Positions 1-37,282 of a stretch of 37,282 nt of DNA are shown in pieces. The notes beneath the pieces are model-generated. The model worked only from the letters and a program-made list of their open reading frames with translations. It had not been told where the DNA came from and ran no database searches. The stretch's first letter is position 1. Every line of letters starts with the position of its first letter. Origin of the DNA: Capnocytophaga sp. (GTDB taxonomy: Bacteria; Bacteroidota; Bacteroidia; Flavobacteriales; Flavobacteriaceae); NCBI RefSeq assembly GCF_030532915.1, contig NZ_JAUNKD010000024.1:1-37282 (forward strand), given 5' to 3'. Position numbers and translations under genes: made by a program.

Positions 1-1
1 G

Positions 2-340
2 CTGAAATCCAATGCGGTAGAAGAAAAAGAAGTGGAGGAATTGTACAAGAATTTAGATACGATTTTTCTGAATATTTATCCGAATTTTGTTCAAGAATTT
101 AACGATTTGTTGCTGGACGATGAAAAGATAATTCCGAAAAAAGGCGAATTACTCAATACCGAACTTCGGATTTTTGCTCTTATTCGTTTGGGAATTACCG
201 ACAGCAACAAAATTGCCGAGTTTTTGCGATACTCGCTCCGCACGGTTTACAACTACCGAACCAAAGTGCGCAACAAAGCCAAAGGCGAGCGCGACGAATT
301 TGAAGAAAAAGTAAAAACCATCGGGCGTTGGGACGTATAA
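2..340 (+). CDS. DUF6377-type regulator, 3' end only
   Basis: The frame is open to the left edge, so this is the C-terminal part (about 112 residues) of a longer protein; the internal GTG at 32 is not a convincing start. The segment [20 protein letters not shown] followed by [19 protein letters not shown] is a LuxR-like helix-turn-helix of the kind that ends DUF6377 proteins of Bacteroidota. In that family it follows TPR repeats and a membrane segment, which would lie outside the window. It sits directly upstream of a SusC/SusD pair in the same direction and ends at a clear terminator, so it may regulate the glycan locus; that is inferred from position only. Confidence 0.75.
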
Positions 341-384
341 ATTTATTTTAACGAACAACTTATTTCACAATTTAATTGTATAAA

Positions 385-419
385 AAGCCGAAAAACAAAT
401 TGTTTTCGGCTTCTTTTTT
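385..419 (+). terminator. Rho-independent terminator after the DUF6377 gene
   Basis: A perfect 10-bp stem, AAGCCGAAAA (385-394) pairing with TTTTCGGCTT (403-412), has an 8-nt loop and is followed by a T run. It separates the regulator from susC. Confidence 0.85.
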
Positions 420-539
420 GATGTATTTTAGGTACTTTTTTTGGTTGATTTCAAAATATATATTTCTGAAAATCATCAAAATATATTTTTTAATAAGTAC
501 TTTTATGCTCCGCAGAAAAATAGACGTTTGTATTTTCAA

Positions 540-547
540 TAATTTTG
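540..547 (+). promoter_or_regulatory. Possible -7 promoter element of the SusC/SusD operon
   Basis: TAATTTTG matches the Bacteroidota TAnnTTTG -7 element about 68 bp before the susC ATG. No TTTG lies at the ideal -33 distance. The transcript would carry a leader with a 10-bp inverted repeat, TGAAAGAAAT (553-562) against ATTTCTTTCA (565-574), just upstream of the start. Confidence 0.4.
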
Positions 548-614
548 AGGTGTGAAAGAAATCAATTTCTTTCAGCAGGAAAAAATTAAACGAACCACTT
601 AATATTTTTAATTT

Positions 615-3600
615 ATGGAAGTAGTAAAAAAATATCTAATGAGTTTAGTTCTGCTGCTTGGCGGTGTGATTTTGGCACACGCACAACATCTACCCCGCGT
701 GGCAGGAACGGTAAGTGACGCGTCAGGCGTGCCGCTTGCGGGCGTTTCGGTGGTTGTTAAAGGAACAACCAAAGGTGTTTCAACCGATTTTGACGGAAAA
801 TACGAACTGAAAGACATTCCGCAGGGAGCCGTTTTAGAATTTTCGTTCGTGGGTTTCAAAACCCTTGACGTGCGGGTAACAACCGCTACAATCAACGTGA
901 AAATGACAGAAGAATTGCAAGAAATAGAGGAAGTTATCGTAATTGGTTACGGAACACAGAAAAAAGGAGACGTTACCACCGCTATTACTTCGGTAAGCAC
1001 CAAAGACATTGACGAGCGTCCCATTACATCGGCGGCACAAGCCATTCAAGGGCGTGCGGCAGGAGTTCAGGTGGTACAACCCAGCGGTGTGCCTGGACAA
1101 GGTTTGGCGGTTCGCATTCGCGGAAACACCTCTATTAGTGCTTCAAACGACCCGCTTTATGTGGTGGACGGCATTCCGGTGCAAGACATCAACAACATTG
1201 CCCCGACTGACATTCAGGATATGCAAATCTTGAAAGATGCTTCATCATCAGCGATTTATGGTTCGCGTGCCGCTAATGGTGTAGTTTTGATTACTACCAA
1301 AGGTGGTAAGCAAGGGGAAGCGAGAGTGTCGGTTAGTTCTTACATCGGAGTATCGGAAGTAGCAAATCAAATCTATTCACTCAACGCAGCTCAATACAAA
1401 ACGTTGATGGATGAGATTGATGCAACACGACCTTCGCTTGTTAATAATAAGCCTACCATACCCAGCGGATTGACAGATGTAACCAACTGGCATAAAGAGA
1501 CATACCGCACTAGTTTTAACCGTAATTATCAAGTGTCTGTTTCAAATGCCACTGAAAAGAGTAATTATTTTATCTCCGGGGGTTATGTTAAAGACGATGG
1601 GGTAATCCGTTCTTCGTTTTTTGAACGATACAATGTGCGTATGAACTTGGAAAACAAGTTGAAAAATTGGCTTGCAATCAGCACGAATCTTTCTTATTCT
1701 GATTATGTGTCGAATAGCATTATTTCCGGACAAGGTGCTAACAGAGCAGGGGTGGTGCTTTCGGTTATTAATACGCCAACTTACGCTCCTATTTGGAATC
1801 TTGAAAAACCTGAGCAGTACTATGATAACTTCTACGGCGGAAGAATGACCCATCCGGTAGAAAACATATCACGAAATGCTGATAATTTGAACAAAAACAG
1901 CCGTTTTGTAGGTGGTGGTTCAGCGATAATAAGTTTTACTGATAATTTGAAATTCAAAAGCTCTTTTGCGTTAGACCGTCTTGATAACAAACATACGCGT
2001 TGGACAGACCCTGTTTTGTCTCGATATGGTCGTGAAACACTTCACGGTCAGTCTGTTGATGAGCGAATTAACACCACGCAATTAACCTTTGATAATCTCT
2101 TGACGTTTGACAAAACTTTCGGAAATCATAATTTGTCACTCTTGGCGGGAACTTCCGGAACTACTTTCAAATATGACAGAAGCTACATACAGGGAACGCA
2201 TTATTCATCATCAGACATAAAAACACTCAATGCTGCAAACCGTATAGATCCTAATTTGACGGGCACGAGCGGGTACGAATGGGCAATGATGTCTTATTTG
2301 GGGCGTGTTTCTTACAATTATGATAGTAAATATCTTCTTACGGCTAATTTTCGTGCCGATGGTTCTTCAAAATTAGCACCGGGCAAGCGTTGGGGTTATT
2401 TTCCTTCGGTTTCAGTGGGTTGGAGAGTTTCTAACGAAGATTTCTTAAAAGAGGTTTCTTGGCTTTCCGAGCTGAAACTTCGCGGAGGCTGGGGACAAGT
2501 GGGTAACCAAGCCGGAATAGGTTCTTACGGATATTTACAACTCTATAAAATCACTCGTGTCAATTGGTGGGAAACGGGTAATGCAAATGCGTACGTGTCA
2601 TTAACACCTTCATCGTTTTCAAACCCTGATTTGACTTGGGAGAAAACCACACAAACCAACTTCGGGATTGATATTGCGTTGTTTAACAATCGGTTGTCTC
2701 TTTCAGCCGATGCATACTACAAAAAAACAACCGATTTGTTGATGAATGTGGACCTTCCTGCCACTTCACCCATTCCGTCTATTTATCGCAATGAAGGAGA
2801 AATGGAAAATAAAGGATTGGAATTTTCACTTGACAGCCGTAATTTAGTAGGGCAATTCAACTGGAATACAAACTTTAATATCTCATTCAACAGAAATAAA
2901 CTTACAAGTTTGAAATTACAGAAAATATATTATTACGCTCCAACTTCTGAGGCTACCAACGAGCGGGTTGTTCGTCTTGAAGAAGGCAAACCACTGGGTC
3001 AATTTTGGGGTTATATCAGTGATGGTGTAAATCCGCAAACGGGTGATATTGTGTATCGTGACGTAAACGGAGACGGGCGCGTTACGGTTAGCGATAAAAC
3101 TTATATAGGTGACCCGAACCCTGATTTTACTTTTGGATTGACCAATGATTTTTCGTATAAAAACTTTTCATTGAGCGTGTTTTTACAAGGTTCATACGGA
3201 AATGACATTTACAACGCTTCCCGTATCGAAACCGAAGGTATGCACAATCAACGCAACCAATCCACAGAAGTGTTGCATCGTTGGACAACTCCGGGACAAA
3301 TTACACACGTGCCACGAGCTTTTGCCGGAACAAAAAATATTTTGGCATCTTCTCGTTGGGTGGAAGACGGTTCATATCTTCGTGTGAAATCAGTAACGCT
3401 TTCTTACAATGTGCCTACACAAAGTTTGGAAAGGTTAGGAATCCGAAAAATACAGCCTTATTTCACGGCTCAAAACTTATTTACCCTAACCAATTACAAA
3501 GGCTTTGACCCCGAAGTGAACCAGTTTGCCAATGCCAATACTCCTGTGTTGGGAATTGATTGGGGAACATATCCGCAAACCAAAACATTTATTTTTGGTG

Positions 3601-3617
3601 TGAATGTTGAATTTTAA
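615..3617 (+). CDS. SusC/RagA-family TonB-dependent outer-membrane transporter
   Basis: This 1000-residue protein imports glycan fragments across the outer membrane, powered by TonB. Residues 1-24 are a signal peptide ending AHAQ. A carboxypeptidase-D-like regulatory domain follows (about 28-105, AGTVSDASGVPLAGVSVVVK), then a TonB-box-like EEVIVIGYGTQ near 105-115. The plug domain (about 115-230, with IRGNTSISASNDPLYVVDGI) and a long beta-barrel ending in the aromatic terminus FGVNVEF complete it. Length and order are typical of SusC. It is followed after 12 bp by SusD and then GH30, so the three are one operon. The substrate cannot be read from this protein; the neighbouring GH30 and GH3 enzymes suggest a beta-linked glucan. 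Confidence 0.95.
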   Translation: MEVVKKYLMSLVLLLGGVILAHAQHLPRVAGTVSDASGVPLAGVSVVVKGTTKGVSTDFDGKYELKDIPQGAVLEFSFVGFKTLDVRVTTATINVKMTEELQEIEEVIVIGYGTQKKGDVTTAITSVSTKDIDERPITSAAQAIQGRAAGVQVVQPSGVPGQGLAVRIRGNTSISASNDPLYVVDGIPVQDINNIAPTDIQDMQILKDASSSAIYGSRAANGVVLITTKGGKQGEARVSVSSYIGVSEVANQIYSLNAAQYKTLMDEIDATRPSLVNNKPTIPSGLTDVTNWHKETYRTSFNRNYQVSVSNATEKSNYFISGGYVKDDGVIRSSFFERYNVRMNLENKLKNWLAISTNLSYSDYVSNSIISGQGANRAGVVLSVINTPTYAPIWNLEKPEQYYDNFYGGRMTHPVENISRNADNLNKNSRFVGGGSAIISFTDNLKFKSSFALDRLDNKHTRWTDPVLSRYGRETLHGQSVDERINTTQLTFDNLLTFDKTFGNHNLSLLAGTSGTTFKYDRSYIQGTHYSSSDIKTLNAANRIDPNLTGTSGYEWAMMSYLGRVSYNYDSKYLLTANFRADGSSKLAPGKRWGYFPSVSVGWRVSNEDFLKEVSWLSELKLRGGWGQVGNQAGIGSYGYLQLYKITRVNWWETGNANAYVSLTPSSFSNPDLTWEKTTQTNFGIDIALFNNRLSLSADAYYKKTTDLLMNVDLPATSPIPSIYRNEGEMENKGLEFSLDSRNLVGQFNWNTNFNISFNRNKLTSLKLQKIYYYAPTSEATNERVVRLEEGKPLGQFWGYISDGVNPQTGDIVYRDVNGDGRVTVSDKTYIGDPNPDFTFGLTNDFSYKNFSLSVFLQGSYGNDIYNASRIETEGMHNQRNQSTEVLHRWTTPGQITHVPRAFAGTKNILASSRWVEDGSYLRVKSVTLSYNVPTQSLERLGIRKIQPYFTAQNLFTLTNYKGFDPEVNQFANANTPVLGIDWGTYPQTKTFIFGVNVEF

Positions 3618-3629
3618 AATTTGATAGTG

Positions 3630-5126
3630 ATGAAAAAATATATAATACCTTTTGTTTTACTGGTTGCCTTGCAGGCTTCTTGTAGTTTGGATAAAGACCC
3701 CATCTCTGATTATAGCGAAAAAACAAGAAGTCATAAAGACGCAACGTATACTACCCGTGCTGAAATAAAGGCTGCTTATGATGCTATCTATACTTATATC
3801 AAAGGTAGCGGACAAGAATATTGGATGCTTGATGCTTTGGCTAATTTTGAAGTGCGTTCTGATAATGCGTATGCAGGAACAACCGATTTACCCGTAGTTT
3901 CCGTAGAACAGAACATACAAGCTCCTGACAATACAAATATTGCACGTGATTGGAGAGGATACTTAGCGGGAATAGCCCGAGCCAATATGGTAATTGCTAA
4001 TATTGACGGTGTAACAGACACGTCTCTTACAGATAGTGAGCGCAAGCAATGGAAAGCCGAAGCACAGATTTTTCGTGCTTGGATGTACTTTGAAATGGTG
4101 CGTATGTGGGGTAATGTACCACTCATTCCTGCTGAAAATATTCCTGTAATCACCTCTGATAACATTGATGAAATTTATGCGTTGTTGTATCCCGAAAAAA
4201 GAAATGCTGTTTCGGAGGTGTATGCCGATATCGTTGCTAATTTGGAAGAGGCTTTACAAAACGCTCCTAACGTAAATGTGTCTAATAAGTTTTTGTTAAC
4301 CAAGGGGGTAGCTAATGCTCTTCTGGCAAAGGTGTATGCCGAAAAACCAATTCGTGATTACGCTAAAACTGTGCAGTATTGTGATGCCGTTATTCAGTCA
4401 GGATATAGTTTAGTGGCTAATTATGCCGATTTGTTCCAACTTAATTCCGGAAGCACAGACGTTAAGCTTCGTAATTCATCTGAGTCAATTTTTGAAATTT
4501 CATATCAAGGAGGCGGATGTTGGGTAGGCGGTATTGTAGGTAAAAACTATCTCAATGCCAACAGCACGATCAGTTGGAGAAGATGGGTAGCCCCTTCACG
4601 TTCACTAATGGCTGATTTTGATTCCGAAGGTGATGTTATTCGTAAAGAACAATCCATTGTGTACGAAAAAGTTAATTACGAAAATTACTATCCGAAGGAT
4701 AATTATCCGTTCGTGTATAAACTTCGTTCAAATGCAAACAGCGTGATTAAGTTGCGTTTGGCTGACATTTTATTGCTCAAAGCAGAAGCCTTAGTGGCAA
4801 TGGGGAATTTAAATGATGCTGCCGCATTGGTAAATCAAGTGCGAGCCAGAGTGAATTTGCCTCCCTTGGCATCAAACGTTACTGCATCACAAGAAGCAAT
4901 GAAAGCTGCCGTGCTTAAAGAGCGTCGTATGGAATTGGCTTTTGAAGGGCATCGTTGGTTTGATTTAATTCGTAACGAGAAAGTTATTGAGGTGATGAAC
5001 GCTTTGAACACAACTGATTCAGGACGTTTAAAAATGAATTCAATGACTGAGCAATCAATCATATACCCAATTCCACAAACTGAACTCGATAAAAATCCAA
5101 AACTCATTCAAAACCCCGGTTATTAA
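3630..5126 (+). CDS. SusD/RagB-family glycan-binding lipoprotein
   Basis: This is the surface lipoprotein partner that caps the SusC barrel and binds glycan. I chose the ATG at 3630 rather than the in-frame TTG at 3621: it gives a clean lipoprotein signal, MKKYIIPFVLLVALQASC, with Cys18 as the acylated residue. The residues after Cys (SLDKDP) are acidic and lysine-containing, loosely like the surface-export signal described in Capnocytophaga. The TPR-like SusD fold is supported by AQIFRAWMYFEMVRMWGNVP in the middle and RRMELAFEGHRWFDLIR near the C terminus, both SusD hallmarks. Its stop overlaps the GH30 start by one base (TAATG), which points to translational coupling. Confidence 0.95.
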   Translation: MKKYIIPFVLLVALQASCSLDKDPISDYSEKTRSHKDATYTTRAEIKAAYDAIYTYIKGSGQEYWMLDALANFEVRSDNAYAGTTDLPVVSVEQNIQAPDNTNIARDWRGYLAGIARANMVIANIDGVTDTSLTDSERKQWKAEAQIFRAWMYFEMVRMWGNVPLIPAENIPVITSDNIDEIYALLYPEKRNAVSEVYADIVANLEEALQNAPNVNVSNKFLLTKGVANALLAKVYAEKPIRDYAKTVQYCDAVIQSGYSLVANYADLFQLNSGSTDVKLRNSSESIFEISYQGGGCWVGGIVGKNYLNANSTISWRRWVAPSRSLMADFDSEGDVIRKEQSIVYEKVNYENYYPKDNYPFVYKLRSNANSVIKLRLADILLLKAEALVAMGNLNDAAALVNQVRARVNLPPLASNVTASQEAMKAAVLKERRMELAFEGHRWFDLIRNEKVIEVMNALNTTDSGRLKMNSMTEQSIIYPIPQTELDKNPKLIQNPGY

Positions 5127-6595
5127 TGACACGCATTTCTCTATCATATCTGAGTTGCCTTGTAGGGTTGTTCGCTGCGTGTAACAACCCGAAAGGCAAC
5201 CCAACAGACCCCTCTGACACTGCGTCAGAGCGGGTATCTGTGTGGGTTTCAAGCGGTGACAGAACTAAAAGTTTTCATTTTGAGGAATTGGAATTTCTGA
5301 ACGAAACTCCTGAAAAAGGGGCTTGCGTTAGGCTCAATCCGTCTGAGAAATTCCAATCGGTTTATGGCTTTGGTTCGGCAATTACGGGTTCAACCTGTTT
5401 TAATCTTTTCCAAATGGAAGAAAATGACCGAAACGCCTTTCTCACCGAAACGTTTTCGCCCGAAAAAATGGCACAGAGTTACATTCGCGTGCCTATTGGC
5501 TGTTCTGATTTTTCACTGAGTGAATACACTTGTTGTGATAAAGAAGGAATCGAGCATTTTGCACTGGCACAGGAAGATACACAGTATATTATCCCGATTT
5601 TAAAGGAAATTATCCGTATTAATCCTTCCGTAAAAATTATCGGCTCACCTTGGACGGCACCCCGCTGGATGAAGGTGAACAATCTCAAAGAACTAAAACC
5701 GCATAACGAGTGGACAAGCGGACATCTAAACCCCAAATATTATGACGATTACGCACGTTATTTCGTAAAATGGATTGAAGCAATGCAGGCAAACGGCATT
5801 CCCATTGAGGCAATCACAATCCAAAACGAACCGCTTAATCGGGGTAATTCCGCTTCAATGTTTATGGGGTGGCAAGAACAACTTGCGTTCGTAAAACAAT
5901 CGCTGGGAAAAACCTTGCAACAGGCAGGATTAAACACAAAAGTGTATCTGTTCGACCATAATTACAACTACGACAATATGCCCGAACAGAAGCATTATCC
6001 GCTTCATATTTACGCCGACAAAGAGGCTTCTCAGTACATTACGGGCAGCGCCTATCACAATTACGGCGGGCAATTTTCTGAATTGGAATACGTTCATAAT
6101 CAAGCTCCTGACAAAGAACTTATTTTTACCGAAACTTCCATAGGAAAATGGAATGACGGTAGAAATCTTTCCCATCGTTTGGCGGATGATATGGAGCAAA
6201 TCGGAATCGGGACGCTCAACAATTGGTGTAAGGCGGTTATCGTTTGGAACTTACTTTTGGACGAAAACGGCGGACCTTATCGCGAATTGGGTTGCAAAAC
6301 CTGTTTTGGGGCGGTGGACATCGCTTCCGATTATAAAACCCTGACACACAACTCGCATTACTACGTTATCGGGCATTTGGCAAAAGTTATTAAACCCAAT
6401 GCGGTTCGCATCGCACATCAACTAACTGATGTTGAGGGAATTTTGTGTACTTCCTTCCTTAATGATGACGGTAGCTACGCACTGGTTTTGCTCAACAAAG
6501 CAACTGAAAATAAAATCGTAACCATAACCGATGGCACAAAAACCTTCCGATGTGAAGTGCCGGCTAATGCCGTGGCTTCTTTCCGTTGGAAATAG
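5126..6595 (+). CDS. GH30-family beta-glycosidase lipoprotein, possible beta-1,6-glucanase
   Basis: This retaining glycoside hydrolase has 489 residues. The lipobox LFAAC places the acylated Cys at residue 19, so the enzyme is probably anchored at the cell surface or outer membrane. GH30 signatures are YGFGSAITGS near 80-90, SPWTAPRWMK near 174-183, the acid/base Glu235 in TIQNEPL and the nucleophile Glu336 in FTETS. The last 100 residues look like the beta-sandwich that packs on the GH30 barrel. Family members include glucosylceramidases, endo-beta-1,6-glucanases and xylanases. Co-transcription with SusCD and the nearby GH3 favours beta-1,6-glucan, but the subfamily was not tested. Confidence 0.9.
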   Translation: MTRISLSYLSCLVGLFAACNNPKGNPTDPSDTASERVSVWVSSGDRTKSFHFEELEFLNETPEKGACVRLNPSEKFQSVYGFGSAITGSTCFNLFQMEENDRNAFLTETFSPEKMAQSYIRVPIGCSDFSLSEYTCCDKEGIEHFALAQEDTQYIIPILKEIIRINPSVKIIGSPWTAPRWMKVNNLKELKPHNEWTSGHLNPKYYDDYARYFVKWIEAMQANGIPIEAITIQNEPLNRGNSASMFMGWQEQLAFVKQSLGKTLQQAGLNTKVYLFDHNYNYDNMPEQKHYPLHIYADKEASQYITGSAYHNYGGQFSELEYVHNQAPDKELIFTETSIGKWNDGRNLSHRLADDMEQIGIGTLNNWCKAVIVWNLLLDENGGPYRELGCKTCFGAVDIASDYKTLTHNSHYYVIGHLAKVIKPNAVRIAHQLTDVEGILCTSFLNDDGSYALVLLNKATENKIVTITDGTKTFRCEVPANAVASFRWK

Positions 6596-6619
6596 ACCTT
6601 ATATAGAAATACAATCTTT

Positions 6620-7231
6620 ATGAAAGACGTGCAGCAAAAAAAAGCAAGTTCCGAATTCGAAACAATTGTTATTTACGCGCATCCTTATGAAAAAAGTTTT
6701 AATTACGCTATTTTGCAAGAAACCGAAAAAATATTAAAAAACAGAGGAGGAGCTTATCGAACAATTGATTTGTATGCTGAAAAATTTAATCCTGTGTATT
6801 CCAAAGAAGAATTAGCCTTGTTTAGTAAAGGAGAAGCACTTGACCCACAAGTGTTACGGTATCAACAGTATCTTAAACAGGCTAAACGATTGATCTTCAT
6901 TTTTCCTATTTGGTGGGGGAATGTCCCTGCTATTGTTAAAGGATTTTTTGATAAAGTCTTTCTTAAAACATTGGCTTATGAAGAGACTAAATTAGGTACA
7001 TTGAAAGGAAAATTGACTAATATAGAACAGGCTTTTATCATAACAACAGCAACAGCGCCCACTTTTTATTTGAAATTTTTTAGTGGAGATGCCATACGGA
7101 AAATAGTTATCAATCATACATTAAAAAGTGTAGGAGTGAAAAAAGGAAAGTGGCTCAATTGTGGAGCTGCCAATAAAATTACTGATGAAAAACGTCAAAA
7201 ATTCTTAAAGAAAATATCAAAATATATATAA
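6620..7231 (+). CDS. Flavodoxin-fold NAD(P)H-dependent oxidoreductase (quinone reductase type)
   Basis: The 203-residue cytoplasmic protein belongs to the Flavodoxin_2/NQO family, which reduces quinones or similar acceptors using FMN or FAD. The nucleotide-binding start IVIYAHPYEKSFNYAIL (about 11-27) and the central FIFPIWWGNVPAIVKGFFDK (about 92-111) are characteristic. There is no signal peptide. It starts 24 bp after the GH30 stop and may be in the same transcript, but its codons are visibly more AT-rich than those of its neighbours and its role has no obvious link to glycan use. It may have arrived separately. Confidence 0.85.
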   Translation: MKDVQQKKASSEFETIVIYAHPYEKSFNYAILQETEKILKNRGGAYRTIDLYAEKFNPVYSKEELALFSKGEALDPQVLRYQQYLKQAKRLIFIFPIWWGNVPAIVKGFFDKVFLKTLAYEETKLGTLKGKLTNIEQAFIITTATAPTFYLKFFSGDAIRKIVINHTLKSVGVKKGKWLNCGAANKITDEKRQKFLKKISKYI

Positions 7232-7262
7232 TTCGTCTGTAAAAGCAATAAAAATTTAACCA

Positions 7263-7967
7263 ATGAGAAAAATATATCCAATTTTAGTATTTTTTGTAAG
7301 TGTTGTGATGTGGGGGCAACAAACAACCACCATTCGGGCAAATATCCCTTTTGAAAGAAGCGACCGCACCGAATGGATAAAACGTTATCAACACGATATT
7401 GACGCTTACAAGAAAGAAAATCGAAAAATAGACCGCTCGTGCGACGTGCTTTTCTTGGGCAGTTCGTCCATCAACCTATGGAAAACCATTTATGAGGATT
7501 TTGCTCCCTTGAAGATTATCAGGCGTTCGTATGGAGGCTCAACCTTGCGCGATATGCTTTATTATTATAAGGTGATAGCCAAGGGGTATCAACCTAAAAA
7601 GATACTTCTGTATGTTGAAAACGATTTGGGTTCGAGCAAAGAAAGTGTTTCCGCTGTGAAATGTTTTGACCTTTTCAGAATATTCATCAGCAAATTAAAA
7701 AAGGATTATCCGAATGCACAGCTTTTTGTGGTGTCGCTCAAACCATCGGAACACAAAGCCGACCAACTGAAAGACCAACTTTTGGTAAACAGCTGGTTAC
7801 AAGCTAATGCTGCCGACCAAAATTATACTTACATCGACATAACCAAAACGATGTATGATGCCGAAGGAAACCTTCGAAAAGATATTTTTGTGGAAGACAA
7901 TCTGCATCTCAACGCCGAAGGTTACCGACTTTGGACGGAAATCATCAAGCCGTATTTGATGAAGTAA
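7263..7967 (+). CDS. Secreted SGNH/GDSL-family hydrolase
   Basis: The 234-residue protein has a signal peptide (residues 1-19, ending MWGQ) and the SGNH hydrolase blocks. The nucleophile serine lies in FLGSSSINLW (residues 64-73), a glycine of the oxyanion hole in SYGGSTLRDM (79-88), an Asn in the segment VENDLGSS (118-125), and the Asp212/His215 pair in EDNLHLN. It is expected to act in the periplasm or outside as an esterase or lipase. Given the glycan locus, an acetyl-esterase role is plausible but not shown. It lies 31 bp after the oxidoreductase and is the last gene before the 1.4-kb non-coding gap. Confidence 0.85.
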   Translation: MRKIYPILVFFVSVVMWGQQTTTIRANIPFERSDRTEWIKRYQHDIDAYKKENRKIDRSCDVLFLGSSSINLWKTIYEDFAPLKIIRRSYGGSTLRDMLYYYKVIAKGYQPKKILLYVENDLGSSKESVSAVKCFDLFRIFISKLKKDYPNAQLFVVSLKPSEHKADQLKDQLLVNSWLQANAADQNYTYIDITKTMYDAEGNLRKDIFVEDNLHLNAEGYRLWTEIIKPYLMK

Positions 7968-7977
7968 TAAACAAACA

Positions 7978-8020
7978 GTTGTCGTTGCTCTTGGCAATGC
8001 CCAAGGCTGCTAACGACAAC
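7978..8020 (+). terminator. Two-part hairpin after the SGNH hydrolase
   Basis: The outer stem GTTGTCGTT (7978-7986) pairs with AACGACAAC (8012-8020), and an inner stem CTTGG pairs with CCAAG. No T run follows, so it may be an RNA 3'-end stabiliser or a weak terminator rather than a classical one. Confidence 0.5.
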
Positions 8021-8157
8021 CCGAAATAGTTGTAAAATTAAGATAAAGGAAGTAAGTCAGCCGGTGTGTAAAAGGCTGATATGTTTGCACTTTATGGGTG
8101 TTTTGTTGTGTGGAGTTATAAAAAATGAAAGTATTTTTACAATTTTTTTGAATTTAA

Positions 8158-8189
8158 TTGTTGTATTTAATAAAATTTTTGTAATTTTG
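8158..8189 (+). promoter_or_regulatory. Bacteroidota-type promoter with no gene behind it
   Basis: TTGTTG (8158-8163), 18 bp of spacing and TAATTTTG (8182-8189) fit the flavobacterial -33/-7 pattern well. Predicted transcription starts near 8196 and runs into the repeat array rather than a recognisable gene. It could drive a non-coding RNA or a very long GH3 leader. Confidence 0.55.
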
Positions 8190-8291
8190 TCCGCGACAGC
8201 ATTTAACGCTTTAAGCGTGTTTGAATGTTCATTGATTTTGATGTGCCGACTTTCGGAAAAGATGCCGACTAAATTGTCTTTCAACAAGGAG

Positions 8292-8720
8292 ATTATTGGA
8301 TAGTTTCGGGTTTATTCTTATGGAAGGATGCAAAAAATTATGGTTTTTACCAATCCGCTGATGGGCAGGTTGGGAAACTATTGGGTAGTTTGGTAGCTTT
8401 CCTGTGGGTTGGCTGTGAAACATTGCGGTTTTTACCAATCCGCTGATGGGCAGGTTGGGAAACTATCGGGTAGTTTGGTAGCTTTCCTGTGGGTTGGCTG
8501 TGAAAAATCCGAAAGAATGGCAATCTGCCGTTGGTGTAGCTGTCAAAATCAAGAACAGATGGTAATGTGTAACCATTTTTGCTATGTTCTGAAACATACT
8601 GTTAATTGCAATTCCCTTGTAGGGTTACTACGGATTGGAGTTTCTCATAGCCGTCAAAACAATTGGGTGGTGTACGCACGGTGCGTTTGCCATCGGCGGG
8701 CTGTGAAACTAACTATCGGA
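8292..8720. repeat. Tandem array A: 85-bp duplications built from ~21-bp units
   Basis: Bases 8342-8420 recur at 8427-8505 with a single difference (8382 versus 8467), a period of 85 bp. A more decayed copy in the same register is visible at 8292-8339. Each 85-bp copy divides into units of 21, 21, 22 and 21 bp, three of which begin TGGG and carry a central TTTGG or GGTTGG-like core. Further degenerate 21-bp units can be followed to about 8720, less surely. Confidence 0.75.
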
Positions 8721-8774
8721 AATTCTTTTTCATAACATTTATAATTTTAAGTTTACTAAAATGAGGAATGCGGG

Positions 8775-8799
8775 GAGGAAAGCCGTAAAGGCTTTCCTC
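8775..8799. repeat. Perfect 10-bp hairpin
   Basis: GAGGAAAGCC (8775-8784) pairs exactly with GGCTTTCCTC (8790-8799) across the loop GTAAA. No T run follows, so it is not a standard terminator. Confidence 0.6.
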
Positions 8800-8883
8800 T
8801 ACTGCTCTTCATTGAAGGGGCTGAAATCAAGTTTAGTTTATGCGGAAATAATTTTTTCATAGAATATTTTTATAATAATCAGT

Positions 8884-8986
8884 TAAAAGCACTGCATTTG
8901 GGGGGTTTGACATATTATTATAATTTAAGAATTCACAGGGTAGCGATACCCAAAACCTAATTTTGCCCCTCAATGCACTGCTTTTA
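8884..8986. mobile_element. Possible 103-bp MITE-like remnant bounded by inverted repeats
   Basis: The left end (8884-8904, TAAAAGCACTGCATT then a G run) matches the reverse complement of the right end (8966-8986) at 18 of 21 positions. The interior is AT-rich, with a small GGGTA/TACCC hairpin. There is no transposase and no clear target duplication, so it could equally be a structured RNA. Confidence 0.35.
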
Positions 8987-9068
8987 CGTAACTTGACGCA
9001 ATTAACATTCGTATCAATTTTGCTTTTTCATAGTCTTGTACTGTTTAGATTAATAAATGGCATTCAGG

Positions 9069-9142
9069 TAAGGGGCTTTTAGGTTCTTAAAGCAGGTAAC
9101 ATCTTTCAAAACTTTGAACCATTGAGCATTAAAAGCCCTTTA
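9069..9142. repeat. Nested inverted repeat
   Basis: An outer stem pairs TAAGGGGCTTTTA (9069-9081) with TAAAAGCCCTTTA (9130-9142), with one mismatch. Inside, GGTTC (9082-9086) pairs with GAACC (9116-9120). The two stems are co-oriented, as in a folded RNA. Confidence 0.45.
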
Positions 9143-9197
9143 TTTAGAGTGTCTCTTCTCGGCTAAAACAGGTTGGGCTTGTTGCACACACCGCACT

Positions 9198-9307
9198 TCA
9201 AGAGCCGTACGGCTTTCGGCTTCCTTTACATTAATTACAACATCAGTTATGTAGTGTTCAAGCACTTCGGCATTTCAATGTTGAAGTACCTGACGGCTTT
9301 CGCCTTT
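9198..9307. repeat. Array E: 84-bp echo before the GH3 gene
   Basis: The core ACGGCTTTCG occurs at 9209 and again at 9293, exactly 84 bp (four times 21) apart, and the flanks TTCAAG / TTGAAG also match. The internal 21-bp units are too worn to align confidently. Confidence 0.4.
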
Positions 9308-9357
9308 GGGCAAAGCACACTATTTTGTAATGTAATTAATCGTAAATTCATAGCATA

Positions 9358-11571
9358 ATGAAAAGAACTCTGATAAAAACATTTTTAGCTCTTAGCCTTA
9401 GCACAGGTCTTGCAGCGCAACAGCAGTTGCCTACCTACCTGAACGATAGGGCTCCTATCGAAGAGCGTGTTGAGGATGCCCTGAGGCGAATGACCTTGGA
9501 AGAGAAAGTGGCTATGTGCCACGCACAGTCAAAGTTTAGCTCGCCGGGCGTGCCGCGCTTGGGTATCCCTGAGAATTGGATGACCGATGGCCCGCACGGT
9601 ATTCGTCCCGAAGTGCTTTGGGATGAGTGGAATCAAGCAGGCTGGACGAATGACTCCTGTACCGCCTTTCCGGCACTCACCTGTTTGGCTGCCAGCTGGA
9701 ACCCCAAGATGGCAATGTTATACGGTAAGTCGATAGGAGCCGAAGCTCGCTACCGCAATAAAAACGTGTTGCTGGGTCCCGGCATAAACATTTATCGCAC
9801 ACCTTTAAACGGTCGTAACTTTGAATATATGGGTGAAGACCCCTATCTGGCATCAAAGATGGTTGTTCCCTATATCGAAGGTGTACAATCACAAGGCGTG
9901 GCTGCCTGTGTGAAGCACTTTGCGCTTAACAATCAGGAAATAAATCGGCATACGGTAAACGTGATAGTTGATGACCGAGCGCTTTACGAGATATACCTAC
10001 CGGCGTTTAAGGCTGCCGTTCAACAAGGGAAAACTTGGTCGATAATGGGTGCGTACAATAAGTACAAAGACCAGTGGGCGAGCCAGAACAAATACTTGCT
10101 GGTCGATATCTTACGGAAGGAGTGGAAGTTTGACGGCGCTGTTATCTCCGATTGGGGCGGGGTGAACAACACGGAACACGCTGCCCTCCACGGCTTGGAT
10201 ATTGAGTTCGGCACGTGGACAGACGGGCTTACGCAAAATACCAAGAATGCCTACGATAGCTATTATCTGGCAACTCCCTTCCTGCAAAAGCTTAAATCGG
10301 GCGAAATCAGCGAGGAGGTTGTTAATGAAAAAGCTCGTAACATTTTGCGTTTAATCTTCCGAACCAATATGAAAGCCGGTCGCCCTTACGGTTCTTTTGC
10401 ATCGCCCGAGCATTTTGCTGCTGCACGAAAGATAGGTCAGGAGGGTATCGTGTTGTTGAAAAATGAAAAGAACCTACTGCCTCTTAATCTGGATAAAGCC
10501 AAGCGTATCGCCATTATAGGCGAGAATGCCATTAAGGTAATGACAGTTGGTGGCGGAAGTTCATCGCTCAAAGCCACGCACGAGGTACTTCCGTTTGATG
10601 GACTTAAAGCACGTATCGGGAATAAAGCAGAGGTGGTGTATGCACGCGGTTATGCCAGCAACGATTATAAAGACCAAGATGGGGTAAGTGCCAATCAGAA
10701 CCTAACCGAAAGCCGTTCCGAAGCCGAGCTTATCGCCGAAGCGGTAAAAGTAGCGAAGACTGCCGACTATGTCATTTTTGTAGGAGGCTTGAACAAGCAC
10801 GATGGGCAAGATTGCGAAGGGAATGACCGCAAATCCTACGGGTTGCCTTACGGGCAAGATGCCGTTATCAGCGCACTTGCCAAAGCGAATAAAAACCTTA
10901 TCGTAGTGCTTATATCCGGAAATGCCGTGGCTATGCCGTGGGTAGAGCAAGTGCCGGCTATCGTGCAGAATTGGTACTTGGGTTCAGAAGCGGGTAATGC
11001 TTTGGCAGATATTCTCTCAGGAGATGTGAACCCCTCCGGTAAGTTGCCTTTTACGTTCCCCGTAAAACTGGAAGACAATGGGGCACACGCTATGGGCGAA
11101 TACCCCGGCGCTGAAAACGAGACCTACCGCGAAGGTATTTTGGTGGGATACCGTTGGGCAGATACCAAGAACATCAAGCCTTTGTTCCCATTTGGTCACG
11201 GGCTTTCATATACAACGTTCCGCTATGCCAATGCCACGCTAAGCAAGAAGACAATGACCGCTGACGAGTCTCTAATAATTTCCGTTTCCATAAAGAATAC
11301 CGGAAGCAAATCCGGAGCCGAAGTGGTGCAGCTTTACATTCGCGATGTCAAGTCGTCCGTGTTGCGCCCCTACAAGGAGCTGAAAGGTTTCGAGAAGGTG
11401 TATTTGAAAGCCGGCGAGAGCAAAACCGTAACTTTCACCATCGACAAAGAGGCGCTTTCCTTCTTCGATGATAAAAAACACGAGTGGGTTGCCGAATCGG
11501 GTGATTTTGAGGTGTTATTGGGCAGCTCGTCCAAAGATATCCGCGCGAAAACTACTTTTACATTACAATAA
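9358..11571 (+). CDS. GH3-family beta-glucosidase
   Basis: This 737-residue exo-acting beta-glucosidase has a signal peptide (residues 1-20, ending LAAQ), so it acts in the periplasm. Order: N-terminal barrel with MTDGPHGIRPE near 75-85, CVKHFALNNQE near 184-194 and the catalytic nucleophile Asp265 in AVISDWGG. The alpha/beta sandwich with EGIVLLKNE near 362 follows, and a C-terminal fibronectin-III-like domain carries VQLYIRDVKSS. Length is usual for three-domain GH3 enzymes. It would trim oligosaccharides released by the GH30 enzyme. Its sequence is visibly richer in G+C than the surrounding genes in places, and it stands apart from the SusCD operon, so later acquisition is possible. A strong terminator follows. 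Confidence 0.95.
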   Translation: MKRTLIKTFLALSLSTGLAAQQQLPTYLNDRAPIEERVEDALRRMTLEEKVAMCHAQSKFSSPGVPRLGIPENWMTDGPHGIRPEVLWDEWNQAGWTNDSCTAFPALTCLAASWNPKMAMLYGKSIGAEARYRNKNVLLGPGINIYRTPLNGRNFEYMGEDPYLASKMVVPYIEGVQSQGVAACVKHFALNNQEINRHTVNVIVDDRALYEIYLPAFKAAVQQGKTWSIMGAYNKYKDQWASQNKYLLVDILRKEWKFDGAVISDWGGVNNTEHAALHGLDIEFGTWTDGLTQNTKNAYDSYYLATPFLQKLKSGEISEEVVNEKARNILRLIFRTNMKAGRPYGSFASPEHFAAARKIGQEGIVLLKNEKNLLPLNLDKAKRIAIIGENAIKVMTVGGGSSSLKATHEVLPFDGLKARIGNKAEVVYARGYASNDYKDQDGVSANQNLTESRSEAELIAEAVKVAKTADYVIFVGGLNKHDGQDCEGNDRKSYGLPYGQDAVISALAKANKNLIVVLISGNAVAMPWVEQVPAIVQNWYLGSEAGNALADILSGDVNPSGKLPFTFPVKLEDNGAHAMGEYPGAENETYREGILVGYRWADTKNIKPLFPFGHGLSYTTFRYANATLSKKTMTADESLIISVSIKNTGSKSGAEVVQLYIRDVKSSVLRPYKELKGFEKVYLKAGESKTVTFTIDKEALSFFDDKKHEWVAESGDFEVLLGSSSKDIRAKTTFTLQ

Positions 11572-11590
11572 ATATTGACAATTACGCTTC

Positions 11591-11626
11591 AAAACTGCCC
11601 GATGATTATCGGGCAGTTTTATTTTT
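11591..11626 (+). terminator. Strong terminator after the GH3 gene
   Basis: A perfect 13-bp stem, AAAACTGCCCGAT (11591-11603) with ATCGGGCAGTTTT (11608-11620), has the loop GATT and a T-rich tail. Confidence 0.9.
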
Positions 11627-11639
11627 GTGATAAAGTCAG

Positions 11640-11647
11640 TATCTTTG
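11640..11647 (+). promoter_or_regulatory. -7 promoter element of the LuxE-like gene
   Basis: TATCTTTG matches TAnnTTTG, 40 bp before the ATG at 11687. The -33 region is only T-rich. Its position shows that the longer frame opening at 11627 is not the real start. Confidence 0.65.
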
Positions 11648-11686
11648 CCCCGACAGGAAGGAGTTTCTTCCTTAAAAACAAAAACA

Positions 11687-12667
11687 ATGACTTTAACCGA
11701 ACGCATTTTTAACATCACCACGGAAGCCGAATTCACGGAAGTGGCTTTGGCTGTTTTTCGTTATCAGTTCAAGCACAATGCGGTGTATAATTCGTTCTGC
11801 AAGCATTTAAAAAGAAGCCCCGACACAGTTTTTTCTGTGAGCGAGATTCCTTTTTTGCCGATTGAGTTTTTCAAATCGAAGCGTGTTTTTTGCGGAGAAG
11901 ATGCAGAGCAACAGTTGTTTACCAGCAGCGGCACCACAGGAATGGTTACTTCCAAGCACTTTGTGAAAGATGTTTCGGTTTACGAGCAAAGTTTCCGAAA
12001 AGGATTTGAATTGTTTTACGGAAAGCCTTCTGATTATGCTGTTTTGGCACTGCTTCCGTCTTATTTGGAGCGGTCGGGTTCTTCCTTGATTTATATGACC
12101 GAAGCCCTTATCAGGGAATCAAAAAACGAAAACAGCGGGTTTTATCTTCACGAATTGGATACTTTGGCGGAAATTATTCGCAAATTGGACGCAGCAGGAC
12201 AAAAAACCTTGCTCATCGGCGTGTCGTTTGCTTTGTTGGATTTGATTGAAAAACATCGATTTACGTTAAAAAATACCATTGTAATGGAAACCGGCGGAAT
12301 GAAAGGCAGACGAAAAGAACTCATTCGTGAAGAATTACATCAGATTTTAAGCGATGGTTTTGGAGTGAAACACATTCATTCTGAGTATGGTATGACGGAA
12401 TTACTCTCGCAAGGCTACTCGCAGGGTAGCGGCATTTTCAAGTCCGTACCTTGGATGAAAATCCTGATTCGCGACACGAACGACGCACTTTCTTTCCTTC
12501 CGCAGGGGAAAAGCGGCGGTGTGAATGTCATTGATTTGGCAAATGTGCATTCGTGCAGTTTTATTGCCACGCAAGATTTAGGTAAAGTGCACAATGACAA
12601 TACGTTCGAGATTTTAGGCAGATTTGACAATGCCGACATCAGGGGTTGTAACTTATTGGTTATGTAG
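11687..12667 (+). CDS. LuxE/PaaK-like acyl-protein synthetase
   Basis: This 326-residue cytoplasmic protein of the LuxE acyl-protein synthetase family belongs to the ANL adenylating superfamily. Members activate a carboxylic or fatty acid with ATP and transfer it to a thiol or alcohol acceptor. Visible signatures are the phosphate-binding loop FTSSGTTGMVTSKH and the mid-domain METGGMKGRRKELIRE, followed by HSEYGMTELLSQ. The late motif DLGKVHNDNTFEILGRFDNADIRG is cut here in two: DLGKVHNDNTFEILGR and FDNADIRG. I chose 11687 because the promoter -7 lies between this ATG and the earlier in-frame start. There are no other lux genes nearby; in flavobacteria such genes are stand-alone and of unknown substrate. 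The 3' end overlaps the convergent ArsC-like gene by 15 bp. Confidence 0.85.
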   Translation: MTLTERIFNITTEAEFTEVALAVFRYQFKHNAVYNSFCKHLKRSPDTVFSVSEIPFLPIEFFKSKRVFCGEDAEQQLFTSSGTTGMVTSKHFVKDVSVYEQSFRKGFELFYGKPSDYAVLALLPSYLERSGSSLIYMTEALIRESKNENSGFYLHELDTLAEIIRKLDAAGQKTLLIGVSFALLDLIEKHRFTLKNTIVMETGGMKGRRKELIREELHQILSDGFGVKHIHSEYGMTELLSQGYSQGSGIFKSVPWMKILIRDTNDALSFLPQGKSGGVNVIDLANVHSCSFIATQDLGKVHNDNTFEILGRFDNADIRGCNLLVM

Positions 12668-13009
12668 CTTTTGCTTGGCTTCGGAAATGACTTTGGTTGA
12701 ATTTCCTGCAAAAATCTGATTATCAACAATAATAACCGGGCGAATCAGAAATGTGTAATGCTCCAAAATTAGGTTTTTATAATCGTTTTCGGTTAAGTTT
12801 TGGTCTTTCAGGTTGCGCTGTTTGTAAAGTTGCGAGCGTTTATTGAACAGCTTTTCGTAGCTTCCAATTTTCTCCTTTAAAAATTCAAGTTCGCTTTCTG
12901 AAATCGGATTTTTCTTAATGTCCTGTAATTCAATTATTTGAGTAAGTTCCAATTCTTTTAAAATACGCTTGCACGTATCACAACTGCTTAGGTAATATAT
13001 TTTGTTCAT
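12653..13009 (-). CDS. ArsC/Spx-family thioredoxin-fold protein
   Basis: The 118-residue protein has the thioredoxin-like fold of the arsenate reductase/Spx family. The N-terminal CDTC (Cys10, Cys13) is the redox motif, and the late TFLIRPVIIVDNQ contains the Arg-Pro that follows the ArsC active-site region. The CxxC is more typical of Spx and related proteins than of glutaredoxin-linked ArsC, which has a single Cys there. Function is therefore uncertain: redox-sensing or oxyanion reduction are both open. No arsenic-resistance genes are nearby. Its 3' end overlaps the LuxE-like gene tail to tail. Confidence 0.8.
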   Translation of the reverse strand: MNKIYYLSSCDTCKRILKELELTQIIELQDIKKNPISESELEFLKEKIGSYEKLFNKRSQLYKQRNLKDQNLTENDYKNLILEHYTFLIRPVIIVDNQIFAGNSTKVISEAKQKLHNQ

Positions 13010-13025
13010 AGTGAGTAAATTAAAA

Positions 13026-13053
13026 TGCCACTACCGGTGTTTTGGTAGTGGCA
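13026..13053 (-). terminator. Terminator between the membrane protein and the ArsC-like gene
   Basis: TGCCACTACC (13026-13035) pairs perfectly with GGTAGTGGCA (13044-13053). Read leftward, a T-rich stretch follows, so it ends the leftward fulvocin-like/membrane-protein transcript. Confidence 0.7.
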
Positions 13054-13078
13054 AAAATAATCAAAAAAATCTTAAAAA

Positions 13079-13522
13079 CTATCGTTTTACGATAAGTTGG
13101 CGATACATTTCTATATAACTATTGTCAAAAGCTACATCATTTCCCGAAATGGTATTGAAAGTAAGTAGACTAATTACAATAATCACCAAAATTCCTGCGA
13201 AAATAGCAATTCGTTTGTTGGGGAAAATGGCATAATATACCAACATTGCCACCATCGGGGCAAAAATCAAATACGGAAGAGCTGCTCTGAAAGTTCCTGA
13301 AAATAAAGAAGTTACAAGCAACAATACCAAAATAGGGAGGTTTGCCCACAACAAGCCGTTACGCACCTGATTCTCATTTTTCTTTTTAAGTGTAAAAAAT
13401 GAAACAACCGCCATCATTGCCAAAAAAGTAGGCAACATATACGGGTGATACCCGTAAAAAATAATTCCTGCCAGCAGATAAAGCCCAATGCCTATCAAAC
13501 TGTACTTAATGTTCTGTTTCAT
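13079..13522 (-). CDS. Small four-helix membrane protein of unknown function
   Basis: The 147-residue protein has about four transmembrane segments (roughly residues 8-24, 29-46, 58-100 as two, and 106-124) and a basic linker TLKKKNENQ. I do not recognise a family. It begins 18 bp after the Cys-rich lipoprotein in the same direction and shares its terminator, so the two form a two-gene unit. In bacteriocin loci a small membrane protein in this position is often an immunity or export partner; that is a guess from context, with no motif to support it. Confidence 0.7.
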   Translation of the reverse strand: MKQNIKYSLIGIGLYLLAGIIFYGYHPYMLPTFLAMMAVVSFFTLKKKNENQVRNGLLWANLPILVLLLVTSLFSGTFRAALPYLIFAPMVAMLVYYAIFPNKRIAIFAGILVIIVISLLTFNTISGNDVAFDNSYIEMYRQLIVKR

Positions 13523-13540
13523 ACAATTGATTTAATTGAA

Positions 13541-14173
13541 TTATGATCGCCCTCTTCTATTGCAACTTTGCAACCATAGAAAACCACACCCCAAATCAGA
13601 TTCATCGCAATTTCTAGTGGTTGTACCTGCTACACTTTCAAACCAACACCATCTACAATGACAAGCAAGTCGTGCTACTTTTGGATCAATTTTCCCTCCC
13701 ATATAATAAGAGGATTTTAAACTGTGTATGTGTGTTATGAATTCTTTTGAAACCTTTTCTTTGCCAATGAAGTCTCCTGAAAAATTGTAATTATCCAGTG
13801 ATTCAAACATCAAAGAAAAATCATCACTAGGTACTAATTCAGCTAAGCGAATAACGGCTTCATTAAATTCTTCATACTTGTCTTTGTTACCAAAATCTTT
13901 AATGAAATTTTTCAAAATTTGGATATTTTGTTTTATTTCATCATTAAATTCCTGTTCCAAAAGATAATCCATCTTGTCTGCCCAAAGTGTTTGTTTGGTT
14001 TCAAAAGATGCTGATTTAAAGATGTTTCTAATCTCTTCTGAACTTTTACCTGTAACAAGGCTAGTTCGTAACTCTCTTGCCTTACTGTTTTCACCTTCAT
14101 TATTCTGTGTTTTAACACACGAAACAAATAAACAGAAAAAGGATACTACTAAAATTAAAAGTGCTTTACTCAT
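13541..14173 (-). CDS. Fulvocin C-related Cys-rich lipoprotein (bacteriocin-like)
   Basis: The 210-residue protein starts with a lipoprotein-like signal ending FVSC (Cys19), continues with a helical charged region (about 30-165) and ends in a compact Cys-rich tail (about 167-210). The tail has six Cys, at 171, 173, 176, 189, 196 and 204, arranged CHCRWCW ... NC ... LGCGFLWLQSC. From memory, this recalls the mature myxobacterial peptide fulvocin C, which also starts with a C-x-C pattern and has a Gly-Cys-Gly followed by aromatic residues. Proteins of this layout are annotated as fulvocin C-related in Bacteroidota. Whether the tail is released as a peptide is unknown. A promoter lies 27 bp upstream. 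Confidence 0.7.
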   Translation of the reverse strand: MSKALLILVVSFFCLFVSCVKTQNNEGENSKARELRTSLVTGKSSEEIRNIFKSASFETKQTLWADKMDYLLEQEFNDEIKQNIQILKNFIKDFGNKDKYEEFNEAVIRLAELVPSDDFSLMFESLDNYNFSGDFIGKEKVSKEFITHIHSLKSSYYMGGKIDPKVARLACHCRWCWFESVAGTTTRNCDESDLGCGFLWLQSCNRRGRS

Positions 14174-14475
14174 AAAAAAAATATTTTAAATTTCTGATCC
14201 AAATGTATAAAATTCTTTTTAAGAAAAAAGAAAAATAACATTTATTTAACTGTTTGATTTGTTGTTGTTTGTTTTTAATTATTGTGTAACTAACACAAAA
14301 TCAGCGAGTAATAAATTGCTTAAAATCAATGTGTTTTAAGAAATAAAAATGAAAAATCGACAAATTTTATTGGGTTGACATTGTTTTAACATAAAACATT
14401 TTTAATTTAGCAATAAGTATGGTGATAAAATATGATTTTCTTCGGATTTTAGTTAAAAAAGTAATTTTTGAAAAA
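14174..14475. other. AT-rich intergenic region
   Basis: This 302-bp stretch between two leftward genes holds the promoter of the fulvocin-like gene at its left end and the terminator of the TPM gene at its right end. The AT-rich middle shows no gene, no RNA and no clear 21-bp periodicity. Confidence 0.6.
14200..14207 (-). promoter_or_regulatory. -7 element for the fulvocin-like gene
   Basis: On the minus strand this reads TACATTTG, a match to TAnnTTTG, giving a leader of about 20 nt before the ATG at 14173. No clear -33 TTTG is seen. Confidence 0.6.
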
Positions 14476-14479
14476 TTAC
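14455..14479 (-). terminator. Terminator overlapping the stop of the long TPM gene
   Basis: GTAATTTTT (14461-14469) pairs with AAAAATTAC (14471-14479). Read leftward, six T follow. The stem is AT-rich and includes the stop codon. Confidence 0.55.
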
Positions 14480-15249
14480 CAACTTCCGGAAGCGCCCCCG
14501 CCCCCACCTAAACCTCCACCGAAGCCGCCAAAACCGCCGAAGCCACCACCGCTTCTGTCACTGCCAAAACTTCCAAAACCGCCTGATGATGAACGACCTA
14601 AGCTACTCAATATGATAAAATCAGCCAAATCAAAGCCGCCGCCACGATGGTTGTCGTTTCCGTTCTGGTTGTTCTTTTTTCCAAAAATTAACATCAGAAT
14701 GATGAAAATCAGTAGTGCAATCAGGAAGATAACAATAGGTGTTATGTCGCCATCGTTTGTTGAACGGTCATTTTTATAAGTGCCTGATAGTGTTTGTATT
14801 ATGGCTGTCGTTCCTTGGTCAAAACCGGTGTAGTAATCCTGCCTTCTGAAATTGGGGAGTATGTGTCGTTCAATAATGCGTCTGCTGAGCGCATCGGTGA
14901 GGCGGTCTTCTACGCCGTAACCTGTTGAAATGGCTATTTTTCGTTGATTAACAGCCATTAGGAGTAATATGCCGTTGTTTTTGTCTTTCTGCCCGATGCC
15001 CCATTGTGAAAGCATCTGTGCCGCCTGAAAGTTAATGTCGTCTTCAACATCTTTTAAAATGGCAATCACAATTCCGGTTGAGGTGGAATCGGCATAGTGT
15101 TTTAGCTTGACATTCAACTGATTTTGCTCGGAAGAAGAAAGCAATCCTACGTAATCTTGCACCGCACGGTCAGGGAATAATTTTTTAGGAACGGATTGTG
15201 AAAAAACCGTGTGGATTGCAAAAAATAATATGTACAGAATTTTTTTCAA
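14476..15249 (-). CDS. TPM-domain membrane protein with Gly-rich tail (YgcG-like)
   Basis: The 257-residue protein has a signal peptide (1-17, ending VFSQ), then a TPM domain (about 25-150; VQDYVGLLSSSEQNQLNVKL, STGIVIAILKD, NGILLLMAVNQRKIAISTGY). One transmembrane helix follows (about 172-190), then a tail rich in GGFG repeats ending GGGASGSW. The domain therefore lies in the periplasm and the Gly-rich tail in the cytoplasm. This architecture is typical of YgcG-type proteins, which are usually found with LemA; the function is not well established (envelope stress or photosystem repair in other lineages). It is the last gene of a leftward merR-lemA-TPM-TPM cluster, separated from the preceding TPM gene by a hairpin. 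Confidence 0.9.
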   Translation of the reverse strand: MKKILYILFFAIHTVFSQSVPKKLFPDRAVQDYVGLLSSSEQNQLNVKLKHYADSTSTGIVIAILKDVEDDINFQAAQMLSQWGIGQKDKNNGILLLMAVNQRKIAISTGYGVEDRLTDALSRRIIERHILPNFRRQDYYTGFDQGTTAIIQTLSGTYKNDRSTNDGDITPIVIFLIALLIFIILMLIFGKKNNQNGNDNHRGGGFDLADFIILSSLGRSSSGGFGSFGSDRSGGGFGGFGGFGGGLGGGGGASGSW

Positions 15250-15296
15250 AATATTGTAAATTGTTGTTTTTTAGTAGATTGTTGTTTTGTAGAATT

Positions 15297-15327
15297 CCTT
15301 TGCCAAAGTTTTTCACTTTGGCAAAGG
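15297..15327. repeat. CTTTGCCAAAG paired-palindrome hairpin
   Basis: CCTTTGCCAAAGT (15297-15309) pairs perfectly with ACTTTGGCAAAGG (15315-15327). It lies between the two TPM genes and may attenuate the second. Each arm is itself nearly palindromic, like the arms of the hairpins at 25739 and in the right-end array. Confidence 0.65.
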
Positions 15328-15342
15328 TTTTTGTAAAAATGT

Positions 15343-15786
15343 TTAAATATTTCCCTTTGAAATTTCGTCAGGCAGCTCATTACTGTCATTTCCGCTTTGG
15401 TAGGGGAAATAGACTTTGAGTGCTTCGCCTGCTTTTAAAATTCCGGCTATGATTCCGTTGTGAAATTCGGCTTTTTGAAAGTGATGAAGCATTTCGTTTT
15501 TGGTAGATTCCCAAAAATCGGGAGGCACCACCTGATTAATACCCTCATCGCCAAAGATAACAAACGAACGGTCGTCCACGGCAAAGTAAAACAGCACGCC
15601 GTTTCGGTTGGCGGTTTGGTGCATTTCCAGTTTTTGGAATACTTCCATTGCCCGCTCATAGGGGTCGGTTGTGGAGGTGTTTTCTAGATGCACGCGTATT
15701 TCGCCCGAAGTGCGTTTCTCGGCTTGGCGGATGGCTTCAACAATTGCTTGTTCCTGTTCAGATGTTAAAAATTGATTTACAGGCAT
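15343..15786 (-). CDS. Short TPM-domain protein
   Basis: This 147-residue protein is a stand-alone TPM domain: FLTSEQEQAIVEAIRQAEKR at the start, TSGEIRVHLENTS, NGVLFYFAVDDRSFVIFGDE and GINQVVPPDFW. There is no signal peptide or membrane helix, unlike the neighbouring long TPM protein, so it is probably cytoplasmic. It follows LemA after only 2 bp, so the two are surely co-transcribed. Paired short and long TPM proteins with LemA are common in Bacteroidota; the role is unknown. Confidence 0.88.
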   Translation of the reverse strand: MPVNQFLTSEQEQAIVEAIRQAEKRTSGEIRVHLENTSTTDPYERAMEVFQKLEMHQTANRNGVLFYFAVDDRSFVIFGDEGINQVVPPDFWESTKNEMLHHFQKAEFHNGIIAGILKAGEALKVYFPYQSGNDSNELPDEISKGNI

Positions 15787-15788
15787 TT

Positions 15789-16385
15789 CTATTTGAAATT
15801 AAATTCCACCTCCGGTGCTTTTTCGGCTCCTTTTTCGGCTTTGAAGAGCGTCATTGGTTGGTGTCCGCCAAAGCCTGCGATAAAGCTGTTCGGGAATTTT
15901 TTGATGTAAATATTGTAATTTCCTGCCACGTCGTTAAAACGGTTGCGTTCCACGTTGATGCGGTTTTCGGTACCTTCAATTTGTGATTGCAATTCCAAAA
16001 AGTTTTGATTGGCCTTCAGGTCGGGATAGCGTTCCACCGAAACCAATAATTTGGATAATGCCGATGATAAACCGGACTGGGCTTCTTGAAATTGCGCCAT
16101 ATTTTCGGCGGTAAGGTTTGAAGCATCAATGTTTACGGAAGTGGCTTTGGCTCGGGCTTCGATAACGTCTTTAAGCGTTCCGCGTTCAAAATCGGCAGCA
16201 CCTTGCACGGTTTTTACCAAATTTCCGATAAGGTCGCTTCGGCGTTGGTAAGCACTTTCTACGTTTGCCCATTGTTTTTGAGCATTTCCGTTCATTTCAA
16301 CCATCGTGTTGCTAATGCCTACTCCCCAACGGAATATGATAAACACAAGAGCAACAATAACGATAATAGGTAACCATTTTTTCAT
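15789..16385 (-). CDS. lemA: LemA family protein
   Basis: The 198-residue protein has one N-terminal transmembrane helix (about 4-22, LPIIVIVALVFIIF) and the helical LemA domain. Signatures are KQWANVESAYQRRSDLIGNL, LIGNLVKTVQGAADFE, ERYPDLKANQNFLELQSQIE and VERNRFNDVAGNYN. LemA forms a helical bundle in the periplasm or at the membrane surface; its biochemical role is not settled. It is followed by two TPM-domain genes and preceded by a MerR-type regulator 31 bp upstream in the same direction. Confidence 0.95.
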   Translation of the reverse strand: MKKWLPIIVIVALVFIIFRWGVGISNTMVEMNGNAQKQWANVESAYQRRSDLIGNLVKTVQGAADFERGTLKDVIEARAKATSVNIDASNLTAENMAQFQEAQSGLSSALSKLLVSVERYPDLKANQNFLELQSQIEGTENRINVERNRFNDVAGNYNIYIKKFPNSFIAGFGGHQPMTLFKAEKGAEKAPEVEFNFK

Positions 16386-16416
16386 TTTAATATATTTATT
16401 TTAGTGTTAATTAATT

Positions 16417-16746
16417 TTAAAGTTCTTGTTTTAAGGTTATTAACATTTGTTTTACGCGTTCCAATTTTTCAATGATTTCGTAATTGGAAAGCGTTTTCTG
16501 TTTGTCTTCTTTTAGTTTTTGTCGTGCGCCTTCCAGCGTGTAGCCTTTTTCCTTTACCAAATGATAGATGAGTTGCAATTTTTTAACATCTTCACCGGAA
16601 AATTTTCGGCTGCCTTTGGCGTTCTTTTTTGGGTTGATAATATCGAATTCTTTTTCCCAAAAACGTAATAATGAAGTGTTTACATCAAGATGTTTGGCAA
16701 CTTCACCAATGGTATAATAGTGTTTTTCGGGCAAAATATGTTTCAT
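16417..16746 (-). CDS. MerR-family transcriptional regulator
   Basis: This 109-residue protein is a MerR winged-helix DNA-binding domain followed by a short coiled coil. YYTIGEVAKHLDVNTSLLRF (residues 10-29) is the helix-turn-helix, and GSRKFSGEDVKKLQLIYHLV follows in the wing. There is no effector domain and no Cys ligand set, as in the many short MerR proteins of Bacteroidota. It lies at the head of the lemA-TPM cluster, so it may regulate that cluster; position is the only evidence. Confidence 0.9.
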   Translation of the reverse strand: MKHILPEKHYYTIGEVAKHLDVNTSLLRFWEKEFDIINPKKNAKGSRKFSGEDVKKLQLIYHLVKEKGYTLEGARQKLKEDKQKTLSNYEIIEKLERVKQMLITLKQEL

Positions 16747-16774
16747 TTCGTATAAAAAACAAGTTGATTTTTGG

Positions 16775-16782
16775 CAAAAGTA
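16775..16782 (-). promoter_or_regulatory. -7 element before merR
   Basis: The minus strand reads TACTTTTG, matching TAnnTTTG, about 29 bp before the MerR start. The nearest TTTG upstream is about 25 bp away, slightly long. Confidence 0.5.
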
Positions 16783-16858
16783 GTATATTTTTTGAAATAG
16801 CGTTTCGCAAACGCATTTTTTTGTTTAAAACCTTTTTAGCGCACCATACTATTATGTG

Positions 16859-16897
16859 CAAAACCCCGTTAAAAATGGTTGTATTAACGGGGTTTTG
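16859..16897 (-). terminator. Terminator after the UspA gene
   Basis: CAAAACCCCGTTAA (16859-16872) pairs perfectly with TTAACGGGGTTTTG (16884-16897). It lies 20 bp past the stop of the leftward UspA gene. The T run on the leftward side is inside the stem end only. Confidence 0.7.
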
Positions 16898-16917
16898 TGA
16901 TTTTTAAGCTAAAAATC

Positions 16918-17739
16918 TTACATTTTGATGGTAAGCACGGGTTTTGTGGCGTGGTTTACCAAATCGCTACTGATACTTCCGTTGAAGAAATGGGCGATTC
17001 CTTTACGTCCGCTCGGGAACATACAAATTAGGTCGATGTTGTTTTCGGCTACGTAATTTAAAATTCCCGTTTCCACACGGATGTCGTTGTAAACGTGTGT
17101 TTCAAAGTCTTTTAATGATGATTTTTGGCTGTCCAAAAACGTTTTCATACGCTCGTTAATTTCAATGGTCGTCAAAAACTGATAAGGTGTATTGACAAAA
17201 ACCAAGTCTACTTTGGCGTTGAAAAGTTGTGCGAATTTCACGGCTTTTTCAAAAGGTTTTAAAAAGCGTTGTGTGAAATCACAACCAAACATAATGTGTT
17301 TAATGTCAAGTTTTTCGTCCGGATTTTTGATTACTAACACAGGTACACTGGCTGAGCGAATAACCTTTTCGGCATTTGAACCTATGAAAAGTTCTTTTGA
17401 GCCGGAAGCTCCGTTTGACCCCATAAAAACAAGATCAATTCCATACTTTTCGATGGCGTCTTCAACGGCATTTGCCAATGGACCGGTTTCGATAATGTCG
17501 TTTATTTCAATGTCTTGGCAGAATTCCTTCTTAACATCGGCAAATCGTTGTTTTGAAAGATTTAGAAAATACATTGCCTCAGGCACTGATGAGTGCTCTT
17601 GTGTCATAAAACGGAAAGGCAATTCAAGGGCGTGTAACAGAAAAATTTCGGCTTCTTGGCGTTTTGCCAACTCAATGGCAACCTTTAATGAAGCAATTGA
17701 TTTTTCAGAAAAATCGGTGGTAACAAGAATTTTTTTCAT
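16918..17739 (-). CDS. Tandem universal stress protein (UspA family)
   Basis: The 273-residue cytoplasmic protein has two Usp domains (about 1-140 and 145-273). The first has VTTDFSEKSIASLKVAIELA at the start and an ATP-binding-type signature G-x2-G-x9-G-S in GSNGASGSKELFIGSNAEKV. The second has a shortened version, GRKGIAHFFNGS, so it may bind nucleotide differently. The usual role is survival under stress; the partner is unknown. It is a single-gene unit with its own terminator, divergent from rimP. Confidence 0.92.
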   Translation of the reverse strand: MKKILVTTDFSEKSIASLKVAIELAKRQEAEIFLLHALELPFRFMTQEHSSVPEAMYFLNLSKQRFADVKKEFCQDIEINDIIETGPLANAVEDAIEKYGIDLVFMGSNGASGSKELFIGSNAEKVIRSASVPVLVIKNPDEKLDIKHIMFGCDFTQRFLKPFEKAVKFAQLFNAKVDLVFVNTPYQFLTTIEINERMKTFLDSQKSSLKDFETHVYNDIRVETGILNYVAENNIDLICMFPSGRKGIAHFFNGSISSDLVNHATKPVLTIKM

Positions 17740-17913
17740 CGCAACTCTTTTTTAAAGTTAATATTTTATTTTGTAAATCATACTTTTTTAGTGGGTTATA
17801 TTGTTTTTATAGCTCGTGAAATTGGTTTTATTTTTGTGATAAAAAAAGCCTTTAAAACTTTTTGTAAAGGTATGACATAAAAATGAAAAAACAAAATAAT
17901 TTTGCATTTTTTC

Positions 17914-17942
17914 TTTGTTTTTTAAAAAAAGATGTATCTTTG
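17914..17942 (+). promoter_or_regulatory. Promoter of the rimP-nusA-infB operon
   Basis: TTTG (17914-17917), 17 bp of spacing and TATCTTTG (17935-17942) make an excellent Bacteroidota promoter. Transcription should begin near 17949, so a start at 17883 in the same frame is excluded. Confidence 0.8.
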
Positions 17943-17962
17943 CACCTGAAAAATGAAGATTT

Positions 17963-17988
17963 GAGGGGACATAGAGTCCCCTCTTTTT
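17963..17988 (+). promoter_or_regulatory. Terminator-like hairpin in the rimP leader (candidate attenuator)
   Basis: GAGGGGAC (17963-17970) pairs perfectly with GTCCCCTC (17976-17983) over a 5-nt loop and is followed directly by TTTTT. It lies between the promoter and the rimP ATG, so it has the form of an intrinsic terminator inside the leader of an operon that encodes NusA. Confidence 0.65.
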
Positions 17989-17996
17989 ATAGAAAT

Positions 17997-18464
17997 ATGA
18001 GTTTTAAGGAGCAGGTTAAAGAATTGGTAAACAGTGCGTTGTCTGAAAATCCGCAGTTGTTTTTAATCGACATAACAGTGTCGGCTGATAATGCCGTTCG
18101 GGTGGTTATTGACGGTGATCAGGGTGTAGGGATTGATGATTGCATTGCGGTAAGCCGTGCCGTTGAACACAATTTGGATAGGGAAGCGGTTGATTTTTCA
18201 ATTGAAGTAACTTCTTTCGGGGCAACCGAACCCTTTAAGTTGGAACGGCAGTACGTGAAAAACATCGGGCGTACCGTTGAGGTTTTAACTCTTGATGGCA
18301 AAAAACACGAAGGCTTGTTAAAAAACCTTGAAAATGCCAATGTTATCTTAGAAACCGAAACTCGCGAGCCTAAGCCCGTAGGGAAAGGAAAAATAACCGT
18401 TAAAAGAGAGCATTCATTTGCTTTGAGTGATATAAAAGAAACAAAAGTAGTCATTAAATTTTAA
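17997..18464 (+). CDS. rimP: Ribosome maturation factor RimP
   Basis: This protein of 155 residues is needed for maturation of the 30S subunit. I chose the ATG at 17997 (MSFKEQVKELVNSAL) because the operon promoter and leader hairpin lie inside the longer frame that opens at 17883. RimP features are VVIDGDQGVGIDDCIAVSRA and LDREAVDFSIEVTSFGATEP, which matches the family's core SPG-like region (here SFGATEP), then an SH3-like C-terminal domain with GRTVEVLTLDGKKHEGLL. It is the first gene of rimP-nusA-infB, a conserved order. Confidence 0.95.
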   Translation: MSFKEQVKELVNSALSENPQLFLIDITVSADNAVRVVIDGDQGVGIDDCIAVSRAVEHNLDREAVDFSIEVTSFGATEPFKLERQYVKNIGRTVEVLTLDGKKHEGLLKNLENANVILETETREPKPVGKGKITVKREHSFALSDIKETKVVIKF

Positions 18465-18474
18465 TAAAAATAGT

Positions 18475-19710
18475 ATGGATAATCTTGAATTAATAGAGTC
18501 TTTTTCAGAGTTTAGAGACGACAAACTCATTAATCGTGAGACTTTGATGGCAATTTTAGAAGAAGTATTCCGAAATACTTTGAAAAAGAAATATGGTTCA
18601 GATGATAACTTTGACATAATCATTAACCCCGATAAAGGTGATTTACAGATATTCAGAAACCGTGTAGTGGTTGAAGACGGAGCCGTAGTTAGTGAAAATC
18701 AAGAGATTTCACTTTCTGAAGCTCGAAAAATTGAACCTGATTTTGAGGTAGGTGAAGATGTATCGGAAGAAATTAAAATCGTTAGTTTAGGGCGCAGAGC
18801 TATTTTGGCATTGCGTCAAAACTTGATTTCAAAAATACACGAGTATGACAGTACCACTATTTACCGCCGATTCAAAGATTTAGTGGGGCAGGTTTATACA
18901 GCTGAGGTACACCACATTAGACATCGTGCCGTGATTTTATTGGACGATGAAGGTAACGAAATTGTGCTTCCGAAAGAAAAACAAATTCCGTCTGATTTTT
19001 TCAAAAAAGGCGAACACGTTCGCGGTGTGATTGAGCAGGTTGAGCTTAAAGGAAACAAACCATCTATCATAATGTCAAGAACATCGCCCTTATTTTTAGA
19101 GCGGTTGTTTGAACAGGAAATCCCCGAAGTGATGGACGGGTTAATAACCATCCACAAAGTGGTGCGGATTCCAGGTGAAAAAGCCAAAGTGGCGGTTGAT
19201 TCGTTCGATGACCGTATCGATGCCGTGGGGGCTTGCGTGGGAGTGCGTGGTTCGCGCATTCACGGAATTGTCAGAGAGCTTGGAAATGAGAATATTGACG
19301 TGATTAATTACACCTCAAACGCCTCGTTGCTTATTGCGCGGGCGTTGGCTCCTGCAAAAGTAAATTCGGTAACCATTCACGAGGAAGAAAAACGCGCCGA
19401 GGTATTTTTACAACCCGAAGAGGTGTCAAAAGCCATCGGGAAATCGGGGTATAATATCCGATTAGCCAGTCAGTTAAGTGGATATGAAATCGACGTGTAT
19501 CGCGAGGGGCTTAATGACGAAGATATTGAACTCAGTGAGTTTGATGACGAAATTGAAGGCTGGGTGATTGAAGAATTCCAAAAAGCAGGGCTTGACACGG
19601 CAAAAAGTATTCTGGAACTTGAAGTTTCTGACCTGATGAAACGCACCGACCTTGAAGAAGAAACCATTCGTGAGGTTATCAAAGTTTTAGAAGAAGAGTT
19701 TGAAGACTAA
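18475..19710 (+). CDS. nusA: Transcription termination/antitermination factor NusA
   Basis: The 411-residue protein binds RNA polymerase and nascent RNA, controlling pausing, termination and antitermination. Domains in order: N-terminal polymerase-binding domain (about 1-125), S1 domain (about 130-200, GQVYTAEVHHIRHRAVILLD), KH1 (about 225-290, VGVRGSRIHGIVRELGNENI) and KH2 (about 295-355, AIGKSGYNIRLASQLSGYEI). A short acidic helical tail follows. It lacks the second acidic repeat domain of E. coli NusA, as is usual outside proteobacteria. It starts 10 bp after rimP. In E. coli NusA regulates its own operon, which makes the leader hairpin upstream of rimP interesting. Confidence 0.97.
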   Translation: MDNLELIESFSEFRDDKLINRETLMAILEEVFRNTLKKKYGSDDNFDIIINPDKGDLQIFRNRVVVEDGAVVSENQEISLSEARKIEPDFEVGEDVSEEIKIVSLGRRAILALRQNLISKIHEYDSTTIYRRFKDLVGQVYTAEVHHIRHRAVILLDDEGNEIVLPKEKQIPSDFFKKGEHVRGVIEQVELKGNKPSIIMSRTSPLFLERLFEQEIPEVMDGLITIHKVVRIPGEKAKVAVDSFDDRIDAVGACVGVRGSRIHGIVRELGNENIDVINYTSNASLLIARALAPAKVNSVTIHEEEKRAEVFLQPEEVSKAIGKSGYNIRLASQLSGYEIDVYREGLNDEDIELSEFDDEIEGWVIEEFQKAGLDTAKSILELEVSDLMKRTDLEEETIREVIKVLEEEFED

Positions 19711-19806
19711 TGATTTAGGTCAGTTTCACAACCAAATAACACAACACAAAATTGAGGTTTATAAAGCAATGAGCGGTTGGAGGGCTTGTTGCAAAACATA
19801 AAATAT

Positions 19807-22671
19807 ATGAGCGAGGGAATTACAAGATTAAGTAAAATTTTAAAGGAATTCAACATTTCTTTGGATACGGCGATTGATTATCTAACAAAAGAAAAAGGGC
19901 TTGAAATTGAGGCAAATCCGAATACGAAAATTTCGGGTGAAGCCGTGAAGTTTTTGTCCGATAAATTCAATGCAGATAAAAGCAAGCGTGAAGTTTCAAA
20001 GGAAATTGTTGAAGATCAGCGCAAAGAGCGCGAAGCGATTCGCATTGAACAAGAAAAGGAAAATGAGCGCAAACGTAAGGCACAAGAGCAAGAAATAATT
20101 CGTGCTAAGGCAACTGTTGCCGGAATTAAAACCGTCGGGAAAATTGACCTCGAACCCAAAAAAGAGGAAAAACCGGCTCAACAGGTGGTTGAGCAAAAGC
20201 CTGAAATTCCCGAAGTTGAAGTTAAGAGCGTAGCGCCCCAAGCCGAAGTCAACGTTCAAAAAGCCGAGCCTTTGAAAGAAGAAGTGCAACCCGAAGTGGT
20301 TAAAAACGATGTTGTTCAGCCCGAAACGGATAAAGAGCAACCCAAAAAGAAAACAGAATTCCCTCAAAAAGACAAACATCCTCAAAACCAAAAAGCGCAA
20401 AACAATCAGCAAAATCATCCGAAAAAGGTAAAAGAAATTCAAAAAGCCAAAAAAGATGAAAAACCTACCGAAGAACCTGAAACTGGAGTAATTGAAACAC
20501 AATATCAGAAACTTACCGGTCCCAAGTTGGTGGGCGAGAAGATTGATTTAAGTCAGTTTGAAAAGAAGAAAAAGAAGAAGAAAAAAGCAGGCGATAAAAA
20601 AGATGCCAAACCTGCCGATACGCAAAAAGCAGGTGAAGACAATGCCGAAAAACGCAAACGCAAACGTATCCGAAAAGAAGATACAACAGCTTCTACTTCA
20701 AATAATAACAACAAAAAAGAAGGCAAAGGTAACAACAAAAAAGGAAAAATCTTTACCAAAGTTGAACCTACCGATGAAGAAGTTCAAAAGCAAGTACGTG
20801 AAACCTTAGAGAAATTACAAGGTAAAAGCAATAAGTCAAAAGGAGCGAAGTACCGTAAAGAAAAGCGTGATTCACACCGCCAAAAGGCTGAAAATGAGTT
20901 GGCACAACTTGAACAAGAAGAAAAAATCCTGAAAGTAACCGAGTTTGTTACCGTAAACGAACTCGCTACGATGATGGACGTGCCTATCAACAGAGTTATC
21001 GGTGCTTGTATGTCGCTCGGCATTATGGTTACGATGAATCAACGCTTAGATGCTGAAACTCTGACTATTGTGGCTGATGAATTCGGTTTTGAGGTGGAAT
21101 TTGCCACTGCCGACATCGAAGAGTCAATCCAAGTGGAAGAAGATGCCGCTGACGATTTGAAGCCGCGTGCGCCTATCGTAACCGTTATGGGGCACGTTGA
21201 CCACGGAAAAACATCGCTTTTGGATTATATCCGTAAAGAAAACGTAATTGCTGGTGAGAGCGGAGGAATTACCCAACATATTGGTGCTTATAGTGTTAAG
21301 TTGGAGAACGGCGAGCGAATCACCTTCTTGGATACCCCCGGGCACGAGGCGTTTACCGCAATGCGTGCGCGCGGAACCAAAGTTACCGATATTGCCATTA
21401 TCGTGGTGGCTGCCGATGACGATGTGATGCCGCAAACCAAAGAGGCTATCAGCCACGCACAAGCTGCCGGTGTGCCTATTATTTTCGCTATCAATAAAAT
21501 AGATAAACCTACGGCAAATCCGGAAAAGATTAAAGAACGACTTGCCGGAATGAACCTTTTGGTAGAAGATTGGGGTGGGAAAATCCAGTCGCAAGACATT
21601 TCTGCCAAGCAAGGTATTGGCGTTCAAGAGCTTTTGGAAAAAGTATTGCTTGAAGCCGAACTTTTAGAACTCAAAGCCAACCCCAACAAACGCGCAGTGG
21701 GTACGGTGGTTGAAGCATCGCTTGACAAAGGGCGCGGTTATGTTTCTACCGTGTTGGTTGAAGCCGGAACGTTGCACGTGGGCGACTATGTGCTTGCCGG
21801 AACTAACTCCGGAAAAATCCGTGCGATGCACGACGAACGCGGTAAGAAAGTAAAAACCGCAGGTCCTTCAACACCGATTTCCATACTCGGGTTGGACGGA
21901 GCGCCACAAGCCGGCGATAAATTCTATGTGTTTGAAGATGAACGCGAAGCCAAGCAAATTGTTGCCAAACGCGCACAATTACAACGCGAACAATCGGTGC
22001 GGACACAACGCCACATCACACTTGATGAGATTGGACGCCGAATTGCCTTGGGCGACTTTAAACAACTCAATATTATCCTCAAAGGAGACGTGGACGGCTC
22101 GGTAGAAGCCCTTACCGACTCGTTCCAAAAGCTATCAACCGAAGAGATTCAAGTGTCTATCATTCACAAAGGAGTAGGGGCGATTACCGAATCAGATGTG
22201 TTGTTGGCTTCGGCTTCCGATGCCATCATTATCGGGTTTAACGTGCGTCCGATGGCAAATGCACGCGCATTGGCTGACCGTGAGGAGATAGATATCCGAA
22301 CCTATTCCATCATTTACGACGCCATCAACGACCTGAAAGACGCGATGGAAGGAATGCTTTCACCCGTGTTTAAAGAGGAAGTTACCGGAACCGTTGAGAT
22401 TCGAGAACTCTTCAAAATTTCGAAAGTCGGAACCATTGCGGGCTGTATGGTTACCGATGGGAAGATATTCCGGAACTCAAAGATACGCCTTATCCGCGAG
22501 AATGTGGTCATTTATACCGGCGAGCTTTCGTCACTTAAACGCTTTAAAGACGATGTGAAGGAAGTTTCAAAAGGATATGACTGCGGATTGCAGATTAAAA
22601 ACTACAACGACATCAAAGAAGGCGACGTAGTTGAGGCGTTCCAAGAGGTAGCCGTTAAAAAGAAACTATAA
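19807..22671 (+). CDS. infB: Translation initiation factor IF-2
   Basis: IF-2 is the GTPase that places initiator tRNA on the 30S subunit and promotes subunit joining. I prefer the ATG at 19807 ([20 protein letters not shown]), the usual start in flavobacteria, over the TTG at 19777. Residues 1-55 form an IF2N-like domain. A long, low-complexity Lys/Glu/Gln region (about 70-370) follows, which includes a run of eight Lys with one interruption near 250. A second IF2N-like domain lies near 390-440. The G domain starts near residue 460 with [15 protein letters not shown], then [15 protein letters not shown] and the guanine-specific AINKIDKP. Domains II, III and IV follow. At 954 residues it is long, mainly because of the linker. 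It lies 96 bp after nusA. Confidence 0.97.
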
Positions 22672-22720
22672 TTTAAGGGTTTAAATTACTTGTCATTCAT
22701 AATGGTTTTATGATTAATGG

Positions 22721-22751
22721 AAAGGGGTAATCAGTAATGGTTACCTCTTTT
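22721..22751 (+). terminator. Terminator of the rimP-nusA-infB operon
   Basis: AAAGGGGTAA (22721-22730) pairs with TTACCTCTTT (22741-22750), with one G-T pair, and is followed by a T-rich stretch. It lies 50 bp after the infB stop. Confidence 0.65.
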
Positions 22752-22768
22752 AGTGTTTTTCAATAACA

Positions 22769-23188
22769 ACCACCAATAAATGGATTTTAACTGCCAATAA
22801 ATCTATTTTGGTTGTAAATAAATTGGGTTTTATGGCAGTTTTAAGGTGTTTTACTGGTTTTTTTGCTTTTTAGATGGCTTATTTTGATGTAAAAAGTACC
22901 GTTTTAGGTTATTTTATGGCTTATAAGAAGGGTTTTGCCGACTATAATTCATTTCTTACCGGTAAAAAATCATTTATCGGCAGTCAGATATGATTTATTA
23001 CCGGTCAAATGTGATTTCTTGTCGGTCAAATATGATTTCTTGTAGCCTATAAATTGTTTTTAAATGCCTTTGGAACATTTATTGCTGACCTTTTGTTAAA
23101 GAATGGCGGTATTAAATCGTTTCTTTGTGACCTTTTATTAAATAATGCAGGTAATTGCTTGTTTCTTGGCGGTTATGTTTGAAATATA
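22769..23188. repeat. Tandem array B: about 20 degenerate 21-bp units
   Basis: Almost the whole infB-to-lipoprotein gap can be cut into consecutive 21-bp units with two indels (one unit of 22, one of 20). In most, positions 3-6 read like CGGT/GGCT/TGAC and the unit ends TTTCTT, TTTTT or similar. The clearest units start at 22958, 22979, 23000, 23021 and 23042; those at 23000 and 23021 differ at only 3 positions. The pair starting at 23084/23105 recurs 42 bp later at 23126/23147. Stops occur in all frames, so it is not coding. Confidence 0.75.
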
Positions 23189-23243
23189 ATAGGTCAAGAC
23201 GATAAAAAGTGTGAGAAAATACTATATAATTAAAGTATTTTTA

Positions 23244-23251
23244 TAATTTTG
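23244..23251 (+). promoter_or_regulatory. -7 element before the DUF4300-like gene
   Basis: TAATTTTG matches TAnnTTTG, 22 bp before the ATG at 23273. The upstream region is AT-rich, with no clear -33. It lies past the end of array B. Confidence 0.6.
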
Positions 23252-23272
23252 TCTGGTAAAAATAAAAATATA

Positions 23273-24229
23273 ATGATGAAAAAGACTTTTCTGGTTGCCT
23301 TGTTGGCAATTCTTGGTGCGGGGTGCGATAATCCGCAGGGTAAAAAAGCTAAAAATGATGCGGTTTCATCGGAAGTTGTTGAGCAACCTTTTCTGAAAAC
23401 CATTGAATATTCAAATCTGGTAGATAAACCTACACAAAATTTCGTTAGAGAGGCACTTATTGCCGGTGGAGTGCGGCAAACGTATGCCGATGATTTCCTT
23501 GAAGTGGTTACGGATTTTAATCAAACCGTTGGTGAGGCAGGTCTTGTTGCCGATGGCTTTGTAATGTCTGATTCGTTGGAAGTTGCATATGACGTAGGGA
23601 AGATTATCACCCGATGGGAAGCCAAACATCCGGTTTTTCCGGGGTATAATTGCAGGCTTACCTCATTTGGGTTGTTTCGTGATTTGATTTCGGTAGGTAA
23701 TCCGATGCAAGAAAAAGCCAAAAACCTACTTATTGATGCCGATGCCTTGAAAACCAATGCCCAAAAAACATTAACCCAAGCCGAAGAAGCTAATTTTATG
23801 GCTCTTTTTGCTTCTGTTCCTGCTGAAAATCATAAAGATGTTGCCCGTCATTTGCAAAAAATGCAGGAGGCATTCAGTGAGCGCGGTATTCGTTTCCTTC
23901 ATACGGGTGATGCCTCGAAAGCATCGCTGGTGAGTGTTGTTTTTCATTCGGTTTTTAGTGATGACCCTGCCGATATCTATCTTTTTATCGGTCACGTGGG
24001 GCTTCTGCTTCCGACAGAAAACAACAAATTGCTCTTTATTGAAAAATTGGCGTTCGATGAGCCTTACCAAGCCATCAAATTCAATAACCGAACCGAGTTG
24101 AACGATTACCTGATGAACCGATACGACGTAGATAAGGGGCAATCCCAAGCCAAGCCGTTCCTGATGGAAAACGATGCGTTACTGGAAGGTTACCGACCCA
24201 ATCCGCGCAACATAGAACCGAAAATATAA
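23273..24229 (+). CDS. DUF4300-like lipoprotein
   Basis: This lipoprotein of 318 residues has the signal MMKKTFLVALLAILGAGC, with the acylated Cys at 18. The mature part contains NCRLTSFGLFRDLI, which recalls DUF4300 proteins (an Asn-Cys-Arg core), and the late strand-like segments ASLVSVVFHSVFSDDPADI and YLFIGHVGLLL. Function is unknown. I chose 23273 (23276 is equally possible) because the promoter -7 overlaps the longer TTG start at 23249. It is followed after 6 bp by a small conserved gene, probably in the same transcript. The DUF4300 call is from memory and moderate. Confidence 0.65.
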   Translation: MMKKTFLVALLAILGAGCDNPQGKKAKNDAVSSEVVEQPFLKTIEYSNLVDKPTQNFVREALIAGGVRQTYADDFLEVVTDFNQTVGEAGLVADGFVMSDSLEVAYDVGKIITRWEAKHPVFPGYNCRLTSFGLFRDLISVGNPMQEKAKNLLIDADALKTNAQKTLTQAEEANFMALFASVPAENHKDVARHLQKMQEAFSERGIRFLHTGDASKASLVSVVFHSVFSDDPADIYLFIGHVGLLLPTENNKLLFIEKLAFDEPYQAIKFNNRTELNDYLMNRYDVDKGQSQAKPFLMENDALLEGYRPNPRNIEPKI

Positions 24230-24235
24230 CAAAAA

Positions 24236-24604
24236 ATGGCAAGAGATGAACAATTAAAACGCCGTTGGGAGGAGGTTGTGCGCCGGCTTTCACAAACATT
24301 TACCGAAGGCGAAACCTTAGATTTGGAAGGAATTATCTACCTGATAGGCATACAGGAACTCGGGCAGATAAAACGCAAATTCAAAAAGGACGAAAAGGTA
24401 AACTTGATGCACATTGCCATTTGCAAGCTGCTTGAACCTTACGGCTATTACCGTTTTGAGTACACCGACCCCGACGGATGGCCGCACTATGCGCTCGTGG
24501 AAGAACTCCCGCCGCTCAAACCCGGTGAACAATCGGTTTTGATGAAGGAAGCCGTGGTGCATTACTTTGAAAAGCGCGATTTTTTTGATAACGAAGCCGT
24601 CTGA
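24236..24604 (+). CDS. Conserved 122-residue protein of unknown function
   Basis: This short soluble protein has no signal peptide. Visible features are a helical basic start (ARDEQLKRRWEEVVRRLSQT) and GIIYLIGIQELGQIKRKFKK. An aromatic segment YGYYRFEYTDPDGWPHYALV follows, and the last third reads PPLKPGEQSVLMKEAVVHYF. I recognise the general look of a flavobacterial hypothetical protein but no function. It follows the DUF4300-like gene by 6 bp and ends before a 190-bp gap that precedes the ECF sigma gene. Confidence 0.75.
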   Translation: MARDEQLKRRWEEVVRRLSQTFTEGETLDLEGIIYLIGIQELGQIKRKFKKDEKVNLMHIAICKLLEPYGYYRFEYTDPDGWPHYALVEELPPLKPGEQSVLMKEAVVHYFEKRDFFDNEAV

Positions 24605-24796
24605 TATGAAAAAAATACGTCTTGATGCTGAAAATTAATGGTAATTAGTTGGTTATTGGCGATTCAGAATAAAAAAATAACAATTATGTGTAACGACGGA
24701 CAAGCCCCGAATTTCCGTTTTGCTTGTTTATTGTAAGCGGAACATCGGGAGGCGGTTGCCCGTTATGTAGATAAAAATTCCTTAAAAGCGAAAAAA

Positions 24797-25333
24797 ATGA
24801 CTCACGAGCAGAACAAAGAGTTCCAACGATGGATTGAAAGCTACTCCGATGCGCTGTTGCAACGCGCCGGTTATATGCTTTCGGACAAAGAAGCGGCACA
24901 AGATGTCGTTCAAGAAGTTTTTTTGGCGGCATACACCCGCTTGCATACCTTTAAAGAAGAAAGCAGTCCGCTGACGTGGTTGCAGAGTATCCTTCGTAAT
25001 AAAATAGCCGACTTTTATCGGGTGAAGTACAAGCAACCTGCCGAAATTAGTGTCTCACATTTCTTTGATGAGAACGGCGATTGGATAAATCGGGAGGTAA
25101 CCCAAGGCTGGGAAACGCCTTTTGAAGCAGAACTGGACGTTGAAAGCGCCTTATATGACTGTATTGAAAAACTGCCTCCGCGATGGAAGACATTGGTGAA
25201 ACTATATTATTTGGAACAGAAAAAAAATGAAGCGGTTTGTCAGGAAACGGGGGTTTCTTCGACTAATCTTTGGAAGATATTACAGCGAAGTCGGTTACAG
25301 CTTCGCGAATGTTTGGAACAAAATGCCCTATGA
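24797..25333 (+). CDS. ECF-type RNA polymerase sigma factor
   Basis: The 178-residue protein has sigma region 2 (about 15-80; KEAAQDVVQEVFLAAYTRLH is the polymerase-binding and -10 part) and region 4 (about 120-175; LPPRWKTLVKLYYLEQKKNE, then the helix-turn-helix SSTNLWKILQRSRLQLRECL). The size fits the ECF group, with no extra domain. Its TGA overlaps the ATG of the next gene (TGATG), typical for a sigma/anti-sigma pair. It probably directs transcription of its own locus and of the DUF417 and msrAB genes downstream, by analogy with oxidant-responsive ECF systems. No convincing autoregulatory promoter was identified upstream. Confidence 0.93.
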   Translation: MTHEQNKEFQRWIESYSDALLQRAGYMLSDKEAAQDVVQEVFLAAYTRLHTFKEESSPLTWLQSILRNKIADFYRVKYKQPAEISVSHFFDENGDWINREVTQGWETPFEAELDVESALYDCIEKLPPRWKTLVKLYYLEQKKNEAVCQETGVSSTNLWKILQRSRLQLRECLEQNAL

Positions 25334-25614
25334 TGAATATGAGAAAACTTATCCATTTTTTGATTCTTCCGTGTAGTGAAGTGTCGTTTCTTATTGAGAA
25401 ACAGCTCGCCGGAAGGTTGTCGTTTGTTGAAAAACTTCGGTTGCGCTTTCATTTAATATGGTGTAACCTTTGTCGCTCATACCGGCAAAAAGCGACGTAC
25501 CTTGATAATTTGATGCGCAAACAAGCGCACAAGCAGCCCGATGTGTCGTTTGATGCTTCGGAGGTGTGCGATTTTCAACAGAAATTGAAGCGTCAATTTT
25601 CCGAAATGAAGTAA
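25333..25614 (+). CDS. Putative zinc-binding anti-sigma factor, soluble
   Basis: This 93-residue protein starts at the ATG overlapping the sigma factor's stop (the ATG at 25339 is also possible). It contains a zinc anti-sigma (ZAS) type ligand set: Cys14, His40, Cys44 and Cys47, that is C-x25-H-x3-C-x2-C. From memory, this spacing is the same as in the redox-sensing anti-sigma factor RsrA (Cys11, His37, Cys41, Cys44). There is no transmembrane helix, which also fits an intracellular redox sensor rather than a membrane-anchored one. The C-terminal helix ends FQQKLKRQFSEMK. Sequence similarity beyond the ligands is weak, so the call rests on motif and position. Confidence 0.7.
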   Translation: MNMRKLIHFLILPCSEVSFLIEKQLAGRLSFVEKLRLRFHLIWCNLCRSYRQKATYLDNLMRKQAHKQPDVSFDASEVCDFQQKLKRQFSEMK

Positions 25615-25721
25615 GAAATGCCGATGATTTGGCATTGAATGCCTGACGTGAAGCAACTAATGCCGAAGATGAAGCAACCAATGCCGGATGTTGGGCAACC
25701 GATTCCCGATGTGAAGCAGCG
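25596..25721. repeat. Tandem array C: 21-bp units starting across the anti-sigma stop codon
   Basis: Five 21-bp units begin at 25617, 25638, 25659, 25680 and 25701; four begin AATGCC and most end GAAGCAACC or close to it. The preceding 21 bp (25596-25616), which include the gene's last codons and TAA stop, match a unit at 12 of 21 positions. In the gene's frame, downstream of TAA and one TGA, the units read as the heptads MPDVKQL, MPKMKQP, MPDVGQP and IPDVKQR. Confidence 0.8.
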
Positions 25722-25738
25722 GGTTTCGGGGGTAGGGT

Positions 25739-25771
25739 AGCTTTGTCAAAGTTGAAAACTTTGACAAAGCT
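25739..25771 (+). terminator. 15-bp perfect hairpin after the anti-sigma gene
   Basis: AGCTTTGTCAAAGTT (25739-25753) pairs perfectly with AACTTTGACAAAGCT (25757-25771) over a 3-nt loop. There is no T run directly after it. It belongs to the CTTTGNCAAAG hairpin family and may separate the sigma/anti-sigma transcript from the genes downstream. Confidence 0.55.
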
Positions 25772-25774
25772 TGA

Positions 25775-25866
25775 AGTGCATCGCCATACGATTACCTATT
25801 TTTAAAAAAAGTGAAAAATTTTTGTCAGGAAACCGACTGCGTCACGACTAATCTATCAAACGAATA
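25775..25866 (+). pseudogene. Remnant of an ECF sigma factor region 4
   Basis: In one frame this reads DYLFLKKVKNFCQETDCVTTNLSNE (given here as DYLFLKKVKNFC then QETDCVTTNLSNE) and stops at TAG. The intact sigma factor upstream reads YYLEQKKNEAVC then QETGVSSTNLWKI. At the DNA level TTTGTCAGGAAAC, an 11-bp spacer and CGACTAATCT are identical in spacing and arms at 25821-25854 and 25236-25269. No start or sigma region 2 is present. It looks like the worn end of a duplicated or paralogous sigma gene. Confidence 0.55.
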
Positions 25867-25887
25867 GCATTAAAAAAGTTTAAGATA

Positions 25888-26355
25888 ATGAAAAGTACAC
25901 AGTTTTGTTTGTTTCCGCAACGGAAGCTCTTTTGGGCGGGATATTATATTTCGCTTTTCGGAACGGCGCTTTTGTTGCTTTGGATTGGGATTTTCAAGTT
26001 CACGCCCACCGAAGCAAAAGCCATTGAACCGCTTGTAAAGCACCACTTTTTAACCTTTTGGGCGTATGAAGTGTTTAGCGTGCAACAGGTTTCGAACCTT
26101 ATCGGGCTGATTGAAATTGCCACTGCCGTTGGGGTGCTACTCACGCCGAAGTTTCCGCCTTTGCGAAAATATGTAGGCATAGCGATGCTCGTAACGTTTT
26201 TGGTGACGCTCAGTTATTTGTTCACAACGCCCAAGATGTGGCAGGTGGTGGACGGGGTGCCGGTAACGGATTTCTTTATTCTGAAAGACTTGCTACTGCT
26301 CGGCTTCGGAGTAATGGTTTTAGGGAATGTTGAAAAAAATAACGCTAATAATTGA
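25888..26355 (+). CDS. DUF417 (YkgB/RclC-type) inner-membrane protein
   Basis: The 155-residue protein has four transmembrane helices (about 18-37, 65-85, 95-113 and 127-146) and the family's characteristic [19 protein letters not shown] after helix 1. [18 protein letters not shown] and a loop with [12 protein letters not shown] follow. In E. coli the member RclC belongs to the reactive-chlorine resistance operon; biochemical function is unknown. Here it directly precedes msrAB (the coding regions are nearly adjacent, 5 bp between stop and chosen start) and follows an ECF/anti-sigma pair, so a role in defence against hypochlorite or similar oxidants is likely by context. Confidence 0.88.
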
Positions 26356-26360
26356 CGCAA

Positions 26361-27437
26361 ATGAAAAAAATAACTACCTTTGTAATGGCATTAAGTGCCG
26401 TATTGTTGCTGACAATAACCTATTTGTACGCAAATAAAAAGACTGAACGCTTAAAAGTAATGCAAATGAAAAACACTAAGGAAATATATTTTGCAGGAGG
26501 GTGCTTTTGGGGGACGGAGCATTTCTTTAAACAGGTGCGCGGTGTGGTATCTACGCAAGTGGGGTACGCCAACGGAAACACTCAAAACCCAACGTACGAA
26601 CAAGTGTACACTGACCTGACGGGCTTTACCGAAACGGTGAAAGTGGTGTACCAACCGCAGGAAGTGTCGCTCGAATTGCTGTTGGAGTTGTTCTTCAAAA
26701 CGATTGACCCTACCAGCCTTAACAAACAAGGTAACGACAAAGGGACGCGTTATCGCACCGGTATCTATTTTACTGACAAAGCCGATGAAAAGATTATCCG
26801 ACAAGCGCTAAACGATTTGGCAAAGCAGCACACCAAGCCCGTTGTTGTGGAAAACTTGCCGCTAAAAAACTTTTACGATGCCGAACGATACCATCAAGAT
26901 TACTTAGATAAGAACCCCGGTGGCTATTGTCACATCAACCCTAAACTATTTGAATTGGCAAAGAACGCCAATCCGGCACCCAAGGCGAAAACATACCAAA
27001 AGGCTGACGCTGCCGAGCTTAAAAAAACGCTAACGAAGTTACAATATGACGTGACACAGCACAACGCTACCGAACGTCCGTTTAATAATGAGTATTGGAA
27101 CGAATTTCGTGAGGGAATTTACGTGGATATTACTACCGGTGAGCCACTGTTTGTCTCAACCGATAAATTTGATTCGGGTTGTGGCTGGCCAAGTTTCTCA
27201 AAACCGATTGATAAGAAGCTCATTGCCGAAAAGCTCGACAAATCACACGGAATGACCCGAATGGAAGTGCGCAGCAAAACCGGAGATGCCCATTTAGGGC
27301 ACGTATTTACCGACGGGCCTGCCGACAAAGGCGGACTTCGGTACTGCATCAATAGTGCGTCGCTTAAATTTATTCCGAAAGAAGAAATGAAAAAGCAAGG
27401 TTATGGTGCTTATTTGAAATTGTTAAGCAAAAAATAA
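26361..27437 (+). CDS. msrAB: Membrane-anchored MsrA-MsrB fusion, methionine sulfoxide reductase
   Basis: The 358-residue protein repairs both stereoisomers of methionine sulfoxide. I chose the ATG at 26361 over the TTG at 26352. A transmembrane helix or uncleaved signal (about 5-24) puts the enzyme in the periplasm. The MsrA domain (about 40-200) has the catalytic Cys48 in [12 protein letters not shown], then [18 protein letters not shown] and the late [13 protein letters not shown]. The MsrB domain (about 215-358) has [22 protein letters not shown] and the catalytic Cys329 in [11 protein letters not shown]. The two CxxC zinc motifs of many MsrB proteins are absent, so it is a zinc-free form. 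It follows the DUF417 gene and is probably controlled by the upstream ECF sigma factor. Confidence 0.95.
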
Positions 27438-27499
27438 GGCAAACATACCGCTCAATGATGTAACAAAAACGAGTTATTCCTAATTATATTGTGTTGATA

Positions 27500-27541
27500 A
27501 ATTCCCTTTCGCTTCTTGTGAGTGAAAGGGAATTTTATTTT
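27500..27541 (+). terminator. Terminator after msrAB
   Basis: AATTCCCTTTCGCT (27500-27513) pairs with AGTGAAAGGGAATT (27521-27534), with one mismatch, followed by TTATTTTT. It separates msrAB from the convergent aldehyde dehydrogenase gene. Confidence 0.8.
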
Positions 27542-27578
27542 TCTTTAAAAGGTTGATTTTTAACGGAAAAGAATAGGC

Positions 27579-28886
27579 TTATTTTACAATAATGGTTTTG
27601 ATGTTGGCAAATTCATACAGCCCGAATTGTGAAAGTTCGCGTCCGTAGCCTGAATTTTTTACGCCACCGAAAGGCAGGTGCGGGTCGCTGATTAGCATTT
27701 CGTTAATGTAAACGGCGCCTTCTTCAAAGTGGTGAACCTGTGATTTGATAAAATCCGTATTTTTTGAAAAGATGCAAACTCCCAACCCAAATTCGGATTG
27801 ATTGCTTAGTGCAACGGCTTCTTCAAAACTGTCAAATGCGGTAACAACGGCAACAGGTCCAAAGGTTTCTTCGGTGAAAACAGGCATTTCGGGAGTTACG
27901 TCCGAGAGTAATGTAGGTTGGAAAAAAGCGCCTTTGCGTTTGCCTCCGCAGATGAGTTTTGCACCTTTGGCAATACTTTCATTGACCATTTTTTCCAATT
28001 CAACGGCTAAATCTTCACGTGCCATTTCACTGATTTCGGTGGTGTAATCAAATTTGTCTCCTGCTTTAAGCTTTTCAATTTCAGATTGGTATCGTTTCAA
28101 AAACACATCTTTTAACCGATTGTGAACCAAAAAGCGTTTGGCGGCGATACAACTTTGTCCGGCGTTTCGCATACGGGCGTTGAGGGCGGCGGGCAACACC
28201 AAATCCAAATCGGCATCTTCACAGATGATAAAAGCGGAGTTTCCACCGAGTTCCAAAACGGTTTTTTTCAGATTTTGTCCGGCGCATTGGGCAACGGCTC
28301 TGCCGGCGGCATCACTTCCGGTTAGGGAAACGCCTTTGATGTGCTTGTGAGCGATGATGTCGCTAACGAATTTTACGTCTAACGGAAGATTTTTATATAG
28401 CGGATAATCAATGGTTTGGCTGTTGAAAATACTTTCCAGTAACTCAGCTGATTTTGGCGTATTTGATGCGTGTTTTACAACGAATAAATTCCCGAGAATT
28501 AAATTCGGAATCACAAAACGAAATACTTGCCAAAGCGGAAAATTCCAAGGCATCACACCCAGCAAAACGCCCATTGGTTCAAAAACAACGTAACTTTCTG
28601 TCCACTTGGTTTTGATGTGTTGCGGTGTAAGAAAAGCTTCTGCATTTTGAGCGTAATACTCACACAAATAGGCACATTTTTTCACTTCATCAATTGATTG
28701 GGCGATGGGTTTGTTCATATCCTCGGTGACGGCTCGGGCATAAAGTTCAGTGTTTGTGAGTAGTTTGTTTTTGATTTCCAGAACAATATCAATTCGTTTT
28801 TGTAGCGGAACATCTTTCCAAAGGCTGTATGATTTTTGCATTTGTTCAAGGTGAGCAAAGGCTTGTTGTAAGGTAATTTTCTCCAT
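27579..28886 (-). CDS. NAD(P)-dependent aldehyde dehydrogenase, succinate-semialdehyde type
   Basis: The 435-residue cytoplasmic enzyme oxidises an aldehyde to the acid. Key parts are the cofactor region MPWNFPLWQVFRF (about 114-126), the glycine-rich SLTGSDAAGRAVA, the general base Glu in KTVLELGGNSAFI and the catalytic Cys in NAGQSCIAAKRF. ETFGPVAVV and LPFGGVKNSGYGRELSQFG close it. The overall layout and the short N terminus match the Sad/GabD-like group acting on succinate semialdehyde; substrate specificity is inferred. It is a single gene with its own promoter (TTTG and TAGTTTTG on the minus strand), facing away from tatA. Confidence 0.9.
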   Translation of the reverse strand: MEKITLQQAFAHLEQMQKSYSLWKDVPLQKRIDIVLEIKNKLLTNTELYARAVTEDMNKPIAQSIDEVKKCAYLCEYYAQNAEAFLTPQHIKTKWTESYVVFEPMGVLLGVMPWNFPLWQVFRFVIPNLILGNLFVVKHASNTPKSAELLESIFNSQTIDYPLYKNLPLDVKFVSDIIAHKHIKGVSLTGSDAAGRAVAQCAGQNLKKTVLELGGNSAFIICEDADLDLVLPAALNARMRNAGQSCIAAKRFLVHNRLKDVFLKRYQSEIEKLKAGDKFDYTTEISEMAREDLAVELEKMVNESIAKGAKLICGGKRKGAFFQPTLLSDVTPEMPVFTEETFGPVAVVTAFDSFEEAVALSNQSEFGLGVCIFSKNTDFIKSQVHHFEEGAVYINEMLISDPHLPFGGVKNSGYGRELSQFGLYEFANIKTIIVK

Positions 28887-28906
28887 TATGTTTTCAATTA
28901 GTGTAG

Positions 28907-28937
28907 CAAAACTACGATAATTTGTTTAATTTGCAAA
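28907..28937 (-). promoter_or_regulatory. Promoter of the aldehyde dehydrogenase gene
   Basis: On the minus strand TTTG (28937-28934), 19 bp of spacing and TAGTTTTG (28914-28907) fit the consensus. The ATG is about 20 bp downstream. It overlaps the divergent tatA promoter. Confidence 0.7.
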
Positions 28938-28952
28938 AAATACGTACGTTTG
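28921..28952 (+). promoter_or_regulatory. Promoter of tatA
   Basis: TTTG (28921-28924), 20 bp of spacing and TACGTTTG (28945-28952). The leader is about 12 nt. It overlaps the aldehyde dehydrogenase promoter on the other strand. Confidence 0.7.
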
Positions 28953-28970
28953 CATATATTTTATGTGAGT

Positions 28971-29240
28971 ATGAGTTTTTCTGAAATATTTTTTGTACTT
29001 TTTATCGTTTTAATTTTGTTCGGGGCGGATAAAATTCCGGAAATTGCCCGCGGTTTGGGCAAAGGAATGCGGCAGCTTCGCGATGCTTCCAATGAAATTA
29101 AAAGTGAAATCAAAAAAAGTGCCGAGCAACATAATATTGACACTTCCTTTGTGGAAGATATTAAAAATGAGGTGGATAAAGTGAAGGAAGAAATTCAGGA
29201 AATCACCAATGTTTCAGGAACCGTAAAAAGACAACGTTAA
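28971..29240 (+). CDS. tatA: Twin-arginine translocase subunit TatA/TatE family
   Basis: This 89-residue protein forms the pore of the Tat system, which exports folded proteins. The start at 28971 (MSFSEIFFVLFIVLILFGAD) is preferred because the promoter -7 covers the TTG at 28950. One transmembrane helix (about 4-18) is followed by the hinge FGADKIPEIARGLGKGMRQL, with the conserved Phe-Gly, an amphipathic helix and a charged tail. Length fits TatA rather than TatB, and no tatC is visible here. A small membrane protein gene follows after 4 bp. Confidence 0.92.
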   Translation: MSFSEIFFVLFIVLILFGADKIPEIARGLGKGMRQLRDASNEIKSEIKKSAEQHNIDTSFVEDIKNEVDKVKEEIQEITNVSGTVKRQR

Positions 29241-29244
29241 ACCG

Positions 29245-29487
29245 ATGATGACACCCAAAAATAAAGCCTTTTTCTTAAATTTTGTATGCTTTGCGCTGAT
29301 TTTTATGCTGTTGCGTACGGGGCTTGTGTACTTTTTTCCGCAGTTGAGTTATGTTTGGTTCGGACTGATTTCAGGAATTGTGTCCGTTTTTGTTTCGCCT
29401 CGTTTTTCGGCGGTTCATACTGAAAAAGGCGAAAAGATTTTTATGAAATGGCTGTTTTCCAAAGAAATAAAACAAATTGGGAAATAA
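29245..29487 (+). CDS. Small two-helix membrane protein
   Basis: This 80-residue protein has two transmembrane segments (about 8-29 and 35-51), with PRFSAVHTEKGEKIFMKWLF after the second. I do not recognise a function. It lies 4 bp after tatA in the same direction, a position held by similar small proteins in flavobacteria, but a Tat role is not shown. Its stop is 1 bp from the stop of the convergent recF gene. Confidence 0.75.
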   Translation: MMTPKNKAFFLNFVCFALIFMLLRTGLVYFFPQLSYVWFGLISGIVSVFVSPRFSAVHTEKGEKIFMKWLFSKEIKQIGK

Positions 29488-29488
29488 G

Positions 29489-30571
29489 TTACGGCATTTG
29501 AAAAATTTTGTACGCCAATTGCGTTTGTTTCACCACATTTTCGGTGCGTTCATAGTGGGTGTCGGTAATGAACAATTGTCCGAAATGTTTTTGTGTTACC
29601 AACGACACGAGTTTTGCCACGCGATTGTCATCTAACTTATCAAAAATATCATCTAACAGAAAAATCGGAATTACTTTTAATTGTTTTTTAATAACCTCAA
29701 ATTGAGATAGTTTCAGGGCTATCAAGAACGATTTTTGTTGCCCTTGACTTCCGTATTTCTTCATCGGAAAGCCTTCTATTTCAAAAAGTAAATCATCTTT
29801 GTGAATGCCCGCAGAAGTGTATTGTAAAGATTTGTCTTTCTGTATGTTATCTGATAGTAATGTGGCTAAATCAGTTTGATGGAGCGCACTTTCGTAGGTT
29901 AGGTTTACGTTTTCATTCCCTTCGGAAATATAGTGATATTGATACTCAAAAATGGGAAGAAAAACGGTCATAAATTCTTTTCGTTTTGCATAGATATATT
30001 GCCCTAAATCAGCGAGTTGTGTGTCGTAAATTGAAAGCGTGTCGGCATCAAAAAAACGATTTTCAGCAAAGTGTTTCAGTAAGGTGTTTCGTTGTAAAAG
30101 CACGCGGTTATAACGCAGAAGCGTGTCCAAATAGGTCGGGTCGGTTTGTGAGATGATGCCGTCCAAAAATTTGCGACGCACGTCACTTCCGTCAAGAATC
30201 AAATCTTGGTCGGCAGGCGAGATAATGACCATCGGATATTTCCCGATGTGGTCGGCTATGCGTTCATAAGTTTTTCCGTTGCATTTGATGATTTTTTTTT
30301 GTCCTTTTTTGATGCTACAAACAATTTGTTCCTCGCGCTCACTTCGGTCAAAAAGCCCTTCAATCATATAAAATTCCTCTCCGTGACGAATGTTTTGCAC
30401 CGCCGACGGATTGAAATAGCTCTTGCCCATTCCCAAGTGATAAATGGCGTCGAGCAGGTTGGTTTTCCCGATGCCGTTGTTCCCCACGAAACAATTGATG
30501 TTTGCCTCGAAGAGAAAATCTTTTGACGGAATATTTTTGTAATTTACAACGGAAAGTTTTTTCAGAAACAT
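29489..30571 (-). CDS. recF: DNA replication and repair protein RecF
   Basis: The 360-residue ATP-binding protein loads RecA at single-strand gaps together with RecO and RecR. The Walker A motif is [13 protein letters not shown] (residues 30-42), the signature is [20 protein letters not shown] near 278-297 and Walker B is [15 protein letters not shown] near 308-322. The N terminus ([19 protein letters not shown]) is typical. It is read leftward; the upstream gene tdh is also leftward, but a terminator lies between them. Confidence 0.97.
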
Positions 30572-30581
30572 AAATTTTTAA

Positions 30582-30626
30582 CAAAAAAGCAAGCTATAAG
30601 TCGCAGAAATAGCAACTTACAGCTTG
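30582..30626 (-). terminator. Terminator after threonine dehydrogenase
   Basis: CAAGCTATAAGTCGC (30590-30604) pairs with GCAACTTACAGCTTG (30612-30626), with two mismatches that are G-U pairs in one orientation. Read leftward, a CTTTTTTG tail follows. Confidence 0.75.
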
Positions 30627-30651
30627 TGTTTACTAACATTATGAGCGTGTT

Positions 30652-31593
30652 TTATTTCAGGTTTTTGATGATGTCTTCGGTCATTTTGTCCAAATCAAAA
30701 TCGGGCGACCAGCCCCAGTCGTTGCGCGCTGCCGAGTCGTCAATGCTGTCAGGCCAACTGTCGGCGATTTGTTGTCGGAAATCGGGTTCGTACTTGATTT
30801 TGAAATCAGGAATGATTTTCACGATGCTTTCATAAATTTCTTTCGGAGAGAATGAAAGAGCCGAAATGTTGTATGATGTGCGTACTTTCACCTGCTCTTT
30901 GGGGGCTTCCATCAGATTGATGGTTGCTTTTATGGCATCGGGCATATACATCATCGGCAGGTATGAGTTTTCGTTCAAGAAGCAGGAAAATTCCTCTCCG
31001 GCGATGGCTTTGTGGTAAATATCAACTGCGTAATCGGTTGTGCCTCCGCCGGGTAGCGATTTGTAGCCGATAAGCCCCGGATAGCGAAGGCTGCGAACGT
31101 CCACGCCGTATTTTTGGAAGTAATACTGGCACCATAATTCGCCTGAAACTTTGGTGATTCCGTAAACGGTATTTGGCTCGGTAACAGTCTCTTGCGGTGT
31201 GTTTTGTTTGGGTGTATTTACGCCGAAAGCTGCGATGGACGAAGGCCAGTACACTTTGTCTAAATTCTTTTTGCGGGCAACTTCCAGTACATTGAGCAAT
31301 CCGTTCATATTCAAATTCCACGTAAAAAGCGGATTTTTCTCTCCCACAGCCGAAAGCAACGCTGCCAAGTGATAAATTTGCGTAATTTGATAAGTTTCAA
31401 CAAGATGTTCCAGCCGTGTACTGTCTTGTATGTCCAAAACTTCAAAATGGCAGTACGAGAATTTTTTGGCAACTTTTTCGTTGATGTCGGTAGCTACAAT
31501 GTTTTTCGCTCCGAATTTTTTAGCCAGAGCCTCAGTTAGTTCGCTGCCCAGTTGCCCGCCTGCGCCTGTAAGTAATATTTTTGTTGTTGTCAT
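30652..31593 (-). CDS. tdh: SDR-type L-threonine 3-dehydrogenase
   Basis: The 313-residue NAD-dependent enzyme oxidises L-threonine to 2-amino-3-ketobutyrate. It has an extended SDR fold: NAD-binding LLTGAGGQLGSELTEALAKK at the start, YHLAALLSAVGEKNP near 74, WPSSIAAFG near 118 and the catalytic Tyr-x3-Lys in TVYGITKVSGELW near 142. RYPGLIGYKSLPGGGTTDYA follows. These match the SDR-type threonine dehydrogenase of flavobacteria and animals, unrelated to the zinc-type E. coli Tdh. An alternative would be another sugar epimerase, but the PGGGTTDYAVDIYH segment favours Tdh. It has its own promoter, divergent from fabI. Confidence 0.9.
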   Translation of the reverse strand: MTTTKILLTGAGGQLGSELTEALAKKFGAKNIVATDINEKVAKKFSYCHFEVLDIQDSTRLEHLVETYQITQIYHLAALLSAVGEKNPLFTWNLNMNGLLNVLEVARKKNLDKVYWPSSIAAFGVNTPKQNTPQETVTEPNTVYGITKVSGELWCQYYFQKYGVDVRSLRYPGLIGYKSLPGGGTTDYAVDIYHKAIAGEEFSCFLNENSYLPMMYMPDAIKATINLMEAPKEQVKVRTSYNISALSFSPKEIYESIVKIIPDFKIKYEPDFRQQIADSWPDSIDDSAARNDWGWSPDFDLDKMTEDIIKNLK

Positions 31594-31626
31594 TTTTGTA
31601 CGATGAATTGGTTAAATTTCACCCCA

Positions 31627-31634
31627 CAAAGATA
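31627..31634 (-). promoter_or_regulatory. -7 element of tdh
   Basis: The minus strand reads TATCTTTG, 34 bp before the ATG. A TTTG lies about 15 bp upstream of it, slightly short. Confidence 0.6.
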
Positions 31635-31720
31635 CGAAAAAAAACAAAACAAAAAATCCATTTTCAGAAATAAATTTTAGGAGTTTGTATTACTTTGTTT
31701 TAAAAGAGGGGAGTGTTGTT

Positions 31721-31749
31721 TTTGGTTTTCAACTTTTTTTATATCTTTG
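31721..31749 (+). promoter_or_regulatory. Promoter of fabI
   Basis: TTTG (31721-31724), 17 bp of spacing and TATCTTTG (31742-31749), the same arrangement as the rimP promoter. It lies inside the longer frame that opens at 31713 and so fixes the start at 31776. Confidence 0.8.
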
Positions 31750-31775
31750 TCAAATCAAAAAAACACAAAGTAATT

Positions 31776-32579
31776 ATGTATAATTTATTGAAAGGAAAAA
31801 GAGGAATCATATTTGGTGCGTTGGATGAAAATTCAATTGCTTGGAAAACAGCCGAGCGCGTTCACGCCGAAGGCGGAAAATTTGTACTAACTAACGCTCC
31901 TATTGCGATGCGTATGGGGCAAATCAAGCAGTTAGCCGAAAAAACAGGCTCTGAAATTATTCCTGCCGATGCTACCAATATGGACGATTTGCAGCATTTG
32001 GTAACCAAAGCGATGGAAATTTTGGGCGGAAAGTTGGATTTTGTGCTGCATTCCATCGGAATGTCGGTAAATGTGCGTAAAAACATTCCGTACACCGAAT
32101 CAAATTATGATTTTACGGCAAAAGGTTGGGACGTTTCGGCGCTTTCTTTCCATAAAGTGTGTCAAGTTTTGTACAAAAGCGATGCGATGAACGAGTGGGG
32201 AAGCATCGTGGCACTGACCTATATGGCGGCACAACGTACCTTCCCTGATTATAACGATATGGCTGATAATAAGGCATATTTGGAGTCTATCGCACGCAGT
32301 TTCGGGTATTTCTTCGGGAAGGACAAAAAGGTGCGTGTCAATACCATTTCGCAATCGCCAACCCCTACAACGGCAGGGCAGGGCGTGAAAGGTTTTGACG
32401 GATTTATTTCGTATGCCGAAAAAATGTCGCCTCTAGGAAATGCAACCGCTCAAGATTGTGCCGATTACACCGTGAGCCTTTTCTCTGACCTGACGCGAAA
32501 AGTAACAATGCAAAATCTTTTCCACGACGGCGGATTTTCAAATACGGGTGTAAGTCAAGAAGTTATTGAACGATTTTAA
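31776..32579 (+). CDS. fabI: Enoyl-[acyl-carrier-protein] reductase FabI
   Basis: This 267-residue NADH-dependent enzyme performs the last step of fatty-acid elongation. The start MYNLLKGKRGIIFGALDENS lies 27 bp after the promoter. SDR features of FabI include the cofactor loop FGALDENSIAWK, VLHSIGMSVNVR and ALTYMAAQRTFPDYNDMADN. The catalytic Tyr-x6-Lys is YNDMADNK, where the usual Met-Gly is Met-Ala. TISQSPTPTTAGQGVKGFDG follows, a little different from the usual SPIRTLA. Presumed essential. It is the first gene of a short run with yidD, from which it is separated by a hairpin. Confidence 0.93.
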   Translation: MYNLLKGKRGIIFGALDENSIAWKTAERVHAEGGKFVLTNAPIAMRMGQIKQLAEKTGSEIIPADATNMDDLQHLVTKAMEILGGKLDFVLHSIGMSVNVRKNIPYTESNYDFTAKGWDVSALSFHKVCQVLYKSDAMNEWGSIVALTYMAAQRTFPDYNDMADNKAYLESIARSFGYFFGKDKKVRVNTISQSPTPTTAGQGVKGFDGFISYAEKMSPLGNATAQDCADYTVSLFSDLTRKVTMQNLFHDGGFSNTGVSQEVIERF

Positions 32580-32593
32580 GTTTAAGGAGTTAG

Positions 32594-32661
32594 GGATTAG
32601 TGGTTAGCAATTAGTGGTCAGTTCTGATTGCTATTCGCTAACTACTAATTGCTAATAACTT
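32594..32661. repeat. Imperfect inverted repeat of TTAGNNNTTAG type
   Basis: The stretch repeats TTAGTGGTTAGCAATTAGTGG on the left and its near reverse complement on the right (CTAACTACTAATTGCTAATA), so the transcript could fold into a long imperfect hairpin between fabI and yidD. There is no clean T run. It may act as a weak terminator or be a dispersed repeat. Confidence 0.5.
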
Positions 32662-32668
32662 CCATAGA

Positions 32669-32890
32669 ATGAAAAAAATACTCGCTTTTCCTTTTATCGT
32701 ATTGGTGCGTTTTTATCAGATGTTTATATCTCCCTTAAAACCACCTACTTGTCGATACACGCCCACGTGTTCGCAATATGCGTTGGAAGCACTTAAAAAA
32801 CACGGATTTTTTAAAGGCGGTTGGTTGGCAATCAAACGGATTTTCAGTTGCCATCCGTGGGGAGGAAGCGGTTATGACCCCGTACCTTGA
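32669..32890 (+). CDS. yidD: Membrane protein insertion efficiency factor YidD
   Basis: The 73-residue protein has an N-terminal amphipathic or membrane helix and the YidD core: [51 protein letters not shown] and SGYDPVP. It assists YidC-dependent insertion of membrane proteins at the inner membrane. The family usually sits beside rnpA and yidC; here it is apart from them, as is common in Bacteroidota. Three Cys are conserved. It starts 89 bp after fabI, past a hairpin. Confidence 0.95.
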
Positions 32891-32916
32891 TTTTGCGGTG
32901 TATTTTAAGAAATTGC

Positions 32917-32940
32917 TTGAAACGCTTGAGGTCGTTTCAA
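32917..32940 (+). terminator. Small hairpin after yidD
   Basis: TTGAAACG (32917-32924) pairs perfectly with CGTTTCAA (32933-32940) over 8 nt. There is no T run, so termination is doubtful. Confidence 0.3.
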
Positions 32941-33011
32941 AATTCAAATGGTTTCAAGATAATGAAATAACTTCGAATTTTATAAACATTTAAAATCACA
33001 TAGTTGAACAT

Positions 33012-33299
33012 ATGAAAAAAGAATTTGGAAAATGGCTCATTGACGTATCAAAATATATGGTGGGTGCCTTTTTGCTGGCAGGGTTGCTGGCTTCCGATAA
33101 ATTTGGAATAACGGAAATTAGTATAGCTTCGGCAGTGGTGGTTATTGCTTTGTTATCAGGTCTTTATCTTTATGGCGGAGGCACAAAAAAACAACAACCC
33201 AATACTTTTAAGTCGAAAAACAGACCTAAAAAGAAGTTTACTTCCAACAGAAATAAACCCATTAAAGAAAACAGCTTTTTGCAAGATAACGTCGGATAA
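33012..33299 (+). CDS. Small two-helix membrane protein, DUF6722-like
   Basis: This 95-residue protein starts MKKEFGKWLIDVSKYMVGAF and has two transmembrane segments (about 13-28 and 35-54), then a basic, disordered-looking tail rich in Lys, Asn and Gln. The GKWLIDVSKY start recalls small DUF6722 proteins of Bacteroidota; function is unknown. It ends 6 bp before dgt and may be co-transcribed with it. Confidence 0.7.
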   Translation: MKKEFGKWLIDVSKYMVGAFLLAGLLASDKFGITEISIASAVVVIALLSGLYLYGGGTKKQQPNTFKSKNRPKKKFTSNRNKPIKENSFLQDNVG

Positions 33300-33305
33300 C
33301 AGCCT

Positions 33306-34628
33306 ATGAATTGGGAAAACTTACTCTCGCTCAATAAGTTCGGAGATACTGAAAAACGTCTGCGAAAAGGGCAAAACGAAACCCGACTGAATTTTGATGT
33401 GGATTATGACCGTGTGGTTTTTTCGAGCGAATTTCGTAGTTTGCAAGACAAAACGCAGGTGATTCCGTTGTCAAAAACAGGTTTTGTGCATACACGCCTC
33501 ACACACAGCATTGAAGTGTCGGTTGTCGGGCGCAGTTTGGGGCGTTCGGTGGGTAGTTTCTTGCTTGAAAAATATCCCGAACTGCAACAATTGGGCTACC
33601 AAACCAATGATTTCGGTGCGATTGTAGCCGCAGCATCGGTGGCGCACGATATTGGCAATCCGCCGTTTGGTCACAGCGGTGAAAGAGCCATAAGCGAGTT
33701 CTTTTCCCATAAAAAAGGAACCGCCATAAAGCACCTGCTCACTGACAAAGAATATGCCGACCTCTGCAACTTTGAAGGCAACGCCAACGGTTTTCGTATT
33801 TTAAGCGAATCGCGCCCCGGCGTAGAGGGTGGTTTGCGGCTTTCATATGCCACATTGGGCGCTTTCACCAAATATCCGAAAGAATCACTTCCTATAAAAC
33901 CCACTAAAAACATAGCCGACAAAAAGTACGGATTTTTCCAATCCGAGAAGCGTTTTTTTGCCGAAGTAGCCCAAACCTTACAACTCAAAGCCACCGGCAG
34001 CGGTGATGATATTCGTTTTGCCAGACACCCGTTGGCGTTTTTGGTTGAGGCAGCCGACGATATTTGTTACACGATTATTGATTTTGAAGACGGAATCAAC
34101 TTGGGCTTAATTTCCGAAGATTTGGCGTTGGAGTATTTCGGGAAACTAATTTCTGACCGAATTAACACCCAAAAATACAGTAAACTACAAACCAAAGAGG
34201 AGCGCATCGCCTATTTGAGGGCTATCGCTATCGGAACCTTGGTGAGTGAAGCCACGCAACTATTTATTCAAAATGAAAGCAGCATTCTGCAAGGCAATTT
34301 CCATACTTCATTGCTCAGCCAAAGCATATTCAGACCGCAAATTGATGATATTATCAATTTCAGTGTGTCAAACATCTATCAATCCGATGAGGTTATCGAG
34401 AAAGAAATAGCCGGATACGGCATTTTACAGCGTTTGCTCGATGTGCATCTATCGGCAATCATCAATGACACCAATGGCAGAGCCTCGTCATTTGATAAAC
34501 TTATCTTGAAATCACTACCCGAACGTTACCGAAAAGCCGGAACGCTTTACGACAGGGTACTTTCGGCAACCTGTTATATAGCGAGCCTGACCGATAGCAA
34601 AGCTGTTGAACTGGCAAGCAAGCTGTAA
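33306..34628 (+). CDS. dgt: Deoxyguanosinetriphosphate triphosphohydrolase-like HD protein
   Basis: The 440-residue protein hydrolyses dGTP or other dNTPs to the nucleoside and triphosphate. The HD-domain metal ligands are in RLTHSIEVSVVGRSLG (first His) and in SVAHDIGNPPFGHSGE (His-Asp), and the later Asp lies in VEAADDICYTIIDFEDG. The start DTEKRLRKGQNETRLNFDVD and DYDRVVFSSEFRSLQDKTQV are typical of the dGTPase family. Length fits. It lies 6 bp after the small membrane protein, and its stop is 19 bp from the convergent ABC permease gene, with no terminator in between. Confidence 0.93.
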   Translation: MNWENLLSLNKFGDTEKRLRKGQNETRLNFDVDYDRVVFSSEFRSLQDKTQVIPLSKTGFVHTRLTHSIEVSVVGRSLGRSVGSFLLEKYPELQQLGYQTNDFGAIVAAASVAHDIGNPPFGHSGERAISEFFSHKKGTAIKHLLTDKEYADLCNFEGNANGFRILSESRPGVEGGLRLSYATLGAFTKYPKESLPIKPTKNIADKKYGFFQSEKRFFAEVAQTLQLKATGSGDDIRFARHPLAFLVEAADDICYTIIDFEDGINLGLISEDLALEYFGKLISDRINTQKYSKLQTKEERIAYLRAIAIGTLVSEATQLFIQNESSILQGNFHTSLLSQSIFRPQIDDIINFSVSNIYQSDEVIEKEIAGYGILQRLLDVHLSAIINDTNGRASSFDKLILKSLPERYRKAGTLYDRVLSATCYIASLTDSKAVELASKL

Positions 34629-34647
34629 TGACCGCGCGCAGACAATC

Positions 34648-35835
34648 TCACGAAGGGTTGGATTGCTCTTTCTTGGCGATTCTTCTAAAAAAATAAACTG
34701 CCAATACAAAGAATAGCAACGCCAACCCCCATTCTTTTAGGTAAAGATACTGAACTTCGGGCAAAGACGCCCCGCCTTGGGTCAGCGAAATGAAGCCTTT
34801 GATGCTCGACGAGCTTGGCACGAACTCGGCAATAAAGCGCAAGGGGGCAGGAAAGGACTCCACAGGCCACGAAATACCGCTCAATATCAGGAAAGGAATA
34901 GATGAAAAAGAAATAATCATCACCGCGTCCTCACGATGCCTAAAAAAGCGTATCAAGAATAACCCTAAGAAGGCGATGCTCATAAAGAAGGGCAGCAAAA
35001 AGGTATATACTTCTATCCAATTTGCCCGTTGAGCGATGCCGAAAGCCGGCATAATCACCCAAAGCACCATACTTATATAAATGTAAGCTACTGTAACGTA
35101 GCAAAGCGCCTTACCGATAACTACGCCAATAATGCCCCACACCGAACGCAACCCGCTGTGGTCAGGCAAAAATGCCTGTCGCTCACGCGCGGTACCACCC
35201 AACAGACCGATACTTGTCAGGAGTAGAGTCTGGATGATAAGTAAATAAACCATAGGCATAGCAAATGAGGCGTAGCCACCATTCGGATTAAATAAAGATA
35301 CCGTTTGCGCCTTCACGGCGGTCATTTCGTTCATCGCCTGATGGGTCGAAAGCCCTCGTGCCGATAGTCCTTTAAGCTCAATACCTGCATTCATATATGC
35401 AATCGAGGAAGCCACAGCCCGATAAACTTGCTTATAGTACAAGAAATAGGCAACGTCATAATAACCGCTTACCGAAGTGCGTTGTTTCCGGTAGATTTTT
35501 TCCGTAAAATCTTTCGGAATGACCACAATCCCGTGAACCTTGCCACTGTAAAATAATGCTTTCGCAGCATTTAAATCCGTTACCGAATGCGTGACAGCCA
35601 CCTGTTCGCTCGCATCTACCATTCTGATAAGTTGCCGACTCTCGGCGCTTCGGCATTCGTCCACTATCGCAATGGGCGCATCTTGAACTACTTCAAGCGA
35701 ATATACATACGTATACCCCAAAGCTACCAGAATGGAGATGATAAATAAAGATGTCCAAGCGGCAGCATCTGAAAAGATGCGTTTCCACTCTTCTACATAA
35801 GTATAAATAATAAGATTACGTCGTTTCATAGCCAT
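34648..35835 (-). CDS. ABC-2 type permease (YhhJ/DrrB-like), second of a pair
   Basis: The 395-residue inner-membrane protein has an N-terminal helix (about 25-45), a large periplasmic domain (about 50-185) with APIAIVDECRSAESRQLIRM and VHGIVVIPKDFTEKIYRKQ, then about five helices toward the C terminus. The motif SSIPFLILSGISWPVESFPA marks the ABC-2 membrane domain. Such permeases export drugs or lipids with a separate ATPase, often with an HlyD-type protein and TolC. The start at 35835 overlaps the upstream permease gene by 20 bp (35829 is an alternative), so the pair is translationally coupled. It ends tail to tail with dgt. Confidence 0.9.
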   Translation of the reverse strand: MAMKRRNLIIYTYVEEWKRIFSDAAAWTSLFIISILVALGYTYVYSLEVVQDAPIAIVDECRSAESRQLIRMVDASEQVAVTHSVTDLNAAKALFYSGKVHGIVVIPKDFTEKIYRKQRTSVSGYYDVAYFLYYKQVYRAVASSIAYMNAGIELKGLSARGLSTHQAMNEMTAVKAQTVSLFNPNGGYASFAMPMVYLLIIQTLLLTSIGLLGGTARERQAFLPDHSGLRSVWGIIGVVIGKALCYVTVAYIYISMVLWVIMPAFGIAQRANWIEVYTFLLPFFMSIAFLGLFLIRFFRHREDAVMIISFSSIPFLILSGISWPVESFPAPLRFIAEFVPSSSSIKGFISLTQGGASLPEVQYLYLKEWGLALLFFVLAVYFFRRIAKKEQSNPS

Positions 35836-36979
35836 TTTGTTTTACCAATTTAACAAACTTCGGGAAAGAGACCAATAGCGTGCAGCTAAAAATACCAAAA
35901 GCCAGTAAATTCTCCCAAGAATAGAACAGTGAAAGTCCCCGAACGGCGGTGTTTATATAACTTTGTAAAAAATGAGTAAACGGAAAGCACCTCGCCACGT
36001 ATTGTACCGCTTCGGGCATTGCTTCCAACGGGAAAGTATATCCTGAAAATGAAAAGGCAATAGCCGTAAAGCCCCCGCCAAAGGTAAGTGCCATACGTAA
36101 ATCTTTGCAGAATGACACGAAGAACACAGCCAAAACTTGATTTACAAGCACGAGTAGGAGCGAGATGAGTATCGACCCTACCGCGAAATTGGTTTTTGAC
36201 GGAATTTCAAGCACCTTAAATAAGTAAAAATCCATCAGAAACGCTAAAAACAAGAAACTAACCGTATACGGGAGTAGCTTGCCAACCAACAAAATCCAAG
36301 CATTGTTGCCCGCCTGATTGTAAGCCTGCACCGAAGTTCGGTATTTAAACATCTGCCCTAATGCAAAAATCGATACAATCATCACTACCATTTGAAACAT
36401 CATAGGTATAAAGCCCAAACTCAGGAAGTATTTGTAATTTTTATAAGGGTTATAGAGTGAATGCGCATCATTTCGGATAGGCTGAACCTCGGCAAGTGCC
36501 TGCGATACACCTACTCCCTGTTTCGTTCGTTTGTTAATATTGATGCCGGCAGACAATGTCCCGACTGTGGAAAGGAACGCTGTTTGAATAAATCCTGATG
36601 GCAGCAAGTAATTTCCGTTAGTGTAACAGATTGCCTTCGTAGTTTTGCTTTGGAGAATGTCAGCTTCAAAACCGCTGGGTATTACAATATACGCATATAC
36701 CTCGCCCGTACGCAAGCGGGTTTGTGCCGATTGCAAACTCTCGGCTTGTGCCTCGATGCGCATAATACTGGTAGCATCGAGATAGCGAATTAGCTGTCGC
36801 GATAATACACTTTGGTCGTAATCAGTTACCAGAACGGGCAATTCCGTAGGGGTATTTTCTTTGAAAGTATATCCGAAGAAGAGAAACAGCAATATCGGCA
36901 AGCCAAAAGTTATCATCAAGCGTTTAGGCGAGCTATATAGCCGTTTAAATTCTCCTGAAATGAAGGCTGTCAAGTTCAT
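35816..36979 (-). CDS. ABC-2 type permease, first of a pair
   Basis: The 387-residue protein has the same plan as its downstream neighbour: MNLTAFISGEFKRLYSSPKR, helix at about 22-40, a large periplasmic domain with ELPVLVTDYDQSVLSRQLIR and VYAYIVIPSGFEADILQS, then helices with FTAIAFSFSGYTFPLEAMPE near 305. The two sequences are clearly paralogous and probably form a heterodimer. The ATPase and the membrane-fusion protein are not in the window and probably lie to the right, in the same leftward operon. Upstream, array D fills the region between this start and the window edge. Confidence 0.9.
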   Translation of the reverse strand: MNLTAFISGEFKRLYSSPKRLMITFGLPILLFLFFGYTFKENTPTELPVLVTDYDQSVLSRQLIRYLDATSIMRIEAQAESLQSAQTRLRTGEVYAYIVIPSGFEADILQSKTTKAICYTNGNYLLPSGFIQTAFLSTVGTLSAGININKRTKQGVGVSQALAEVQPIRNDAHSLYNPYKNYKYFLSLGFIPMMFQMVVMIVSIFALGQMFKYRTSVQAYNQAGNNAWILLVGKLLPYTVSFLFLAFLMDFYLFKVLEIPSKTNFAVGSILISLLLVLVNQVLAVFFVSFCKDLRMALTFGGGFTAIAFSFSGYTFPLEAMPEAVQYVARCFPFTHFLQSYINTAVRGLSLFYSWENLLAFGIFSCTLLVSFPKFVKLVKQNGYETT

Positions 36980-37282
36980 TTTAAAATTTTTAATTATGCA
37001 ACTAAGGGTGTTTTAGTTATTTTTGGTTTTTAACTTTGACAAAGTTTCAAGACTTTGTCAAAGTTTGATGCTCAAAGTTGTCAGAATGTGTGCATTCTTA
37101 TAACTTTTGGTTTTTTAACTTTGTAAAAGTTGCAAACTTTGACAAAGTTTTTAGTAAAAAGTTATCGGAATGCGTTCGTTATTGTAGCTTTTTATTTTTG
37201 GAATTGTTAGAATGAGTGCATTCTTGTAACTTTTGGTTTTTTAACTTTGACAAAGTTTCAAAACTTTGTCAAAGTTTTTGGT
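36980..37282. other. Non-coding right edge with array D
   Basis: The last 303 bp have no gene. About 40 bp of AT-rich leader precede the permease start, and from 37021 to the edge the sequence is array D, which continues beyond the window. No convincing promoter for the permeases was seen in the short leader. Confidence 0.7.
37021..37282. repeat. Tandem array D: 21-bp units with paired palindromes
   Basis: The segment divides into twelve 21-bp units without an indel. TTTTGGTTTTTAACTTTG-like starts occur at 37021, 37105 and 37231 (spacings of 84 and 126 bp, four and six units), and GAATGNGTGCATTCTT-like units at 37084, 37168 (worn) and 37210 (84 and 42 bp apart). Three hairpins form from AACTTTGWCAAAGTT pairs: 37032-37065 (14-bp stem), 37117-37149 (15 bp, one mismatch) and 37243-37276 (16-bp stem). 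Confidence 0.85.

Follow-up and report, generated by a model that had tools for sequence, protein, structure and literature searches.

The gap between infB and a lipoprotein gene in this Capnocytophaga genome contains about 20 degenerate, non-coding units on a 21-bp lattice (array B; 22769..23188, no strand assigned). Judged from its sequence, array B is a diverged satellite of a unit family linked to genes for PQLLE proteins, and we narrowly favour placing it in a class of non-coding recognition arrays partnered with small helical proteins. The lattice, the linkage to genes, the preferred gene side, the sharing of units across species, the single inversion centre and the match in symmetry were all computed. 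Positions refer to the window, the whole 37,282-nucleotide stretch that was analysed, unless a locus is named.

Period-21 arrays in the window and beyond

Array B is supported by lag-21 identity, segment score and the lack of a long open frame. It lies where a sequence-only reading had placed it, between infB (19777..22671, + strand; open reading frame list), the C-terminal part of which was present in all 20 genomes examined from the genus, and a downstream lipoprotein gene with a DUF4300 domain (23273..24229, + strand; Pfam PF14133, 5.8e-90). A DUF4300 relative, 37% identical, is encoded by L025, a contig deposited as a Corynebacterium metagenome-assembled genome that is possibly mis-binned. 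The 21-bp period described in that reading is real: lag-21 self-identity in 22769-23188 was 0.504, versus 0.300 ± 0.022 (maximum 0.376) in 1,000 dinucleotide shuffles (z 9.4). Among lags 5-89, the strongest after 21 were 42, 63 and 84, and the local lag-21 segment score reached 71.8, while 60 shuffled versions of the gap gave at most 19.3. Near infB, the highest-scoring local lag-21 segment spanned 22768-23092, 210-base windows with lag-21 identity above 0.45 covered 22738-23222, and Tandem Repeats Finder reported period 21 only in the best-kept part, 22951-23042 (4.4 copies, 73% matches). Adjacent units are about 51% identical and spacers are absent, which excludes a CRISPR array, and no plasmid DNA resembling the gap was found.

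The longest open stretch in the six frames of array B was 48 of 140 codons (p 0.92), so each frame is interrupted by a stop, which bears out the claim that array B is not an eroded gene for a heptad-repeat protein. Such a gene would give 21 bp a meaning as seven codons, and some arrays do contain long open frames (for example, L320:2325-2642), but in 16 of 17 arrays the open frames were no longer than in column-permuted versions, the exception being the A-rich L034, and arms are inverted within a single array. With stops in all frames, the idea is ruled out for array B, and we regard it as next to impossible for the class.

Period-21 gaps recur elsewhere in the genome, and array B stands above shuffled sequence in autocorrelation: these were the two outcomes on which the sequence-only reading had staked its proposal. 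Sampling 734 kb of this genome (the window and 40 further stretches) gave 219 gaps of 150 bp or longer, in which lags 42, 21, 63, 105 and 84 topped all 114 lags, with 14, 12, 9, 9 and 7 gaps at z of at least 4; the next, lag 10, had 5. A local segment scan of the sample, from which gaps containing runs of N were dropped, gave scores of at least 24 in 15 gaps at period 21, 7 at period 22, 16 at period 42 and 12 at period 63, and in 0 or 1 gaps at most other periods from 12 to 62. The genus sample comprised 20 species with genomes of 2.3-3.2 Mb. The corresponding counts for ten further species in the genus (800 kb, 193 gaps) were six gaps each at lags 42 and 84, four each at lags 7, 11 and 21 and three at lag 63; by local score, there were five at period 21, five at period 22, eight at period 42 and four at period 63. 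Twenty genomes from other genera of the family (313 kb in 20 stretches, six of them shorter than 20 kb; 73 gaps) had a single gap at lag 21 and none at lag 42. Unit sequence varied between array loci.

Phased curvature, one of three roles suggested for array B by the sequence-only reading, found no support. Helical phase alone would raise lags 31-32 together with 21 and 42, and lags 31-32 were flat, with negative mean z values of -0.16 and -0.11. A second of those roles, a recombination relic, may still apply, because the DUF4300 gene never adjoins infB in 18 relatives and no array is found there. Neither a conserved counterpart of the gap nor, at threshold 24, an array 3′ of infB was found in the 18 relatives with sequence at that place (one of 20 loci, L266, stops at the contig end); the scores coming closest to it downstream of infB were those of G016 (23.6, at a distance of 956 bases) and G011 (20.7).

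The window holds a second period-21 array, GC-richer and with a unit unrelated to that of array B (25599..25745, no strand assigned; lag-21 segment 25583-25741, 38.2 versus a shuffle maximum of 9.7). By eye, it appears to continue from the 3′ end of an open reading frame at 25270-25614. An apparently recent 85-bp tandem duplication with 98% matches lies at 8342-8505, and 84-bp (4 x 21) repeats carrying a CTTTGTCAAAGTT-type palindrome occupy 37021-37264. The palindrome CTTTGTCAAAGTT-N4-AACTTTGACAAAG has 54 copies in this genome, allowing up to 3 mismatches. Among the places listed, 7 of 11 spacings of up to 400 bp were exact multiples of 21 and two more were off by 1, four of the seven exact spacings coming from two loci at which the lattice was first noticed. 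A family sample of 60 genomes yielded no CTTTGTCAAAGTT-type palindrome, with up to 2 mismatches, in any of its 58 other genera.

A dispersed mobile or REP-like element with a 21-bp inner step by chance would account for these palindrome copies on the 21 lattice and for the location of array B where relatives have other infB neighbours. However, units differ across arrays and genera while period and gene side stay constant, satellite positions are common to several species and no transposase was recognised by eye among the genes flanking 17 arrays. We consider such an element very unlikely.

Array B units in other arrays and species

Units matching the PQLLE-linked family occur in array B in both orientations, termed R and F. 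The R-type unit at 22774..22794 (+ strand) scored 18.4 bits with a model built from cis arrays of G002 and G003 and 18.9 bits with a 124-unit model, for which shuffles had a 95% point of 6.7 and a maximum of 13.8. Two F-type units, with the R motif on the opposite strand, occupy 22938..22979 (- strand; 12.7 and 19.2 bits, 124-unit model), and three more form the best-kept part of array B at 22980..23042 (- strand; 12.2, 18.7 and 21.7 bits), within the Tandem Repeats Finder segment. A weight matrix derived solely from the G002 and G003 PQLLE cis arrays scored array B units at 18.4, 16.3, 16.0 and 16.0 bits, the 95% point of shuffle maxima being 10.0; we call an array a satellite when a cis-array model from other species recognises its units, as here (18.4 versus 10.0 bits). 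As controls, array L079 reached 3.8, and two other stretches reached 11.5 and 12.9 once each, against their own 95% points of 9.1. By pattern search, the array B unit was also located in two other arrays here: L038 on contig C35, which directly precedes a PQLLE gene on its 5′ side, and L041 on contig C49. Its 25-base pattern had six matches in this genome; C49 accounted for three of them, and C70 (array B), C35 and C76 had one apiece.

Across the genus, the 25-base pattern matched 6 to 23 times each in G000, G002, G003, G004, G005, G006 and G019 and 0 to 2 times in the other 13 species; a reversed control pattern gave 0 or 1. The PQLLE subfamily to which the L038 product belongs (at least 53% identity) is present in G000, G002-G006 and G019, plus G015. 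Thus, the L038-type unit was frequent in seven of eight species with the subfamily and in none of 12 without it (p 1e-4, a value that ignores species kinship and uses a threshold of at least 4 matches set post hoc). L038-type cis arrays were present in six of seven species (G004 had a single match only), and none was found beside the subfamily gene of G006.

The sister arrays share an arrangement around one centre. In 11 of 11, from seven species and representing six independent places, a run of R units is followed by a run of F units with one switch, and the starts of the last R and the first F lie exactly 17 bases apart over a core of ACCGGT, or ACTGGT in one case. A first reading of this spacing dropped off-register matches, and the repeat without the lattice filter used the main cluster at each locus; three single matches fell far outside the clusters (L322:1026, L325:3980 and L326:3487). 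All cluster units on one side of a switch keep one register, except for one F unit in L325 that is off by one base. Five sister arrays from five species (L317, L318, L319, L320 and L324) lie between the same two genes, which from their first residues we take to encode an RND transporter and its fusion protein, and differ in unit number; two more, from two species, have one pair of neighbours in common, a glycosyltransferase-like and a deacetylase-like gene. The arms are of variable length (3+8, 3+8, 1+7, 3+11 and 11+2 units). Other PQLLE subfamilies have arrays mostly in one orientation, with few inverted matches that are mostly out of phase, so the single-inversion rule is restricted to the L038-type unit and was rejected for PQLLE arrays in general. 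The units of one PQLLE-linked array, L286, apparently alternate in orientation, unlike those of other PQLLE arrays, and an open reading frame at L325:800-1153, close to a satellite array, encodes an almost perfect heptad repeat (SLCTDLI).

Array B has a candidate inversion centre of this kind at 22958..22963 (ACCGGT, no strand assigned), where an R-type match at 22942 (12.6 bits) overlaps an F-type match at 22959 with a start-to-start distance of 17, as over the ACYGGT core of the sister arrays. A second ACCGGT lies at 23000-23005. In the sister-array register the order in array B is RFFFFF, with 164 bases (7 x 21 + 17) from the last R to the first F and many unmatched units between them. Since the majority of its units no longer match the 124-unit model, array B is possibly decaying.

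Three small-protein families and the symmetry of their arrays

Three protein families were seen among the genes beside 17 arrays: PQLLE (about 220 aa, NF052641) and two referred to by length, the 103-aa and 164-aa families. The L038 product (L038:11654-12334; scored as 11654-12331) is a PQLLE member, with 182.2 bits against the NF052641 cut-off of 80. The NF052641 record, as shown, holds a name only, and the word PQLLE was not found in the open-licence literature searched. Neither the 103-aa nor the 164-aa family had a Pfam or NCBIfam match above cut-off, the 164-aa members giving weak matches, and PHROGs and PADLOC likewise returned only weak matches. The genus contained 74 PQLLE matches (51 above cut-off), 49 of the 103-aa family and 37 of the 164-aa family, of which 50, 49 and 36 loci, respectively, were examined. 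The contig of the window yielded no member of any of the three families, and many arrays, array B included, have no adjoining family gene.

Arrays with a score of at least 30 lay within 1.5 kb of family genes at 62 of 90 loci (30 per family: PQLLE 22, 103-aa 21 and 164-aa 19) versus 25 of 384 random 3.5-kb genus pieces (Fisher 2.9e-35), counts that are inflated because some family loci are orthologous and not all are independent; redundant arrays were removed in the dyad test only. Each family had a preferred side, counting scores of at least 24 within 700 bp of the gene. PQLLE arrays were 5′ at 23 of 30 loci in the first sample (2 were 3′) and at 15 of 20 further loci (1 was 3′), or 38 of 50 pooled. 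For the 103-aa family, the array was 5′ at 20 of 30 (1 was 3′) and 16 of 19 further loci (none was 3′), pooling to 36 of 49. The 164-aa arrays were 3′ at 19 of 30 loci (3 were 5′) and at 5 of 6 further ones (none was 5′), 24 of 36 in all. At a like threshold, 50 of 1,071 random 1.4-kb pieces within the genus and 3 of 218 outside it had an array. The fixed gene side suggests that each protein acts on its own kind of array. Period 22 replaces 21 in L190, L191, L193, L198 and L200, arrays that lie 3′ of 164-aa genes.

Among 392 Bacteroidota genomes, the 103-aa model had strong matches only in this genome and weak ones in five others (best 1.8e-5); the 164-aa model had matches in 31 genomes, this one included, from 22 of 179 genera. 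Of 29 loci for the 164-aa family in other genera, three were dropped because the gene could not be placed; at the remaining 26, the array was 3′ in 15 and 5′ in 2, with one locus carrying arrays on both sides, and eight control periods gave 0 of 26. The units of these arrays differ from one another. Plasmid searches with two 164-aa members and a phage search with one returned a single plasmid match, L276, on a Gammaproteobacterial plasmid (Candidatus Thiodictyon syntrophicum), beside which there was no array. L276 is flanked by polyamine genes on one side and a pyruvate kinase gene on the other, and may reflect transfer between phyla.

Unit symmetry parallels protein architecture. Units were dyad-symmetric in 29 of 52 distinct arrays (p <0.05, column permutation), a sample taking the best array per locus on either side and dropping arrays that scored below 40, had fewer than four units or had 12-mers in common with an earlier array. 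In the first sample, dyad units were present in 2 of 11 PQLLE arrays, 7 of 13 of the 103-aa family and, for the 164-aa family, 8 of 14 within the genus and 12 of 14 outside it; further loci, filtered in the same way, gave 0 of 8, 8 of 12 and 1 of 4, respectively. The pooled contrast between the 103-aa and PQLLE families was 15 of 25 versus 2 of 19 (p 0.0014); it was not significant in the first sample alone (p 0.10) but was so in the further loci alone (p 0.0047), and held there without L221 and L224, two previously seen 103-aa arrays (6 of 10 versus 0 of 8, p 0.013). Dyad symmetry as a general rule for the arrays was therefore rejected, PQLLE arrays being mostly without it. Array B gave a positive dyad test because both unit orientations are present.

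The two halves of PQLLE are alike at 8.4e-12, and their matches to the 103-aa family are at 2.4e-6 and 4.9e-6, so that by sequence comparison PQLLE is a fused pair of 103-aa-type domains. In the predicted PQLLE fold, a repeat containing a single 56-residue helix occurs twice (helices at 53-108 and 160-215; mean pLDDT 88.5), and the predicted 164-aa model has one 55-residue helix. No significant sequence similarity was found between the 164-aa family and the other two, and a Foldseek comparison of both predicted folds with the PDB gave no match at E of 0.001 or below, and hence no resemblance to a known DNA binder. Palindromic units for a symmetric dimer and polar units for a fused pseudo-dimer are what would be expected if the proteins bind the units, which is an argument and not a proof.

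Alternatively, the arrays might act as RNA or single-stranded DNA, with a transcribed array and a small helical protein as its RNA-binding partner. On either strand, the folding of array B surpasses that of shuffled sequence (z -4.3 and -5.2), dyad units would give hairpins and the 5′ arrays could be leaders of the PQLLE and 103-aa genes. However, good folding of both strands is expected of any inverted repeat in DNA, and the unequal arms (3+8, 1+7 and 11+2 units) exclude a full-length hairpin. PQLLE arrays mostly lack dyads, helical spacing has no rationale in RNA, and array B as a known structured RNA was set aside with 0 Rfam matches at gathering scores in the window. We consider a role as RNA or single strand quite improbable.

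The arrays might also be products of mutation, neutral tracts built by duplication and deletion in 21-bp steps, with protein linkage through hitch-hiking or through proteins that drive the process. One step is common to many unrelated unit sequences, an alignment gap of exactly one 21-bp unit distinguishes the orthologous 164-aa arrays of G019 and G006, and in some arrays unit identity declines with distance between units, the pattern predicted for local duplication (in L077:19393, from 0.53 to 0.33); the apparent continuation of the window's second array from a gene end points the same way. Against this, each family keeps its preferred array side in two samples, satellites with the same unit occur in species carrying the PQLLE subfamily, all 11 sister arrays switch once at 17 bases and unit symmetry tracks domain number. 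Moreover, in 9 of 17 arrays conserved and variable columns contrast more strongly than under a model of uniform decay (p <0.01), and at one 103-aa locus the aligned region of four species shows 89-99.7% identity, with indels outside the array but none within it. On balance, we think a purely mutational origin fairly unlikely. Unit similarity correlated with protein identity (below 70%) in the PQLLE family (r 0.47, p 0.001) and weakly in the 103-aa family (0.19, 0.024); in the 164-aa family the correlation was not significant (r 0.10, p 0.083).

Proposed mechanism and known systems

From the computed features we infer physical binding, with duplex DNA as the target, and a biological role. Each unit would be taken by one protein dimer, or by one fused PQLLE pseudo-dimer, and because units recur every 21 bp, two turns of B-DNA, the bound proteins would all sit on one face of the helix. 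This row of proteins would build a local nucleoprotein structure; in the L038-type family, the central ACCGGT dyad would be the starting point of assembly, which would extend outwards both ways, and the outcome could be regulation or tethering of neighbouring genes. The likely partner of array B is the PQLLE protein encoded at L038:11654-12334 on C35, which has its own cis array just 5′ of the gene with a unit in common with array B. Of the three roles in the sequence-only reading, a binding array thus fares best, although the candidate partners are small, gene-linked helical proteins and not the general nucleoid protein envisaged there. Points against binding are the near-neutral charge of two families (median pI 6.0 and 6.1, near neutral or acidic; the 103-aa family has 8.9), the lack of a recognised DNA-binding fold and the large number of arrays that no family gene adjoins. 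The 164-aa results (no significant tie of unit similarity to protein identity, dyads in only 1 of 4 further arrays and no array beside L276), the poor match of most array B units to the model and the two control stretches with a match above their 95% points weigh in the same direction.

More speculatively, and with rather less confidence than we place in the reading of array B itself, Bacteroidota may carry mutually orthogonal protein-array modules in which long-helix proteins coat their own 21-22 bp lattice as one-sided filaments: symmetric dimers on palindromic units, fused pseudo-dimers on polar units and one subfamily running in two directions from a central dyad, with satellites such as array B extending the address to other genes. 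Families without an assigned function would gain a candidate target, a candidate reason would emerge for a kind of intergenic DNA in which the period is kept though the sequence changes, and a puzzling gap would become a testable genome-wide system. If binding is confirmed, Bacteroidota would possess many orthogonal protein-DNA pairs of unusual geometry, useful for studies of chromosome organisation and as tools.

A paper on Porphyromonas gingivalis repeats states that short repeats of 3 to 31 bp went unannotated (PMC5771137). The view of the sequence-only reading that no family of such form had been described agrees with the titles and abstract openings of the open-licence literature, where none was found.

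Several known systems share part of this design. Intergenic, often palindromic, repeated elements cognate to a gene family are familiar as REP/BIME elements with RAYT genes. The arrays here are likewise intergenic, often palindromic, repeated and gene-family-linked, but their units are mostly locus-specific and on a strict 21-bp lattice, and the linked families have no transposase match in Pfam or NCBIfam. Plasmid partition centromeres of the parC/ParR type have a small protein gene beside an array of short repeats, with one dimer per unit. The small protein gene beside a short-repeat array is common to both, and one dimer per unit is proposed here; unlike those centromeres, the present arrays have no partner NTPase gene recognised by eye beside 17 of them, exist in many orthogonal copies and have satellites elsewhere. 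Iterons of plasmid origins are direct repeats of about 17-22 bp, around two helical turns per unit, beside the gene for their partner protein, and our arrays are alike in repeat length, helical turns and adjacency to the candidate partner's gene. The arrays described here are instead chromosomal, with many modules per genome, each having its own unit, and no Rep domain was found in the partner families with Pfam or NCBIfam. Array B was rejected as a set of plasmid-type iterons, its neighbours being infB and the DUF4300 gene, with no adjacent replication initiator. Iterons and partition centromeres, the closest known kinds, have like geometry, but without these partner proteins, this number of orthogonal modules or satellites. 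The best-supported reading is of iteron-like arrays on which one protein dimer or pseudo-dimer would bind per two helical turns.
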